From: Bordetella parapertussis
Lineage (GTDB): Bacteria > Pseudomonadota > Gammaproteobacteria > Burkholderiales > Burkholderiaceae_C
Assembly (NCBI GenBank): GCA_945870575.1
Contig: CAMBSK010000012.1
Coordinates: 1 to 64,000 of the forward strand
Direction of reading: 5' to 3'
DNA: 64,000 nt
In this document: positions 1-64,000 of the stretch, in pieces
Layout of the letters: the number at the start of each line of letters is the position of its first letter
How positions within the stretch are numbered: position 1 is the first letter of the stretch
Made by a program: the position numbers and the translations under genes
The notes under the pieces: model-generated
Told to the model about the DNA's origin: nothing
What the model saw: the letters and a program-made list of their open reading frames with translations, nothing else
The model's database searches: none

Positions 1-1
1 G

Positions 2-442
2 ATCGGCGTGCCCATCTACACCATTTTGGAGATTGTGCGATCTAGCAAGTTTCATCCTGTCAGAGGCGCGTCAGAGGTGATTGACGGCTTGATCAATTTG
101 CGCGGCAAAGTGGTCACCGTCATCAATACCGGCATCGCATTTGAAACTCACAAAGTACTCATCAGCGATGAGTCGCGCATTTACATATTCAAGAACAACG
201 CTGAGTTGAAAGAGCTCACCGACATCGACAGCGATGAAGATATGTCGCCGGACAACATTGGCCTGCATGTCGAAAAAATCGAGGGCGTGATCAACGTTGA
301 CAAAGAGGAACTGCAGCCGGTGCCGACCAACATGGCGCATCCTTTCTACCAACATGTGGTGCGTCGAGGTGAGGACTTCATCATCATCCTCAAGCCCTCT
401 AAAGCCATTATTTTGAACTCCACTGAGACGGTGAAACCATGA
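2..442 (+). CDS. cheW: CheW-like chemotaxis coupling protein, 5' end cut off by the window
   Basis: CheW proteins couple chemoreceptors to the histidine kinase CheA in the signalling array under the inner membrane. The visible 146 codons begin inside the CheW beta-barrel: the frame is open from base 2 (Ile-Gly-Val-Pro-Ile-Tyr), so the GTG at base 8 is an internal valine and the true start lies upstream. The segment INLRGKVVTVINT matches the conserved CheW core around residues 30-42 of the fragment, and a later VEKIEGVINVDKEEL strand also fits. The stop overlaps the next ATG (ATGA), which indicates translational coupling to the Cache-like gene. CheA, receptors and the rest of a che cluster would be expected just outside the window. 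Family is confident; which array it serves cannot be seen. Confidence 0.85.
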   Translation: MGVPIYTILEIVRSSKFHPVRGASEVIDGLINLRGKVVTVINTGIAFETHKVLISDESRIYIFKNNAELKELTDIDSDEDMSPDNIGLHVEKIEGVINVDKEELQPVPTNMAHPFYQHVVRRGEDFIIILKPSKAIILNSTETVKP

Positions 443-2610
443 AGCAAGCCCAAGACATCATGTTCAATATTTACAACCCGGTCATCACTTTCGAGCACCG
501 TGCCGCTTACGACATGATCGTGAGCCAATTGCAAGAAATTTTCCCTATTTGCAACCAAGGCAAGTGCAAGGCCTTGGAGGTGACGGACGACCCGCAAAAA
601 CAAAAACAGATCAATGACTTGATGGAAAAGGTGGAGTTTTTCTCGGACAGCTTGATCAACATCACCAAGGTTTTTTTCGATCAGCTCTACCGTGCCAAAG
701 AAGGGTCTTCTGAATCGATTTCTTACTCGATGGCGAAAATTAAAATTGACATGATGGAGCGCAGCCTGCTCGAGCGCACCTGCGATGTACGCTGGTGGGC
801 GTTGGAGAAAGCTTTTTGGCAATGCATCGAAGTCTCGAATGCAGCGCATGACAACAAAGAAGGCAAAAGTAAAACTGCGGGCAAAACCACGCAACACAGC
901 ACCCATCAGCAAGCCATCGACTTGGCCTGCACGCGTTTGGAAGACATTCGCAGCTCTTACACCTTGTACCGTGACTTGGTGATAGTCAACGCGCAAGGTA
1001 CGGTAGTGGCTAGTTCCAATGTCGATCGAAAACACCTGACGTTGGGCTTGGATGTGTCCGACGAAGCCTGGTTTCAACGCGGCTTGCAAACCAAGGATGG
1101 TACTGATTACCACGTGCAAGACATTGCCATCTCTAAGCTTGAAGACCAAGCTTCATTGATCTATGCCACAGCCATTCGCGCCAACGGGGATGAAAACGGT
1201 GAGGTGATTGGCGTGATGGGCGTGTTGTTTGACTTTCAAGGTGAATGCCAAATCATCTTGGACGACTATCTTCCCAAAGGCCCCGAGGGGGATATATTGG
1301 ATGGTTGGTTTTCGTTTTTCACCAACCGACAAGGTAAGGCGATTTGCTCCAGCGACCAGTATTTCATTCCTTTTGGCGCATCTCCCGAGTTGCCACGCAG
1401 CCATCGCCATTTGAGCAAGCCCGGTGAGTCACAAGTGTCTACCGGTATCTTTTTTGGCACCCGTTCCTTACTGGTGTCCTACCACTCGGCGGGCTTCAAT
1501 GAGTACGAAGGATTAGGCTGGACCAGCCATTTGGTGTTGCCCATCACCGCCATCTTCGAGCGCGTTAGCGACAGCAAGGTGTTTGGCATCACGCCCAAAG
1601 AACGGATGAGTTCAAGCTTGATTCCAGAGCAAAACCGTCAAACTTGCCAAGAGATACAGCGCAACAAAGGTGATATTCAACTCATTTCAATCAATGGCAT
1701 CGTGTTGGCCACTGACTTGGGCAAAGCAGGCAAAAGCTTCATGCCCATCTTTGACCAAATCACCGAGACTGGCAGTTCAACCACAGGCAAGATGGAGCTG
1801 CTGCTCTCGGAGATGTCGGCTGACATGTTGCAGCAAAACCTACAAGCCCTGACCAACCTGAGCCAACAAGCCATCGAATTGATCGATAGAAATTTATTTG
1901 AGCGCGCCGCCGATGTGCGTTGGTGGTCTACCGACCATGTGTTGTGGGAGTGCTTGCAATCCAAGGACAAGAAACATCTGGATACTATCAATAAGCGTTT
2001 ACAAATAATCAACGCTTCTTACACGATGTACCGCGACTTGGTGGTCGCTGATGCCAGTGGTCGCATCGTGGCCAACTCTAAAGTAGAAAACCGTGACAAG
2101 CTAGATGGAATGAGTGTGGCTGACCAGTACTGGTTCAGGCAAGGTATGCAAATGTCAAAGCTGGTGCAGTTTGCTGCGCAGGACGTGTGTGATTCGGAGC
2201 TTGAAAATGAAAACACCTCCTTGATTTACTGCTCGGCTGTGCTGGAAAACGGGCAACGCAGTGGCAAACCAGTGGGTGTTTTGGGCATCATGTTTGATTG
2301 GGAAAACCAAGCGAAACCCATTTTGGCCGATTGCTTGCCACGCATCAACAACGAAGTGGCACACGGTGGCGCGGCCTTTTATGTCAACCGCGAGCGTATG
2401 GTGATTGCCACCACCGATGACACCCATTTTCCGATCAACCGGGTGGTGCCTATCCCGCCTGAAAACGTTAATCTGAAAGACGGCCAAACGGCTTCGGGCA
2501 TATTCAGCGCCAATGGGCGTAAATACATCATTGGCTCCTCAGGCAGCAGTGGTTACCGCGAATACAAAGGCCTAGGTTGGACTGCACATGTCGTACGCGC
2601 CATCGATTGA
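439..2610 (+). CDS. Soluble sensory protein with two tandem Cache-like units
   Basis: The 723-residue product has an internal duplication. Unit 1 (about residues 113-366) and unit 2 (about 488-718) share the landmarks DVRWW (116-120, 492-496), SYT(L/M)YRDLV (173-181, 527-535), an A.G..VA(S/N)S strand, a GV(M/L)G(V/I).FD strand and a closing Y(E/K)GLGWT.H.V (356-365, 709-718). The YRDLV/G..VA pattern is typical of Cache-like ligand-binding sensor folds. No hydrophobic run is long enough for a signal peptide or membrane helix, so the protein is probably cytoplasmic, which is unusual for Cache domains. The N-terminal 100 residues and the linker (about 385-487) look helical and may connect to the array. 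It starts by ATGA overlap with cheW and overlaps the cyclase start by 23 bases. Its ligand is unknown; the family call is tentative, the duplication is certain. Confidence 0.6.
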   Translation: MKQAQDIMFNIYNPVITFEHRAAYDMIVSQLQEIFPICNQGKCKALEVTDDPQKQKQINDLMEKVEFFSDSLINITKVFFDQLYRAKEGSSESISYSMAKIKIDMMERSLLERTCDVRWWALEKAFWQCIEVSNAAHDNKEGKSKTAGKTTQHSTHQQAIDLACTRLEDIRSSYTLYRDLVIVNAQGTVVASSNVDRKHLTLGLDVSDEAWFQRGLQTKDGTDYHVQDIAISKLEDQASLIYATAIRANGDENGEVIGVMGVLFDFQGECQIILDDYLPKGPEGDILDGWFSFFTNRQGKAICSSDQYFIPFGASPELPRSHRHLSKPGESQVSTGIFFGTRSLLVSYHSAGFNEYEGLGWTSHLVLPITAIFERVSDSKVFGITPKERMSSSLIPEQNRQTCQEIQRNKGDIQLISINGIVLATDLGKAGKSFMPIFDQITETGSSTTGKMELLLSEMSADMLQQNLQALTNLSQQAIELIDRNLFERAADVRWWSTDHVLWECLQSKDKKHLDTINKRLQIINASYTMYRDLVVADASGRIVANSKVENRDKLDGMSVADQYWFRQGMQMSKLVQFAAQDVCDSELENENTSLIYCSAVLENGQRSGKPVGVLGIMFDWENQAKPILADCLPRINNEVAHGGAAFYVNRERMVIATTDDTHFPINRVVPIPPENVNLKDGQTASGIFSANGRKYIIGSSGSSGYREYKGLGWTAHVVRAID

Positions 2611-4399
2611 ACTGATGGCAAACGTCTCGGCCAGCAAGCGTGCTGCCTTGTCGCACCGCGCCATGGTGGCCTACGCCAACGCGGAATTTGTGCAAGAACT
2701 GGCCACTCAATGCATGCGCTATGGCGTGGGTTTGAGCATGTGTCATGACAACGCGTCTTTAGCCGAGTCTTTGGTCAAGGGTAAATTCAATGTGTTGTTT
2801 CTCGAATGCGATGTGTTGATTGGCGAGTACAGCGGCTTGATTTCAGAGTTGCAATCTCACAGAGCGCTGGGAAATTTGTTCATCGTGGTGTATTGCCAAG
2901 AAGAAATCAGTCAAGAGCGCGCCCGTTCGTTCATGGGTGCCAACGCCTTGGTGAGTGGTGACTTCAGCGATGACAAATTGGCAAAGTTGGTTAAACGTGC
3001 GTTCTCTTTACCCAAGCAAATTTGGTTGCTTACCAGTCGTTCTCAAAAAGAATTGGTACTGGCCTTGCAGCAAATCGGCTATGACGTGGTGGTCACCGAC
3101 AGCGTGCAAGTCAGCGCCGATATGAAGCAACACCTGACACCTGACTTGATTGTGTGCGACCACAAAATGGAGAGCAGCAGCGCCATCGAGGTGCAGCAAC
3201 AGCTCGCAGACATTGATTGTTTCAAAAGCGCGCCATTCATGGTCACCTTCAATGGCCGCGACGTGCATGAGATAGAAAAGCTGATCAAAAGTGAAGTCGG
3301 CGATATTTTGCTCTCGCCTTATGCCAGCGCGCAAAATCTGAAAAAGATACAAGACATCTGCCCATTGGCGCCAAAAGGCCGAAGGCTACGCGCCTTGGTC
3401 GTGGACGACAGCCCCACCATTCGCAGCCTGATCGTGGCTAAGTTCAAAGAGCTGGACTATCAAGTGGAAACCGCCAGCAATGGGTTTGAAGGCTATAAAG
3501 CGGTGCAGCGCTTCAAGCCCGACATCATCACCTCGGACTACGACATGCCGGTGTTGAACGGCTGGCAGTTCTGCTGCGAGGTGCGCGCGCACGATGACTA
3601 TAAAGATATTCCGATCATCATGATCACCACGCGCGCCACCGACCTTGACCTGAAGAAGGGCGAACTACTAGGCGTGTCGGCCTATCTCACCAAACCATTC
3701 ACACGCCAGGAGTTGAAAAAATCTATCGACACGGCGGTGCTGGCCGCTAAAGCCAAAAAAGAGCAAGAGATTATTGCCAAGTTTGTCGCCGCCGACACCT
3801 TGAAAGCGGTCAACCATATGCTCGATAGCGGGCAGGGTTTTGAGAACGGCGAAGAAAAACACATCACTATTTTGTTCTCTGACATTTGCGGCTTTTCCAG
3901 CAAATGCGAACGTTATTCGGCACGCAAAATCGTCAAGCTGCTCAACAGCTACTTTGACTTGATGGTCGATATATTGACTGAACATGGTGCCATCATTGAC
4001 AAGTTCATTGGCGACGCCATCGTGGCGCGATTTGATTCGGGCAACCAGGTACTGGACGCGCAAAACGCGGTCATGGCCGCTTGGCGCATGCAAGAAAAGC
4101 TTTTGCAATTCAATCTCGACTCTTTTGAAGAAATTCAAATTCGGGTGGGCGTCAACAGCGGCGTCGTTATTTTGGGCAATCTGGGCAGCACCCGCCATCG
4201 TTTGGAATACGCCATGGTGGGCGACAACGTCAATATTGGCCAACGCTTAGAGAGCGCCGCACCCAATACGAAATGTATGATTTCAGAAGCCACCTACCTA
4301 TTGGCCAAAGACAAGGTCTTGGTGGGTGAGAAATCCGAAATCAAAGTCAAAGGCAAGGCCGAGCCAGTGATTGCCTACGTCATTGAGGGTTTGCAATGA
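2588..4399 (+). CDS. Response regulator fused to a class III adenylate/guanylate cyclase
   Basis: Predicted to make a cyclic nucleotide under phosphorelay control. Residues about 25-260 resemble two receiver-like folds without a clear acidic pocket. A canonical receiver follows (about 266-385) with acidic pair D273/D274, phosphoacceptor D317 and K369. A class III cyclase domain occupies about 423-600: metal-binding D432 in LFSDICGFS and D476 in DKFIGD, purine-contact K472, and the transition-state pair N549/R553 in VNIGQR. The second base-specificity position, usually Asp or Thr in GDTVN, is Asn547, so cAMP versus cGMP cannot be read safely; cAMP is the likelier product. CheA is the obvious phosphodonor candidate. 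The ATG at 2588 overlaps the preceding gene by 23 bases. The cyclase assignment is confident. Confidence 0.9.
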   Translation: MSYAPSIELMANVSASKRAALSHRAMVAYANAEFVQELATQCMRYGVGLSMCHDNASLAESLVKGKFNVLFLECDVLIGEYSGLISELQSHRALGNLFIVVYCQEEISQERARSFMGANALVSGDFSDDKLAKLVKRAFSLPKQIWLLTSRSQKELVLALQQIGYDVVVTDSVQVSADMKQHLTPDLIVCDHKMESSSAIEVQQQLADIDCFKSAPFMVTFNGRDVHEIEKLIKSEVGDILLSPYASAQNLKKIQDICPLAPKGRRLRALVVDDSPTIRSLIVAKFKELDYQVETASNGFEGYKAVQRFKPDIITSDYDMPVLNGWQFCCEVRAHDDYKDIPIIMITTRATDLDLKKGELLGVSAYLTKPFTRQELKKSIDTAVLAAKAKKEQEIIAKFVAADTLKAVNHMLDSGQGFENGEEKHITILFSDICGFSSKCERYSARKIVKLLNSYFDLMVDILTEHGAIIDKFIGDAIVARFDSGNQVLDAQNAVMAAWRMQEKLLQFNLDSFEEIQIRVGVNSGVVILGNLGSTRHRLEYAMVGDNVNIGQRLESAAPNTKCMISEATYLLAKDKVLVGEKSEIKVKGKAEPVIAYVIEGLQ

Positions 4400-4449
4400 A
4401 GACATTTATGTTTCAAACCAGGACTCTTCAGATGCGAGCACGCCCATGA
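4396..4449 (+). CDS. 17-codon mini-ORF bridging cyclase and cyclic-nucleotide-binding gene
   Basis: ATG at 4396 overlaps the cyclase stop (ATGA) and the frame ends with a TGA at 4447 that overlaps the next gene's ATG at 4446 (again ATGA). The peptide would be MKTFMFQTRTLQMRARP. A ribosome finishing the cyclase could reinitiate here and then on the binding protein, which has no clear Shine-Dalgarno sequence of its own. It may be a coupling device, or the relic of a frameshifted N-terminus. Whether the peptide itself matters is unknown. Confidence 0.35.
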   Translation: MKTFMFQTRTLQMRARP

Positions 4450-4916
4450 TTTCCACGCCACTGCTTTTTTCTGTTGATGTTGATCGGCTAAGCAAGTACA
4501 AGAACAACTTCTTGAAATCGAGTCTGGGCATGGATGCCATTCAATCTGGCGAGTTGTCCAGCGATGAGCGACTGTTCCTGGCCTTGTTGGACACCAATTT
4601 ACTTAATGTCAACATGTTGCCGGCGAAGAAAAAAATCATTTCAAGTGGTCAAGAATTTGATGAGGCCTACTTCATCACCAGCGGAGCGGTTTGTGCCACG
4701 CGCGGTGACAAAACCTTCTTACTAGGTCCGGGCGCTGTATTGGGGCTGGCTGAAGGCATGGTCGGTATTCCTTCGCGCTACACGCTTACGGCGCATACCG
4801 CATTGAAAGTCAAGATCATTGCGTTTCACAAGGTAGACAACATCGTGCACCAATTACCGTCAGAAATGAAGTCGATTCTGGTCAGCCTCATCAAACGAAA
4901 CTTGACCGTCAAGTGA
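4446..4916 (+). CDS. Cyclic-nucleotide-binding domain protein, divergent
   Basis: A 156-residue protein with one Crp-type beta-roll. The region from about residue 57 (LPAKKKIISSGQEFDEAYFI) to 125 follows the cNMP-binding pattern, with glycine turns and a phosphate-binding cassette that is degenerate but keeps Glu and Arg (LGLAEGM...SRYTLTA). There is no helix-turn-helix, so it is not a transcription factor; it more probably reads or buffers the messenger. The ATG at 4446 is chosen because it overlaps the stop of the 17-codon mini-ORF and because the upstream in-frame TTG (4371) lies inside the cyclase gene. It sits between a cyclase and a second cNMP-binding protein, which supports the call. 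Ligand binding is uncertain because the cassette is altered. Confidence 0.65.
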   Translation: MISTPLLFSVDVDRLSKYKNNFLKSSLGMDAIQSGELSSDERLFLALLDTNLLNVNMLPAKKKIISSGQEFDEAYFITSGAVCATRGDKTFLLGPGAVLGLAEGMVGIPSRYTLTAHTALKVKIIAFHKVDNIVHQLPSEMKSILVSLIKRNLTVK

Positions 4917-4929
4917 TTCGGATTCAGCC

Positions 4930-5280
4930 ATGAAAAATTTTTCTCAAGAAGAATTCACCGCAGGGGAGAATATATTTCGTGCAGGTGACCAGGCTACACA
5001 TTTGTATTTCTTAGAAAAAGGCGAGGTCGAGTTGACGGATTCTTCGGGCAATGTTTTCGGTTCGATTTCGCAAGGACAGTCGTTTGGTGAAGCCGCGATT
5101 TTATCCGGTGGTATCCGAGCTGCCAGTATTCGCGCAAAGACCAATGTCATCTGCAAAAAAATCAACAACGAAGACGTTTCGGAGCTGTTGAAGAGCTATT
5201 CCCCTCTTTTGGTGGTTATTTTGGAGTCCTTGTTGCTTCAGCTTTCAATGAACAACACCATTAAAAAGACCGTGCGTTAA
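4930..5280 (+). CDS. Small cyclic-nucleotide-binding domain protein, canonical cassette
   Basis: This 116-residue protein is almost only a cNMP-binding domain. It has the entry strand FTAGENIFRAGDQATHLYFL, the GEVEL turn, and a near-consensus phosphate-binding cassette SFGEAAILSGGIRAASIRA, with the Glu that contacts ribose and the Arg that contacts the cyclic phosphate. A C-terminal helix (SELLKSYSPLLVVILESLL) follows, and no output domain. It may regulate a partner by binding, perhaps as a heteromer with the preceding divergent paralogue. It starts 13 bases after that gene and ends 2 bases before the phosphodiesterase start. Ligand binding is likely from the motif; the partner is unknown. 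Confidence 0.8.
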   Translation: MKNFSQEEFTAGENIFRAGDQATHLYFLEKGEVELTDSSGNVFGSISQGQSFGEAAILSGGIRAASIRAKTNVICKKINNEDVSELLKSYSPLLVVILESLLLQLSMNNTIKKTVR

Positions 5281-5282
5281 TC

Positions 5283-6122
5283 ATGAATAACCAAGCGCAA
5301 CTTCTGCAATTAACCGCAGACGATTGGCAAGCCTGTCTGGATGAATCGTTGCTGTCTTTGCGCGCTTCATGGGTGCAAGACTGGATGGGTTTGCCTCAGG
5401 TTTTGCAGGCCAGTATGGCGTTTTTGCAATTGAAGGAAACCACGCTCTCGGCGGCGGCCAGCAGCATGTTGGCTGCCGCCTTGGATGTTGCAAGCTATAG
5501 CGAGTCGCGCTTTCAACACAATAACCCATCGGATGAGCCAAAGTACCACAACCGATTGCACACCGCTGACGTCATCACCACCATGGCTTTGCAAATGGCT
5601 ATTGAAGCCAAACTCTCTGGCAAGTACGAATCCGATTGGTTGGCGGCAGGTTTGTTGGCGGCGGCGGGTCATGACTTCATGCATTCAGGTCAAGTGAACG
5701 CGGCCAAATTTCAGATTGAAATGCTCTCTTGTACGTACATGCGCCCTTTCTTAACCAAGCAGGCGGTGCCTGAGTTATGGGTGCAACGCATTGAGACGGC
5801 TATTGTTCGGACCGACTTTACATTGACGCCACAAAACCACCGGCTGGTTCAAGGCGTCGATTTTGAATGGAACCAAGCCTGGTTAAATGTGTTGTTGAAT
5901 GAAGCAGATATCTTGCCCAGCAGTATCCCAGTTTTGGGGCAATCTTTGAGTCAGGCACTGTCCCTGGAGTGGATGTTGATTGGTTATGAGGCTTATAAAA
6001 CGGTAGCTACGGTGCAAGGACGAGAGGCTTTCTTGAGGAATTTGCTATTTTCCAGTGCGTCTTCTCGAGCTTTGCAGGCGCCTCAGCGGTGCCGGTTGCA
6101 GTTGGCACAGACGCACGCTTGA
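5283..6122 (+). CDS. Class I (PDEase_I-type) 3',5'-cyclic nucleotide phosphodiesterase
   Basis: A 279-residue protein predicted to hydrolyse cAMP and/or cGMP. It carries the class I phosphodiesterase signature YHNRLHTADV (residues 88-97: proton donor H89, metal ligand H93), the HD pair H130/D131 followed by H134 (AAGHDFMH), a TD pair at 177-178 (AIVRTDF), and D209 in NEADI at the place of the last metal ligand (CAD in animal enzymes). These PDEase_I residues dominate in eukaryotes and are uncommon in bacteria, which more often use CpdA-type enzymes. No signal peptide or membrane segment is seen. It is the last gene of the cluster, 2 bases after a cNMP-binding protein, and a strong terminator follows, which fits a role in ending the cyclase signal. 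The general HD superfamily is certain; class I is well supported by residue order. Confidence 0.85.
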   Translation: MNNQAQLLQLTADDWQACLDESLLSLRASWVQDWMGLPQVLQASMAFLQLKETTLSAAASSMLAAALDVASYSESRFQHNNPSDEPKYHNRLHTADVITTMALQMAIEAKLSGKYESDWLAAGLLAAAGHDFMHSGQVNAAKFQIEMLSCTYMRPFLTKQAVPELWVQRIETAIVRTDFTLTPQNHRLVQGVDFEWNQAWLNVLLNEADILPSSIPVLGQSLSQALSLEWMLIGYEAYKTVATVQGREAFLRNLLFSSASSRALQAPQRCRLQLAQTHA

Positions 6123-6137
6123 GCGCCCAACAAAGAA

Positions 6138-6160
6138 AAAGCCCCGCAAAACGGGGCTTT
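6138..6160 (+). terminator. Rho-independent terminator, probably bidirectional
   Basis: A perfect hairpin AAAGCCCCG/CGGGGCTTT with loop CAAAA lies 16 bases after the phosphodiesterase stop. It is flanked by an A-run on the left and T residues on the right, so it can also serve the barstar gene that converges from the other strand. Confidence 0.85.
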
Positions 6161-6182
6161 CAAGACGGTTGGTATTTTAAAA

Positions 6183-6752
6183 TCAAGCTGCAGTAAGCCA
6201 GTAGCCTGCGTTGAATGGACTGCTCATGCGCAAAGCCAACGGCGACACATCAATCAGTTTGTCGGTCGGCATTTTTTCGCCGTCACCCAGTTCTATGCCT
6301 GTGGGCTCTATGCCGTCGGCGCGCTCTGCGGCGGCCGCACGTGCCACCGAGAACGAATAAAAACAGCGAAATGAGACTTTGCGCTCGCCCCAGAATTCAG
6401 CGGCTTCGCGGAACACATCCAATAACTGCTCGCGTGCTTCCTTGTCAAACTTGGCGTGGGCGGGAATGTGTTCAAGCACCAGGATAAAGCCGGGCTGTTG
6501 GCCTGACTTGTACAAGGCATCGCTCATGCAGTCGAACAAGGTGTCAAAGTTCTTGCCTGCTTGCTGCGAGAAAGTGAACTGTTGTGCCGTCATATCCAGA
6601 ATATCCTGCTTGCTCAAGGCATTGGCCAAGTTGGCATACAGGAAGTGGTAACCCAGTTGCGCTGCAGCAGTTTGCAAGTCCTCCACGCGAAAAGCACGTA
6701 TGGATTGAACGATATTTGTTTTGACTGTACGAAGAGGCATGTCCGTCGCCAT
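6183..6752 (-). CDS. Barstar-family (barnase inhibitor) protein
   Basis: The 189-residue product has the barstar core: a GKNFDTLFDCMSDAL helix (about 66-80) matching the family's G-NWDAL-DCL helix, then a PGFILVLEHIP strand and a helical stretch with DVFREAAEFWGER. Barstar proteins neutralise barnase-type ribonucleases by plugging the active site. A long C-terminal extension (about 140-189) is atypical for the roughly 90-residue classical inhibitor. No barnase-type gene adjoins it, so it may be an orphan immunity or RNase-regulating protein. The ATG at 6752 has AGGA 7 bases upstream. It converges on the phosphodiesterase cluster and shares its terminator. Confidence 0.75.
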   Translation of the reverse strand: MATDMPLRTVKTNIVQSIRAFRVEDLQTAAAQLGYHFLYANLANALSKQDILDMTAQQFTFSQQAGKNFDTLFDCMSDALYKSGQQPGFILVLEHIPAHAKFDKEAREQLLDVFREAAEFWGERKVSFRCFYSFSVARAAAAERADGIEPTGIELGDGEKMPTDKLIDVSPLALRMSSPFNAGYWLTAA

Positions 6753-6986
6753 GTTATTCCTGCAATGTGCGAGCGCAGAATCCGGGCGAAAGTCAACTGT
6801 GGATAAGTTGTCTACAACGCACTGTCAAAGTGCAGCGACCGGTTTCCGAACTCGGGTTAACCCGAAAAATTCGATTCAATGATTATCCTGCAAACACGCT
6901 AAATTTGCAAGGATCGACAGATGCAACAGTGACAGCAGCAGGGCCTAAGCCTGTATGTGTGTGAGTACTAACAACTTATAGCTGCC
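6753..6986. other. Intergenic stretch without a recognisable gene
   Basis: These 234 bases separate the barstar start from the maeB stop. They hold the barstar promoter region and the tail of maeB, with no convincing ORF, RNA fold or hairpin terminator. One perfect DnaA-box-like 9-mer (TGTGGATAA, 6798-6806) is present but about one such match per 100 kb is expected by chance. Confidence 0.4.
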
Positions 6987-9308
6987 TTATCTGACCGCAT
7001 TTATATCGGCAACAGCAATGGCTGTCATGTTCACAATACGGCGTACCGTGGTGCTGGCGGTCAGGATTTGCACCTGCTTGGCCGCACCCAACAGAACCGG
7101 ACCGATGGCAATATTGCCGCCAGCAGCCGTTTTCAGCAGGTTGTAAGTGATGTTGGCTGCATCCAGGTTCGGCAAAACCAGCAAATTGGCATCCGAGAGC
7201 AGTGTGCTGTTGGGCATCAGGACTTGGCGTGCTGCGCTGTCGATGGCGACATCGGCGTGCATTTCACCGTCTATCTCCAACCAAGGGGCAAGTTGCCGCA
7301 CCAGCGCCAGCGTACGGCGCATTTTCAGCGCGGTCGGATGGTTGCTGCTGCCGAAATTAGAATGCGACAGCAACGCGGCCTTGGGTTCGACGCCGAAGCG
7401 CTTCATTTCTTCTGCCGCCATGACGGTAATCTCTGCCAATTGTTCGGCCGTCGGGTCGTAGTTGATGTGCGTATCGACAAGAAACAACTGGCGCTCTGGC
7501 AGCAGCAGTGCGTTCATGCACGCATAGGTGCTGACACCGGGGCGCAAGCCTATGACTTGGTCTACATATTGCAGATGTGAGTCCGGTGTAGACCAGGTGC
7601 CGCAGATCAGGCCGTCGGCTTCGCCCTTGTGCACCATCATGCAGCCGATCAGCGTTAAGCGCCTGCGCATGTCTATCTTGGCCAATTGTTGGGTCACGCC
7701 TTTGCGCTCGGTCATGCGGTGGTAGCTTTGCCAGAAATCGCGGTAGCGGTGGTCGTCTTCCACGTTCACCACCTGGTAATCCACGCCTTCGGTCATGCGC
7801 AAGCCGAAACGCTCAATACGCTGGCTGATGACGGAGGGGCGGCCGATCAAAATTGGTTTGGCCAGAGCTTCATCAAGCACGATTTGCGCGGCGCGCAGCA
7901 CGCGCTCGTCTTCGCCTTCAGCAAAGCAAATGCGTTTTCTGGTTCCGCGCTTGGCTGCGCTGAATACCGGTTTCATGGCCGCGCCCGAGGCATACACCAG
8001 CGATTGCAGTTTTTCGCGGTAGGCGTCCATGTCAGCGATAGGGCGTTGCGCCACGCCGCTGGCAATCGCTGCTTGCACCACAGCGGGCGCAATTTTCATC
8101 ATCAAGCGCGGGTCAAACGGTTTGGGAATCAAATATTCAGGGCCGAACGCCAAGGTTTCACCGGCATAGGCAGCGGCCACCACTTCGCTTTGCTCGGCTT
8201 GCGCCAATTCAGCGATGGCGTGCACCGCAGCCACTTCCATTTCCGGGGTGATGGTGGAGGCGCCTGCATCCAGCGCGCCGCGAAAGATGTAAGGAAAGCA
8301 CAGGACGTTGTTGACCTGGTTGGGGTAGTCGGTGCGGCCGGTGGCCATGATGGCGTCGTTGCGCACTTTCAAGACTTCTTCGGGCAGGATTTCCGGCGTT
8401 GGATTGGCCAGTGCCAGTATCAGCGGCCGCGCAGCCATCACTTTGACCATGTCTGGTTTGAGCACGCCGCCGGCCGACAGTCCCAGAAACACATCGGCAT
8501 CAGCTATGACCTCGGCCAGAGTGCGCGCCGAGGTTTTTTGCACGAACTCGATTTTGTCTTCGTCCATCAATTCGGTTCGGCCTTCATAAACCACGCCGGC
8601 CAAATCGGTGACCCAGATATTCGAGCGCGGCATGCCCAGTTTCACCAGCATGCCCAGGCAGGCCAGTGCGGCGGCGCCCGCGCCAGAGGCGACGAGTTTG
8701 ACTTTGGCAATGTCTTTGCCAACGACCTTCAAGCCGTTCAAAATAGCCGCGCCGACCACAATGGCAGTGCCGTGTTGGTCGTCGTGGAAGACCGGAATCT
8801 TCATGCGTTTGCGCAGCTGGCGCTCGACGTAAAAGCAATCCGGCGCTTTGATGTCTTCCAGGTTGATACCGCCGAAAGTCGGCTCCAGTGACGCAATGAT
8901 GTCGACCAGTTTCTCCGGGTCTTTTTCGTTGATCTCGATATCAAATACATCGATACCGGCAAATTTTTTGAACAAAACGCCCTTGCCTTCCATCACCGGC
9001 TTGGCAGCCAGCGGGCCGATGTCGCCCAGTCCCAGCACCGCTGTGCCGTTGGTGATGACGGCGACCAGGTTGCCACGGCTGGTGTATTTGTAAGCGTTGT
9101 TCGGGTCTTTGACGATTTCTTCGCAAGGCGCGGCCACACCGGGCGAATACGCCAGCGACAAATCATGTTGGTTGACCAGTTGCTTGGTCGCTTGAATGGC
9201 GACTTTGCCCGGGGTCGGGAACTCGTGGTATTCGAGCGCGGCTTTGCGTAATTGAGCCCGGGCTTGCGGACTGGTGTGGTCGGCCGCTGCCGTCTTGGGG
9301 TCACTCAT
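6987..9308 (-). CDS. maeB: NADP-dependent malic enzyme with C-terminal phosphotransacetylase-like domain
   Basis: Oxidatively decarboxylates malate to pyruvate, giving NADPH, in the cytoplasm. The 773-residue length is that of MaeB-type hybrid enzymes. The N-terminal malic enzyme domain (about 20-430) shows [12 protein letters not shown], the metal/substrate segment HDDQHGTA and a nucleotide-binding GAGAAA. The C-terminal domain (about 440-770) resembles phosphate acetyltransferase ([23 protein letters not shown]), which in this family is thought to bind acetyl-CoA for allosteric control rather than act in catalysis. The start ATG has GAAAG upstream. The small outer-membrane-type gene upstream on the same strand ends 24 bases away. 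A long open frame on the opposite strand is a codon-bias shadow. Confidence 0.95.
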
Positions 9309-9332
9309 GCGTATCTTTCGGTAGGAGGCAGG

Positions 9333-9980
9333 TCAAAACTTGAAGGTGTATTCCAGCAAGACAGAGTCGCTGTCCAGGGCTTGGCTTTCAGCCTGCCAGG
9401 AGCGCACCCAGTTAATTTCAATGCGGTGCTTATCAGCAAGATTAAAACCGGGGCCCGAGCGCAGCTTATTAAAGCCCTGATCAGTTGTTTGATCCAGCGC
9501 GCGTTGTATGCGCACGCCCAGCATAAAGTCGAAAAAACCGTATTCAACACTCAGCGCCGCATCTGAATACCCGTACCAGAATCTGGCGCTGTCACTTTGG
9601 CTGCGCCCGAGCAGGCCGCGGAAATACATGCCCAGGTGGTCAGCCAAGGCGACGTCTTTGCGCGCCCGTATGGCCAATCCATGCGCATTGCTGTAAGTGT
9701 TGCTGACAGTGCTGCTGTCTGTATCTCGATCGGTGATTATCAGCAACTCGACCCGGTTGACAGCGCCGTTTTTAAAGCTCAAAGCTGGCAACAGCGTGAC
9801 GGAATTCGCTACCAGCGATTTGTCCGCCGAGGTATCACGCTCAAACCCTATGCCTAACTCGGGCTGCCCGCCCCACAGTTGCGTCTGCGCCTTTGCTGCT
9901 GTGCATGAGAGCGCGGCGCTCAGGCTGGTTAGGCAGACAAATAGCGCGTAATGACGGCGGGCTGGGAAAAAAGTCTTCAT
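9333..9980 (-). CDS. Small outer-membrane-type beta-strand protein of unknown function
   Basis: The 215-residue product starts MKTFFPARRHYALFVCLTSL and has a signal peptide that probably ends after AKA (about residue 31). The mature part alternates polar and hydrophobic residues in strands separated by DTDSS- and SQSDS-type turns, and the last residue is Phe after an aromatic/hydrophobic pattern (LLEYTFKF), the usual sorting signal of outer-membrane beta-barrels. I therefore infer a small barrel, perhaps 8-10 strands. The start at 9980 is preferred because upstream in-frame codons run into the rubredoxin region and give low-complexity sequence. It lies between rubredoxin and maeB on the same strand. 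No specific family was recognised. Confidence 0.7.
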   Translation of the reverse strand: MKTFFPARRHYALFVCLTSLSAALSCTAAKAQTQLWGGQPELGIGFERDTSADKSLVANSVTLLPALSFKNGAVNRVELLIITDRDTDSSTVSNTYSNAHGLAIRARKDVALADHLGMYFRGLLGRSQSDSARFWYGYSDAALSVEYGFFDFMLGVRIQRALDQTTDQGFNKLRSGPGFNLADKHRIEINWVRSWQAESQALDSDSVLLEYTFKF

Positions 9981-10059
9981 GTCTTGATTTTGCCTCAGCT
10001 TATCGCCGTGTGGAATGACAGCTGCTGTGCGGGCGCTACACCGGCGCAAGGAGCTTGGA

Positions 10060-10236
10060 TTAAAACTCGACCATTTCGAAATCGGCCTTGGACACGCCGC
10101 AATCCGGGCAGGCCCAGCCTGCTGGTACATCGGCCCACAGCGTGCCCGGGGCAATGCCATCTTCCGGGCGTCCGGCGGCCTCGTCATAGGTAAAGCCGCA
10201 AACAATACAAACATAGGTTTTGTGGGTGTCGCTCAT
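10060..10236 (-). CDS. Rubredoxin, 58 residues
   Basis: Rubredoxins carry one iron tetrahedrally bound by four cysteines and move single electrons in the cytoplasm. The translated 58 residues begin [14 protein letters not shown] and contain both knuckles, CIVCG (10-14) and CPDCG (43-47), with the intervening Y-DEA-G-PEDGI-PGT-W-D-P--W pattern that defines the family, and end DFEMVEF. Length and Cys spacing match typical bacterial rubredoxins. It precedes the outer-membrane-type gene on the same strand by 79 bases and lies downstream of pepP. Electron partners are not visible here; alkane hydroxylases or rubredoxin reductase may be elsewhere. Confidence 0.95.
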
Positions 10237-10326
10237 GAAAAATCCTGCCTGATCCGTTGATAAGTTGACACAGAGTATCGCTAAATCTTGTGGCCGGCTA
10301 TGGACAAGGCCGGGAGAGCGCAGGTC

Positions 10327-11709
10327 TTAAGCGCGCATCAAAGCTTCAATCTCATCCGCATCCACGGGTACGCCCCGGCTGATCAACTCACAGCCTTTCT
10401 CGGTGACGATGGCATCGTCTTCAATCCGTATGCCGATGTTCCAGAACTGCTCGGGCACGCCTTCGCCCGGGCGCACGTAAAGCCCTGGCTCCAGCGTCAG
10501 CACCATGCCCGGGTGCAGCACGCGGCTGGGGCGCGGTTGCACCACCACGCCGGTGATCGGGTCAGCCTTGGGCGGCTCGGTGTTGGCCTCGCCAGGCTCG
10601 ACATAACTGCCACAATCGTGCACATCCATGCCCAGCCAGTGGCTGGTACGGTGCATGTAAAAAGGGAAGTAGGCTTTTTTCTCGATCACATCTTGTAGCG
10701 TGCCGTGTTTGTCGTGCGACAAGAGACCGACATCCAGCAGCCCTTGAGACAACACTGTCAGCGCGGCTTCATGCGGATCGATGAAGCGCGCGCCTGCGCG
10801 CGTGGCGTTCGCCGCTGCATATTGCGCCGCCAACACAATGTCGTAGAGCGCGCGCTGCGGGCCAGTGAATTTGCCGTTGGCTGGAAACGTGCGGGTGATG
10901 TCAGACGCATAACCGTCGAGTTCGCAACCCGCGTCGATCAGCACCAAGTCACCGTTGCGCACAGGCGCGGTATCGGCGCGGTAATGCAAGACGCAGGCGT
11001 TCGCACCGGCGGCTACGATGGAGGTGTAGGCCGGAAACTGCGAGCCGTGGCGACGGAACTCATGCAGCAATTCGGCTTCCAAATGGTATTCGCGCACATC
11101 TTGGCCGTCGCGCAACATGCGCGCACTCAGTTGCATGGCGCGCACATGGGCGCCCGCGCTGATCTGCGCGGCGCGGCGCATGGTGTTTTGTTCATGCACG
11201 TCTTTGAGCAAACGCATTTCATCCAGCAACACGCACACATCTTGCTGCACCGACGGACAGGATACGCCCATACGCACACGGGCTCGCACTTTGTTCAACC
11301 AGCCATCGATTTGTGAGGACAAGGTTTCGTGGGTGGCAAACGGGTACCAGACGCTGGTTTGGTTTTCCAATAGCTTCGGGATTTGCGCGTCCAACTCGGC
11401 CACTGAAAACGCCTGGCTCACTCCTAAAGCAGCAGGCGCTGCAAGCGGGCCCAAACGTATGCCGTCCCAAATCTCGCGTTCCAAGTCTTTGGACTGACAA
11501 AACACAGTGCTGCGGCCATTAGCTTGGATGACCAGCCAAGCGTTGGGTTCGGTAAAGCCTGTGAGGTAATAAAAATAACTGTCGTGTCGAAACGGAAAAT
11601 CGGCGTCGCGGTTGCGTGCTCGCTCAGGAGCGGTGGGGATGATGGCCACTCCGCCATTGCCCAGTTGGGCGGCTAAAGCGGCGCGGCGTGAAGAGTATAA
11701 AGAGGTCAT
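10327..11709 (-). CDS. pepP: Xaa-Pro aminopeptidase (aminopeptidase P)
   Basis: Releases an N-terminal residue preceding proline. The 460-residue protein has the N-terminal creatinase-like domain (about 1-175) with RHDSYFYYLTGF, and the C-terminal pita-bread domain with the dimetal ligands: D in LIDAGCELDG, D in YASDITRTF, His in HRTSHWLGMDVHD, Glu in LTLEPGLYV and Glu in GIRIEDD. All five ligands are present, so it should be active. It is a cytoplasmic enzyme with no signal sequence. It lies just after the truncated GNAT gene on the same strand (36 bases), with a rubredoxin gene downstream. Confidence 0.95.
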   Translation of the reverse strand: MTSLYSSRRAALAAQLGNGGVAIIPTAPERARNRDADFPFRHDSYFYYLTGFTEPNAWLVIQANGRSTVFCQSKDLEREIWDGIRLGPLAAPAALGVSQAFSVAELDAQIPKLLENQTSVWYPFATHETLSSQIDGWLNKVRARVRMGVSCPSVQQDVCVLLDEMRLLKDVHEQNTMRRAAQISAGAHVRAMQLSARMLRDGQDVREYHLEAELLHEFRRHGSQFPAYTSIVAAGANACVLHYRADTAPVRNGDLVLIDAGCELDGYASDITRTFPANGKFTGPQRALYDIVLAAQYAAANATRAGARFIDPHEAALTVLSQGLLDVGLLSHDKHGTLQDVIEKKAYFPFYMHRTSHWLGMDVHDCGSYVEPGEANTEPPKADPITGVVVQPRPSRVLHPGMVLTLEPGLYVRPGEGVPEQFWNIGIRIEDDAIVTEKGCELISRGVPVDADEIEALMRA

Positions 11710-11745
11710 CTCACGATTGTAGGAGGGGGCAACGTGGTCAGAGGC

Positions 11746-12051
11746 TCAGGGGTTATGGGCCACCATGGATTGGAAATGCAAGCCATTGAAGCAGCCAGGC
11801 GGCTCAATGGACTTGAACCCCAAGCGCTCATACACAGGAACTGCAAACAGCGATGAACGCACTTTGAGCGTTTCGCCGAACGCCCCGCTGTTCTTTGCAA
11901 ATTGCCACAGCAGTTGGCCTATGCCTATTTTTTGTTGTTCTGGATAGACAAAAAAATACTTAATGGAAGACTTGCCTTCGATCGCCAAAACGCCTGCAAT
12001 GGCCTGGTCATGCATGGCCAACAAAAAAACCATGCGTTCCGATGCAAGCAA
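11746..12051 (-). pseudogene. GNAT-family N-acetyltransferase, N-terminally truncated
   Basis: The 101 readable residues hold the C-terminal half of a GNAT fold: a VFLLAMHDQAIAGVLAIE strand pair, then KYFFVYPEQQKIGIGQLLW, where the acetyl-CoA pyrophosphate loop (Q/R-x-x-G-x-G/A) appears as QQKIGIG, then VRSSLFAVPVYERLGF, the usual motif B with Tyr. The first 35-50 residues expected of the fold (motif C/D) are missing. Immediately upstream in another frame lies an antitoxin N-terminus, so the gene seems to have been joined to a toxin-antitoxin remnant by a deletion. The first usable codon is a TTG without a ribosome site. Probably non-functional; sequencing error is a less likely alternative. 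Confidence 0.6.
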
Positions 12052-12131
12052 GCTTCCAAATAGGCCGCCATTTCTTCGCGCGTAAGCAAATGGTCTGCGT
12101 CATCTTAGGGGGTGGTGAGGGTCTGAGCCAT
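12051..12131 (-). pseudogene. Remnant of a HigA-like antitoxin N-terminus
   Basis: From the ATG at 12131, which has GGAG 9 bases upstream, the frame reads MAQTLTTP, a TAA stop, then DDADHLLTREEMAAYLEA before losing frame. The pattern (Y/H)L-(T/S)-EE-(M/I)-AAYLEA is the start of the small HigA-type antidote proteins that normally continue into a helix-turn-helix. Both the stop and the abrupt switch into a GNAT sequence show decay. It starts 3 bases after the toxin remnant stop, the usual toxin-first order of this family. Confidence 0.6.
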
Positions 12132-12134
12132 GGT

Positions 12135-12245
12135 TTACTTCTCCAAGTTTTTCGCCAACTGCAAGGCTGTTTGAATGTCTGTGGGTTGACTGCTCTTGTC
12201 ACCGCCAGCCAAAAGAATCACGAAATCTTGGCCTCGCTGAGAGTG
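12135..12245 (-). pseudogene. Remnant of a HigB/RelE-like toxin C-terminus
   Basis: This stretch, open on the minus strand, translates to SQRGQDFVILLAGGDKSSQ followed by PTDIQTALQLAKNLEK and a stop. The LLAGGDKSSQ-DI--A--LA signature is characteristic of the C-terminal third of phage-type addiction-module killer proteins (RelE/HigB superfamily). A TGA at 12246-12248 closes the frame upstream, and the region before it is occupied by the end of murU, so the N-terminal two thirds are gone. Without them the ribosome-dependent mRNase fold cannot form. It is paired with the antitoxin remnant just downstream. Confidence 0.65.
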
Positions 12246-12257
12246 TCAAGCGGTTGG

Positions 12258-13112
12258 TTATTTATTCAACTGCGCCAAACGCTCTGGCGTTCCCACATCT
12301 ATCCACAAGCCTTGGTACAGCGAAGCTGTCACCAAACCCTCGTCCATGGCGCGTCGCAATAAGGGGGCCAGCGGCGCTTTGACGGATTGCGGGTTGCCTG
12401 CGGGAATGCCGCATCGGGCCTCGCTGAAAAATACTTTTTTGTAAAGCGCGATGGTGCTGAAGGTGTAGCGCGGTGCTTCATCTGAAGCAGAGTATGCACC
12501 GGCACCAGTGAATGAACCAGTGTTTGCATCCGCACTGTTCTGGGGTGTCGTTGTGGGGCGTGGCAGATTCAAAGCCAATCCATCGGCCGACAAACCAAAG
12601 TCACCTTGTGGGTTGTGTTCGGGGTTGGGCACCAGCCAAATATGCGCGAGTTGCGGACTGGCTTTGAAGCGCGCCGCACGGTCAGCAGAAAAAACAAAAT
12701 CCGGCACATACACATCGCCCGCCGCTACCCAGAACACCTCATCCAGCAGTGGCAAGGCGCGCACTATGCCGCCTGCGGTTTCCAGAGCCTCGCCCGCGCC
12801 CCGACCTTCATGCGAATAAAGCAATTGCATTTGTTTTGAGGCATCACCCCCCGCAACGAGTGGCGGCGTTAAATGTGTGCCAAACGCCGGTTCAATCTGA
12901 TCGCCCAGCCAGCCAGTATTGATCACGACCGACCCGACACCGGCGCGCGCCAAGGCTTGTAAGTGATAGTCAAGCAAGTGTCGGTCGTGTACTTGGAGCA
13001 GTGGCTTGGGACAGGTATCAGTAAGCGGGCGCATGCGCTCGCCCCGGCCCGCGGCAAGAAGCATGGCCTGCGCTTTGACAGAATTTGAAAGAGTTAGCGC
13101 GGGCTTGGTCAC
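12258..13112 (-). CDS. murU: N-acetylmuramate 1-phosphate uridylyltransferase
   Basis: MurU makes UDP-MurNAc from MurNAc-1-phosphate in the peptidoglycan recycling shortcut that bypasses de novo synthesis. The nucleotidyltransferase signature LLAAGRGERMRPLTD...PKPLLQV lies at residues 18-40, with WVAAGDVYV (about 126-134) as the metal-binding Asp segment and LWIDVGTPERL near the C-terminus. At 284 residues it is about 50 longer than typical MurU; the excess is an insertion rich in Ser, Thr and Ala around residues 180-215. The start codon is GTG at 13112; no better ATG exists before the signature. Alternative: a related sugar-1-phosphate nucleotidyltransferase. Confidence 0.8.
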   Translation of the reverse strand: MTKPALTLSNSVKAQAMLLAAGRGERMRPLTDTCPKPLLQVHDRHLLDYHLQALARAGVGSVVINTGWLGDQIEPAFGTHLTPPLVAGGDASKQMQLLYSHEGRGAGEALETAGGIVRALPLLDEVFWVAAGDVYVPDFVFSADRAARFKASPQLAHIWLVPNPEHNPQGDFGLSADGLALNLPRPTTTPQNSADANTGSFTGAGAYSASDEAPRYTFSTIALYKKVFFSEARCGIPAGNPQSVKAPLAPLLRRAMDEGLVTASLYQGLWIDVGTPERLAQLNK

Positions 13113-13278
13113 AGTTGCAGAGTTTAGCCAGAGCTTGCCCGATCAAAGCAAAGGCATGAAACAATTCGCCCGCTAACTTTAAATGCTTTAACCCGCCATG
13201 GCAGGTATGCGGGAACAACAAATCTGTTTGGTTAAAATACCAGGTTCCCCTTTTCACACCACTTTTACGGAGCCGCCC

Positions 13279-15333
13279 ATGGCGAACCACCAACAAATGG
13301 CCAGTGCGATTCGCGCATTGGCAATGGACGCGGTACAACTTGCAAATTCCGGTCACCCCGGCGCGCCCATGGGCATGGCGGATATCGCCGTCGCCTTGTG
13401 GGGCGAGCATTTGAAACACAACCCGACCCACCCGCATTGGGCTGACCGCGACCGCTTCGTGCTGTCCAATGGCCATGGATCCATGTTGATTTATGCCTTG
13501 CTGCACCTGACCGGCTACGACTTGCCGATGAGCGAGTTGAAAAACTTCCGCCAGTTGCACAGCAAAACCGCCGGGCACCCCGAGGTCGGTATCACCCCCG
13601 GCGTGGAAACCACCACCGGTCCGCTCGGCCAGGGCATCACCAACGCGGTCGGCATGGCATTGGCAGAAAAACTGTTGGCCTGCGAATTCAACCGCCCCGG
13701 CCATGACATCGTCGACCACCACACCTATGTGTTCATGGGCGACGGTTGCATGATGGAGGGCATCAGCCACGAGGCCTGCGCTTTGGCAGGTGCTTGGAAG
13801 CTGAATAAATTGATCGCCTTGTACGACGACAACGGCATTTCCATTGACGGCAAGGTCACGCCCTGGTTTATCGATGACACACCGGCGCGATTCAAAGCCT
13901 ACGGCTGGAACGTCATCACAGTCGACGGCCATGATGTGAACGCGGTATCAAAAGCCATCGCGACAGCCAAACACAGCGCCGACAAGCCCACCCTCATCGC
14001 TTGCAAAACCCATATCGGCCAAGGCAGCCCGAACCGCGTAGACACCGCCAAAGCCCACGGCGAACCGTTGGGCGCGGACGAAATCGCGTTGACACGCGCT
14101 GCCATCCACTGGCCGCACGAGCCTTTCCATGTGCCTGCGGATGTGTATGCGGATTGGGACGGCAAAGTCAAAGGCGCGCAGCAAGAACAGCAATGGAACC
14201 AGTTGTTCCAAGCGTATGCATCTGCTCACCCCCCATTGGCCGCCGAATACAAACGCCGCATGGCCGGTGAATTGCCTTCCAACTTCCATCAAATCGTGGT
14301 CGATGCCGTGGTGGCAGCCAACACCAAAGCCGAGACTGTCGCCAGCCGCAAGGCCAGCCAGTTGGCGCTCGAAGCCTTCACCGCCGCCATCCCCGAAATG
14401 CTTGGCGGCAGCGCCGACCTGACCGGCTCGAACCTGACCAACACCCAATCCACACCGAATATGCGTATCGATCTGGCTGGCCGCATCGTCAAGGACGAGC
14501 ACGGCAACGGCGGTCGCCACATCAATTACGGCGTGCGTGAATTCGGCATGGCCGCCATCATGAACGGCATCACCTTGCACGGCGGCTTCATTCCTTACGG
14601 CGGCACCTTTCTCACGTTCTCTGACTATTCACGCAACGCCATCCGCATGGCCGCGTTGATGAAGCAGCGTGTGGTGCATGTGTTCACCCACGACTCCATC
14701 GGTCTTGGCGAAGACGGCCCGACCCACCAGTCCATCGAGCACGCGGCTTCACTGCGTCTCATCCCCGGTTTGGATGTGTGGCGCCCGGCGGATACCGCTG
14801 AGACAACGGTGGCATGGGCTGTGGCTTTGCAAAACGCACATCGCCCGACCGCCATGCTGCTCAGCCGTCAAAACCTGCCGTATTTGCCCAAAGGCAATAG
14901 CAAGGCCAAAGACGCCAGCGGTTTGGACGCGATCAACAAAGGCGCATATGTGCTGGCCGAGCCGTCCGAAGTCGGCATGAACAAAAAAGCGCAAGCGGTC
15001 ATCATCGCCACCGGCTCTGAAGTGCAACTTGCCCTCAAAGCGCAAGCCTTGTTGGCCGAACACAAAGTGGCCGTGCGCGTGGTCTCCATGCCCAGCACCA
15101 CCACGTTTGACCGCCAAAGCCAAGCTTATAAATCAGCAGTGTTGCCTGCCGGTGTGCCGCGTATCGCGGTCGAGATGGGCAGCACCGACGGCTGGTGGAA
15201 ATACGGCGTGTCCGCCGTGGTCGGCATAGACACCTATGGCGAAAGCGCACCGGCGCCTGTGTTGTTCAAACACTTCGGTTTCACCCCGGAAAATGTCGCA
15301 GACACTGTGCGCGCCGTATTGCAGCGGGCTTGA
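13279..15333 (+). CDS. tkt: Transketolase
   Basis: Thiamine diphosphate enzyme of the pentose phosphate pathway, moving two-carbon units between sugar phosphates in the cytoplasm. The 684-residue product has the TPP-binding [14 protein letters not shown] segment with its downstream N (DDNGISIDG), the [11 protein letters not shown] catalytic start, and the transketolase motif 2 [12 protein letters not shown]. The ATG at 13279 (MANHQQM) is preferred; an upstream in-frame ATG at 13198 would add 27 residues unlike the family, and GGAG sits 8-10 bases before 13279. gap follows 62 bases later on the same strand, so the two may be cotranscribed. Confidence 0.97.
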
Positions 15334-15371
15334 GCGTTTCATGCGCTGCCAGAAAGCGCGATCTTGTTTAA

Positions 15372-16394
<1,023 letters not shown>

Positions 16395-16416
16395 TTCGCG
16401 GTTCATACAAACCTGA

Positions 16417-16438
16417 AGCGCCCTGCGGGGCGCTTTTT
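16417..16438 (+). terminator. Rho-independent terminator after gap
   Basis: Hairpin AGCGCCC-TGCG-GGGCGCT with a seven-base-pair stem followed by a run of T, 22 bases after the gap stop. Confidence 0.85.
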
Positions 16439-16491
16439 ATTGTGTCTATCCACTACGCACGCCAAACACCTACAACCGCTAACATCAACGC

Positions 16492-17625
16492 ATGGATCCA
16501 GTGATTTCAATATTCAAAGAACGCATCAAACAGGCCATTGCAACCGGTCAAACCTTGCGCATACAAGGCGGCAACACCAAACACTTTTATGGCGAGCACA
16601 ACACTTCACATACGGTGCTCGACACGCGCGAATGTGCGGGCGTGGTGAGTTACGAGCCCAGCGAACTGGTGGTGACGGTGCGTTGCGGCACCTTGCTTGC
16701 CGAACTCGAACAATTGTTGTCAACCCAAGGCCAATGCTTGGCCTATGAGCCACCGCATTTCGGTGCATCCGCAACGGTGGGCGGTATGGTGGCTGCCGGT
16801 TTGGCCGGTCCCTCGCGCGCCAATGTCGGCGGTGTGCGTGACCATGTGCTGGGTGCCAAGCTGATCAACGGTTTGGGCGAAGAACTCACCTTCGGCGGCC
16901 AGGTGATGAAAAACGTCGCCGGTTACGACGTGTCGCGTGTGCTGGCCGGCAGCATGGGGACGCTTGGCATCATCACCGAGGTGTCGCTCAAAGTGTTACC
17001 TGTTGCTCCTGCTGAAGCCACCTTGGTGTGCAATCTGTCACAACATGATGCGCTCGAACTTTTGCACCGCTGGGGTGGCCAGGCCTTGCCCTTGAACGCC
17101 AGCACTTGGCTGCATGACACCACAGCTCAACCCGCGCAAGATCTGTTGTTTGTGCGTCTGCGCGGCGCAGTGGCTGCGGTCGAATCCGCCTGTCCGCGCA
17201 TGATGGCTGATGTGCAGGCGCTAGGCGGCAGCGCCACTCGCATGGACGCGCCGCAGGCCGCTCAACACTGGCGCGCGACCCGGGAACAATCGCTGCCGTT
17301 TTTCGCAGACGCTTTGGCAGACATGTGTTTGTGGCGTTTGAGTCTGTCGCAAACCGCGCCGTTGCTGGGCCTGCCTTACCCCGCCTGTGTCGAATGGCAC
17401 GGCGGTTTGCGTTGGCTCTGGGCTCCGGCATCGGCGGCGGCGCAGTTGCGCCAGGCCGCACAGCTGGCAGGCGGTCATGCCACCTTGTTTCAGCGGGCGC
17501 AAACTGGGGCAACAGGCACCAAGGTGTTTTCTGAATTGCCCTTGGTGCAGCAGCGCATTCAACGAGAATTGCAAAAACAATTTGATCCGCATGGTGTGTT
17601 CAACACCGGACGCTTAGGTATTTAA
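16492..17625 (+). CDS. glcE: Glycolate oxidase FAD-binding subunit
   Basis: GlcE, with GlcD and GlcF, forms the membrane-associated glycolate oxidase that turns glycolate into glyoxylate. The 377-residue protein has an N-terminal FAD_binding_4 domain with RIQGGNTKHFYG, the GASATVGGMVAAGLAGPSRA flavin loop and GGQVMKNVAGYDVSRVLAGS, and the C-terminal segment ends FDPHGVFNTGRL, the standard closing motif of FAD-linked oxidases. glcF follows 5 bases later. GlcD is not next to it, so that subunit must be encoded elsewhere. The ATG at 16492 follows the gap terminator by about 54 bases, implying its own promoter. Confidence 0.92.
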   Translation: MDPVISIFKERIKQAIATGQTLRIQGGNTKHFYGEHNTSHTVLDTRECAGVVSYEPSELVVTVRCGTLLAELEQLLSTQGQCLAYEPPHFGASATVGGMVAAGLAGPSRANVGGVRDHVLGAKLINGLGEELTFGGQVMKNVAGYDVSRVLAGSMGTLGIITEVSLKVLPVAPAEATLVCNLSQHDALELLHRWGGQALPLNASTWLHDTTAQPAQDLLFVRLRGAVAAVESACPRMMADVQALGGSATRMDAPQAAQHWRATREQSLPFFADALADMCLWRLSLSQTAPLLGLPYPACVEWHGGLRWLWAPASAAAQLRQAAQLAGGHATLFQRAQTGATGTKVFSELPLVQQRIQRELQKQFDPHGVFNTGRLGI

Positions 17626-17630
17626 ATCAC

Positions 17631-18863
17631 ATGCAAACCAATCTCTCACCCGAATACCGGAACACGGCCGACGGACAGGAAGCCGAAGCCATATTGCGCA
17701 AATGCGTGCATTGCGGTTTTTGCACGGCCACGTGTCCGACCTACCAATTGCTGGGGGACGAGCTCGATGGGCCGCGTGGGCGCATTTATCTGATCAAGCA
17801 AGTGTTAGAAGGCGAAACACCGACGCGTGACACGCAGTTGCATTTGGACCGCTGCCTGACCTGCCGCAACTGCGAAACCACCTGCCCCAGTGGCGTGCAG
17901 TACGGCCATCTGATCGATATAGGACGCAAACTCGTGGACGAGAAAGTACCGCGCCCGGCCAGCGAGCAAGCGATGCGCTGGGCTTTGAAAGAAGGCTTGA
18001 ATTCACCGTTGTTTGCCCCGGCCATGAAGCTCGGACAAACCGTACGTAGTTTGTTACCCGGCGGCATCAAGGCCAAGGTGCCCGAAGCGCGCAGCAGCGG
18101 TAATTTGCCGACACAAACCCACGAGCGCAAAGTCCTGTTGCTGGCCGGCTGCGTGCAACCAGCCATGAGCCCCAACATCAACAGCGCCACTGCGCGCGTG
18201 CTCGACGCTTGCGGCATACAAACCGTGGTCGAGCCGTTGGCTGGTTGTTGCGGCGGCGTCAAATTCCATTTGAACGACCAGGACGCCGCCATTGTTCAAA
18301 TGAAAAACAACATCGACGCCTGGTGGCCGCATGTGGTTAACGGTGCCGAGGCGATTGTGATGAACGCATCAGGCTGTGGCGTCACCGTCAAAGACTACGG
18401 GCATATTTTGCGCAACGATGCTGTCTATGCCGAGAAAGCCAAACGCATCAGCGAGCTGACCAAAGACCTGAGCGAGTTGTTGCCTGATTTGCTGCCCGCC
18501 TTGCGTCAACGTATACAACCGCAGACCGCGCAAGCGCAAGGCTTGATGGCGTTTCACCCGCCTTGCACTTTGCAACACGGTCAACAATTAAAGGGCGGTG
18601 TGGAAATCCATTTGAACCAGCTGGGGTTCACCTTGAAAGTGGCAAACACCGAAGCGCATTTATGTTGCGGCTCGGCCGGTACTTACAGTGTGCTGCAACC
18701 TGTCATTGCCACCCAATTGCGCGATCGCAAGCTTGGAAATTTGAACGAGATGCAACCCCGGGCCATATTGAGCGCCAACATAGGTTGCATCACGCATTTG
18801 CAAAGCGGCACACAAGTGCCCGTGCGGCATTGGGTGGAAATGCTGGACGCGGCGATTGTTTAA
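17631..18863 (+). CDS. glcF: Glycolate oxidase iron-sulfur subunit
   Basis: The 410-residue protein holds two 4Fe-4S sites near the N-terminus, CVHCGFCTATCPTY and CLTCRNCETTCPSG, followed by two CCG domains: LLAGCVQPAMSPN...GCCGGVKFH and FHPPCTLQHG...LCCGSAGTYS. This arrangement is that of GlcF/LldE-type heterodisulfide-reductase-like subunits. It passes electrons from the FAD subunits to the quinone pool. The gene is 5 bases after glcE, so the two are cotranscribed, and it converges with the hybrid kinase gene 22 bases further. Confidence 0.93.
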   Translation: MQTNLSPEYRNTADGQEAEAILRKCVHCGFCTATCPTYQLLGDELDGPRGRIYLIKQVLEGETPTRDTQLHLDRCLTCRNCETTCPSGVQYGHLIDIGRKLVDEKVPRPASEQAMRWALKEGLNSPLFAPAMKLGQTVRSLLPGGIKAKVPEARSSGNLPTQTHERKVLLLAGCVQPAMSPNINSATARVLDACGIQTVVEPLAGCCGGVKFHLNDQDAAIVQMKNNIDAWWPHVVNGAEAIVMNASGCGVTVKDYGHILRNDAVYAEKAKRISELTKDLSELLPDLLPALRQRIQPQTAQAQGLMAFHPPCTLQHGQQLKGGVEIHLNQLGFTLKVANTEAHLCCGSAGTYSVLQPVIATQLRDRKLGNLNEMQPRAILSANIGCITHLQSGTQVPVRHWVEMLDAAIV

Positions 18864-18885
18864 AGCGGTTGACTACAGTCGCTGC

Positions 18886-20673
18886 TTAACGCAAGGTCGT
18901 ATTCAAGCGTTTCAAAAAGGCTGGTGAGAGTAGCAAATGCTCTTCGATCAGGGTGCACAACTGCTGCCGGTCAAAAGGTTTGAGTATCAGGGCATTGGCG
19001 CCGACATCGACGCAGCGCTGGTGGTCTTCGCTGCTGACATTGGCGGTCAGCACCAGCACCGGCAACTCTTTATGCGGTGACGGCCACTCGGTGCGCAAGC
19101 GGCGTGTCGCTTCTATACCGTCCATCACCGGCATCAGCATGTCCATGAGTACCATATCAAAGCTGTCTTTTTCCAAGGCATTCAGCGCCTCCATCCCGTT
19201 GCCAGCTTGCACCATCACGGCTTGCGGCCAGTGGGATTTCACCACCTGACAGGCCAGCAATCGGTTGACCGCACTGTCGTCGACCACCAGAAAGCGCACC
19301 GCAAATGTTTGCAGCTGATTGGTACCGAGGTCGACGCCCTTGGGCTGGCCCGGCGCCTCGGTGATCACCAGCGGCAAGCTAAACCAGAAACGTGAACCTT
19401 TACCGGGTTGGCTTTCCACGCCTATGTTTCCGCCCAGCAGTTTCACCAAGTTGCGGCTGATGGCCAGGCCCAGGCCGTTGCCTCCGTAAGCCGAGGCGGT
19501 TTCGTTGCTGGCTTGCTCGAAGCGCTCAAAGATTTTGTCCAGCCGTCCGGGTGCAATACCGATGCCGCTGTCTGTCACCGAAAACAACAGTTGATCGGCT
19601 TCCCGCTCAATACGCAAAGTGACCGTTCCCTGGTGGGTGAATTTGATGGCGTTGCCCAATAAATTGACCAGCACTTGCATGACCCGGTGCCGGTCGGACA
19701 CCACCCACGTCGGCAGCGTGTCGACAACTTCCAGGCTGTAGCGAATTTGCATGCTGTTCACCCGTTGCTGGAACAGATTGAAAGCGGCGCGTACCGTGGC
19801 CATAAGCTCGAACGGCTCCTGCCGCACTTGCAGTTGTCCGCGTTGCAGTTGAGAGAAGTCCAATACGTCGTTGATGACCGTCATCAGGTGATCGCTTGAC
19901 TGCTGAACCAGCTCGGCCAGCTCCAGCGCGCGCGGGCGTTGCTTGACATGCTGGCGCAGCAAATCGCTGAAACCGATGATGGCGTTCATGGGCGTACGCA
20001 GTTCGTGGCTGAGCAAGGCAATGAAATTGTCTTTGATGGATTGCGCGCGCAGAAGCTCGGTGCGCTTTTGCAGCAAATGCACTTGTCGTTCTTCGCTCGA
20101 GCGCAGGCTACGCTGGTACAGGCGGTGGTAAATCAAGGGCAGTGACAGCATGAAAATACTGACCGCCACATCGTTCCACGCGTTTTGCCGCAGCATTTGC
20201 GGTGTGGCGACGTAAATTGTCGGCATCCAGCCCTGCCAGACGCTCAAGGCCATGCCCAATAGGCACAGCAGACAGACCACCAGCCAGAAAATGCCTTCGG
20301 CAAAACCGATCAAAAACAGGGAAATCATGGGCAGCATGACCATCCAGTTGAGCGAATTTGAAAACAAGCCGCCGCTGTGAAGGGATTCGCGCACCAGGTG
20401 AAAAAATGCATAAGCCAGCGCGGCGTTAAGACTCCAGCGCAGCGGCAACCCAACCGCATAAAGCAGCATCAGCGCCAAAATGATGAGGCTCAGCACATGC
20501 GCGTTCTGCCTATCAACCGCGTCCGGCGACAGGCTGCCCAGCACCCAACTCATCAAGGCCAGGCAAAACGTAAAACCCATGTAAAACTGCCCCTGAGCGC
20601 TCACCCAGTGTGCTAGTAGCCGGTTAAACCTGCTGCTGCTTATTGGCGGTGACGGGGGTGTGCGCTCAGCCAT
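18886..20673 (-). CDS. Membrane hybrid sensor histidine kinase/response regulator (second of a tandem pair)
   Basis: The protein (about 595 residues) has about six hydrophobic segments in residues 30-185, a coiled linker, a HisKA dimerisation domain with phosphorylatable H223 ([10 protein letters not shown]), a HATPase domain ([10 protein letters not shown] box, [18 protein letters not shown]), and a C-terminal receiver with D510 in VLMDMLMP and LKPF. The ATG at 20673 overlaps the stop of the upstream kinase (ATGGCTGA), which shows coupling; a farther start would lie deeper in that gene. The sensed signal is unknown; the membrane domain lacks a large periplasmic loop, so it may sense membrane state or a hydrophobic ligand. 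The attached receiver suggests a multi-step relay to an Hpt protein not encoded here. Confidence 0.9.
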
Positions 20674-22414
20674 GGGCCGCCTCTTTTTTTGCCAGCCAAA
20701 CTTCGACACAAGTTTGCAAATGGGCTTTGTTCAAAGGTTTGACCAGCACATCATTCATACCGGCCTCCAGGCAGGCGGCATGATCCTGAGGATGGCTGCT
20801 GGCGGTCAGCCCGATGATGGCCACGTCGCGTTGTTGTGCTGAATCAAAGGCACGGATGGCGCGCGTGGCCTGCAAGCCGTCCATGTCGGGCATGATCAAG
20901 TCCATCAGAATAATGTCCGCCGGCCGGGTTTGAAGGCTGCTGATACAGGCTTGAGCGCTGTTGACACTTTGCACCTGAGACAAGGGCCATAACTGCTGGC
21001 ACAGAAAGGTGGCGACTTGCAGATTGACCGGGTTGTCATCCACCAGCAGCAAACGCCACGACCGGTTGCTGATGCCAGGGTCAGGTGAGCCGGGCGCCGT
21101 ATCAGGCAGCTGCGGCGGGTCACAGGGCAGCAACGGAATGCGGAACCAGAAGGTCGAGCCTTTGCCGCGCTCGCTGTGCATGCCTATATCGCCGCCAAAC
21201 AAATCGACCAGGCCTTTGCAGATCGCCAGCCCCAAGCCGGCACCGCCGAACTGGCGTTGCGTTTCCTGGTCGGCGTGCTCAAAACGGTTGAAGATAAAAG
21301 CTTGCAATTCCGGGGCAATGCCGACGCCGGTGTCCTTGACCTCAAACAGCAGTTGTTGATTGTCCCGCTGTATATTGAGTTGCACCAGGCCGCTGGGTGT
21401 GAATTTGAACGCGTTATCAATCAAGTGGCACAGCACGTCTTTCAAACGCGCTGCATCAGTGCTCACCCACTCTGGCAATTGCGGATTTAAGCGGGCGCGA
21501 AATTGCACCGGGCTGTCCGGCGCGCGGGTGAAATTCTGCATGCATTGCTCGAACGCGTCGCGCAAGCGTGTGGGCTTGAGTTGCAAAGGCATGCGCCCGG
21601 CTTGTATTTGAGAGAAATCCAGAATCTGGTTGACCAGTTTGAGCAAATGGTCGGTAGATTCGCGCACCAGTGCCACTGTGCGCAATCCTTGCGGGTCGTT
21701 GGCTAGTTCGTTGTGTATCACTTCGTTAAAGCCCAGAATTGCATTCATGGGGGTGCGCAACTCGTGACCGACCGAGGCCAGAAACTGATCCTTGTAAGAC
21801 TCGGCACTCAGCAGCGCCGCGCGTGCTTCGCTGAGTTCCTGGTTGCGCGCATTGATCTCGTCGAGCTGCTTGAGGTAAATACGTTGGTAAATCAGCAAAC
21901 CTATCAGCAGGCTGATAGCGGTGAAAGCGTAATTGCCCAACGACCACAACAAATGCTGGTGTCCATAGACATAACTGACCGGCAGCCAGCCTTTTTCCGT
22001 CAACGGAATCAAGGACAGTACAGACAATATGACCAAGCCTATCCATACCAGCGAGTCCCGCCAGCCCAGCAAAAACACAGCCGGCACCGGCAGCACCATC
22101 AGCCAGATCATGGTCGAGGAAAACAAACCGCCGGTGACCCAGATGGCGTAAAAAATCAGCAGGCCGGATTGCGCCAACAGCAAATGCGTGGTCAGCCGCA
22201 TCGACCATTGCCATTGCCAGAAAGCCAGTCCGGTCAGCACCACCCCTGCTATGGTCAGCCAAAACACATGGTGAAACGCAAAGGGTTCGATCAGCAGCAG
22301 AAACACCAGCAGATTGAACAGGATGGCGCCGAAAAAAACCGCAAACGCTGAAAACTGTTGCCGTTGGACTTGTTCAGGCAAATGAAGATAGAGGTATTGA
22401 AGCCAGCGCAGCAT
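20666..22414 (-). CDS. Membrane hybrid sensor histidine kinase/response regulator (first of a tandem pair)
   Basis: This 582-residue paralogue of the downstream gene has six predicted membrane helices (about 22-176), a helical linker, H217 in [12 protein letters not shown], ATPase boxes (LIDNAFKFT, DTGVGIA, FGGAGLGLAICKG) and a receiver with IILMDLIMPDMDG. The close match in architecture to its neighbour suggests a duplication, with the membrane parts more diverged than the kinase parts. It starts 21 bases after the glutathione peroxidase stop and so may belong to an lplT-eamA-gpx-kinase transcript. The partner regulator is not in the window. Confidence 0.9.
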   Translation of the reverse strand: MLRWLQYLYLHLPEQVQRQQFSAFAVFFGAILFNLLVFLLLIEPFAFHHVFWLTIAGVVLTGLAFWQWQWSMRLTTHLLLAQSGLLIFYAIWVTGGLFSSTMIWLMVLPVPAVFLLGWRDSLVWIGLVILSVLSLIPLTEKGWLPVSYVYGHQHLLWSLGNYAFTAISLLIGLLIYQRIYLKQLDEINARNQELSEARAALLSAESYKDQFLASVGHELRTPMNAILGFNEVIHNELANDPQGLRTVALVRESTDHLLKLVNQILDFSQIQAGRMPLQLKPTRLRDAFEQCMQNFTRAPDSPVQFRARLNPQLPEWVSTDAARLKDVLCHLIDNAFKFTPSGLVQLNIQRDNQQLLFEVKDTGVGIAPELQAFIFNRFEHADQETQRQFGGAGLGLAICKGLVDLFGGDIGMHSERGKGSTFWFRIPLLPCDPPQLPDTAPGSPDPGISNRSWRLLLVDDNPVNLQVATFLCQQLWPLSQVQSVNSAQACISSLQTRPADIILMDLIMPDMDGLQATRAIRAFDSAQQRDVAIIGLTASSHPQDHAACLEAGMNDVLVKPLNKAHLQTCVEVWLAKKEAAHG

Positions 22415-22435
22415 GGGTCACTTTGAGCTTTCGCA

Positions 22436-22930
22436 TCAACCGGAGTGAAGGGCTTTTTCTATGTCGGCGGCAAGCGCCGCCGGTTTGTCCAGCGAGGCGT
22501 AACGCTTGATGACTTGTCCATCACGCCCGATCAGGAATTTGGTGAAGTTCCACTTGACGCCTTCGCTGCCCAGCAAGCCGGGGGCTTGTTGTTTCAACCA
22601 TTGAAACAGCGGATGCGCGTCTTTGCCGTTGACGTCGATTTTCTCCATCATGGCAAAAGTTACACCGAAGTTTTTCTGACAGAAAGCACCGATTTCGGCA
22701 TTGCTGCCCGGGTCTTGTGCGCCGAACTGGTTGCAGGGAAAGCCCAGAACCGCCAGCCCGCGCTCGCCATAGGTTTGGTGCAGTTCTTCCAGCCCGGCGA
22801 ATTGCGGTGTGAAGCCGCAGGCGCTGGCGGTGTTGACGATCAGAATAACTTGGCCGCGGTAATCCGCCAGGCTTACCGGTGCGCCAGCGATGCCGCTGGC
22901 TTGAAAATCATAAATAGAAGACATGCTCAT
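22436..22930 (-). CDS. Glutathione peroxidase family protein (thioredoxin-like peroxidase)
   Basis: Reduces hydroperoxides in the cytoplasm using thiols. The 164-residue length is typical. The catalytic cysteine lies in NTASACGFTPQ (about C38), the conserved Gln in FPCNQFG, and the Trp/Asn in VKWNFTKFLI; no selenocysteine is used. The Cys in the FPCNQFG loop may resolve via thioredoxin in bacterial members. The ATG at 22930 overlaps the end of the EamA gene by 4 bases (ATGA). The start could also be the second Met two codons later. Confidence 0.93.
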   Translation of the reverse strand: MSMSSIYDFQASGIAGAPVSLADYRGQVILIVNTASACGFTPQFAGLEELHQTYGERGLAVLGFPCNQFGAQDPGSNAEIGAFCQKNFGVTFAMMEKIDVNGKDAHPLFQWLKQQAPGLLGSEGVKWNFTKFLIGRDGQVIKRYASLDKPAALAADIEKALHSG

Positions 22931-23805
22931 GGATCTTTCTTGCTGTGGTGTTGGATTGTCGCCAATATGGCGGCAAACACAATCAGCAATCCTCCGGCGA
23001 TTTTGCGCAAGCTCAGTTCAGATGCGCCCATGTACACAGAGGAGGCAGAGGCAAAAACAATCTCGGACAACATGACTAAGGCGGTCGTGTTTGCCGGTAA
23101 TCGTGCTGCGCCGTATTGCAGACTCAGATTAGATAAAAGCAGGCACAGCGATAAACCCAGGGCGTACGGCCACCAGCTGACATCCGCCGGCAGACTGACC
23201 AGCGCCTCGGGCAAGGCCATCGCGGCGGAGGCGCTCAAGCACATGCCGCCGGCGAACATGGCACCCATGCGATCGGTTTCGGGCAGGTGCGCGAGTTTGC
23301 GCAGCATGGCGTTGTTCAGTGCAAAGCTGGCGCCGCCTAGCAAGGCCAGCCAGTCCATGGGGTTGTCCGGCAGCGGCCAGGGGGTGTCCGGGGTTTTCAA
23401 AACCAGTGCCACGCCGGCCAGCGCCAGCGCCAACCGCAGCATGGCTTGCCGATCGGGTTTTTCGCCCAGCAGCCACCAGGCAAACAGCACCGACCAGGCT
23501 GGCATGGTGTAGAACAACAGCACCACGCGCACCACATCGCCTTGCGTGACTGCCCAGTTAAAGCCGAAGTTGGTCAGGCCCGAACCCAGAAACAACCACC
23601 ACAGTTGCGGCTGCCGGTGCAAACTGAGAAACCATTGCGGGCGCATGAGGCTGATGAAGAAGAAAGACAGGCCGTACATCAAGGCCGTGGCCCACAACGG
23701 GTGCAGGCCGAGAGCCTGCATTTCACGAAACGGCCACCAGCTTAGGCCGAAGACCAGCGCGTTGGCCAGCAAGCCCAGCACCGGCGCCAGGGCTGACAAA
23801 GCCAT
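22927..23805 (-). CDS. EamA/DMT-superfamily permease
   Basis: The 292-residue protein has about ten hydrophobic helices in two repeat halves, as in the EamA family of drug/metabolite transporters; the second half begins near residue 150 (WLALLGGASFALNNAMLRKL). Such permeases export amino acids, nucleotides or other small metabolites, but the substrate cannot be read. The gene starts 3 bases after the lplT stop and its own stop overlaps the peroxidase start, so the three are cotranscribed. Confidence 0.85.
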   Translation of the reverse strand: MALSALAPVLGLLANALVFGLSWWPFREMQALGLHPLWATALMYGLSFFFISLMRPQWFLSLHRQPQLWWLFLGSGLTNFGFNWAVTQGDVVRVVLLFYTMPAWSVLFAWWLLGEKPDRQAMLRLALALAGVALVLKTPDTPWPLPDNPMDWLALLGGASFALNNAMLRKLAHLPETDRMGAMFAGGMCLSASAAMALPEALVSLPADVSWWPYALGLSLCLLLSNLSLQYGAARLPANTTALVMLSEIVFASASSVYMGASELSLRKIAGGLLIVFAAILATIQHHSKKDP

Positions 23806-23808
23806 GTG

Positions 23809-25113
23809 TCAGTGCCCCGGGTCCTGGCGGGCGATGTCCATCAGGCGCTCGACCTCGTCGCGGTGTTGTACGCAGTTACGCGTGTGCCAGCGTTGTATCA
23901 GCCACATATTGCCAGCTACGAACAGACCAAAGCACACAATGGCTGTGAACGCGCTCATGCCCATGCCTGTGGCCAGCGCATACAAACCGCCCAGTGCCAA
24001 TATGCATGCCTGCTCGTTGAAATTTTGCACGGCGATAGAGCGGCCTGCGCCCATCAGGTTGTGGCCGCGGTGTTGCAGCAAAGCGTTCATGGGCACCACC
24101 AGAAAACCGCCGAGGCCGCCGAGCAAGATGAAAAACGGCGCAGCGACCCAGACGTTATCAATGAAATTCATGACCAGAATCAGCAAGCCCATGGCAATGC
24201 CCAGCGCCATGACCCGCGTTGCATCGGTGAGCTTCATGCGCACAGAGGCAATCACAGCACCGGCTGCTGTGCCTATGGCGACCACGCCTACCAATGAAGA
24301 TGCCTGTGTGGTCGAGTAACCCAGCGCCACGGCACTCCAGGCCAGCACGATGTAACGCAGGTTGCCGCTGGCACCCCAGAATAAGGTGGTGGTAGCCAGT
24401 GAAATCTGGCCCAGTTTGTCGGTCCACAACAGTTTGTTGCAGCGCCAGAAATCCGGCACCAGCACCAGCAGGTTGTAAGCCAGACTGTGTTCAGTTTGGC
24501 TGCGCAGCGGCACGGGTGCCACGCCGGTCAGCGGTATGCGGGTGTTAAACCAGGCAGCCAGCCCGTACAACAAGACGATGACGCAAATGGCGGTTTCGGG
24601 GGGAGTGTCTATCCCGGTGTCTATATAGGGCAGATCAAAACTCAACAGCACGCCGGAGATGTGTGGCCCGACCAGTTGACCGCCGATCAACACGCCCAAA
24701 ATGATGGAGCCTATGGTCAAGCCCTCGATCCAGCCGTTGGCCTTGACCAGCAAAGACGGCGGCAGCAATTCGGTAAGGATGCCGTATTTAGCGGGCGAGT
24801 AGGCGGCAGCGCCTAAGCCCACGATGGCGTAAGACAGCAGCGGGTGCGAGCCGAACAACATCATTAAGCAGCCCAGCACCTTGATGCCGTTGCTCATGAA
24901 CATGACCTGACCCTTGGGCCGCGAGTCGGCAAAAGCGCCGACAAAAGGCGCCAGCACCACGTAAAACAGGGCGAACATGGGCACGAGTGCGGCACGCTGC
25001 CATTCAACGCCGCCTGAGGCTTTGATCATTTCAACCGCGACGACAAACAAAGCGTTGTCCGCCAGCGAGCTAAAAAACTGCGCCGCCATGATGGTGTAAA
25101 AACCGCGCTTCAT
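23809..25113 (-). CDS. lplT: Lysophospholipid transporter (MFS)
   Basis: LplT flips lysophosphatidylethanolamine across the inner membrane for reacylation. The 434-residue protein has about 12 hydrophobic helices and the family's hallmarks: MAAQFFSSLADNALFV at the N-terminus, VLAPFVGAFADSRPKGQVM at the helix 2-3 loop, and AAYSPAKYGILTELLPPS. In Burkholderiales it commonly sits divergent from alr, as here. No acyltransferase (Aas) domain is fused. It starts the lplT-eamA-gpx run. Confidence 0.88.
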   Translation of the reverse strand: MKRGFYTIMAAQFFSSLADNALFVVAVEMIKASGGVEWQRAALVPMFALFYVVLAPFVGAFADSRPKGQVMFMSNGIKVLGCLMMLFGSHPLLSYAIVGLGAAAYSPAKYGILTELLPPSLLVKANGWIEGLTIGSIILGVLIGGQLVGPHISGVLLSFDLPYIDTGIDTPPETAICVIVLLYGLAAWFNTRIPLTGVAPVPLRSQTEHSLAYNLLVLVPDFWRCNKLLWTDKLGQISLATTTLFWGASGNLRYIVLAWSAVALGYSTTQASSLVGVVAIGTAAGAVIASVRMKLTDATRVMALGIAMGLLILVMNFIDNVWVAAPFFILLGGLGGFLVVPMNALLQHRGHNLMGAGRSIAVQNFNEQACILALGGLYALATGMGMSAFTAIVCFGLFVAGNMWLIQRWHTRNCVQHRDEVERLMDIARQDPGH

Positions 25114-25244
25114 ATTAATAAAGGCCTGGCAGACAAGCGGGATGAGTGAGTCAAAAAGAAGTCAAATTTCAAGATGCGGGCCTTGTAGCTTGTGAGTTAT
25201 ATCACGCCATTTGGCGGCGTCACTGCCCTGCGACAATCCAGGTC

Positions 25245-26342
25245 ATGCCACGTCCCATCCATGCTTTCATTCACCCAGATGCGCTGCGCCATAACCTGGC
25301 GCGTTTGCGTCAGTCGGCGGCGGATGCGCGCGTCTGGGCGGTGGTCAAAGCGAATGCCTACGGCCACGGGCTGGCGCATGTGTTCCAAGGCCTGCGCGGT
25401 GCCGACGGTTTTGCTTTGCTGGATTTGAATGAAGCGCAAACCCTGCGCGACCTGGGCTGGCGCGGCCCGGTCTTGCTGCTGGAAGGCGTGTTCGAACAAC
25501 GCGACTTAGAGTTGTGTTCGCGCCTGGACCTGTGGCACGTGGTTCACCACGAAGCGCAAATTGACATGTTGAGCAAACACAAAACCCAAGTGCCGCAGCG
25601 TGTGTTTTTGAAAATGAATTCGGGCATGAACCGCTTGGGATTTACGCCGCAGGCGTTTCGCTCGGCCTGGGCGCGTTTGAACGCCTTGCCGCAAGTCGAT
25701 GAAATTTCGCTGATGACGCATTTCGCCCGGGCGGATGACGCACACGGCGTGGACGCGCAGTTGCAAGTGTTTGAACAACACAGCAGCGATTTGCCGGGCG
25801 AGCGCAGCTTGGCCAACAGCGCTGCCGTTCTAAGACACGGCGCGCGCGAAACAGTGTCTGCCGATTGGGTGCGTACCGGAATCGCCCTCTACGGCAGCTC
25901 GCCCGACCATGGTTTGCACGACGCGGCGCATTGGGGCTTGCAAGCGGCTATGAGTTTGCGCAGCCAGTTGGTCGGCTTGCAGCAACTCAAGGCGGGTGAC
26001 AGTGTGGGCTACGGCGGCACGTTCACCGCGACGCATGACATGGCCGTGGGCATCGTCGCCTGCGGTTATGCCGATGGCTATCCGCGCCACGCACCGACTG
26101 GCACGCCGGTGCTGGTGAGCGGTGTGCGAACCCGCACGCTGGGGCGGACCAGCATGGATTTGTTGTGTGTCGATTTGTCTGAGCTGCCTTCGGTGGTGAT
26201 AGGCGATGAAGTGACTTTGTGGGGCAGCGCTTCCACGGGGCAGGTGTTGTGTATCGATGAAGTGGCGGCAGCGGCGGGGACGGTGGGTTATGAGTTGATG
26301 TGCGCCTTGGCGGCGAGGGTGCCGGTTTCTGTTGACGCGTGA
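25245..26342 (+). CDS. alr: Alanine racemase
   Basis: PLP enzyme converting L- to D-alanine for peptidoglycan. The 365-residue product has the PLP lysine in AVVKANAYGHG (about residues 33-43), the FLKMNSGMNRLGF barrel segment, the GYGGTF tyrosine motif near residue 260 and the LGRTSMDLLCVDL segment. MPRPIHAFIHP at 25245 is chosen as start; an earlier in-frame codon at 25146 would add 33 unrelated residues. It is divergent from lplT with about 130 bases between starts. Confidence 0.93.
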   Translation: MPRPIHAFIHPDALRHNLARLRQSAADARVWAVVKANAYGHGLAHVFQGLRGADGFALLDLNEAQTLRDLGWRGPVLLLEGVFEQRDLELCSRLDLWHVVHHEAQIDMLSKHKTQVPQRVFLKMNSGMNRLGFTPQAFRSAWARLNALPQVDEISLMTHFARADDAHGVDAQLQVFEQHSSDLPGERSLANSAAVLRHGARETVSADWVRTGIALYGSSPDHGLHDAAHWGLQAAMSLRSQLVGLQQLKAGDSVGYGGTFTATHDMAVGIVACGYADGYPRHAPTGTPVLVSGVRTRTLGRTSMDLLCVDLSELPSVVIGDEVTLWGSASTGQVLCIDEVAAAAGTVGYELMCALAARVPVSVDA

Positions 26343-26570
26343 AGTATGAAGACACGCTTTGGCCGACCATCCGGTGCGGTTTTTGCTGCGCGCACTCGCA
26401 AAAACGCCCCCTCTGTTGGCCTCAGTGCTGTTTAGTTTTGCGAATGATTGTGTTTACTGTGACTGCCTGGTTGATCGAGCCGCAGAAATGCAATCGGAGA
26501 AAAACTGCGAGCGGACGATGACATGGCGACCGTCCCGCCGTGGCGTGAGCACCTCACAGATAAACGAAAA
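26343..26570. other. Intergenic tail after alr without a supported gene
   Basis: About 230 bases between alr and a RAYT-type motif. A frame from about 26359 is open on the plus strand but shows no recognisable fold and runs antisense into the nitronate monooxygenase gene, so I do not call it. The stretch may be the rest of a decayed mobile unit that carried the motif. Confidence 0.4.
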
Positions 26571-26595
26571 TAATCGGAGTCTGACCCCAATTACC
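26571..26595 (-). repeat. RAYT-associated GGGGTCAGACTCCGAT motif
   Basis: The minus strand reads AATTGGGGTCAGACTCCGAT, a short sequence widely found at the ends of units mobilised by REP-associated tyrosine transposases in proteobacteria (recalled, not searched). It abuts the stop codon of the nitronate monooxygenase gene. No transposase is nearby, so this is an isolated or non-autonomous end. Confidence 0.55.
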
Positions 26596-26597
26596 AA

Positions 26598-27590
26598 TTA
26601 CCGCATCAACACCTCAGCCTGCTTTGTGATTCGCTCGATCAGTTCAATAGCAGAAGGCGCATCCCGCAGCAAACCTACTGCTTCGCCAACGGTCACATGG
26701 GCACGCTTAAAGTCTTGCGCCGCCACCCCGGCGTCATAGTCGGCGCGGGCTGCATCTGGCGCTGCACGCAATTCATTCACATGCGTTTCCCATTCACGGT
26801 GTAATCCGTTACGCAGCGCGCGAAAGTCAAATTCGGGCGGCCAGTTTTTGCGCCGCAACACATCAAACACCGAAGAGCGCGCCGTCTCATCCCCGTTCGC
26901 TTGTAATGCTGCCGCCACCGCCCCGCTGGATGCCAAACTCTCGGCACTCGCCCACAAACGCGTACCCATCAACACGCCGTCAGCACCCAGCATCAGCGCC
27001 GCCGCCAGTCCACGCCCGTCTGCGATACCGCCGGCTGCCAGCAGCAGGGTGGATGGCGATTGCGCCGCCAACCCATCCGCCATTTCGGGCACCAGGCTGA
27101 AGGTGGCGCGCCCTTGCAAACCATGCATGCCGTGGCCACCGGCTTCAGCGCCTTGCGCCACGATGACTGCCGCGCCTGCTTCTAAACACGGAGGCAATTG
27201 TTCGAGCCGTTGGATCTGGCAAATCAAGGGCACACCGCGTTTGGCAATGCGTGCCGCAAAAGGCCGCGGGTCACCAAAAGACAACATCAGCGCCGCCGGT
27301 GCGTGTGGCTGGTCCAGCAGCCAGTCCAATGCACTTGCGTCTTCAGCCAGCTTCCATGTAATAAAGCCGCAGCCTATGCGATTGAGCGCGGGCGCATCAT
27401 CTTGAAGTAACTGCAATGCCAGCGCATGCTGGGTTTGCAGCCAAGGCAGTTCGCCGTAACCGCCGCCCAACAACCCCAGTGCGCCTGCTTGTGCGCACGC
27501 GGCCGCAAGTGCGCCGCCCGATGCATGCGCCATGGGGGCCAGCGCAATAGGTGTGGTCAGCTGAAAGTGATGTGAGAAACGCGAGGTCAT
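26598..27590 (-). CDS. Nitronate monooxygenase/NAD(P)H-dependent flavin oxidoreductase family
   Basis: The 330-residue protein is an FMN-binding TIM barrel. Landmarks are PIALAPMAHASGG at the start, VIVAQGAEAGGHGMHG (about 142-157, the family's phosphate and active-site His motif) and LLLAAGGIADGRGLAAALMLGADGVLMGT for the second FMN phosphate site. Members oxidise alkyl nitronates or act as quinone/enoyl oxidoreductases; the substrate is not fixed by sequence. The stop sits next to a RAYT-type motif. It lies alone between alr and the beta-lactamase-like gene, with a weak ribosome site. Confidence 0.85.
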   Translation of the reverse strand: MTSRFSHHFQLTTPIALAPMAHASGGALAAACAQAGALGLLGGGYGELPWLQTQHALALQLLQDDAPALNRIGCGFITWKLAEDASALDWLLDQPHAPAALMLSFGDPRPFAARIAKRGVPLICQIQRLEQLPPCLEAGAAVIVAQGAEAGGHGMHGLQGRATFSLVPEMADGLAAQSPSTLLLAAGGIADGRGLAAALMLGADGVLMGTRLWASAESLASSGAVAAALQANGDETARSSVFDVLRRKNWPPEFDFRALRNGLHREWETHVNELRAAPDAARADYDAGVAAQDFKRAHVTVGEAVGLLRDAPSAIELIERITKQAEVLMR

Positions 27591-27616
27591 GAACGGTGCA
27601 CCGCTTAAAACTGGTC

Positions 27617-27634
27617 AGCCACCTTGCGGTGGCT
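27617..27634 (-). terminator. Possible terminator hairpin after the beta-lactamase-like gene
   Basis: AGCCACC-TTGC-GGTGGCT forms a seven-base-pair stem 69 bases past the stop of the hydrolase gene. On that strand a TTTT tract appears only 7 bases after the stem, so it is a weak candidate. Confidence 0.35.
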
Positions 27635-27702
27635 GTGGCTTAGCCATGGAAAACAAAGGTGAAGCGCAGCAGAGGAGGGTTGCCGCGCATGAGGCCTTTG
27701 GC

Positions 27703-29082
27703 TCAATCGATCAGCGCCTGTGCCACCAGCGTCTTCAGCATGCGACGGTAATACGCACGGGTCGGGCCGGGCGACTGCGACATGAATACGCCGCAGAGTT
27801 GCTCTTTGGGGTCTGCCCAGAAATACGTGCCCGCATAGCCCGCCCACATGAACTCGCCCGCGCTGCCGTGCACCGGCGCAATGCCGTCGCCCTGGCGCAC
27901 CAAAAAACCCAGGCCGAAGGTGTAACCGGGGGACCCGAAAAGCAACTGGCCCGGGCTGACCGGTGTGGCAATGGCAGTACCCAAATGATCCGACGTCATC
28001 AACTGCACGGTCGAGCGCGACAGAATGCGCGCGCCGTCGAGTTGGCCGCCGTTCAACATGGCCTGGCAAAAGCGCAAATAGTCCGGCGCGGTGCTGACGC
28101 CGCCCGCGCCGCCCGAGTCATTGCCCGGGGTTTGGCTGACATCGATCAACTTGTTCGGTACGCCGGTAGCCGGGTCGGCGGCAAACGGCTCAGCCACACG
28201 GCCTGCGTTGGCGGTTGGCACGGTAAAGCCGGTCTCTTGCATTTTCAAAGGCTTGAACAAACGCTCTTGCATGAAATCGTTGAGCCGCTGACCGGTGACG
28301 GCTTCGATGACTCGGCCTTGTATGTCCACCGACAAACTGTATTCCCAGGTAGTTCCGGGTTGCTGCGCCAGCGGGGCTTTGCCCAGGCGCTCGGCCATCT
28401 CGGTGCCGCTGAGGTTGCGGGCGTCAAAGTCGCGCGCGCTGATGTAGACCCCGGCGTCGGTGTAAGCCTGTTTGACCAGGGTGTTTTTGGTCAGCTCGCC
28501 ATAGGTGAGGCCCGATGTGTGGCGCAGCAAGTCCTGGATGGTTGGCTCTTTGTTGGCAGGCACCAGTTTGAAGCTGACACCGTTGTAGAGCGGGTCTAAA
28601 GCCGCGACGCTGACCATGGGGTTTTTGAACGCAGGCAGGTGTTTGGACACCGGGTCGGCGAGTTGCACTTTGCCGTCTTCGACCAGCATCATCAGTGCCA
28701 CCGATACCAGCGGCTTGGTCATGGAGTAAATGCGAAACACCGAATCGGGTTGCATGGGTGCGTTGGCTGCGTTGTTCAAACTACCAAAGGCCTTGCTGTA
28801 GACCAGCTTGCCTTTGCGCGCCACCATCACCACCGCGCCGGGCATTTTGCGCGCGTCAATATCCGCTTGGAAATTGCGCGTGATTTTCTCCAGGCGCTGC
28901 GTAGACATACCGACCGACTCGGGGCTTGCAACGGGCAGGCCTTGCGACCAGGTCAGACCGGCGTGCAACAGCGCGGCAGCGGCCAGCAGTGACAAACGGC
29001 CGCTCGAATGGCCTGGGCACAAACCGCTGCAGGCAGACAAAGACACAACCGCAGCGCGGCCAGAGGATGAAAAATCAGACAC
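27703..29082 (-). CDS. Exported serine beta-lactamase-like hydrolase (class C fold)
   Basis: The 459-residue protein belongs to the beta-lactamase/esterase EstB/penicillin-binding group. After an N-terminal secretion region (hydrophobic LSLLAAAALLHAGLTWSQG, about 34-52) it has the nucleophile motif SMTK (S-x-x-K), a YSLS segment at the place of the YxN motif, and HTSGLTYG. Lacking a clear YxN Asn, it may be an esterase or peptidase rather than a true beta-lactamase. The start is GTG at 29082, preceded by AGGAGA and placed 2 bases after the ampG stop, which indicates coupling; an in-frame ATG farther up lies inside ampG. Pairing with AmpG suggests a role in cell-wall fragment handling. Confidence 0.82.
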   Translation of the reverse strand: MSDFSSSGRAAVVSLSACSGLCPGHSSGRLSLLAAAALLHAGLTWSQGLPVASPESVGMSTQRLEKITRNFQADIDARKMPGAVVMVARKGKLVYSKAFGSLNNAANAPMQPDSVFRIYSMTKPLVSVALMMLVEDGKVQLADPVSKHLPAFKNPMVSVAALDPLYNGVSFKLVPANKEPTIQDLLRHTSGLTYGELTKNTLVKQAYTDAGVYISARDFDARNLSGTEMAERLGKAPLAQQPGTTWEYSLSVDIQGRVIEAVTGQRLNDFMQERLFKPLKMQETGFTVPTANAGRVAEPFAADPATGVPNKLIDVSQTPGNDSGGAGGVSTAPDYLRFCQAMLNGGQLDGARILSRSTVQLMTSDHLGTAIATPVSPGQLLFGSPGYTFGLGFLVRQGDGIAPVHGSAGEFMWAGYAGTYFWADPKEQLCGVFMSQSPGPTRAYYRRMLKTLVAQALID

Positions 29083-29084
29083 GG

Positions 29085-30419
29085 TCAATCTCCTGAAGAA
29101 TGAAAACGACTGGCCAACCAGACCAGCAACAGCACCGGCACACCGAGCATGGCGGTGCCGGTGAAAAACCACGCATAACCCGCAGCGTCCACCGCCACGC
29201 CAGAAAACCCAGCCAAAAACTTCGGCAACAACAACATCAGCGAACTGAACAAAGCGTACTGCGTGGCTGAATACTGCACATTGGTGAGCGACGACAAATA
29301 CGCAATAAAAGCCGCCGAAGCAATGCCGCTGACCAGGTTGTCCGCCGACACCACAGCGATCAAAGCGTACACGTCATAGCCGTGCAGCGCCAGCCAGGCA
29401 AACAGCAGGTTGGTGGCCGCGCTCAGCACCGCGCCAATCATCAACACTTTCATCACGCCCCAGCGCAACACCATGGCCCCGCCGATGAAAGCGCCGACCA
29501 AAGTCATGACCACGCCGTAGAGTTTGGTCACCGTGGCCACCTCCTCTTTGCTGTAACCCATGTCCACATAAAACGGATTGGCCATGATGCCCATAACGAT
29601 GTCGCTGATGCGGTAAGTGGCGATGAGCGCCAGCAACAACACCGCATGCCAGCGGTAACGTCTGATGAACTCGCCAAAGGGTGCGATGACGGCCACTTGC
29701 AGCCATTGCCGCAGTCCATGTGCAGGCGGTAAGTCCACATGCGCTGGTTCTTTCGAAAACAACACGGTGACCATGCCGACAGCCATAGACACCGCCATGG
29801 CGACATAAGCCACGGCCCACGCGTTGTCTTGGTAAGTGCCGGTCGGTAAACCGCCGGTCTCGGCTTTGGCGGCGATCCAAAACACCCCGGCCCCCGCCCA
29901 GATCATGGCCAGGCGGTAACCGGTCTGGTAGCTGGCCGCCAGCACCGCTTGCAAACGCGCTTGCGCAGACTCGATGCGAAATGCGTCCAGCGCAATGTCT
30001 TGCGTGGCCGAACCGAAGGCGGTCAAAAGCGCAAAACCGACCAGTGGCGTCAAAGAGGCCTGTGGGTTGCTGGCGGCCATGCCCAGCAATCCCGCGATGA
30101 CGCAGCATTGGGCCAACAGTAACCAACTGCGGCGACGACCTAGCAAAGGCGTTAAGAGCGGCACAGGCAGGCGGTCCACCAACGGCGCCCAGGCCCATTT
30201 AAAACCGTAGGCCAGCCCGACCCAGCTGAGAAACCCTATGGTGGCGCGGTCAATGCCGGCTTCACGCAAACGAAAACTCAGTGTGCCCAGCACCAGCAAC
30301 AATGGCAGACCAGCGGCAAAACCCAGCGCCAGCATGCGCAAGCTGTTGGGGCTGAGGTAAATCATCATGGAATCCGCCCAGCGCAAAGGCGTGGACTTGT
30401 CAGTTGAGGTATCGTTCAT
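29085..30419 (-). CDS. ampG: AmpG-family muropeptide permease
   Basis: AmpG imports anhydromuropeptides for peptidoglycan recycling and, in species with AmpR/AmpC, beta-lactamase induction. The 444-residue MFS protein has about 12 hydrophobic helices; LREAGIDRATIGFLSWVGL, YGFKWAWAPLVDRLP and GSATQDIALDAFRIE are hallmark segments of the family. The downstream beta-lactamase-like gene is coupled to it. Together with MurU elsewhere in the window this suggests an active recycling pathway. The peptidase gene upstream is divergent, with starts about 38 bases apart. Confidence 0.9.
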   Translation of the reverse strand: MNDTSTDKSTPLRWADSMMIYLSPNSLRMLALGFAAGLPLLLVLGTLSFRLREAGIDRATIGFLSWVGLAYGFKWAWAPLVDRLPVPLLTPLLGRRRSWLLLAQCCVIAGLLGMAASNPQASLTPLVGFALLTAFGSATQDIALDAFRIESAQARLQAVLAASYQTGYRLAMIWAGAGVFWIAAKAETGGLPTGTYQDNAWAVAYVAMAVSMAVGMVTVLFSKEPAHVDLPPAHGLRQWLQVAVIAPFGEFIRRYRWHAVLLLALIATYRISDIVMGIMANPFYVDMGYSKEEVATVTKLYGVVMTLVGAFIGGAMVLRWGVMKVLMIGAVLSAATNLLFAWLALHGYDVYALIAVVSADNLVSGIASAAFIAYLSSLTNVQYSATQYALFSSLMLLLPKFLAGFSGVAVDAAGYAWFFTGTAMLGVPVLLLVWLASRFHSSGD

Positions 30420-30457
30420 GGTTGTGTATTGTGCGACCCTCAGGAAACCTACCTGCC

Positions 30458-31294
30458 ATGCTGTCTAAACGTCAATTTATTCACCGGTGCGCCGGTTGCG
30501 CTGCCGGCTTGTTCACCACTTCGCTGCTGGCGCGCGATGGCGTGGAAGTCGGTAAAACCTCGGCCTTCGCCAACCTGGTGCCGGCTGCCCAGTTAGAGGG
30601 ATCAGCCGGCCAGCAATATGCGCAAATGTTGAAGCAGGCGCGTGAGAAAAACGAACTCGGCCCGGACAACCATCCCGAGGTCATCCGCTTGCGGGCGATT
30701 GCGCAAAAACTGATTCCATTCAGCTACGAATGGAACCCGCGTGCCCGTGACTGGAAATGGGAAATCAATTTGATCGGCTTGGCGCAAATCAATGCGTTTT
30801 GCATGCCCGGCGGCAAGATTGTTTTCTACCACGGCATTCTGGACAAACTGCAACTCAACGACAACGAAGTAGCCATGGTCATGGGCCACGAAATCGCCCA
30901 CGCGCTGCGCGAACATGCGCGCGAACGCATGGGTAAGAGTGAGGCCACCAACGTGATTGCCAGCATAGGCAGCGCCCTGGCTTCGGCCTTTTTCAAGGTC
31001 GACCCCAGCCTCACTGATCAGGTGGCCAGACAAGGTGCCAATCTGCTGGGCCTTAAATTCAGCCGCGAAGACGAGACCGAGGCCGACCTGGTCGGCATGG
31101 AGTTGGCCGCACGCGCCGGCTATGACCCGCGCTCCGGCGTCAGTCTGTGGCAAAAGATGAGTGCTGCCAACAAGGGCGCCCCGCCCCAGTGGCTCAGCAC
31201 CCACCCTTCGGGCAGCAGTCGTATCAAAGAAATAGAGGCCAACCTTAACAAAGTCATGCCCTTTTACGAAAAGTCCGCTCAGGCCAAGCCTTAG
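30458..31294 (+). CDS. M48-family metallopeptidase, exported (LoiP/YcaL type)
   Basis: The 278-residue protein has HEIAH (H144, E145, H148), with the third ligand probably the Glu of DETEADLVG, the family's zinc pattern. An N-terminal export signal is present (SKRQFIHRC followed by a short hydrophobic stretch); the KRQFI pattern resembles a weak Tat motif, and a lipobox is not convincing. Homologues act in the periplasm on misfolded or damaged proteins. The ATG at 30458 has AGGAAA upstream and is preferred over an upstream in-frame ATG at 30404 that lies in the ampG start region. It is divergent from ampG. Confidence 0.85.
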   Translation: MLSKRQFIHRCAGCAAGLFTTSLLARDGVEVGKTSAFANLVPAAQLEGSAGQQYAQMLKQAREKNELGPDNHPEVIRLRAIAQKLIPFSYEWNPRARDWKWEINLIGLAQINAFCMPGGKIVFYHGILDKLQLNDNEVAMVMGHEIAHALREHARERMGKSEATNVIASIGSALASAFFKVDPSLTDQVARQGANLLGLKFSREDETEADLVGMELAARAGYDPRSGVSLWQKMSAANKGAPPQWLSTHPSGSSRIKEIEANLNKVMPFYEKSAQAKP

Positions 31295-31435
31295 CCCTGG
31301 TAGATACCCTAGGGCGAACAATCCGCATTGACAAAAAAGCATGTGTCACTAAAGTGATTCAATCGGGCGGTTCCGCCCGCCCTGACAGCCTGACCTCTTT
31401 GCCGTTGGCATGATTCTTAAGGGAGCCACGGGTAC

Positions 31436-33409
31436 ATGCTTGCACTTCAAAAAGCGCATATTCATACTGTTCTTCAGGTGGCGCAACAGCACACTCTGAA
31501 TGAGGCAGCGCTTCAGCATGATGACCTGATCCGCCAGTCCTGGCTGCGGTGTGTCCAGGACCACAAGCTAGACCCGACCCGCATGCAGGAAGCCGTCATC
31601 CTGCCGCACGAGCGCTACCGTGAACACCAGGACCAGATGGAGGGGCTGATGCATATTGCCCGCCACGGCTTGGAAAACCTATACAAACAAGTCTCGGGGC
31701 TGGGCTATGCGGTCTTGCTGACCGATGACAAGGGCGTGACCGTCGACTTCATCGGCGATCTGCAATTTGACGCCAGCTTGCGTAAAACCGGTCTGTACCT
31801 TGGCTCGGTCTGGAGCGAGCAGTTTGCCGGTACCAATGGTGTGGGCACTTGTTTGTCTACTGGAGAAAGCCTGACGGTGCACCAAGCCGACCATTTTGAT
31901 GCCATGCATATTCCACTCACCTGCACGGCCGCCCCGATTTACGGTGCCACCGGCAAGATCAAGGCGGTGCTGGACTTATCAGCCTTGCATTCACCCGAGG
32001 AAAAACAAAGCCAGCACTTCGCGTTGCAGCTGGTGCGCATGTATACCCATCAAATAGAGAACGCCTATTTTCTGAGCGAGTTCCGCAACGACTGGATATT
32101 GCGCCTGGCCAGCGGACCGCATTTTCTGGAAGTAGACCCGGAGTACCTGCTTGCGCTGAACCAGCGCGGCGAGGTCATAGGCCATAACCGGCGGGCCCAG
32201 CAGCTTTTTCAAACTCCCAGCCGACCGGTGTTACTGGGGCAGAAAGTGGACAGCTTGCTGCAACTTTCCTTGAATGAACTGGGCAATTTCACCAGCAAAA
32301 ACCAGTTTGAAAGCCAGTCGGTCACCGTCATGCAGACGCATCAGGTGTTGTCGCTGCGCGTCTCCGCTCCGGCCCATGCCAAAGCCAACGAAGTGCCGGA
32401 TAAAAACCTCAGCAAGTCGTCCCGCCCCCCCCTGCCACTCGCCGCCTTGTCCGGCGGCGACGCTGAGCTTGATAGACAGATTCAACATGCGGCCAGGTTG
32501 GCCGATTCGCCGGTTAGTTTGCTTCTCTATGGAGAAACCGGCAGCGGCAAAGAATTTTTTGCTAAGGCGATTCACCAATCTAGCGCCAGGCGTAACGGCC
32601 CGTTCATCGCCGTCAATTGCGCCGCCATCCCCGAGGGGTTGATTGAAAGCGAATTGTTCGGCTATGCCCCCGGCAGTTTTACCGGGGCCTTGGGCAAAGG
32701 AAAACGCGGCTTGATTCAACAGGCTGACCTGGGCACTTTGTTTTTAGACGAAATCGGCGACATGCCGCGCAGCTTGCAGGTGCGTTTATTGAGGGTGTTT
32801 TCTGAACAGGAAGTGTTACCGGTAGGCGCGACGCAGCCGGTCAAAGTCAGTGTGCGCCTGATTTCAGCCAGCCACCGGGACCTCATGGCCATGGTGCGCA
32901 GCGCCGAGTTCCGCGAAGATCTGTTTTACCGGCTGGCCGGTGCCCGGCTCAGTCTGCCACCCCTACGACAACGTCAGGATCTGGGCTGGGTGATAGAGCA
33001 ATTGCTGGGTCTTTACGCATTGCGCCTAGAAGGTCAGGCCACACCCCGGCTGGCGCCAGCCACCAAGGCGTTGCTGCTGAAACACGATTGGCCGGGTAAT
33101 TTGCGTGAATTGCGCAATGTCATCGAGTACGCCAGCTCCGTGGCGCGTGACACCCAGTTACAGCCCGAGGATTTACCGTCTTATTTGCTCGGCGATGCGC
33201 TGGCGCAAACCGTTGTTGCGCACTTACCTGTAGCGACAGTGGAAACCCCGGCTGGCAAAGACGAACGCGAAGTGCTGCTGGCCGCTTTGCGGCAGCGGGC
33301 GTGGAACATCAGCCTGACCGCGACCGATCTAGGCATGTCGCGCATGACTTTGTACCGCCAGATGAAGCGCTTGAGCATAGTCAACCCTAAAAACGCTGAC
33401 CAGGCTTGA
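31436..33409 (+). CDS. Sigma-54-dependent activator of AcoR type
   Basis: The 657-residue protein has an N-terminal GAF-type sensory region (about 75-215), an AAA+ domain with Walker A GETGSGKE (366-373), Walker B LFLDEIGD (435-442) and the sigma-54 contact loop as GSFTGA (413-418) instead of the usual GAFTGA, arginine-finger segment FREDLFYRL (492-500), and a C-terminal Fis-type helix-turn-helix (about 618-648). Members of this group, such as AcoR, switch on catabolic operons in response to small organic molecules. Candidate binding repeats and a -24/-12 promoter lie just downstream, before a Tat-type amidohydrolase gene, so that operon is the likely target. The effector is unknown. Confidence 0.9.
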
Positions 33410-33419
33410 CACACCGGCA

Positions 33420-33458
33420 TGTGACACGTGGTGTGACACTCGTCACTCGCGTGTGACA
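33420..33458 (+). promoter_or_regulatory. Candidate activator binding sites: three TGTGACA repeats
   Basis: TGTGACA occurs at 33420-33426, 33432-33438 and 33452-33458, right after the sigma-54 activator gene and about 50-90 bases before a -24/-12-like element. GTGAC-ACTC-GTCAC within it is palindromic. The location and pattern fit an upstream activating sequence for an AcoR-type protein (inference). Confidence 0.5.
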
Positions 33459-33504
33459 GTTGCACCGTACAAATGACCGGAATTTGTCAATAGCCAATTG
33501 TTTC

Positions 33505-33520
33505 TGACAGTCCTGTTGCA
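33505..33520 (+). promoter_or_regulatory. Candidate sigma-54 promoter (-24/-12) of the amidohydrolase operon
   Basis: TGACAGTCCTGTTGCA aligns with the sigma-54 consensus TGGCACG-N4-TTGCW with exact spacing. The -12 GC is kept, but the -24 GG reads GA, so activity may be weak. It lies 128 bases before the start of the amidohydrolase and downstream of the candidate repeats. Confidence 0.5.
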
Positions 33521-33647
33521 TTTGTTGTGGATTCACGTTCGCGTAAACACCTGTCTGTTTGGGCATATCTATTGCTGATGTTCATGAGCCCTGTGCGCTC
33601 AATGTATCGGGCCTTTTCAACTTATCAACCAAAACCAGGAGACTTTT

Positions 33648-35201
33648 ATGACGGAAAAACAGCGCCCCTTTGGCGTTTCCATGACTGAAAGAGAGTTCGA
33701 CGAGTGTTTGCATGCTGACGAAGCAGCGTTCCGCTCACCGATTCCGACTCAGATCGTGTCAAACGGCGAATACAACCCTATGCCGCAGACAGAAAAGCAA
33801 AGGCAGGTTGAGTCCCTGATCAAGGAAATTGCAGACACCGAAGCCAAGCGCCACAACACCACGCGCCGCAAGTTCCTGGCTTCAGCCTCCGGCATGGCCG
33901 CAGCTTTCCAAGCCATGAACATGGTTCACGGCGACATGTTTGCCGTCAGTGCTGCCGAGGTGAAAAACCCGGATGCCGCAGGCGACCGCAAAGCCAAATA
34001 CAAAGGCCAGTTCATTTTTGATGACCAGACCCACTTCATCCGCGATGATTTCAAAGAAGAAGGATTGCTGGGCCTGACCAAATGGGCCGAAGGCGCCAAC
34101 GTCAACCCCAACATCGGCAGCGTGCCGACCAACCTGTCGCGCTACAAGATGGACAACTACCTCAAGGAAATTTTCCTTGACAGTGACACCACCATCTCTT
34201 TGCTGTCAGGTGCACCGTTTGACGATCCTAACTGGTGGTTGCTATCTAACGACGCCATCCAAAACGCTTGCCGTGCGGTCAACAAAATGGCCGGTAGCGT
34301 GCGCATGTTGGGTCACTCCATCATCACGCCCAAGTACCCCAACTGGATGGACGAAGTCGATCGCGCTATCACCGAGTTAAAGCCCGTATCATGGAAGTCC
34401 TACACCATCGGCGATCCGTTCGGCCCGTCTAAATACGCATGGCGTCTGGACGATGAAAAGCTCATGTATCCCTTCTATGAGAAGGCTATCAAGTCCGGCA
34501 TCAACACCATTTGTATCCACAAAGGTTTGATGCCGCGTGACTATGAAAAGGCTTTTGCAGGCACATGGGAAAACGCCACCGTCGCCGACGTGGGCAAAGC
34601 CGCCAAAGACTGGCCGAAGATGAACTTTGTCATCTACCACGCTGCACTGCGCCCGTGGCTGGCCGACAAGCCTGACATGGAAATGGCCCAGTTCGAAAAG
34701 GACGGCTATATACAGTGGGCGACGGACTTGGCCCGCATTCCGCAAAAGTATGGCGTGAACAACGTCTACGCCGAAATCGGCTCCAGCTTTGCCAGCACCG
34801 CTGTCACCGACCCGCGTTTCTGCGCCGCCTTCATCGGCCAATTGGTCAACCTGATGGGCCCTGAGCGCGTGGTGTGGGGAACCGACTCGGTATGGTACGG
34901 CTCGCCTCAGTGGCAGATCGAAGCCATGCGTCGCCTGGAAATCCCTGACGACATGATGAAAAAGCAAGGCTGGAAGATCAAGCTCGGCGACGGTCGCGGT
35001 TCTGTCAAGAACAAGATCTTCGGCGAGAACTCTGCCAAGCTGTACCGTCTGGACGCGCAGAAAATCGCGGCCGACGCCAAAGCGTTCGACCACGACATGA
35101 TTGCCCAGATGAAGGCCGAGTACCTGGCCATGGGCGGCGAGCGCAGCAATGCGGCTTATGGCTACATCGCCAAGGAAGGCCGTGACGTTAAAGTCGGTTG
35201 A
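33648..35201 (+). CDS. Amidohydrolase_2-family protein with internal Tat-type motif
   Basis: The 517-residue protein resembles the amidohydrolase_2 group of TIM-barrel hydrolases and decarboxylases: DDQTHFIRDD (about 125-134) as the first metal-ligand strand, TICIHKGL and IYHAALRP as His ligands, and GTDSVWYGSPQW near the C-terminus with the catalytic Asp. A twin-arginine motif TTRRKFLAS lies at residues 71-79, followed by a weakly hydrophobic stretch. An N-terminal extension of about 70 residues before a Tat motif is unusual, but the ATG at 33648 has AGGAG 7 bases upstream. It sits behind a candidate sigma-54 promoter. Substrate unknown; an aromatic or aliphatic carboxylate or lactone is possible. 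The export claim needs testing. Confidence 0.8.
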   Translation: MTEKQRPFGVSMTEREFDECLHADEAAFRSPIPTQIVSNGEYNPMPQTEKQRQVESLIKEIADTEAKRHNTTRRKFLASASGMAAAFQAMNMVHGDMFAVSAAEVKNPDAAGDRKAKYKGQFIFDDQTHFIRDDFKEEGLLGLTKWAEGANVNPNIGSVPTNLSRYKMDNYLKEIFLDSDTTISLLSGAPFDDPNWWLLSNDAIQNACRAVNKMAGSVRMLGHSIITPKYPNWMDEVDRAITELKPVSWKSYTIGDPFGPSKYAWRLDDEKLMYPFYEKAIKSGINTICIHKGLMPRDYEKAFAGTWENATVADVGKAAKDWPKMNFVIYHAALRPWLADKPDMEMAQFEKDGYIQWATDLARIPQKYGVNNVYAEIGSSFASTAVTDPRFCAAFIGQLVNLMGPERVVWGTDSVWYGSPQWQIEAMRRLEIPDDMMKKQGWKIKLGDGRGSVKNKIFGENSAKLYRLDAQKIAADAKAFDHDMIAQMKAEYLAMGGERSNAAYGYIAKEGRDVKVG

Positions 35202-35221
35202 TTGAACTGACTTGAGCGCCG

Positions 35222-35260
35222 AGCAAGCTGTGTACTTTTGGACACAGCTTGCTTTTTTTT
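35222..35260 (+). terminator. Rho-independent terminator after the amidohydrolase
   Basis: A perfect 12-base-pair stem AGCAAGCTGTGT/ACACAGCTTGCT with an eight-base loop, followed by eight T residues, 20 bases after the stop. The small secreted peptide gene begins only 34 bases later, so it may depend on read-through or its own promoter. Confidence 0.9.
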
Positions 35261-35294
35261 ATCAAACTGATCTCTCGTGTGTGAAAGGATGGAT

Positions 35295-35576
35295 ATGAAA
35301 AAGAGCCAATGGATGACTTTCGTTATTGCTGGAGCAATGCTTTTTACCGGCCTGGTGTCTGCCGCTGAAGATGAAAAGAAATCGCGCGTCGGTACTTGCC
35401 AGGATGCGAAAAAACAGCAGGATTATTTTTGCGATATGAAAAATGCGGCAACCGATTCAATGGTGGCGCTTGGCACGGCTTGCCGCAATGCCAAAGTCAA
35501 CGTCAAGGAAGCCTGCGAAGGTGTGGTGCTGCCTGATCCAGAGTACAAGTCTTGTGCCATGGAACAAAAGTGCTGA
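35295..35576 (+). CDS. Small secreted protein with six cysteines, unknown family
   Basis: The 93-residue product starts MKKSQWMTFVIAG, has a clear signal peptide ending near LVSA|A (about residue 24), and a mature part of roughly 70 residues with six cysteines (GTCQD, YFCDM, TACRN, EACEG, KSCAM, QKC) and many charged residues. The even Cys count suggests three disulfides in the periplasm, or a c-type-like or metal-binding role. The ATG at 35295 has AGGA 6 bases upstream; another ATG lies 6 bases earlier. I do not recognise the family. It follows the Tat-type amidohydrolase and may be its periplasmic partner (inference). Confidence 0.75.
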   Translation: MKKSQWMTFVIAGAMLFTGLVSAAEDEKKSRVGTCQDAKKQQDYFCDMKNAATDSMVALGTACRNAKVNVKEACEGVVLPDPEYKSCAMEQKC

Positions 35577-35586
35577 TAGATTAATA

Positions 35587-35630
35587 AAACCGCAACCTTG
35601 ACAGTGCACGGTCTGTCTGGGTTGCGGTTT
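35587..35630. terminator. Hairpin between convergent genes, likely bidirectional terminator
   Basis: AAACCGCAACC pairs with GGTTGCGGTTT over 11 bases around a 22-base loop. It lies between the six-Cys gene (plus) and the cupin gene (minus); A and T residues at the stem ends could act as tails either way. Confidence 0.6.
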
Positions 35631-35679
35631 CCGTCACTCGCTGACGGTTTGTGCTGAGCGGCTTAAACCAACAAGCCGT

Positions 35680-36111
35680 TTATGCCAGCCAAGCACCTTG
35701 TACCTGTTCCCAGCCTACCACTGCAATCGGCGAACCGTCAGGTTGGATAAAGGTCAAAGGCCCAATGAAGGTCATATAAAACTCACTGTCTTCCGGAAAA
35801 TAGGTTTGGTCATGGCGTGCGCCTGAGCATTCAAACCCATAACCCGGCGCGACCGCTGTCTCGCCGCCATTGTCTTTGCCGCCGCGCACGTCCATGCGGC
35901 CTTTGGTCAGCAGGTATTCACCGGGGCCGGCATGTATATGCGGTGCGAATGAAGAGCCTTTGGGGCAATCAAAAATAGCGGTCCAGGCACCGTGGCCGGG
36001 TTGCACATGCAAAAGTTTCCACCGTATGCCGCCGTCGGCCAGGCCCGCAGGAAACGGGATCCAATCCAGGTCGGGAATATGTACGTACTCTTCAGCAATT
36101 TTGTTTTTCAT
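35680..36111 (-). CDS. Cupin-domain protein, dihydroxyacetophenone dioxygenase-like
   Basis: The 143-residue protein is a single-domain cupin with metal-binding motif 1 APHIHAGPGEYLLTKG (HxH...E) and motif 2 around ARHDQ and MTFIGPLTF. The opening DLDWIPFPAG-DGGIRWKLLHVQPGHGAWTAIF resembles the small cupins related to 2,4'-dihydroxyacetophenone dioxygenase, which cleave C-C bonds in ketones using iron. Function here is therefore suggested, not shown. The ATG at 36111 has AAGGA 10 bases upstream. It converges on the six-Cys gene and may share regulation with it through a sigma-54-like element upstream. Confidence 0.75.
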   Translation of the reverse strand: MKNKIAEEYVHIPDLDWIPFPAGLADGGIRWKLLHVQPGHGAWTAIFDCPKGSSFAPHIHAGPGEYLLTKGRMDVRGGKDNGGETAVAPGYGFECSGARHDQTYFPEDSEFYMTFIGPLTFIQPDGSPIAVVGWEQVQGAWLA

Positions 36112-36201
36112 GTGAATGTGTCCTTGAAAGTTATCAATGCACAAAGCGGTGTCCAAGTCATAGAGCGGTCTATCTGAGCAGACTCGCCCATGTCCATAGT
36201 G

Positions 36202-36217
36202 CGCTAATAAGCTGCCA
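36202..36217 (-). promoter_or_regulatory. Possible sigma-54 promoter upstream of the cupin gene
   Basis: On the minus strand TGGCAGCTTATTAGCG keeps the -24 GG and -12 GC at exact sigma-54 spacing, but TTGC at -12 reads TAGC. It lies about 90 bases before the cupin start. No TGTGACA repeats were found beside it, so confidence is low. Confidence 0.3.
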
Positions 36218-36344
36218 CAGGCAAGCAAGACTTACCCGCGCACTGGCCCTGTAAAGACTGAAAAAGCTTTTGATAAGAGAAATAAGAAAGTAGTGAAAGG
36301 AGGGTCATGAATTTCATTCCATAAGCCTCGCTTTGCCTGGCTGC

Positions 36345-37319
36345 TTAACGGCTTAAGGCGCGCGCCTTGATGTCTTCAAACCCGGGCGGCAGCGGGTGCA
36401 AGTCCAGACGCTGACCGGCTTTCACCAGTTGACTCGGCACCTCATGGCCGATCAGCCCCGGCAAGCGGTGCGCCACTGCCAGCAAAGCCTTCAAGTCCAC
36501 GCCGCTGGCAAAGCCCATGAGTTCAAGCGCGTGCACCACTTCCTCGGTACACACATTGCCGCTGGCGCCGGGCGCATACGGACAGCCGCCTATGCCGCCG
36601 AATGAGGCGTCAAACCGGTAGGCGCCGGCATCTATGGCGGCCAGTATGTTGGCCAGTCCCATGCCGCGCGTATTGTGAAAGTGCAAGGTCAATGCTGACG
36701 CCGGCCAGTGCGTTAAAAAGGCGCGGGTCAACGCATGGACTTGCGTCGGGTAAGCCATGCCTGTGGTGTCGCACAGGCTGATGCCGGTGACGCCCGGCGT
36801 TTGCATGAAGCGACGGCACCAGTCAAGCACCGTGGCCGCGCTGACCTCGCCGTCCATGGGGCAGCCGAAGCAGCAAGACAGCGACAGGTTCAGCGCCACA
36901 CCGGCGTCTTTAGCGATGGCCGCAACCGAAGCGACGGCATTGAAGGACTGCGCTTGCGTCATGCGCAAATTGCACAGGTTATGTGTTTCGGTAGCCGACA
37001 TCACCATGTTCAACTCGTCGGCGCGCGCTGCGATGGCGCGTTGCGCCCCGATCAGGTTGGGCACCAGCGCGCTGTAAATCACACCCGGGTGGCGCGTGAT
37101 TTGGTTCATCACAATCTCGGCGTCTTTGAGTGCCGGAATGGCCAGCGGCGACACAAATGCCGTCACTTCTATGCGCGCCAGACCGCATTGCGACAAGGCA
37201 TTGACCAGCGCGATTTTGTCTTCAGTGGCGACAAATTGCGCCTCAGATTGCAGCCCGTCGCGGGTGCCGACTTCTTGCATTTCAATGCGGCGCTTGTGAC
37301 CGTCCCATGGCTGTGTCAT
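36345..37319 (-). CDS. Hydroxymethylglutaryl-CoA lyase-family protein
   Basis: HMG-CoA lyases and relatives cleave 3-hydroxyacyl-CoA compounds to acetyl-CoA and a keto product. The 324-residue TIM barrel has the N-terminal EVGTRDGLQSE, the HFHNTRG metal strand (HxH) and the GGIGGCPYAPGASGNVCTEE catalytic Cys loop that marks true members. The ATG overlaps the upstream CoA-transferase stop by 4 bases (ATGA). The pairing of a CoA-transferase and a lyase suggests activation of a hydroxy-dicarboxylate and its cleavage, as in 3-hydroxy-3-methylglutarate or citramalate-type degradation (inference). Confidence 0.85.
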   Translation of the reverse strand: MTQPWDGHKRRIEMQEVGTRDGLQSEAQFVATEDKIALVNALSQCGLARIEVTAFVSPLAIPALKDAEIVMNQITRHPGVIYSALVPNLIGAQRAIAARADELNMVMSATETHNLCNLRMTQAQSFNAVASVAAIAKDAGVALNLSLSCCFGCPMDGEVSAATVLDWCRRFMQTPGVTGISLCDTTGMAYPTQVHALTRAFLTHWPASALTLHFHNTRGMGLANILAAIDAGAYRFDASFGGIGGCPYAPGASGNVCTEEVVHALELMGFASGVDLKALLAVAHRLPGLIGHEVPSQLVKAGQRLDLHPLPPGFEDIKARALSR

Positions 37320-38539
37320 GCGATCACCTTTTTGTCTCTTAAGAGTTGAATCTGTGGTGCGCTCAGGCCTAGCCCGGCCAGTACCTTGTCAGTGTCCTCG
37401 CCAATGGATGGCGCAGGGGTACGTATGCTGCCCGGCGTGGCCGAAAGCTTGGGCACGATACCTGGCACCGTGAACATCTTGCCATCCCGCGTTTGCTGCG
37501 TCAGCAACATGTCGCGCGCCATGTAATGTGGGTCTTCGGCGATGTCGCGCGCGGTGTACACCCGTCCCGATGGCACTTGCGCGGCGGCCAGCAAATCCAG
37601 CACCTCGGTCACTTTCAAGTGACGCGTCCAGTTTTCAATCGCGTCTTCAATCTCCACAATGCGCGCCACGCGCCCGCTGTTGTCCGAAAGAGAAGGGTCG
37701 TCCGCCATGTCAGGTCTGCCTACGGCTTGCATCAGGCGTTTGAATATGCTGTCGCCGTTGCCCGCAATCAGCACCAAACCGTCGCTGCAGCGGTAAGCGT
37801 TGGACGGGGCAATGCCCGGCAGGCTGGAACCTGAGGGCTCGCGCACCACGCCTAAGGCGCTGTATTCAGGAATCAGACTTTCCATGACGTTGAACACCGC
37901 CTCGTACAAAGCCACATCGATCATTTGTCCTTTGCCGCCGTTGGTTTGCCGGTGGTAGAGCGCGGTCAGCACGCCGATGACGCCGTGCAGCGCAGTCAGC
38001 GTGTCGCCGATAGACACACCGCAGCGCACTGGAATCTCGCCCGGGTTGCCGGTCAGGTGACGCAGTCCGCCCATGGCTTCACCGATGACACCAAAACCCG
38101 CCAGGTCGCGGTACGGCCCGGTCTGGCCGTAACCGGAGATGCGCAACATGATCAGCCCCGGGTTGACCACCGACAACTCCTCGTAAGACATGCCCCATTT
38201 CTCCAGCGTGCCGGGCTTGAAGTTTTCAATCAGTATGTCGGCCTGCGCTATCAATTGGCGGGCAATGTCCTGGCCCTCTGTGCTTCTCAGGTCCAGCGCC
38301 AGCGAGCGCTTATTGCGCGACTGCACTTGCCACCAGACCGAGGTGCCGTCCAGCTTTAAGCGCCAAGAGCGCAAAGGGTCGCCGCTGCCGGGCGCTTCGA
38401 TCTTGACCACATCCGCGCCGAACTCGCCCAGGGTTTTGCCGGCAAACGGCCCGGCTATCAATTGGCCCATTTCCACCACCTTCAAGCCCTGAAGTGCGCC
38501 GGGTGTCAGGCTGAGCGATGGGGAAATGGCAGGTTTCAT
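37316..38539 (-). CDS. Family III (CaiB/BaiF) CoA-transferase
   Basis: Transfers CoA between acyl-CoA and a carboxylic acid. The 407-residue protein has the N-terminal LKVVEMGQLIAGPFAGKTLGEFGADVVKIE, the RNKRSLALDLRS segment and a GVSIGDTLTALHG segment, where the Asp is expected to form the catalytic anhydride. It is coupled to the lyase by a 4-base overlap. Substrate unknown. About 208 bases separate its start from the divergent dihaem gene. Confidence 0.88.
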   Translation of the reverse strand: MKPAISPSLSLTPGALQGLKVVEMGQLIAGPFAGKTLGEFGADVVKIEAPGSGDPLRSWRLKLDGTSVWWQVQSRNKRSLALDLRSTEGQDIARQLIAQADILIENFKPGTLEKWGMSYEELSVVNPGLIMLRISGYGQTGPYRDLAGFGVIGEAMGGLRHLTGNPGEIPVRCGVSIGDTLTALHGVIGVLTALYHRQTNGGKGQMIDVALYEAVFNVMESLIPEYSALGVVREPSGSSLPGIAPSNAYRCSDGLVLIAGNGDSIFKRLMQAVGRPDMADDPSLSDNSGRVARIVEIEDAIENWTRHLKVTEVLDLLAAAQVPSGRVYTARDIAEDPHYMARDMLLTQQTRDGKMFTVPGIVPKLSATPGSIRTPAPSIGEDTDKVLAGLGLSAPQIQLLRDKKVIA

Positions 38540-38747
38540 GGCGGGACTCGGGTGAAATCAAGGTGGCAGACGGCGTCGGCGGAGTGGCCGGGCGCATAGC
38601 GGCAAATATAGTCGCTCGGGCGGGCCACCTTACACAAGACAGACCCTGTGACAAATGGCGTAGATACTGATGTTGAAATAGCAAAACACGGGCAGAATAA
38701 CAAAGCTGAATCGCTTACAGAATTGTTTTCGCAAAAGGGGCCCGCAG

Positions 38748-40127
38748 ATGTTTTATCGTCAATGGCGTGGATACACCGCCTTGGTACTGATACCGGCGCT
38801 GGGCTTGCTGTCGTGGCAGGTGGGCGCGCAAATACTGCGCTCTGAAGCCAAGCCGGTACCGCCTAGGCTGGCCTACATGCAACCGGTGCCGGGCTTGTCT
38901 TACCAACAACTGCGTTTGTTCCGCGAAGGCGAAAAAGAGTTGAGCGTGCCTTGGGTGGTGTTCCCGGGGCTGGGCGGCCATTGGGGCCTGGGGCCGACAT
39001 TCATTGCCGACGCTTGCTCGGTCTGCCATGTGCAAGCCGGGCGCGGGCGCACTGTGGACAACACCATCATTGTTCAGCAGTTGCTGCGTGTGTCGGTACC
39101 GGGCGCAGGTCCGCACGGCGCGCCGAATCCGCACCCGAACTACGGCGACCAGCTACAAGTGTTCGGCGTCAGCGTGGGTTTGAAAGAAAACAGGAAGCCC
39201 GGCGAAGCCGATGTGTATGTGGACTGGTTGCCGCACCGCGTGAAGCTTGGCGACGGCACCGTTGTCGAATTGCGCAAACCCGTGGTGCGAATAGACAACC
39301 TGAGCTTTGGGCCGCTGGGTGACGACACCATGACTTCGCTGCGCAACACCCAGGCCCTCTTTGGCTTGGGCTATTTGGAAGCCGTGACCGAAGCCACGTT
39401 GAAAGACATCGCTGCGCGTCAGCAAACCCAGGGTTTGAATGGGCGGCTGAACTACGTGCGCGATGATGTGCGCAACAAAACCTCGGTAGGGCGCTTCGGT
39501 TGGAAAGCGAACCAGCCCAGCATCCGCCAGCAAATCGCCGCCGCGTTTTTGGGCGACATGGGCGTGACCTCGTCGCTGTACATAGAAGAAAACTGTCAGC
39601 CTGTGCAAACCCTGTGTCTGGCCATGCCGCCGGGTAACCGGCCCGAGCTGCTGAATTACAACTGGGACCAGTTGGAGTTCTGGCAGGCGGCGCTGGCGCC
39701 GCCGCCACCGCGCAAGCTCGACGACCCGCAAGTGCAGCGCGGTGAACAACTGTTTGAGCAGGCCAAGTGTGCCCAATGCCATGTGCCCGAATTGCAAACC
39801 GGCGACTACAAATTGCTGCCACTGATTGCCATGCAAAAGTTCCGTGCTTTCACCGACTTGCTGTTGCACGACATGGGCGACGACTTGGCCGACGGCCGAC
39901 CCGACTACCTGGCCGGCCCGCGCGACTGGCGAACCCCGCCGCTGTGGGGCATAGGCATGTCTGCGCAAGTGAATGGCAGCACCAACCTGTTGCACGACGG
40001 GCGCGCCCGCAATGTGCTGGAAGCCATACTTTGGCATGGCGGCGAGGCTAAGGGCTCGCGCGACAGTTTTGCCGACATGCCGCAAGCCGACCGGGACGCC
40101 CTCATCGCTTTTGTCAACGCCATATGA
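38748..40127 (+). CDS. Dihaem oxidoreductase-like c-type cytochrome (DUF1111)
   Basis: The 459-residue exported protein has a hydrophobic N-terminal signal/anchor (ALVLIPALGLLSWQV) and two c-haem sites, CSVCH (about 89-93) and CAQCH (about 343-347). The region between, with GLGYLEAV, RFGWKANQPSIRQQIA and the later LLLHDMGDDLADG, follows the DUF1111 'thiol oxidoreductase-like' dihaem family, whose electron-transfer role is not well defined. It begins an operon-like run: the adhesin-E-like gene overlaps it by 4 bases and DUF4399 follows. Confidence 0.85.
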   Translation: MFYRQWRGYTALVLIPALGLLSWQVGAQILRSEAKPVPPRLAYMQPVPGLSYQQLRLFREGEKELSVPWVVFPGLGGHWGLGPTFIADACSVCHVQAGRGRTVDNTIIVQQLLRVSVPGAGPHGAPNPHPNYGDQLQVFGVSVGLKENRKPGEADVYVDWLPHRVKLGDGTVVELRKPVVRIDNLSFGPLGDDTMTSLRNTQALFGLGYLEAVTEATLKDIAARQQTQGLNGRLNYVRDDVRNKTSVGRFGWKANQPSIRQQIAAAFLGDMGVTSSLYIEENCQPVQTLCLAMPPGNRPELLNYNWDQLEFWQAALAPPPPRKLDDPQVQRGEQLFEQAKCAQCHVPELQTGDYKLLPLIAMQKFRAFTDLLLHDMGDDLADGRPDYLAGPRDWRTPPLWGIGMSAQVNGSTNLLHDGRARNVLEAILWHGGEAKGSRDSFADMPQADRDALIAFVNAI

Positions 40128-40504
40128 AAAACACCATTACTTGCCTGTGCTTGAGTGTGTGCGCCGTCAGTGCACAGGCCGAATGGCTGCTTTACGGCGA
40201 CAACGGCAAAGCGGCTTTTTATTACGACCCGGCAAGCGTTAACACGCAGCAAGGGCGCGTGACCGTGTTGGAAATGCTGGACTACAGCTTTCCGCTGAAC
40301 CGGGTGTTGTCGGCCAAAACACACAAAGAATTCGATTGTGAAAAACAAAAATTTCGCAACCTGTCGGGCGAGTTTTTTGCCGGACACATGCTGAGCGGCG
40401 AGCGCATCAGCGGCAGCGACACGCCGGATGAGGATTGGCGTGAAGCGGTACAAGGCACGCGCAATCTGGAGTTGCTGCAGTTGCTGTGCCCAAAAATCAG
40501 TTAA
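40124..40504 (+). CDS. Surface-adhesin-E-like exported protein
   Basis: The 126-residue protein has a signal peptide (MKNTITCLCLSVCAVSAQA|EW) and a mature domain with WLLYGDNGKAAFYYDPASV and KTHKEFDCEKQKFRNLSGEFF, a pattern shared with the surface-adhesin protein E domain family common in Burkholderiales. Its two mature cysteines may pair. The role is unknown in most members. It starts by ATGA overlap with the dihaem gene, so it is coupled to it. Confidence 0.7.
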   Translation: MKNTITCLCLSVCAVSAQAEWLLYGDNGKAAFYYDPASVNTQQGRVTVLEMLDYSFPLNRVLSAKTHKEFDCEKQKFRNLSGEFFAGHMLSGERISGSDTPDEDWREAVQGTRNLELLQLLCPKIS

Positions 40505-40543
40505 GTTCGTGTTTTGTTCGAATAACCATTCAAAGGAATTCCC

Positions 40544-40939
40544 ATGAAAGCTCGCGTATTGTTTGCCGCCCTGAGCCTGGCCCATGTGTTCGCCTTGGCG
40601 GACGGCGTCGACTTCATACAACCCAAAGACGGCGACACGGTAGAGCCGACGTTTATGGCAAAGTTCGCTGTTACCGGCATGCAAGTAGTCCCGTCTGGTG
40701 AGATCAAGCCTGGCACCGGCCACCACCATTTGCTGATCAACGCGGTGAACATAGAAAAAAATGTGGTCATCCCGAATGACAACCAGCACAAGCACTACGG
40801 CAAAGGCCAGACTGAAGTCGAGGTGTTTTTGCAGCCCGGTAAATACAAGCTGACTTTGCAGTTTGCCGACGGTGCGCACAAGTCGTATGGCGAGGCGTAT
40901 CGCAAAACCATTTATGTGACTGTGGCGGGGAAGCCTTGA
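40544..40939 (+). CDS. Exported DUF4399 protein
   Basis: The 131-residue protein has a signal peptide ending near ALA|D and a beta-rich domain with FIQPKDGDTVEPTF, the histidine triad GTGHHHLLINA and HKHYGKGQTEVEVFLQPGKYKLTLQFADGAH, which define DUF4399. The conserved His cluster suggests metal binding, probably copper, in the periplasm (inference). It follows the adhesin-E-like gene by 39 bases with AAGGAA before its ATG, and is likely cotranscribed with the dihaem protein. Confidence 0.85.
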   Translation: MKARVLFAALSLAHVFALADGVDFIQPKDGDTVEPTFMAKFAVTGMQVVPSGEIKPGTGHHHLLINAVNIEKNVVIPNDNQHKHYGKGQTEVEVFLQPGKYKLTLQFADGAHKSYGEAYRKTIYVTVAGKP

Positions 40940-40960
40940 GGCTGACCGGAACAATTTAAG

Positions 40961-40995
40961 CTTGTAAATTGCCAGTCCCATTGACAATTTGCAAG
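40961..40995. terminator. Hairpin between convergent genes
   Basis: CTTGTAAATTG and CAATTTGCAAG form an 11-base-pair stem with one G-U pair between DUF4399 (plus) and the alpha/beta hydrolase gene (minus). There is no T-tract, so its strength as a terminator is uncertain. Confidence 0.4.
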
Positions 40996-41010
40996 GTTAA
41001 TCAAACCGCA

Positions 41011-41883
41011 TCAAGCAAACCTCTTCAACCATTCCAGCAACAAAGTGTTGACCGCCGCGCTTTGTTCGCGCTGTAAAAAGTGACCTGCATCCGGCACTTC
41101 GCGGTACTCGTAAGGTCCGTCAAAGCAATCCGCTTGTTCGCGCATCAACTCGGCGCGCATATCTTCTGCACCGCACAAAGCCAGGGTCGGTACGCTGATG
41201 CGGTTTTTCAGCGACTCGCGCAAAGACTGCAAGCCCGGGTCGGCTTTGGCCGGGTCGAACATGGCGCGGTAATACGCCAGCGCGTTGGCTAGCACGCCGG
41301 GTTGCAGCAAACAGTCTTTCACTTGGGCAATGTGTTCGCTGTCATCAAAACCGGGCACCGACCAGGACTGCCACAGATAGTCAATAAATGCCATGTCGTT
41401 GGCCAGCAAGGCTTGCTCGGGGAAACCTGCTTGTTGAAAAAACCACCAGTGGAATGAGCGCTGAATGTGCTTGGGCGTCAGCAAATGGTCGGCGACGATC
41501 TGCGGATGAGGCACTGCCATCAACACCGCGCTGTGCAACAAGTCGGGTCTGGCCGCACACAGCGCATAGCCGATGATGGCGCCCCAGTCCTGGCCGATGT
41601 AATGCAACTTCTCGCCAGGCGACACGGCTTCAATCAACCCGGCGATGCCATTCACCAAACTGGCTTTATCAAAGAACGCGTTCTCGGCCACGCGCGTGGG
41701 CAGATAGCCGGGCAAATAAGGCGCGATGACGCGGTAGCCGGTCTGCGAGAGCGCCTCTATTTGCGAAGACCAAGACTTAGGCATGTCTGGAAAGCCGTGC
41801 ACCAGCAACAGCAAAGGGCCGCTGCCTTGCGTCAGGCAAACAAAGTCGACGCCATTGGCGTGAATGTGCAGCTCTTCTTGCAT
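41011..41883 (-). CDS. Alpha/beta hydrolase, epoxide-hydrolase/dehalogenase-like
   Basis: The protein of about 290 residues has LLLVHGFPDMPKSW (oxyanion HGFP loop), the nucleophile elbow YIGQDWGAIIGY, where Asp replaces Ser as in epoxide hydrolases and haloalkane dehalogenases, and the C-terminal DAGHFLQREQ catalytic His. The nucleophile Asp is therefore the sequence evidence for the subfamily. The ATG at 41883 follows the upstream stop by one base; a start at 41901 would overlap it and is possible. It is coupled to the metallo-hydrolase gene. Confidence 0.85.
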   Translation of the reverse strand: MQEELHIHANGVDFVCLTQGSGPLLLLVHGFPDMPKSWSSQIEALSQTGYRVIAPYLPGYLPTRVAENAFFDKASLVNGIAGLIEAVSPGEKLHYIGQDWGAIIGYALCAARPDLLHSAVLMAVPHPQIVADHLLTPKHIQRSFHWWFFQQAGFPEQALLANDMAFIDYLWQSWSVPGFDDSEHIAQVKDCLLQPGVLANALAYYRAMFDPAKADPGLQSLRESLKNRISVPTLALCGAEDMRAELMREQADCFDGPYEYREVPDAGHFLQREQSAAVNTLLLEWLKRFA

Positions 41884-41884
41884 C

Positions 41885-42523
41885 TCAGGTGCCGCCGACA
41901 TAAGGGTTGCTGCGGCGCTCGTGCCCGAACGTGCTCTCCGGGCCATGGCCGGGAATGAACACCGTGTCGTCTCCCATGGGCCACAGGCGCTGCGTGATGC
42001 TGTCTATCAAATGCTGGTGATTGCCTTGGGGGAAATCGGTGCGGCCAATGCTGCCTGCAAACAGCACATCGCCGACAAACGCGCGGTTCATCTCCGCCGA
42101 ATAAAACACCACGTGGCCCGGCGTGTGGCCTGGGCAATGCCGCACGGACAGCGTGTGTTTGCCTAAAGCGACCGTGTCGCCATCGGCCAGCCAGCGCGTG
42201 GGTTTGAAAGGACGCGCGGGTGGAAAACCGTAAGTAGATGCGGCCACAGGCAAACCGTCTATCCAAAACTGGTCACCCGGGTGCGGCCCGATGATGGGCA
42301 GATTGAGTTGCTCGGCCAGATCGGCGGTGGCAGCGGCGTGGTCTAAATGCCCGTGCGTGATCCAGATGTATGTCAGCGTGATACCCAACTGCTTGCAAGC
42401 GGCGAGCAACACATCGGTGTCACCGCCCGGGTCGATGACGGCAGCGGTCATGCCCTCGTCCTCCCAGACCAGAGAACAGTTTTGTTGGAAGGCGGTGACG
42501 GGGATGGTTTCGTAGTGGAGCAT
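41885..42523 (-). CDS. MBL-fold metallo-hydrolase, glyoxalase II-like
   Basis: The 212-residue protein has the metallo-beta-lactamase signature THGHLDH (about 56-62), the later PGHTPGHVVF His, the GDVLFAGSIGRTDFPQGN Asp and the terminal PGHGPESTFGHER. The overall layout resembles YcbL/glyoxalase II-type hydrolases, which cleave thioesters or phospho-esters with two metals. Substrate unknown. The stop abuts the downstream hydrolase start. Confidence 0.85.
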   Translation of the reverse strand: MLHYETIPVTAFQQNCSLVWEDEGMTAAVIDPGGDTDVLLAACKQLGITLTYIWITHGHLDHAAATADLAEQLNLPIIGPHPGDQFWIDGLPVAASTYGFPPARPFKPTRWLADGDTVALGKHTLSVRHCPGHTPGHVVFYSAEMNRAFVGDVLFAGSIGRTDFPQGNHQHLIDSITQRLWPMGDDTVFIPGHGPESTFGHERRSNPYVGGT

Positions 42524-42560
42524 GGGGGGATGAGTCTGTTGGACGGCAGAGTTTAGAGCT

Positions 42561-42623
42561 TGGATTCACATGGCATGAGAAAAAAAAGTAGGTGCCAGTG
42601 TTCAATATGAACAAAACTTCCAT
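42561..42623 (-). pseudogene. VapC toxin N-terminal remnant
   Basis: After the VapB stop (TGATG overlap) the frame reads MEVLFILNTGTYFFFSCHV, which mirrors the start of VapC PIN-domain toxins (M-x-LDTN-x-x-x-x). The first catalytic Asp is Asn here, and after about 20 codons homology ends and the metallo-hydrolase gene begins. The toxin is therefore deleted and its first active-site residue mutated. Confidence 0.55.
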
Positions 42624-42871
42624 CAATACGTGCTCTCCAGAACCGGAAGGCGCTCCCTTTTTGACATGAAATCTTCTGAGGCCGTCATGCCTAAAGCGAA
42701 GAAGCCTGACCAATCGGTCGAACGCGGCGTTAAGACAACGCTTTCACCTTCCCGGCGAATAAAACCCACGCGCACCGAATCCGCAAAACGGTATTCCTGC
42801 GGCATGGTGACTGTTTGTGAACGGTTGTTCCTACCGATGCGCGCAGTCGGTCTAGAAAAATGTGATGTCAT
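42623..42871 (-). CDS. vapB: VapB-type antitoxin, without a working toxin
   Basis: The 82-residue protein has the AbrB/SpoVT-like swapped-hairpin start RIGRNNRSQTVTMPQEYRF, the VGFIRREGESVVLTPR strand and the toxin-binding tail DWSGFFALG...SEDFMSKRERLP, the usual layout of VapB antitoxins. Such proteins bind their promoter and block VapC. Here the downstream toxin survives only as a stub, so this is an orphan antitoxin, perhaps an anti-addiction relic or still a repressor. The start at 42871 lacks a strong ribosome site. Confidence 0.8.
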   Translation of the reverse strand: MTSHFSRPTARIGRNNRSQTVTMPQEYRFADSVRVGFIRREGESVVLTPRSTDWSGFFALGMTASEDFMSKRERLPVLESTY

Positions 42872-42902
42872 ATATTAAATTTTATGGCAATAATTTCGAC
42901 TC

Positions 42903-43010
42903 AAAATCCACTGATGAAAAAGGCAGCTTTCAATCGAGAATTGCTGCGTTGAATCCATAATAGACGCACTTAAAATCCAGATTAGACGGGCCCAGAATCC
43001 ATGCAGACGC
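42903..43010 (+). repeat. Cluster of imperfect AATCCA...AGACG direct repeats
   Basis: Short copies occur at about 42904-42915 (AAAATCCACTGATG), 42951-42967 (GAATCCATAATAGACGC), 42973-42990 (AAATCCAGATTAGACG) and 42995-43010 (GAATCCATGCAGACGC), about 20 bases apart. They sit next to the decayed vapBC locus. Multiple short repeats at one end are typical of some insertion sequences such as the IS21 family, so this may be a solo end; that is inference. Confidence 0.45.
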
Positions 43011-43053
43011 GGCCATGAGAAAGGCCAGCGAACAACCCACCTGGCCTATGGTT

Positions 43054-44490
43054 TCAGCGCACAAACCTCAACACCCCATCCTCAAACCCGCCAAACCGCA
43101 GCGCCAGTACATCCATCACATAGTTTTGATGCACCCGCCACGGTGAGGCCGCGCCTTGCTTGGGCAGCAGGGCGCTGGCGCGTTGCACATAGCCCGAGGT
43201 GAAATCCAAAAACGCTTGCGTGGTTTGCGCCGGGTCGTGCTGCGGGCTGACAAACCGGTAGCCGCGTTTGTCCATGTGTTTGAACAGCCTGCATACATAG
43301 CTGGCGGTCAAGTCGGCTTTCAATGTCCATGAAGCATTCGTGTAGCCGAAGGCCACAAACACATTCGGCAAGCCCGAGAGCATCATGCCTTTGTAGGCCA
43401 GCGCTTGGCCTGGCACGAACGCTTGTCCGTCCACATGAACAGCCACATCGGCCAGCACATTCAGTTGCAAACCTGTTGCCACCACCACGATGTCTGCTTT
43501 CAATGAACTGCCATCTTGCATGGTGATGCCATCAACATCAAACCGCGCAATCTGCCCGGTGACCACGCTCACTTTGCCTTGACGAATCTGTTTGAACAAA
43601 TCACCATCAGGCACGGCGCACACGCGCTGGTCCCACGGCTGGTAGCGCGGATTGAAATGGGTGTTCACGTCAAACTCACGACCCAGCGCTTTCTTCACCA
43701 TGCTGATCAAATAATTTTTAAAGAACAGCGGTTTGCGTCTGGCGAGTTGGAAATAAAAAATGCCTTGCCATATGTTTCGCCAACGCACAAACCGGTAACC
43801 CAAATCGAACGGCAAAAACCGGTCCAACCACACGCCCAGTGTTTCTTGCGCGGGGCGTGTTACCACATAGGAGGGAGAGCGCTGCAAAATGCTCACATGC
43901 GCCGCGTCTTTGGCCATGGCTGGGACGATGGTGACGGCTGTTGCACCACTGCCAATCACCACGACTCGTTTATCTGCATACGACAAACCTTCAGGCCAAA
44001 ACTGCGGGTACACCAGCGCGCCACTGAAATTCTCTTGGCCTTCGAAATGCGGTTGATGCCCTTGCGCATAGCTGTAATAGCCCCCGCACATGTACAAAAA
44101 ACGCGTCTCTTGCACGCGGGTGCTGCCGTCAGCGAGTTGCGCGGTCACGCGCCAGCAAGCTTCTTCTGTTGACCAATCAGCGTTGACCACACGGTGCTGA
44201 AAATCGATGTGTTGCGCAACACCCGTCTCAAAAGCGGCTTCGCGAATATAGGAAAGAATGGACGGCCCGTCTGCCATGGCTTGCGTGCCGCGCCAATGTT
44301 TGAACGAATAACCCAGCGTGTGCATGTCCGAGTCCGAGCGCACACCGGGATAACGAAAAATATCCCAGGTGCCGCCTATGGCACTGCGTGCTTCCCAGAT
44401 GCGCCAGCGTTTGCCCGGAGATTCTTTTTGCAGATGACGCGCAGCACCAATACCCGACAAGCCCGCACCAATGATCAGTACGTCGAGCAT
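43054..44490 (-). CDS. FAD-dependent monooxygenase, Baeyer-Villiger/FMO type
   Basis: The 478-residue protein begins with the FAD loop IIGAGLSGIGAARHL, then GGTWDIFRYPGVRSDSD (typical of Baeyer-Villiger enzymes), the family fingerprint FSGALVYPQFWPEG (F-x-G-x-x-x-[HY]-P variant) and the NADPH loop VIGSGATAVTI. Such enzymes insert one oxygen atom into ketones or oxidise heteroatoms. The substrate cannot be told. It is flanked by accessory genes (VapB and ArfB) and has no coupled neighbour. Confidence 0.88.
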   Translation of the reverse strand: MLDVLIIGAGLSGIGAARHLQKESPGKRWRIWEARSAIGGTWDIFRYPGVRSDSDMHTLGYSFKHWRGTQAMADGPSILSYIREAAFETGVAQHIDFQHRVVNADWSTEEACWRVTAQLADGSTRVQETRFLYMCGGYYSYAQGHQPHFEGQENFSGALVYPQFWPEGLSYADKRVVVIGSGATAVTIVPAMAKDAAHVSILQRSPSYVVTRPAQETLGVWLDRFLPFDLGYRFVRWRNIWQGIFYFQLARRKPLFFKNYLISMVKKALGREFDVNTHFNPRYQPWDQRVCAVPDGDLFKQIRQGKVSVVTGQIARFDVDGITMQDGSSLKADIVVVATGLQLNVLADVAVHVDGQAFVPGQALAYKGMMLSGLPNVFVAFGYTNASWTLKADLTASYVCRLFKHMDKRGYRFVSPQHDPAQTTQAFLDFTSGYVQRASALLPKQGAASPWRVHQNYVMDVLALRFGGFEDGVLRFVR

Positions 44491-44529
44491 GTCATACCTT
44501 TAAGTAGACTAAGTGCCATATGAAAAAAA

Positions 44530-44937
44530 TCAGTCAGTGACTTTGCCGCGCAAAGCCTTGGTCTGACCGCGCAAGACTTTGCTGTCCACGCGCTGCATGC
44601 GCGCGCTGAATGTGGGCTTGGTAGCGCGCCTTGGCTTCACCGGTTTGGCGGCAATGGCCACCAGCTCGTGCAATCGCGCCATCGCATTCAAGCGGTTGCC
44701 TTCCTGACTGCGCGAACTTTGCGCTTTGATGACGACCACGCCATCAGCCGTGATGCGTTGGTCTGACATGGCCAGCAACTTGTCTTTCACCTCGTCCGGC
44801 AGCGATGAAGCGCGAATATCAAAACGCAAATGCACCGCGCTCGACACTTTGTTCACATGCTGGCCACCCGCGCCCTGCGCGCGAATCGCGCTCAATTCCA
44901 CTTCGTGGTCGGGGATGGTGAAAACAGGGGCGTTCAT
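44530..44937 (-). CDS. arfB: Alternative ribosome-rescue factor/peptidyl-tRNA hydrolase
   Basis: ArfB (YaeJ) frees ribosomes stalled without a stop codon. The 135-residue protein has the catalytic GGQ motif in IRAQGAGGQHVNKVSSAVHLRFDI and a basic C-terminal tail (KPRRATKPTF...RGQTKALRGK) that enters the mRNA channel. The ATG at 44937 is preferred to farther in-frame codons that add unrelated residues. It is divergent from the nucleotidyltransferase gene of the MNT/HEPN pair. Confidence 0.92.
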   Translation of the reverse strand: MNAPVFTIPDHEVELSAIRAQGAGGQHVNKVSSAVHLRFDIRASSLPDEVKDKLLAMSDQRITADGVVVIKAQSSRSQEGNRLNAMARLHELVAIAAKPVKPRRATKPTFSARMQRVDSKVLRGQTKALRGKVTD

Positions 44938-45045
44938 GGGCAGCAACAGTAGCAGGTTTGGCAGGGCCGCGCCAGTGCAAGAGCGAAAAACACCGCTAAA
45001 CTGGCTTTGTATGTTTGAACTGTCATTCATCAAAAGGCTTTAGGC

Positions 45046-45360
45046 ATGACGCAATTTGGTTTGTCCGACAAAACGCTGGAAACAGTGAGAGCCATTTTGG
45101 CGACTTGTCCTGAGCTTGAAAAAGCCTTGGTCTATGGCTCGCGCGCCATGGGCAATTACCGGACAGGATCAGACATCGATATCACGCTGATTGGCGCGCA
45201 ATTGAACATGGACATGTTGTTTAAATTGGTTCGACTGTTTGATGAATCGAATCTACCTTATATGGTCGATCTGTCGATCACGGCAAACATCAACAACCCG
45301 AATTTGATTGACCATATCAAGCGTGTCGGCCAAGTGCTGTATCAGCGAGATAGTTCTTGA
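45046..45360 (+). CDS. mntA: MNT-domain nucleotidyltransferase, antitoxin of a HEPN/MNT pair
   Basis: The 104-residue protein has the minimal nucleotidyltransferase motif YGSRAMGNYRTGSDIDITLIG (GSxxxG...SDxD, residues 30-46). In type VII toxin-antitoxin systems MntA adds AMP to a tyrosine of the HEPN toxin and silences it. The gene precedes the HEPN gene by 36 bases, the usual order for HI0073/HI0074-type pairs. Both metal-binding Asp residues are present, so activity is expected. Some such pairs have been described only as 'nucleotidyltransferase substrate-binding' proteins. Confidence 0.85.
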   Translation: MTQFGLSDKTLETVRAILATCPELEKALVYGSRAMGNYRTGSDIDITLIGAQLNMDMLFKLVRLFDESNLPYMVDLSITANINNPNLIDHIKRVGQVLYQRDSS

Positions 45361-45396
45361 ACGTATGAGACAAAGAATTGATATGAGGCTAGAAGC

Positions 45397-45816
45397 ATGA
45401 CGCAAGACACACGCTGGAAACAGAGGTTTGATAACTTCGACAAAGCATTTAATGAGCTTACTGCTGATATTGCGCTGCGAGCGGACAGACCTTTGTCTCG
45501 AATTGAGGAAAAAGGCTTGATTCAGTCGTTCGAGATGACGCATGAATTAGCGTGGAACGTGCTCAAAGACTATCTGCGTGAAAAAGCCGGCACCACTGGA
45601 TTATTTGGTTCAAAAGACACTACCCGAGAGGCGTTCAAACAAGGCTTGATTGAAGAAGGCGATATTTGGATTGCCATGGTTCAGTCCAGAAACATGACTT
45701 CACACGTGTATGACCAGGCCATTGCCAAAAAAGTCATTGATGACATTTGTAGCCGTTATTACGGCAGTTTCAAAGCCATGCACGAACGATTTTCGTTGCT
45801 TAGTAAAGCCTCATAA
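45397..45816 (+). CDS. hepT: HEPN-domain toxin (HI0074-type substrate-binding protein)
   Basis: The 139-residue all-helical protein has EKGLIQSFEMTHELAWNVLKDYL and the RNMTSHVY motif (R-x4-H followed by Tyr, about residues 98-105), the HEPN ribonuclease signature. The Tyr after the His is the AMP-acceptor in characterised HepT/MntA pairs. The pair therefore looks complete and functional. It converges on the xth gene with about 42 bases between stops and no clear terminator. Confidence 0.87.
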   Translation: MTQDTRWKQRFDNFDKAFNELTADIALRADRPLSRIEEKGLIQSFEMTHELAWNVLKDYLREKAGTTGLFGSKDTTREAFKQGLIEEGDIWIAMVQSRNMTSHVYDQAIAKKVIDDICSRYYGSFKAMHERFSLLSKAS

Positions 45817-45858
45817 GTCATTATTTTTTCTTGCAGTGACTGAGGACGGGTTCTTTTG

Positions 45859-46650
45859 TTAGAGGCTCATGTCATAAGTGACGGTGACAGGCGCATGGTC
45901 AGAAAACTTCTCGTCCTTATAAACAGCCACTGAACGCGCGGTTTCGGCCAAGGCCGGTGTGGCGAGGTGGTAATCCAAACGCCAGCCTACGTTGTTCGTA
46001 TACGCTTGCCCGCGGTTGCTCCACCATGTGTAGCAAGCGTCGGTGGTGTCCGGGTGAAGTTGTCGGTACACATCGACCATGCCGCCATCGTTTAAGAGTG
46101 TGGTCATCCAGGCACGCTCTTCGGGCAAGAAGCCGCTGTTCTTTTGGTTACTGCGCCAGTTTTTCAAGTCAATCTGCTGGTGCGCGATATTGATGTCGCC
46201 GCACAGTATCAATTCACGCCCTTTTTTCAGGCCCATGAGGTGCGGGTAAATCACGTCCAGAAAACGGAATTTCGCTTCCTGGCGTTCCGGGCCGGAGGCG
46301 CCGCTGGGGAAATAACTGCTGATCAGCGACAGCTTGCGCTTGGGCGTGTCAAACCGCAATTCCAAATAACGGCCCTCGGCGTCAAATTCGCCACCGTCAA
46401 ATCCTTGGATCACGTGGCTGGGCTCGAAGCGCGTGTACATGCCGACCCCGGCATAGCCTTTTTTCTCGGCGCAATGGAAATAGCCCGAGAGGCCAGCCAG
46501 GGTTTCAAACTTGCCGACCAAGTCTGCTTCCTGTGCTTTGACTTCCTGCACACACATACAATCCGGCGAGGTTGTAGCAAGCCAGTTTTCCAGCCCTTTG
46601 CTGCTGGCTGAACGTATGCCGTTCAGGTTAAGGCTGGTGAGTTTGAACAA
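45859..46650 (-). CDS. xth: Exodeoxyribonuclease III
   Basis: DNA repair enzyme of the AP endonuclease/exonuclease III family. The 263 residues include LNLNGIRSA, VQEVKAQEADL, SSYFPSGA, CGDINIAHQQIDLKNW, RLDYHLAT and SDHAPVTVTYD, the complete set of catalytic Asn, Glu, Asp and His motifs. It is divergent from pyrE with only 11 bases between the start codons, so the promoters must overlap the opposing coding regions. Confidence 0.95.
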   Translation of the reverse strand: MFKLTSLNLNGIRSASSKGLENWLATTSPDCMCVQEVKAQEADLVGKFETLAGLSGYFHCAEKKGYAGVGMYTRFEPSHVIQGFDGGEFDAEGRYLELRFDTPKRKLSLISSYFPSGASGPERQEAKFRFLDVIYPHLMGLKKGRELILCGDINIAHQQIDLKNWRSNQKNSGFLPEERAWMTTLLNDGGMVDVYRQLHPDTTDACYTWWSNRGQAYTNNVGWRLDYHLATPALAETARSVAVYKDEKFSDHAPVTVTYDMSL

Positions 46651-46661
46651 GGAATTCCCCC

Positions 46662-47363
46662 ATGTCGTTGCACCATACGCCAGACCAGACGCTGGCGCAA
46701 GCGTTCATTCAATTCTCGCTGGAATCGGGCGTACTCAAATTCGGCAACTTCAAAACCAAGGCCGGACGCATGTCGCCTTACTTTTTCAACGCCGGTTTGT
46801 TCGATGACGGCGCCAAACTCAGCCGCTTGGCCGGGTTTTACGCGCAGGCGCTGGTGCAGTCCGGTATGCAGTTTGACATGATTTTTGGCCCGGCCTACAA
46901 GGGCATTCCGCTGGGTGCGGCTGTCGCCATAGAGCTGGCGCGACTCGGCCACAAATTCCCGTTTGCCTACAACCGCAAAGAAGCCAAAGACCACGGCGAG
47001 GGCGGCACGCTGGTCGGCGCGCCGCTCAAAGGCCGGGTGTTGATCGTCGACGACGTTATGAGTGCCGGCACGGCGGTGCGCGAATCTATCGCTTTGATAC
47101 AAAGCGCCGGTGCCACGGCTTACGGCGTGGCGATTGCCCTGGACCGCCAGGAAATGGCGACCGAGGTGGCGGCGGACGGATCAGTCAAAGACGTGGCGTA
47201 CAGCGCGGTGCAATACGTGCGCGACAGCTTGGGTCTGAAAGTCTGCGCGGTGGCGCAACTCGCCGATTTGCTCTCGTATCTTCAGGCACAAGGTGGCCTG
47301 GGCGAAGCGGTAACTCACTTGCCAGCTGTTCAGGCCTACCGCGACCGTTACGGCGTGTCCTAA
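46662..47363 (+). CDS. pyrE: Orotate phosphoribosyltransferase
   Basis: Converts orotate and PRPP to OMP in pyrimidine synthesis. The 233-residue protein has the PRPP-binding motif VLIVDDVMSAGTAVRE, preceded by MIFGPAYKGIPLG and FAYNRKEAKDHGEGG for substrate contacts. A ribosome site AAGGAA precedes the ATG. Overall length is at the upper end for the family because of a longer C-terminal helix. Confidence 0.95.
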   Translation: MSLHHTPDQTLAQAFIQFSLESGVLKFGNFKTKAGRMSPYFFNAGLFDDGAKLSRLAGFYAQALVQSGMQFDMIFGPAYKGIPLGAAVAIELARLGHKFPFAYNRKEAKDHGEGGTLVGAPLKGRVLIVDDVMSAGTAVRESIALIQSAGATAYGVAIALDRQEMATEVAADGSVKDVAYSAVQYVRDSLGLKVCAVAQLADLLSYLQAQGGLGEAVTHLPAVQAYRDRYGVS

Positions 47364-47514
47364 GGCCCGCCTCGGGTGGCCCACTTAGGCTCCTGGTTAT
47401 TGCAGGGCTATCGAAAGCAGGGCTTCAGCCCGTCCAACACAAGGGACAGCCCGACTGACAGAAGTCTTAACGAACAGCTAAACTGACCAATCACTGACAG
47501 AAGTTGGAGTAAAC

Positions 47515-50500
47515 ATGAACGCGCCCCTGCCCGAACACATACGCAAAGCCTTAGAAACCGTTCAGCTCGACGACAAATACGCGCTCGAACATGGTCGCGC
47601 GTTCATGAGCGGGGTGCAGGCGCTGGTGCGTTTGCCCATGTTGCAACGCCAGCGGGACCAGTTGGCAGGTAAAAACACGGCAGGATTTATCAGCGGCTAC
47701 CGTGGCTCACCTTTGGGCAATTACGACCAAGCACTGTGGAGCGCGCGCAAGCATTTGCAAGCGCAGCAGATCGTGTTCCAGCCCGGTGTCAACGAAGAAC
47801 TGGCAGCCACCGCTTTGTGGGGAACGCAGCAGCTGGGCTTCGCGCCCCCCGGCAACAACAAATTTGATGGCGTGTTCGGCATTTGGTACGGCAAAGGCCC
47901 GGGCGTGGACCGCACCTCGGACGTGTTCAAGCATTGCAATATGGCGGGCACCACGGCTTGGGGTGGCGTGCTGGCCATCGCTGGTGACGACCATGTGTCC
48001 AAAAGCAGCACGGCAGCACACCAAAGCGACCACATTTTCAAAGCCTGCGGTTTGCCGGTTTTTTTCCCAGCGTCTGTGCAAGAGGTGTTGGACTTCGGTT
48101 TGCACGGTTTTGCGCTCAGCCGATTTGCCGGTGTCTGGGCCGGCATGAAAACTATTCAGGAAATTGTCGAATCCAGCGCCACGGTGGACATTGACCCGCA
48201 AGGTTTGCAAATTGTCATTCCTGAATTCGACATGCCGCCCGGCGGCCTGCACATCCGTTGGCCGGATGATGCGCTAGCGCAGGAAGCGCGTTTGTTCAAT
48301 TACAAGTGGTACGCGGCGCTGGCCTATATACGCGCCAACCGTTTGAACCACACCGTGATACGCGGCCCGCACGACCGCTTTGGTTTGATCGCCAGCGGCA
48401 AGGCTTACAACGACACACGCCAGGCGCTGATCGATTTGGGTTTGGACGACAACACCTGCAAGCGACTCGGCATTCGTGTGCACAAGGTCGGCGTGGTCTG
48501 GCCTTTGGAGTCGCAAAGCACGCGCGAGTTCGCCGAAGGTTTGCAGGAAATTGTGGTGGTGGAAGAGAAGCGCCAGCTCATCGAATACCAATTGAAAGAA
48601 GAGCTCTACAACTGGCCGGACGCCAAACGCCCGCGCGTGTTGGGCAAGTTCGATCAGGTGGACGGCGACAGCGGAGGCGAGTGGTCGGCGCCGAACCCGA
48701 TCAGCCACACCTTGCTGCGCTCGAACGCCGATTTGTCGCCCGCGTTGATCGCGCAAGCGATTGCCAAGCGATTGAAAAAAATGGGCTTGGATGCCGACAC
48801 CACCGCGCGCATAGACGCACAACTTGCGGTGCTCGAAGCCAAACACAACGCCATGCAAGTGCTGGAAGTCAAAGCCGACAGACAGCCCTGGTTTTGCTCG
48901 GGTTGCCCGCACAACACTTCCACCAAAGTGCCTGAGGACTCGCGCGCCATGGCCGGTATCGGTTGCCATTTCATGTCGCTTTGGATGGACCGCAGCACCA
49001 CCGGTTTCACGCAAATGGGCGGCGAGGGCGTGCCCTGGGTTGGCCAGCAACCGTTCAGCAACGACCAGCATATTTTTGCCAACATCGGCGACGGCACCTA
49101 TTTTCACAGCGGCATTTTGGCGGTGCGCCAAAGTGTCGCCGCCGGTGTGAACATCACTTACAAAATTTTGTACAACGACGCGGTGGCCATGACCGGCGGA
49201 CAGCCGATTGGTGAACGCGCCGAGGGTCACAGCGTGATTCAAATCGCGCAAAGCATGCGCGCCGAAGGTGCCAAGCGCATCGTCATCGTCACCGACGAGC
49301 CGGAAAAATACGAGCCGGTCGGCCAAAACGGCGTGCCCGGCACGTTGCTCGGCTTGCCCGAGGGTGTGGCCATTGAACACCGGGATGACCTTGACCGGGT
49401 GCAGCGCTTCATGCGCGAAATCAAAGGCTGTACCGTCATCATTTACGACCAGACCTGCGCTACCGAAAAACGCCGTCGCCGCAAGCGCGGCACCATGGTT
49501 GATCCGGCGGTGCGCGTGGTCATCAATGAAGCCGTGTGCGAAGGTTGTGGCGATTGCAGCTCGCAAAGCAATTGCTTGAGCGTGGAGCCGTTGGAAACCG
49601 AACTTGGCCGCAAACGCAGCATCAACCAAAGCACTTGCAACAAAGACCAAAGCTGCGTCAAAGGTTTTTGCCCCAGTTTTGTGACGGTCGAAGGCGGCCA
49701 GTTGCGCAAGAAAAACAAAGCCGACAACCGGCGTGACCCGGCGCAACTCGGCGAGTTGCCCGATCCCGAACTGCCGTCGCTGATGCGCGGTGTCTATCCG
49801 GGCGGCTACGGCATCGTGGTTGCCGGTGTTGGCGGCACCGGTGTCATCACCATCGGGCAGTTGCTCGGCATGGCGGCGCACCTCGAAGGCAAAGGCATCG
49901 TCACGCAAGACTCGGCCGGTCTGGCGCAAAAAGGCGGCGCGACTTGGAGTCATGTGTTGATTGCGCAGCAGCAAGACGAGATCCGCACCACGCGCGTGTC
50001 CACCGCAGCCGCTGATTTGATTTTGGGCTGCGACCCCATCGTTACCGCAGGCAAAGAAACCATGGTGCGCATGCGCCCGGGGCGCACCCGCGTCGCCATC
50101 AACGGCTTGGCCACACCGACAGCCGCGTTTGTGAAAAACGGCGCCTGGGCCAACCCCAGCGACAGTTGTTTGGAAGACATATTGCAAGCGGTCGGCAACG
50201 AACCGCGCAACATGGGCGCGTTCGATGCCAACCAAGTCTCTACCCAGTTGCTCGGCGACAGCATCTTCATCAACCCGATGGTGATGGGTTTTGCCTGGCA
50301 GCGCGGTTGGATACCGCTCTCGCAAGATGCCATCATGCGTGCGATTGAGCTCAACGGCGTGCAAGTCGAAGCCAACAAGCTGGCATTCACTTGGGGCCGT
50401 TGGTGCGCCCACGATCTGGCCAAAGTGCAAGCGCTGACACAGCCTTTGCAAGTGGTGAATTTCAAAGCACGCGAATCCTTGCAGTCCATTTTGCAAAAAC

Positions 50501-51087
50501 GCATGGGCTGGCTGGAGCAGTACCAGGACAAGGCTTACGCCAAACAGTACATGTCGTTCGTGCAGGATGTGCAGCAAAAAACCTCGGCGCAAGTCGCCGA
50601 AGCGGTGGCTCGCAATTTGTACAAATTGATGGCTTACAAAGACGAATACGAAGTCGCGCGCTTACACGTCGACCCGGTGTTTTTGCAGCGCATTGCCGAC
50701 CAGTTTGAAGGTGACTTCACCCTCAACTACCACTTGGCGCCGCCCTTGATTTCCAAGAAAAACGACAAGGGCGAACTGGTCAAACAAAAATTCGGACCGT
50801 CCATGTTGACCGGCTTCAAACTGCTGTCGCGTTTGCGCTTTTTGCGCGGCGGTGTGTTCGATGTGTTCGGTTACACCGAAGAGCGCCGCGGCGAACGTGC
50901 TTTGATTGAAGAATACAAAGCCAGCATCAGCGAAGTGATGGCTTCGTTCACGCCGGACAAACATTCGCTGGCTTTAGAGATAGCCCGCATCCCTGAAAAA
51001 ATCAAAGGCTACGGCCATGTGAAAGAGCGCCACCTCAAAGCCGCACGCGAGCAATGGAACGGTTTACTGCATGCCTGGCGCGCTTGA
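47515..51087 (+). CDS. Indolepyruvate:ferredoxin oxidoreductase, fused alpha-gamma subunits
   Basis: Oxidises aryl pyruvates or related 2-oxo acids with CoA, reducing ferredoxin. The 1190-residue protein fuses the pieces that are separate (IorA, IorB) in archaea: an N-terminal 2-oxo-acid oxidoreductase region with GYRGSPLGNYD and CSGCPHN, a TPP-binding segment (IGDGTYFHSG, TYKILYNDAVAMTGGQ), a ferredoxin-like cluster (CEGCGDCSSQSNC, with C-x-D-Q-S-C-V-K-G-F-C later) and a C-terminal gamma domain (GVGGTGVITIGQLLG). It probably serves amino-acid breakdown. puuD-like and puuA-like genes follow. Confidence 0.9.
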   Translation: MNAPLPEHIRKALETVQLDDKYALEHGRAFMSGVQALVRLPMLQRQRDQLAGKNTAGFISGYRGSPLGNYDQALWSARKHLQAQQIVFQPGVNEELAATALWGTQQLGFAPPGNNKFDGVFGIWYGKGPGVDRTSDVFKHCNMAGTTAWGGVLAIAGDDHVSKSSTAAHQSDHIFKACGLPVFFPASVQEVLDFGLHGFALSRFAGVWAGMKTIQEIVESSATVDIDPQGLQIVIPEFDMPPGGLHIRWPDDALAQEARLFNYKWYAALAYIRANRLNHTVIRGPHDRFGLIASGKAYNDTRQALIDLGLDDNTCKRLGIRVHKVGVVWPLESQSTREFAEGLQEIVVVEEKRQLIEYQLKEELYNWPDAKRPRVLGKFDQVDGDSGGEWSAPNPISHTLLRSNADLSPALIAQAIAKRLKKMGLDADTTARIDAQLAVLEAKHNAMQVLEVKADRQPWFCSGCPHNTSTKVPEDSRAMAGIGCHFMSLWMDRSTTGFTQMGGEGVPWVGQQPFSNDQHIFANIGDGTYFHSGILAVRQSVAAGVNITYKILYNDAVAMTGGQPIGERAEGHSVIQIAQSMRAEGAKRIVIVTDEPEKYEPVGQNGVPGTLLGLPEGVAIEHRDDLDRVQRFMREIKGCTVIIYDQTCATEKRRRRKRGTMVDPAVRVVINEAVCEGCGDCSSQSNCLSVEPLETELGRKRSINQSTCNKDQSCVKGFCPSFVTVEGGQLRKKNKADNRRDPAQLGELPDPELPSLMRGVYPGGYGIVVAGVGGTGVITIGQLLGMAAHLEGKGIVTQDSAGLAQKGGATWSHVLIAQQQDEIRTTRVSTAAADLILGCDPIVTAGKETMVRMRPGRTRVAINGLATPTAAFVKNGAWANPSDSCLEDILQAVGNEPRNMGAFDANQVSTQLLGDSIFINPMVMGFAWQRGWIPLSQDAIMRAIELNGVQVEANKLAFTWGRWCAHDLAKVQALTQPLQVVNFKARESLQSILQKRMGWLEQYQDKAYAKQYMSFVQDVQQKTSAQVAEAVARNLYKLMAYKDEYEVARLHVDPVFLQRIADQFEGDFTLNYHLAPPLISKKNDKGELVKQKFGPSMLTGFKLLSRLRFLRGGVFDVFGYTEERRGERALIEEYKASISEVMASFTPDKHSLALEIARIPEKIKGYGHVKERHLKAAREQWNGLLHAWRA

Positions 51088-51162
51088 GCGTTGCCACCGC
51101 TTGAAGCACAGTCCCTGGTTCGGTTAAAGTGAACGCAGACAAACCGGTGAGGACACCGCGAG

Positions 51163-51933
51163 ATGACAGCCAAGCAATTACTGGTCTGGACACCTGCCGA
51201 CCATAGGCTACTCGGGCAAGGCAACAACGCCATGCCTTATCTCGTATTGGGTGACAAATACGCGCGCGCCTTGCGCGACTGTGCCGGCGCCCAGGCCTTG
51301 CTGCTGCCCTTGGCCGACCCTGCTGACATTGCATATTGGCTGGACATGGTGGACGGCGTCATGCTGACCGGCTCGCCCTCTAACGTACACCCTAGCTATT
51401 TCGGTGAAACCGTGGCGGATGGCACCTTGCCCTTGGACCGCGAGCGCGATTCACTCACGCTGGCATTGGTACGCGCCTGTGTGGCCCAAGCCATTCCCTT
51501 GCTGGGCATATGCCGGGGCTTTCAGGAAATGAATGTGGCGCTGGGCGGCAGTTTGTTGCAGCAAGTGCACTTGACCTGCGGCAAAAACGACCACCGCGAC
51601 CCGCCAAATGAACCGTTCGAGGTGCAATACGGGCCAAGCCACGAGATTGAATTACAAGCCGGATCGCTGCTGGCGCAACTGGCCGGCAGCTTGCGCGTCA
51701 AAGTAAATTCTTTGCACGGCCAGGGGGTGGGACGCCTGGCTGATGGTTTGCAAGCCATCGCCCATGCAGACGACGGACTGGTCGAAGCCTTTCAGGTGAA
51801 AAACGCCCCTGGTTTTACCTTGGGCGTGCAATGGCATCCCGAATGGCGCTGCCATGAAAATCCGTTTTATTCTGCGATTTTCAATGCGTTTTCACAGGCC
51901 ATGCAGGAGAGGCGGCGCGACCGACTGCGTTGA
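51163..51933 (+). CDS. Class I glutamine amidotransferase-like gamma-Glu hydrolase (PuuD type)
   Basis: The 256-residue protein is a peptidase C26-type hydrolase. The nucleophile is in LLGICRGFQEMN (Cys about residue 111) and the catalytic His/Glu pair lies in GVQWHPEW near the C-terminus. PuuD-type enzymes cleave gamma-glutamyl-GABA to glutamate and GABA in putrescine catabolism. The next gene encodes a PuuA-like ligase, which supports this role. Confidence 0.85.
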   Translation: MTAKQLLVWTPADHRLLGQGNNAMPYLVLGDKYARALRDCAGAQALLLPLADPADIAYWLDMVDGVMLTGSPSNVHPSYFGETVADGTLPLDRERDSLTLALVRACVAQAIPLLGICRGFQEMNVALGGSLLQQVHLTCGKNDHRDPPNEPFEVQYGPSHEIELQAGSLLAQLAGSLRVKVNSLHGQGVGRLADGLQAIAHADDGLVEAFQVKNAPGFTLGVQWHPEWRCHENPFYSAIFNAFSQAMQERRRDRLR

Positions 51934-51981
51934 AGGAAATAAAGCTATTCGCCTCTTTCTTTCATCAACGAGACCTGCGCC

Positions 51982-53361
51982 ATGACCACTGCGAATAACA
52001 ACCAGAACATCAAAACCTTTGCCGATCTTGAACATTGGCTGAACGAAAGACGCGTCACCGAAGTCGAATGCCTGGTGCCTGACCTGACCGGCGTGGCGCG
52101 CGGGAAAATCTTGCCCCGCGAAAAATTCACCGAAGACCGCGGCATGCGCCTGCCCGAAGCCGTGGTCGCCATGGGCGTGACCGGTAACTTACCCGAGTCG
52201 GGACCTTATTACGATGTCATCCAATCGCATGACCGCGACATGCATTTGATGCCGGATCCCTCCACCGTGCGCATCGTGCCTTGGGCGACAGATCCGACGG
52301 CGCAGGTGATTCACGATTGCTACGACCGCCACGGTAAGCTGGTGCCCTTTGCGCCGCGCAGCGTGCTGCGCCATGTGTGTGATTTGTACGCCGCCGAGGG
52401 CTGGGACCCGGTGGTGGCACCCGAGCTGGAGTTTTACTTGCTGGCGCGCAACACCGACCCGAATACCTTGCTCAGACCGCCTATCGGGCGCAGTGGCCGC
52501 GCCGAAACCTCGCGCCAGGCCTACAGCATTGATGCGGTCAACGAATTCGACCCGTTGTTTGAAGAGTTGTACGAACACTGCGAAAAAATGGGCTTGAACG
52601 TCGACACCTTGATTCACGAAATCGGCGCAGGTCAAATGGAAATCAATTTTTTCCACGACCACCCGCTAGGTCTGGCTGACGAGGTGTTTTTCTTCAAACG
52701 CACGGTGCGAGAAACCGCGCTGCGCCACGACATGTACGCCACTTTCATGGCCAAGCCCATCGCCGGTGAACCCGGCAGCGCCATGCACATACACCAAAGT
52801 ATTTTGGACAAGGTCACCGGCCAGAATATCTTCAGCCGCGCAGACGGCGAGCCGTCCGAGGCCTTCTACCATTTCATCGGCGGCTTACAGCGTTACATCC
52901 CCTCGGCCATGGCCCTGGTCGCGCCCTATGTCAACAGCTACCGGCGGCTGGCGCGCCGCACCTCGGCGCCTATCAATATCGAATGGGGACACGACAACCG
53001 CACCGTCGGCATACGCTCTCCGATTTCTCCGCCGGCCGCGCGGCGGGTGGAAAACCGGGTCATAGGTGCAGACGCCAACCCGTATGTGGCCATGTCCATG
53101 ACGCTGGCCTGCGGCTATTTAGGGTTGAAAAACAAGCTTCAACCTAAGGACGAAATGAAAGGCGACGCCTACACCGCTCCCTATGCGCTGCCGCGCAGCC
53201 TGGGCGAGGCGCTAGATTTGTTGCGCCGCGATAAAGACTTGCACGATGTGCTGGGCGCAGCCTTCATCAAGGTTTACACAGAAACCAAGGAATGTGAATT
53301 CGAAGAGTTCATGGAAGTCATTTCCCCCTGGGAGCGCGAGCATTTGTTGTTGCATGTCTGA
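51982..53361 (+). CDS. puuA: Glutamine synthetase-family ligase, gamma-glutamylpolyamine synthetase-like
   Basis: The 459-residue protein has the glutamine-synthetase fold: PELEFYLLARN for the first metal Glu, EIGAGQMEINF, GSAMHIHQSILD and APINIEWGHDNRTVGIR for ATP and substrate contacts. It lacks the adenylylation tyrosine loop of GlnA and is shorter, as is usual for PuuA/GlnA-like ligases that couple glutamate to polyamines. It follows a PuuD-type gene by 48 bases, giving a putrescine-utilisation pair. Oxidase/dehydrogenase partners PuuB and PuuC are not present here. Alternative: another GlnA-like ligase. Confidence 0.8.
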   Translation: MTTANNNQNIKTFADLEHWLNERRVTEVECLVPDLTGVARGKILPREKFTEDRGMRLPEAVVAMGVTGNLPESGPYYDVIQSHDRDMHLMPDPSTVRIVPWATDPTAQVIHDCYDRHGKLVPFAPRSVLRHVCDLYAAEGWDPVVAPELEFYLLARNTDPNTLLRPPIGRSGRAETSRQAYSIDAVNEFDPLFEELYEHCEKMGLNVDTLIHEIGAGQMEINFFHDHPLGLADEVFFFKRTVRETALRHDMYATFMAKPIAGEPGSAMHIHQSILDKVTGQNIFSRADGEPSEAFYHFIGGLQRYIPSAMALVAPYVNSYRRLARRTSAPINIEWGHDNRTVGIRSPISPPAARRVENRVIGADANPYVAMSMTLACGYLGLKNKLQPKDEMKGDAYTAPYALPRSLGEALDLLRRDKDLHDVLGAAFIKVYTETKECEFEEFMEVISPWEREHLLLHV

Positions 53362-53527
53362 AAAACCAAAACATATGGCCGATGAAAGCTGACGCTTTAT
53401 TTGCGTCGCCCGCCATAAAGCGTCGACAGGTGTATACCTCTGCCATGCAGGCGCTTGACAGCGCGTAATACATGCACACGTTCACTGATACGCATAGACA
53501 GCCCGGTGTGAACAACGGACTTGCCGC

Positions 53528-54568
53528 TCAAAGCTTGCGCTGGTAGCGGTGTATTTCTATGGTCGAGTGCACAATTTCCTCGTGCACCGACAAGCGCTCG
53601 CGCACCATGGTCGGCGTCAATTCAGGCTCTTGCGTGACCACGGTCAGCGCACACGAGAACACCTGCTTGCCGACCCGCCACACATGTAAATCGGTGACCC
53701 GGGTTTGCGGGCTGGTTTCAATGGCTTCGCGAATTTCTTCCACCAGCGGGTGATCCATTTCACGGTCGAGCAACACCTTGCCGGTGTCGGCCAGCAAGCT
53801 ACGCGCCCAGACCGCCACCAGCGCCGCGCCGACCAGACCCATGACCGGGTCTAGCCATGACCAACCGTACCACCAGCCGCCCAGTAACGCGATGATGGCC
53901 AGCACCGAGGTGAATGCGTCGGCGATGACATGCACATACGCAGATTTCAAATTCAAGTCAAGGTGATGGCCGTGCCCATGTCCGTGACCATGACCATGAC
54001 CGTGACCGTGACCATGACCGTGGTTAGGTTCGCGGGTGATTTCTACGTGTGGCTTTTCGTGCGCGGCATTTGCGCTCTGTTGCTTTGATTGTGCAGCGGT
54101 TGGCGGGTGGAGATGCGCACGCCCCAAAATCAAAGCGCACACCACATTCACCGCAAGACCTAGCACCGCCACGGCAATGGCTTCGGCGTATTGAATCGGT
54201 TGCGGTGACCAGATGCGCTCTAGCGAACCGAACACCATCATCAAGGCCACACCGAGCAACACAATCGCACTCGCAAACCCCGCCAGAACTTCAATCTTCC
54301 AACTGCCAAATGCAAAACGCGGATCGCGTGTGTACTTGCGAGCCGTCGCATAGGCTGTGGCGGACAAGCCGATCGCCAGCACATGTGAGCTCATGTGCCA
54401 GCCGTCGGCCAGCAAAGCCATGGAGTTGAACCACCAGCCTGCCCATATTTCGATCACCATCGTCACCAGCGTGATCCACATCACCAGCCGCGTGCCGCGC
54501 TCTGCCGCCTGACTGCCTTCGTCAAACACATGGTCGTGCAGCAAGTCGGAGAGGGTGTCGTTGTGCAT
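53528..54568 (-). CDS. Cation diffusion facilitator (CzcD/ZitB type) with a His-Gly repeat
   Basis: Zn/Co/Cd exporter of the inner membrane. The 346-residue protein has six hydrophobic segments; the metal-site motifs are HMSSHVL region in TM2 (ALLADGWHMSSH) and HVIADAFTSVL in TM5. Between TM4 and TM5 is a loop with about ten His-Gly units (NHGHG...GHHLDL), a metal-sensing or delivery arm. The ATG at 54568 begins 1 base after the lipA stop, so it is coupled to lipA, and upstream in-frame codons lie inside lipA. A cytoplasmic C-terminal domain (about 270-346) resembles the CDF dimerisation domain. Confidence 0.9.
   Translation of the reverse strand: MHNDTLSDLLHDHVFDEGSQAAERGTRLVMWITLVTMVIEIWAGWWFNSMALLADGWHMSSHVLAIGLSATAYATARKYTRDPRFAFGSWKIEVLAGFASAIVLLGVALMMVFGSLERIWSPQPIQYAEAIAVAVLGLAVNVVCALILGRAHLHPPTAAQSKQQSANAAHEKPHVEITREPNHGHGHGHGHGHGHGHGHGHHLDLNLKSAYVHVIADAFTSVLAIIALLGGWWYGWSWLDPVMGLVGAALVAVWARSLLADTGKVLLDREMDHPLVEEIREAIETSPQTRVTDLHVWRVGKQVFSCALTVVTQEPELTPTMVRERLSVHEEIVHSTIEIHRYQRKL
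53957..54024 (-). repeat. Six-base tandem repeat coding (His-Gly)n
   Basis: About eleven imperfect copies of a six-base unit (CATGGT-like, read on the minus strand) code the His-Gly run in the metal exporter. Being in units of six it can expand or shrink without shifting frame. Confidence 0.85.
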
Positions 54569-54569
54569 A

Positions 54570-55553
54570 TCAGTCTGCGTGATGCATTGCCGCATGCGAT
54601 TGCTGATCCGCGTGGTAACTAGACCTGACCATGGGCCCGACCGCTGCGTGCGTGAACCCCATGGCGTACGCGCGTTCTTCAAACATCTTGAAAGTCTCGG
54701 GATGCACATAACGCTTGACCTGCAAATGGTGGCTGCTGGGCGCCAGGTACTGGCCGAGCGTCAGCATGTCGATATGGTGGTCGCGCATGTCTTGCATGGT
54801 TTGCAAAATTTCTTCATCGGTTTCGCCCAGTCCCACCATCAAACCGCTTTTGGTCGGCACGTGCGGAAACAGCGCTTTGAATTTTTTCAACAGGTTCAGG
54901 CTGAACGCATAGTCGCTGCCCGGGCGCGCTTCTTTGTACAAGCGCGGCACGGTTTCCAAGTTGTGGTTCATCACGTCTGGCGGCGCTTCTTTCAAGATGT
55001 TCAAAGCGCGGTCGTCGCGGCCACGAAAGTCGGGCACCAAGACTTCAATTTGTGTGTTCGGTGACAGCGCGCGGGTCTGGCGTATGCAGTCCACAAAATG
55101 TGCGGCGCCGCCGTCGCGCAAATCGTCCCGGTCCACGCTGGTGATGACCACGTAGTGCAGTTTCAAAGCCGCAATCGTGTTGGCCAGGTTCAGCGGCTCG
55201 TTCGCGTCCAGCGGGTCCGGGCGGCCATGGCCGACATCGCAAAACGGGCAACGGCGCGTGCATTTGTCGCCCATGATCATGAAGGTCGCCGTGCCCTTGC
55301 CAAAACATTCGCCGATGTTCGGGCAGGAGGCCTCTTCGCACACGGTCACCAGCTTGTTAGCCCGCAAAATGTCTTTGATTTCGCCAAAGCGTGAATTCGG
55401 TGAACTGGCTCTGACACGTATCCAATCCGGCTTTTTCAGCGTTTCGCCGGTGTGCACCACTTTGACGGGAATGCGCGAGACTTTGTCCGAGGACTTTTGT
55501 TTGGCGCTGGCGTCATAAGCCGGTGCGGTGTCAGGTACTTGTGGTGCTGTCAT
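54570..55553 (-). CDS. lipA: Lipoyl synthase
   Basis: Radical-SAM enzyme that inserts sulfur at C6 and C8 of the octanoyl chain on lipoyl domains. The 327-residue protein has the auxiliary-cluster motif [13 protein letters not shown] and the radical-[12 protein letters not shown], plus the C-terminal RSSYHAD with its Ser ligand. It follows lipB by 13 bases, and a metal exporter gene is coupled downstream. Confidence 0.97.
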
Positions 55554-55566
55554 GGAAACCTTGGGG

Positions 55567-56268
55567 TTAAGGCATTAAAGAGGTGGCAAGCTTGCTGCCC
55601 AGCACATCAGCCATGTCTTGCCAGCTGACTTCAACACCTATTGTAAAAAGATCGGTGGTCGCCAGCCCTGCGTAACCGCAGGGGTTGATACGCTCAAAGG
55701 GTGACAAGTCCATGTGCACATTGAGCGCCACGCCATGGTAGGCGCAATGCCGACTGACTTTGACACCGAGCGCGGCGATTTTGGCCAGACCCGTGAAGTC
55801 CGGCAAGCCAGCAGATTGGCCGTGCTGCGGGCGCGACGGCAGCCGCGCATGGTCAAACGGTGCATCCGGGCGCACATAAATACCGGGCGCACCCGCGACC
55901 CGGTGGCCGGTGACGCCGACATGCGCCAAGGTTTTCAGCACCGCGTCTTCAATCCGGTAAACATATTCTTTGACAAAGTAACCGGCGCGTTTCAAGTCGA
56001 TCAGCGCATAAGCCACCACCTGGCCCGGCCCGTGAAACGTGATTTGCCCGCCCCGGTTGCTGGCGATCAGCGGGATATCGCCAGCCCATAAAAGATGTTC
56101 TTGCTTGCCCGCCAAGCCTTGGGTGAACACAGGTGGGTGCTGGCACAGCCAGATTTCATCCGGCGTGTGTTCGTTGCGGCGCGCCGTGAAATCCTGCATG
56201 GACAGCAGGCATTGTGCATATTCCAAGCTTCCCAGGTGCTTCAAAACAGGCGTGCATGGCGCTGACAC
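55567..56268 (-). CDS. lipB: Octanoyl-ACP:protein N-octanoyltransferase
   Basis: Transfers octanoate from ACP to lipoyl domains, upstream of LipA. The 233-residue protein has [21 protein letters not shown] (with the conserved Lys/His region in ASNRGGQ) and [17 protein letters not shown]; the catalytic Cys lies in RINPCGYAG. Start is GTG at 56268, overlapping the stop of the ybeD-like gene (TAGTG), which couples them. Confidence 0.95.
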
Positions 56269-56537
56269 TAAAGCACCACCTTCACCAGCGGGTGTGAGCT
56301 GAGCGTGCGGTAGAGCTCATCGAGTTGCTCGCGGTTGTGCATGTGCACGGTCAGGGTGAGACCCAAGTATTTGCCGCCTTTGCTTTCCCGGGTTTCGATA
56401 GAGCTTTCCTGCCAAGACGGGTCAAATTGACGCGCTACAAAGCTGATCGCCGGGATAAAGCCGTCCACATTCAAACCCATGACTTTGATTGGGAAATCGC
56501 AGGGGTATTCAATCAAACTGTCTGTGGTTTCGGCCAT
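56268..56537 (-). CDS. ybeD: DUF493/YbeD-family protein
   Basis: The 89-residue ACT-like protein has [13 protein letters not shown] at its start and [29 protein letters not shown] in the middle, matching the DUF493 family, which is found beside lipB across proteobacteria and may regulate lipoate metabolism. Role is genomic-context based only. ATG at 56537 (MAETTD) is chosen over longer in-frame starts that would enter the divergent atpI region. Confidence 0.88.
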
Positions 56538-56628
56538 ATGAAGGGTTTTTTCAGGATGATGCGGGAAAGCCCTATAAGATACCCTACAATCAGAGGCTTT
56601 GCTGCATTTAGGGGCGTCGCGGATAACC

Positions 56629-57141
56629 ATGACAAAAGCACCTTTAGACAGCAAAAACCATTCGACCACAGAAGTTGAAGATGAGCCCCAAGAGGCGGAA
56701 TTTCAACCCTGGAGCGCTGAACAAGCTCAAGCTTGGCGACAAGGTCACCCTGCATTTTCTGTCTGGCGGGTGTTGGCGGTGCAAGTGCTGGTGGCGCTGG
56801 TTTTTGCCACAGCAGTTGCGTTTTGGTTTGCAAGCGGTTCCATTTGGTTGTCTTGGATGTACGGTGCGATGACAGTGGTGGTTCCCGCCGCGCTGTTTGC
56901 CAGAGGGTTGACCTCACGCAAAGCATCTTTGAATGCCATGGCTGCGGCGCTCGGCCTGATGGTGTGGCAAGGCGTGAAATGGATGATGGCAGTGTTGTTC
57001 TTGGTGCTTGCGCCAAGAATAGTTCCAGAATTAAGTTGGCCCGCCATGTTGGCGGGCCTGGTTGTGACGATGAAGGTGTATTGGCTGGCGTTGTTGTGGG
57101 GCAGATCCGCAACCGCCGACTCCCCTTCCACCACTTTGTAA
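56629..57141 (+). CDS. atpI: ATP synthase assembly subunit I
   Basis: The 170-residue protein has four hydrophobic segments (about 50-70, 75-95, 105-130, 135-155) after a charged N-terminal tail of about 45 residues, the pattern of AtpI, which helps build the c-ring. The ATG at 56629 (MTKAPLDS) is preferred; it opens the ATP synthase operon, divergent from ybeD by 91 bases, where the promoter must lie. Confidence 0.82.
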
Positions 57142-57151
57142 AGAGTTGAAC

Positions 57152-57997
57152 ATGGCGGATACGAGTACGCTGACTGCTGGAGATTACATTGGTCATCACC
57201 TGACCCATCTTCAAAGCAAGCCCATGGGCGGCGTGATTGATTTTTCAGTGGTCAATCTGGACTCCATTTTTTGGTCTGTGCTCTTAGGCCTTATCGGTTC
57301 TTTTTTCCTTTGGCGCGCCGCGCGCACGGCCACTTCCGGCGTGCCAGGACGATTCCAGGCGGCAGTGGAAATATTGTTTGAAATGGTCGACACCCAAGCC
57401 AAGGGCATTGTGCACAACGCCGAAAGCCGAAAGCTGGTGTCACCTTTGGCCTTGACCGTGTTTGTTTGGATTTTTCTGCTCAACAGCATGGACTTTTTGC
57501 CTGTCGACCTGTTTCACAAAATCTTTGAATGGACTGGCTTGGACCACAGCATCCATTATTTCCGCGTGGTGCCTACGGCTGATTTGTCCACCACTTTGGG
57601 CATGTCGGTGTCAGTGTTGCTGATTTGTTTGTTCTACAACATCAAGATCAAAGGCATTGGCGGCTGGTTCCACGAACTCACTACCGCACCGTTTGGCGCG
57701 CACCCTATTTTGTGGCCCATCAATTTCGGTTTCCAAATGATTGAATTTGTCGCCAAAACCGTCTCTCACGGTATGCGACTGTTTGGCAATATGTACGCCG
57801 GTGAACTGATTTTCATGCTGATCGCCCTCATGGGTGGTGCCGCGGCCATGAGCCTGAGTGGCATTTTGCTGCCAATTGGCCACATCATCGCCGGCTCCAT
57901 CTGGGCCATCTTCCACATCTTGATTGTCGCGTTGCAAGCCTTTATTTTCATGATGTTGACCCTGGTCTACATCGGGCAAGCACACGACGCTCACTGA
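57152..57997 (+). CDS. atpB: ATP synthase F0 subunit a
   Basis: Membrane subunit a forms the two half-channels for protons. The 281-residue protein has five to six hydrophobic helices; the essential Arg lies in [17 protein letters not shown]. The ATG at 57152 (MADTST) lies 10 bases after atpI, with AGAG upstream. A long N-terminal segment of about 35 residues before the first helix is typical of betaproteobacteria. Confidence 0.95.
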
Positions 57998-58035
57998 TTT
58001 CCGTTTTTTCTCAACCTTTCCATCACCTTGCTTAG

Positions 58036-58293
<258 letters not shown>

Positions 58294-58324
58294 TCCATTC
58301 AACCGCCCATAGAGAGGTGTTGAC

Positions 58325-58795
58325 GTGAGTATCAACGCAACCCTGTTTGTTCAAGCGATTGTTTTTGCCATTCTGGTTTGGTTCACGATGAAATTCGTGT
58401 GGCCGCCGATTGCAAATGCGCTGGATGAACGTGCTGAAAAAATCGCCCATGGCCTCAAAGCTGCGGAGCACGCACACATCGAACTCACCAATGCGCACAA
58501 GCATGTTGAGGTCGAGTTGGCGAAAAACCGCTCCGAAGCGGCCACCCGTTTGGCTGAAGCAGAGCGCCGTGCCACCAACATCATTGACGAAGCTAAGTTC
58601 AAAGCCACTGAAGAAGCCAACAAAATCATTGCTGCTGCGCATGCCGAAGCCGAACAGGCCATGCTCAAAAGCAAAGAACTGCTGCGCGACCATGTGGCTG
58701 TGCTGGCTGTCAAAGGGGCAGAGCAAATTCTGCGCAAAGAAGTCAACGCTTCTGTGCACGCCGATTTGTTGAGTCGCCTCAAAACGGAACTTTGA
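58325..58795 (+). CDS. atpF: ATP synthase F0 subunit b
   Basis: The 156-residue stator subunit has one N-terminal membrane helix ([21 protein letters not shown]) and a long charged helix (about 35-150) that dimerises along the stalk. GTG at 58325 is the start, preceded by GAGAGG. The next gene, atpH, begins 12 bases later. Confidence 0.95.
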
Positions 58796-58807
58796 GGACA
58801 CGACCCC

Positions 58808-59338
58808 ATGGCTGAAATCGCAACTATTGCCCGTCCTTATGCCGAAGCCTTGTTCAAGGTGGTGCATGCTCAGGCTGCGCAAGCTGTTGAATGGCTGGAT
58901 GCGCTGGCTATGGTTGCTGCCGACCCCGGTTTGCAGCAATTTGCCCATGACCCCAAGGTCAGTCACCGCCAAGTGCTCGAGTTGATTGCGCAGGTTGGCC
59001 CGAAAAGCCTACCGGCCGCTGGCTTGAACTTTTTAACCACCTTGGTTGAAAACGGCCGCTTGTCCGTGCTGCCTGAAATTGCTGTGCAATTCCACGCACT
59101 GGTGGACGCTCAAAGCGGTGTCCGCAAGGCGGTGGTGCACAGTGCTTTCCCTATCGAGGGCGCGGCCCTTGACGAATTGACCAAGGTGTTTGAAAAGCGC
59201 TTTGGCCACAAACTCAATGTGCAAGTGGCGCTCGAGCCAGAGCTCATTGGGGGTGTGCGAGTGGTGGTCGGCGACGAGGTGCTTGATACCTCTGTCAAAG
59301 CCCGTTTGGAACAAATGAAAGTCGCGCTGACCGCCTGA
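58808..59338 (+). CDS. atpH: ATP synthase F1 subunit delta
   Basis: The 176-residue delta subunit links the b-dimer to the top of the F1 head. The N-terminal helical region ([25 protein letters not shown]) and the C-terminal [27 protein letters not shown] match the family. Confidence 0.95.
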
Positions 59339-59387
59339 GCAATCCCGCTCTTGCACATCAGCCTTACATAGGAAGAAGGAAAGAGTC

Positions 59388-60926
59388 ATGCAACTCAATC
59401 CCGCAGAAATCTCAGAACTGATCAAAACCCGTATCGAGGGCTCGACAGGCAACACCAATGTGCGCAACCAAGGCACCGTGATTTCCGTTTCTGACGGTAT
59501 TTGCCGCATCCACGGTTTGTCCGACGTGATGCAAGGTGAAATGCTGGAGTTCCCCAACAACACTTTCGGCCTAGCGCTGAACTTAGAGCGCGACTCTGTC
59601 GGCTCGGTGATTCTGGGTGAATATGAACACATCTCTGAAGGCGACACGGTCAAGTGCACCGGTCGCATTCTGGAAGTGCCGGTCGGCCCCGAATTGATTG
59701 GCCGCGTGGTCAACGCTTTGGGTCACCCGATTGATGGCAAGGGCCCTATTAATGCTAAGTTGAGCGACGTGATTGAAAAGGTTGCCCCTGGCGTGATCGC
59801 GCGTCAGTCGGTGGATCAGCCTATGCAAACCGGCTTGAAATCCATTGACTCGATGGTGCCTGTGGGCCGTGGTCAGCGCGAATTGATCATTGGTGACCGC
59901 CAGACCGGTAAGACCGCTGTGGCCATCGACGCCATCATCAACCAAAAAGGTCAGAACATGACCTGTATTTATGTTGCTATCGGTCAAAAGGCGTCATCCA
60001 TCAAAAACGTGGTGCGTGCCTTAGAGCAAGCCGGGGCCATGGCCTACACCATCGTGGTGGCTGCCTCTGCTTCCGAATCAGCCGCTATGCAGTATGTGTC
60101 TGCTTATTCCGGTTGCACCATGGGCGAATATTTCCGCGACCGTGGCCAAGATGCACTCATTGTGTATGACGATTTGTCCAAGCAAGCCGTGGCTTACCGC
60201 CAAGTGTCTTTGCTGTTGCGCCGCCCGCCAGGCCGTGAAGCCTACCCCGGCGACGTGTTCTATTTGCACAGCCGTTTGCTCGAGCGCGCCGCACGTGTGA
60301 ACGCCGACTACGTTGAGCATTTCACCAAAGGTGAAATCAAAGGCAAAACAGGTTCATTGACAGCGCTGCCTATCATTGAAACCCAGGCCGGTGACGTGTC
60401 TGCTTTCGTGCCAACCAACGTGATTTCCATCACCGACGGCCAGATCTTCTTGGAAACCTCGCTGTTCAATGCAGGTGTTCGCCCCGCTATCAACGCTGGT
60501 ATTTCCGTGTCTCGCGTCGGCGGTGCAGCACAAACCAAGCTGGTCAAAAACCTGTCCGGCGGTATCCGTACCGATCTGGCGCAATACCGCGAGTTGGCCG
60601 CCTTCGCGCAATTCGCTTCCGACTTGGATGCCGCCACTCGCAAGCAACTTGACCGTGGCGCGCGCGTCACTGAATTGTTGAAACAAGCTCAGTACAGCCC
60701 CTTGCCCATCAGCTTGATGGCTTCCACGCTGTATGCCGCCAACAAAGGCTTCTTGGATGACATCGATGTCAAACAAGTGCTGCATTTCGAAGCCGGTTTG
60801 CACCACTACTTGAAAGACAAGTGCGCTGCCTTGCTTGCCAAGTTGGAAAAAGACAAAGCCATGGACAAAGACGCAGAAGCCGAAATGGTCAAAGCCATCG
60901 AAGCCTTCAAAAAATCTTTCGTCTAA
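59388..60926 (+). CDS. atpA: ATP synthase F1 subunit alpha
   Basis: The 512-residue non-catalytic nucleotide-binding subunit has Walker [32 protein letters not shown] and the DELSEED-region counterpart at the C-terminus. Sequence and length are ordinary for the family. It follows atpH by 49 bases with GGAAGGAAAG before its ATG. Confidence 0.98.
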
Positions 60927-60953
60927 CCGCCATCTAGCAGCAAGGAGCACTTC

Positions 60954-61829
60954 ATGGCAGTCGGCAAGGAAATACGCGGCAAGATCAAATCGGTGGAAAA
61001 CACCAAAAAGATCACCAAAGCCATGGAAATGGTCGCCGCTTCCAAAATGCGCAAGGCGCAGGATCGCATGCGCGCGGCCCGGCCTTACAGTGAAAAGGTG
61101 CGCAACATTGCAGCCCATCTAGGACAGGCGAATCCCGAGTATGTGCATCCTTTCATGAAAATGCACACGGTCAAGTCCAGCGGCTTTATTGTGGTGACGA
61201 CAGACAAAGGTTTGTGCGGTGGCATGAACACCAACATCCTGCGTGCACTTACGCAAAAATTCAAAGATTTGCAAGCTGTGGGTTCAACACCGCAAACCAT
61301 CGCCATTGGTAACAAAGGGCTGGGTTTTCTGAACCGGGTGGGTGCGTCGGTACTCGCACAACTCACCCAGCTCGGTGACACGCCGCATTTAGAAACCCTG
61401 ATCGGCCCGGTCAAAGTCATGCTGGATGCTTACACCGAAGGTAAATTGGACGCAGTCTACATTTGCTATACGCGTTTCATCAACACCATGAAGCAAGAAG
61501 CAGTCATCGAGCAGTTGCTGCCCTTGTCGCATGAAAAAATGCACAACGATGCCACAGCAGCCGGCAGCTACGGTTGGGATTATTTGTATGAACCCGATGC
61601 GCCTGCTGTGATTGACGACTTGCTTGAGCTTTATATCGAATCACTGGTGTACCAAGCTGTTGCTGAAAACATGGCGTCTGAACAATCAGCACGCATGGTG
61701 GCCATGAAGGCCGCCACAGATAACGCCGGCAGTGTCATCGGCGAACTCAAACTCGTTTACAACAAAACCCGTCAGGCTGCGATCACGAAGGAATTATCCG
61801 AAATCGTGGCCGGTGCGGCGGCTGTGTAA
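60954..61829 (+). CDS. atpG: ATP synthase F1 subunit gamma
   Basis: The 291-residue central rotor has the conserved N-terminus [28 protein letters not shown] and the C-terminal helix [17 protein letters not shown]...[26 protein letters not shown] precedes the ATG. Confidence 0.97.
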
Positions 61830-63278
<1,449 letters not shown>

Positions 63279-63312
63279 TTCGGGCTGCAACCGCACCTGA
63301 CAAGGAAGCCCC

Positions 63313-63729
63313 ATGAAAACCATGCAAGTTGATGTGGTCAGTGCAGAAGAGCTGATTTACTCCGGACAAGCCACTTTCGTGGCATTGCCCGGCGAAGTCG
63401 GCGAGCTCGGCATTTATCCGCGCCACACGCCGCTGATCTCGCGCATCCGCGCAGGGTCTGTGCGTATCCAAAAGCCCGATGGCGAAGAAGAGTTTGTGTT
63501 CGTTGCCGGTGGCATTTTGGAAGTGCAACCCGACTCGGTGACCGTGTTGTCTGACACCGCAGTGCGTGGCAAAGACCTGGATGAAGAACGTGCCAATGCA
63601 GCCAGAAAGGCGGCTGAAGAGCACTTGAAAAACGCCAAGTCCAGTGTCGACATTGCCGCCGCTCAGGCGGAACTCGCTGTTTTTGCAGCACAGCTGTCTG
63701 CATTGCGCAAATTCCGCAGTAAAAAATAA
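63313..63729 (+). CDS. atpC: ATP synthase F1 subunit epsilon
   Basis: The 138-residue subunit has the N-terminal beta-sandwich ([31 protein letters not shown]) and the C-terminal helical hairpin ([20 protein letters not shown]) that can inhibit ATP hydrolysis. It closes the standard operon order atpI-BEFHAGDC. Confidence 0.97.
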
Positions 63730-63733
63730 TACC

Positions 63734-64000
63734 TTGACCAAGGCCAAGCTTCGGGCAGCCACCGTCGGAGGTTCCGCCGACGAGATCGAAGCCGCTTTTT
63801 ATGAAGCTTTACAAAAAGGCGATATTGAACGGCTCATGGCCTGTTGGTCTGATGATGAAGATGTGGTGTGTGTACATCCCGGCGGCCCGCGTCTGGTCGG
63901 CATAGACAATATCCGTCAATCCTTTGAAAATATGTTCAGCAACGGCGTAATTGATGCCCATCCTGAACATGTGCGCAAAGTAGAAACGGTCACCAGCGCC
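63734..64000 (+). CDS. NTF2-like (SnoaL/DUF4440) protein, 3' end outside window
   Basis: An open frame starting at TTG 63734 runs off the end. The 89 visible residues include EIEAAFYEALQKGDIERLMACW and VVCVHPGGPRLVGIDNIRQSFE, the shape and Trp-Asp/His-Pro pattern of NTF2-like fold proteins with a SnoaL/DUF4440-type cavity. Function of this group is unknown. It starts 4 bases after the atpC stop; Burkholderiales often carry such a gene there (recalled). The start codon is uncertain, since TTG is weak. Confidence 0.7.
   Translation, partial: MTKAKLRAATVGGSADEIEAAFYEALQKGDIERLMACWSDDEDVVCVHPGGPRLVGIDNIRQSFENMFSNGVIDAHPEHVRKVETVTSA

What the first reader, a model, noticed from the sequence alone, without database searches (positions are those of the whole stretch)
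2..6122. A chemosensory-linked cyclic-nucleotide circuit: CheW, tandem Cache-like sensor, receiver-cyclase, two cNMP-binding proteins and a class I phosphodiesterase
Seen: six co-oriented genes with overlaps or gaps of a few bases (one larger gap of about 46 bases filled by a mini-ORF), ending at a strong terminator. Known: CheW couples receptors to CheA; class III cyclases make cAMP/cGMP; cNMP domains bind it; PDEase_I enzymes destroy it. Inferred: CheA phosphorylates the receiver of the cyclase, the messenger is read by the two small binding proteins, and the phosphodiesterase resets the signal. I know of chemosensory systems that act on cyclases (Pil-Chp and CyaB in Pseudomonas), but not of one encoding synthesis, binding and degradation together with a soluble Cache-like sensor.
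Basis: partly seen in the sequence, partly recalled or inferred. Interest (0 to 1): 0.85.

Follow-up and report, generated by a model that had tools for sequence, protein, structure and literature searches.

The report
Self-contained chemosensory circuit making cyclic nucleotide
A small bacterial gene cassette appears to couple a soluble sensor to a chemotaxis-type kinase and a cyclic-nucleotide-making enzyme, and in several genomes it is the only chemotaxis-type system found, with none of the usual receptors.

Summary
The six genes are real and in the stated order: CheW (cut by the window edge), a 723-aa double-dCache protein, a receiver-class III cyclase, two cNMP-domain proteins and a class I phosphodiesterase. 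Relatives in verrucomicrobial and Methylococcaceae MAGs keep a core of hybrid CheA, CheW, dCache protein and receiver-cyclase (CheA adjoining in 9 of 9 loci that reach it, cyclase in 10 of 10). The "Cache sensor" is best read as a cryptic soluble chemoreceptor: a tandem duplication whose second unit keeps a degenerate MCP tip, in register with small soluble MCP-tip+Cache proteins, though Pfam MCPsignal does not detect it. Five verrucomicrobial genomes hold one CheA and three CheW domains, all in the cassette, and no detected MCP, CheR or CheB. The cNMP pair and phosphodiesterase are lineage-specific; in three Methylococcaceae a PDE-like gene lies downstream and an MscS-cNMP channel gene stands divergent to cheA. 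Most likely the receptor sets CheA activity through CheW, and CheA phosphorylates D317 to set cAMP output. No activity was tested; all ten genomes are MAGs, and three have MCPs elsewhere. Nothing like it appeared in eight searches of the held paper library. New variant of a known kind.

The parts
2..442 (+). CheW coupling protein, 5' end cut by the window edge (12 N-terminal residues missing against relatives)
   Evidence: PF01584 1.5e-15; alignment with 7 relatives, 59-65% identity
439..2610 (+). Cryptic soluble chemoreceptor, 723 aa: tandem duplication of a helical-leg + dCache unit; the second unit keeps a degenerate MCP tip
   Evidence: dCache_1 in two stretches; N half against C half hhalign E 4.9e-69; AF2 pLDDT 86.6; hydropathy maximum 1.5 over 19 residues, below two membrane controls at 2.36 and 2.57
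727..1563 (+). First dCache module (about residues 97-375)
1672..1764 (+). Degenerate MCP-tip segment DIQLISINGIVLATDLGKAGKSFMPIFDQIT (residues 412-442)
   Evidence: in register with the tip of small MCP-tip+Cache proteins; helix break at residue 427 in the AF2 model
1804..2607 (+). Second dCache module (about residues 456-723)
2588..4399 (+). Receiver-class III cyclase, 603 aa (start 2588 or 2615): receiver-like N-terminal region, receiver with D317, cyclase domain
   Evidence: D273 D274 D317 T347 K369 and D432 K472 D476 N549 R553 the same in 11 of 11 aligned sequences, window included
4446..4916 (+). cNMP-a, small divergent cyclic-nucleotide-binding-domain protein, 156 aa
   Evidence: PF00027 26.6 bits, just under the cut-off of 27.5; 92 of 100 listed homologues carry a precomputed PF00027
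4930..5280 (+). cNMP-b, small cyclic-nucleotide-binding-domain protein, 116 aa
   Evidence: PF00027 4.2e-20; phosphate-binding-cassette pattern GEAAILSGGIRA (meaning of the motif recalled)
5283..6122 (+). Class I-type cyclic nucleotide phosphodiesterase, 279 aa
   Evidence: PF00233 8.6e-7; HNRLHTADV and HDFMHSGQVN
6137..6161 (-). Intrinsic-terminator-like stem between convergent genes; T-run on the minus strand

Best explanation
This is the 3' part of a self-contained chemosensory cassette whose output is a cyclic nucleotide, most likely cAMP. A hybrid CheA (Hpt, dimerisation, ATPase, two CheW-like domains, receiver), which by inference lies just upstream of the window, is coupled by CheW to a soluble chemoreceptor. 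That receptor is a duplicated unit of MCP-like helices plus cytoplasmic dCache; its second unit keeps a degenerate MCP tip and its first has no recognisable one, so one chain may stand in for a receptor dimer (inferred). Binding of a cytoplasmic ligand to the dCache modules changes the helical hairpin and so CheA activity (inferred). CheA phosphorylates D317 of the receiver-cyclase and so turns cyclase activity up or down; the receiver on CheA serves as a phosphate sink, in place of CheR/CheB adaptation (inferred). In this lineage two small cNMP-domain proteins read or buffer the messenger and a class I PDE removes it; in Methylococcaceae a likely reader next door is an MscS-type channel with a cNMP domain. 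Shown: gene content, order, conservation, homology, catalytic residues, and that five genomes show no other CheA, CheW, MCP, CheR or CheB. Inferred: ligand, direction of signal, phosphotransfer, enzyme products.
For: Order CheA-CheW-dCache-cyclase in verrucomicrobial and proteobacterial MAGs: CheA adjoining in 9 of 9 loci that reach it (partial in L005 and L006), cyclase in 10 of 10. Hpt histidine, ATPase motifs and receiver aspartate the same in 7 of 7 full-length CheA aligned. Tip homology: a profile of 11 small MCP-tip+Cache proteins aligns with the C half from the tip onward, in register, E 7.3e-53 (most of that score is the dCache part); MAFFT places the tip without gaps in 11 of 12 small proteins, the twelfth ORF being cut at the tip; 4 of 4 small proteins scanned match PF00015 over cut-off. 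One of them (L024, about 8946-10070) directly follows CheW-CheA-MCP-CheB-CheR genes, all Pfam-confirmed; a distant double-dCache relative is fused to CheW. G001-G004 and G008: one CheA, three CheW domains (all in the cassette), no MCP, CheR or CheB found. Cyclase and receiver residues. MscS-cNMP gene divergent to cheA in 3 of 3 Methylococcaceae. CheA Hpt linked to window genes in their own lineage.
Against: Pfam MCPsignal is not among the 25 families shown of 39 matched by 50 family members at E up to 10, and a direct profile comparison with 13 ordinary MCPs gave only P 0.024, global P 0.88. Canonical tip residues held to contact partner receptors and CheA (E385, R388 in Tsr, recalled) are replaced. 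AF2 shows a helix break at the right place but I could not see coordinates, so hairpin against kinked helix is open; folding the segment alone without an alignment failed (pLDDT 45). G006, G007 and G009 do have MCPs, CheR and CheB, and in G006 and G009 the cassette CheA is the only CheA found, so it might serve those receptors too. All ten genomes are MAGs with no completeness given. The window itself does not contain CheA. The cyclase has Ala at the second substrate-specifying position in 11 of 11, so cAMP rests on Lys472 alone. The conserved core was seen only in genomes found by one pattern scan (13 stretches, 10 confirmed).
Confidence: 0.62

Rival explanations
1. The dCache protein is an accessory ligand-binding or scaffold protein, and the CheA-CheW pair is driven by ordinary MCPs encoded elsewhere; the tip resemblance is relic only.
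For: Canonical tip contact residues are lost and PF00015 is not detected. MCPs exist in 3 of 10 cassette genomes, and in G006 and G009 no CheA other than the cassette's was found.
Against: 7 of 10 cassette genomes show no MCP, CheR or CheB; in five of them the cassette holds all CheA and CheW found. Within the tip segment N419, G420, A424, L427, G428, G431, P436, F438 and I441 are the same in 69 of 69 aligned sequences, window included, which is not how a relic behaves.
Confidence: 0.2
2. The cassette controls motility through a CheY-like path (the receiver on CheA or a separate CheY), and the cyclase is a side branch.
For: Flagellin-like genes are found in 7 of 10 cassette genomes, including the five MCP-less verrucomicrobial ones.
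Against: No flagellin match in the three Methylococcaceae (G005, G006, G009) that carry the same cassette. The only output gene found in 10 of 10 loci is the receiver-cyclase. CheY was not searched for.
Confidence: 0.12
3. The genes are simply co-inherited neighbours: a CheA-CheW-receptor set followed by an independent cAMP module (cyclase, cNMP proteins, PDE).
For: PDE and cNMP genes vary between lineages. Among database relatives PDE and cNMP-a share six contig lengths over 3 kb (0.12 expected with jittered lengths, 3 the most in 2000 trials), while dCache and cNMP-a share one and dCache and PDE none (first 48 of 120 dCache rows used).
Against: The cyclase has a full receiver and follows the dCache gene in 10 of 10 loci of two phyla, also where PDE and cNMP genes are missing.
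Confidence: 0.06

Closest known systems
Pil-Chp chemosensory system with adenylate cyclase CyaB (Pseudomonas aeruginosa; recalled, PMC12632253 seen only as a listing with abstract start)
   Same: A CheA-type system that controls cAMP through a class III cyclase
   Different: There the receptor is a membrane MCP (PilJ) with methylation enzymes, and CyaB is a separate gene without a CheA-fed receiver (recalled). Here a soluble cryptic receptor and a receiver-cyclase stand in one cassette with CheA, without CheR/CheB.
Small cytoplasmic MCPs with C-terminal Cache (annotated 'methyl-accepting chemotaxis protein': WP_269154015.1, WP_060148510.1, WP_008345706.1, WP_318784668.1)
   Same: Same tip-legs-dCache unit, homologous over most of the second half
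   Different: Single unit with canonical tip; in the four annotated plasmid records no CheA is listed within the stretch shown; the window protein is a tandem unit with degenerate tip in a CheA cassette
Cytoplasmic chemoreceptor clusters (TlpD, R. sphaeroides cytoplasmic cluster; PMC3964821 and PMC6829392 seen as listings with abstract starts)
   Same: Soluble receptors signalling to CheA-CheW
   Different: They have full MCP signalling domains and serve motility (recalled)
Che3 of Rhodospirillum centenum (hybrid CheA3, cyst formation; PMC3868531 seen as a listing with abstract start)
   Same: Hybrid CheA with receiver, non-motility output
   Different: Output goes through CheS3; no receiver-cyclase in the cluster (recalled)
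Receiver-linked class III cyclases such as CyaC of cyanobacteria (recalled)
   Same: Phosphorylation-gated class III cyclase
   Different: Not encoded with a CheA (recalled)

Membership tests
Chemosensory (CheA-CheW) signalling system | CheA with Hpt, dimerisation, ATPase and CheW-like domains | tested here: met
   In relatives: all domains over cut-off in 3 of 3 scanned, motifs the same in 7 of 7. In the window it is beyond the edge and inferred; lineage link by P0176 and P0294.
Chemosensory (CheA-CheW) signalling system | CheW coupling protein | tested here: met
   PF01584 1.5e-15 in the window
Chemosensory (CheA-CheW) signalling system | MCP receptor recognised by PF00015 | tested here: not met
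   Not in the cassette; not among the 25 families shown of 39 for 50 members at E up to 10; 7 of 10 genomes show none anywhere (the same search rings in 7 of 14 control genomes)
Chemosensory (CheA-CheW) signalling system | CheR and CheB for methylation-based adaptation | tested here: not met
   Neither in 7 of 10 cassette genomes; in G006, G007 and G009 both exist on other contigs
MCP-type chemoreceptor (derived member) | Signalling tip homologous to the MCP tip | tested here: met
   Through intermediates, in register; direct comparison weak, P 0.024
MCP-type chemoreceptor (derived member) | Antiparallel helical hairpin at the tip | tested here: inconclusive
   AF2 helices 397-426 and 428-496 with a break at 427; geometry not readable, single-segment model failed
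Class III nucleotidyl cyclase | Two metal Asp, transition-state Asn and Arg, substrate-specifying Lys | tested here: met
   D432, D476, N549, R553, K472 in 11 of 11, window included; second specificity position is Ala542. Roles of positions recalled.
Response regulator | Phospho-acceptor Asp with acidic pair, Thr/Ser and Lys | tested here: met
   D317, D273/D274, T347, K369 in 11 of 11, window included
Class I cyclic nucleotide phosphodiesterase | Metal-binding HNxxHxxDV and HDxxHxxxxN | tested here: met
   Window: HNRLHTADV and HDFMHSGQVN, PF00233 over cut-off. Methylococcaceae relatives: HSIxHFxDV and HDYGHDGSFN in 3 of 3, but L009's protein is under the Pfam cut-off (19.9 against 24.8). Motif meaning recalled; activity not tested.
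Cyclic-nucleotide-binding protein | PF00027 over cut-off with Glu and Arg of the phosphate-binding cassette | tested here: inconclusive
   cNMP-b met (72 bits, GEAAILSGGIRA); cNMP-a 26.6 bits against a cut-off of 27.5, GLAEGMVGIPSRY with the Glu out of place

The most novel reading that the evidence does not exclude
A chemosensory system reduced to four genes (hybrid CheA, CheW, one soluble receptor, receiver-cyclase) that works without a recognisable MCP and without methylation, as the only CheA-CheW system of its cell. Its receptor is a single chain that replaces the receptor dimer by tandem duplication of a mini-receptor, with a rebuilt tip that binds CheA-CheW outside the classical trimer-of-dimers array. 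The messenger is cAMP, with lineage-specific readers (small cNMP proteins, MscS-cNMP channels).
Probability: 0.42. Interest if true: 0.86.

Novelty: new variant of a known kind. Interest (0 to 1): 0.72.

Why it matters
Chemosensory systems are taken to need MCP receptors and, nearly always, methylation. A cassette that is the only CheA-CheW set found in several genomes, with a receptor that the MCP model does not see, means that some genomes scored as receptor-less may have one, and it asks whether CheA can be controlled without trimer-of-dimers arrays. With receptor, coupling protein, kinase and output enzyme as four apparently soluble proteins from one cassette, the whole path from signal to messenger could be rebuilt in a tube, which is hard with membrane arrays. 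It also gives a clean case of a CheA wired to a cyclic nucleotide rather than to a motor.

Tried and rejected
Direct comparison of the hairpin segment with 13 ordinary MCPs by hhalign: the global alignment failed (P 0.88), the local one gave the expected register at P 0.024 only; I do not rest the tip claim on it. Pfam scan of 50 family members at E up to 10 showed no PF00015 in the 25 families listed of 39. Folding the segment alone from a single sequence gave pLDDT 45 and was discarded; I should have given it an alignment. The PDB comparison of the full model covered mainly the dCache parts (residues 88-374 and 456-723); MCP signalling domains were not listed on their own, which excludes nothing. 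Viral contigs: 26 stretches matched a pattern, none was a relative. Plasmids: nine records, all distant, 26.6-30.2% identical. Broader draws: 1 of 369 genomes of the class of G009 and 1 of 288 of the phylum of G001 carry a close relative, in each case the centre genome itself; the other 4 and 3 matching genomes hold distant ones of 25-35% identity. I could not reach genomic neighbourhoods of the branch about 45-50% identical in planctomycetes and Desulfobacter, so whether it sits beside CheA is unknown. Cyclic-nucleotide proteins of two MCP-less genomes (L058, L059) were looked at as possible readers: cNMP domain only, not near the cassette. The host of the window was not identified; Burkholderiales is my reading of the neighbouring genes, not a test. 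Shared contig lengths between dCache and PDE hit lists: none. Papers: eight searches (held open-access library only, one search returned nothing); no title or abstract start listed describes such a system. Passages read: PMC3945109, PMC7184735, PMC10613068, PMC7390727; none describes it. MtpA of Methylobacterium (cytosolic, PMC10613068) was considered as a possible relative of the small receptors; not tested.
Full report
OBSERVATION. The window opens inside a CheW gene and carries six co-directional genes to 6122. Pfam assigns CheW, dCache_1 (two stretches), Response_reg (two stretches) plus Guanylate_cyc, a weak (under cut-off) and a strong cNMP_binding domain, and PDEase_I. Behind the PDE lies a convergent barstar-family gene (6183-6752, minus). 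The terminator-like stem between them was found on the minus strand only. No whole genome is held for the window.

THE CONSERVED CORE. One scan of species genomes with the dCache protein gave 13 stretches, of which ten are relatives at 65-70% identity: five from verrucomicrobial MAGs (named Verrucomicrobia, Opitutales or Opitutia), three from Methylococcaceae, one from an unclassified proteobacterium, one labelled marine gamma proteobacterium HTCC2089. Comparing all six window proteins with the ORFs of these loci gives one order: a hybrid CheA (884-898 aa where complete), CheW, dCache protein, receiver-cyclase. CheA adjoins CheW in 9 of 9 loci that reach that far (in L005 and L006 only its C-terminal part is on the contig, and L010 starts inside the dCache gene), and the cyclase follows in 10 of 10. 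CheA has Hpt, dimerisation, ATPase, two CheW-like domains and a receiver in 3 of 3 scanned. Its Hpt histidine (H46), the ATPase motifs and the receiver aspartate (D823) are the same in 7 of 7 full-length sequences. A PDE-like gene follows the cyclase in L005, L006 and L009 only, and the genome search finds it in the same 3 of 10 genomes. Three other loci (L003, L007, L010) have under 0.5 kb downstream and rest on the genome search alone. The L009 protein is under the Pfam cut-off, but all three keep both metal-site motifs in altered form. Neither cNMP protein of the window has a counterpart in the ten loci by phmmer at 1e-4, apart from the cNMP domain of a longer protein in L009.

CHEA IN THE WINDOW'S OWN LINEAGE. 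The window begins after CheA. Two database proteins found as relatives of the PDE and of cNMP-a begin with the Hpt of the cassette CheA (60% and 58% identical to L009 CheA over 108 and 124 residues). One then continues as the end of the PDE (74% identical to the window over 131 residues), the other ends with 26 residues identical to the window's cNMP-a. Whether these are real internal deletions or assembly joins, they place this CheA with these genes.

THE DCACHE PROTEIN IS A CRYPTIC RECEPTOR. It has no signal peptide by eye and no clear transmembrane stretch (hydropathy maximum 1.5 over 19 residues, against 2.36 and 2.57 in two membrane controls; 8 of 50 family members reach 1.6 or more, maximum 1.91). 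N and C halves are homologous (hhalign E 4.9e-69, aligned from residue 100), so it is a tandem duplication. Between the two dCache modules lies a strongly conserved stretch, DIQLISINGIVLATDLGKAGKSFMPIFDQIT. Genome draws returned small relatives with open frames of 375-447 aa (L017-L020) that carry a canonical MCP tip followed by the same RNLYERSCDVRWW-dCache unit (CRWW in L018); 4 of 4 match PF00015 over cut-off. Eight plasmid-borne relatives (eight of nine plasmid hits fetched) have the same layout, one of them cut at the tip. A free MAFFT alignment puts the window's stretch without gaps on the MCP tip (ALNAxIEAARAGxxGxGFxVV and close variants) in 11 of 12 small proteins. A profile of these 11 against the C half aligns from the tip onward at E 7.3e-53, most of that from the dCache part; the N half aligns at E 2.5e-48 but only from behind its tip. 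So the second unit keeps a degenerate tip and the first has no recognisable one. The Pfam MCP model does not see it, and a direct comparison with 13 ordinary MCPs is weak (P 0.024). AF2 (pLDDT 86.6, pTM 0.82) gives helices 397-426 and 428-496 with a break at 427, the aligned place of the tip turn (place of the turn recalled). Both dCache modules match chemoreceptor and kinase dCache structures. Two further facts tie the family to CheA: in G503 the small receptor directly follows CheW, CheA, an MCP, CheB and CheR genes, all five Pfam-confirmed, and a distant double-dCache relative is fused to a CheW domain (L013: PF01584 1.5e-14; its dCache_1 match is under cut-off).

NO MCP, NO METHYLATION. 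In the ten genomes MCPsignal, CheR and CheB are each found in the same 3 (G006, G007, G009), on other contigs than the cassette (the same searches ring in 7, 7 and 6 of 14 control genomes). In G001-G004 and G008 (2.5-4.1 Mb, verrucomicrobial) there is one CheA and three CheW domains, all in the cassette. G005 shows one CheA in two contig pieces and no MCP, CheR or CheB. G010 shows no CheA or CheW, as its contig begins inside the dCache gene. Five genomes giving the same answer make chance gaps in MAGs unlikely, but completeness is not given. Against a simple reading: in G006 and G009 the cassette CheA is the only CheA found (E up to 1e-15) although MCPs, CheR and CheB exist elsewhere, so it may also serve those.

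OUTPUT. In 11 of 11 aligned cyclases (window included) the receiver residues D273, D274, D317, T347 and K369 and the catalytic residues D432, K472, D476, N549 and R553 are the same; Ala542 sits at the second substrate-specifying position (position roles recalled). Lys472 favours ATP. PDE metal-site motifs are intact in the window. cNMP-b has a normal phosphate-binding cassette; cNMP-a is divergent. PDE and cNMP-a share six contig lengths over 3 kb among their database relatives (0.12 expected), so they travel together; dCache and cNMP-a share one, dCache and PDE none (first 48 of 120 dCache rows used). In 3 of 3 Methylococcaceae the gene divergent to cheA encodes an MscS-type channel with a C-terminal cNMP domain (in G005 and G006 the cheA piece beside it is on another contig than the rest of the cassette, so the link is inferred), a plausible messenger reader. 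All ten genomes have other cNMP proteins and at least one class III cyclase; in G005, G006 and G009 the cassette cyclase is the only one.

MECHANISM. Most likely the dCache modules sense a cytoplasmic ligand or state and the altered tip sets CheA activity through CheW. CheA phosphorylates D317 and thereby sets the cyclase, and the receiver on CheA drains phosphate in place of adaptation enzymes. Gene content, order, homology and residue conservation are shown; binding, phosphotransfer, direction, ligand and product are inferred.

COMPARISON AND NOVELTY. The nearest functional parallel is Pil-Chp with CyaB (recalled). The nearest parts are small cytoplasmic MCPs with a C-terminal Cache. Differences: no recognisable MCP, no CheR or CheB, a tandem receptor, and a receiver-bearing cyclase as the direct output in the cassette. 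Eight paper searches in the held library listed nothing like it; most subscription papers are not covered. I call it a new variant of a known kind. It is rare: besides the centre genomes, 0 of 368 and 0 of 287 drawn genomes had a close relative. At about 70% identity between verrucomicrobial genomes and the window, and 65-67% for the Methylococcaceae, lateral transfer is likely (inference; no tree was built).

Noticed in passing
P0176 and P0294 (database proteins): Two proteins join the cassette CheA's Hpt (to about residue 111-127) to the end of the PDE or of cNMP-a, as if the cassette's middle had been lost twice; real deletions or assembly joins.
   Followed up: partly
L013:1306-3978 (G242): A distant double-dCache relative is fused to a C-terminal CheW domain.
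   Followed up: partly
L009:1388-2935 minus, L053:2361-3875, L054:2217-3764: MscS-type channel with a cNMP domain stands divergent to cheA in all three Methylococcaceae.
   Followed up: yes
G001-G004, G008: Verrucomicrobial genomes with flagellin-like genes (2 to 27 matches each) but no MCP, CheR or CheB found; their only CheA is the cassette's.
   Followed up: partly
L029 (G009:C9:60000-79000): A second cluster with CheR, CheB, a CheW-domain gene and two long MCPs, but no CheA found in that genome besides the cassette's.
   Followed up: partly
L051:1872-2708 (G007:C193): A tandem of two small stand-alone cNMP-domain proteins (114 and 158 aa), reminiscent of the window's pair but next to hydrogenase-maturation-like genes (by eye).
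   Followed up: no
window 2588-4399, residue 542: The cyclase family has Ala at the second substrate-specifying position in 11 of 11, beside an AC-type Lys.
   Followed up: partly
window 18886-22414 (minus): Two adjacent hybrid histidine kinase genes (607 and 582 aa), 37% identical over 479 residues, probably an old tandem duplication.
   Followed up: partly
P0055-P0120: A second branch of the double-dCache family (mostly 43-50% identical, 780-840 aa; named members include planctomycetes and Desulfobacter) keeps the tip-like stretch, typically as IQLISLNGIVFASKLGKRGVALGPIFDQI; its neighbourhood is unknown.
   Followed up: no
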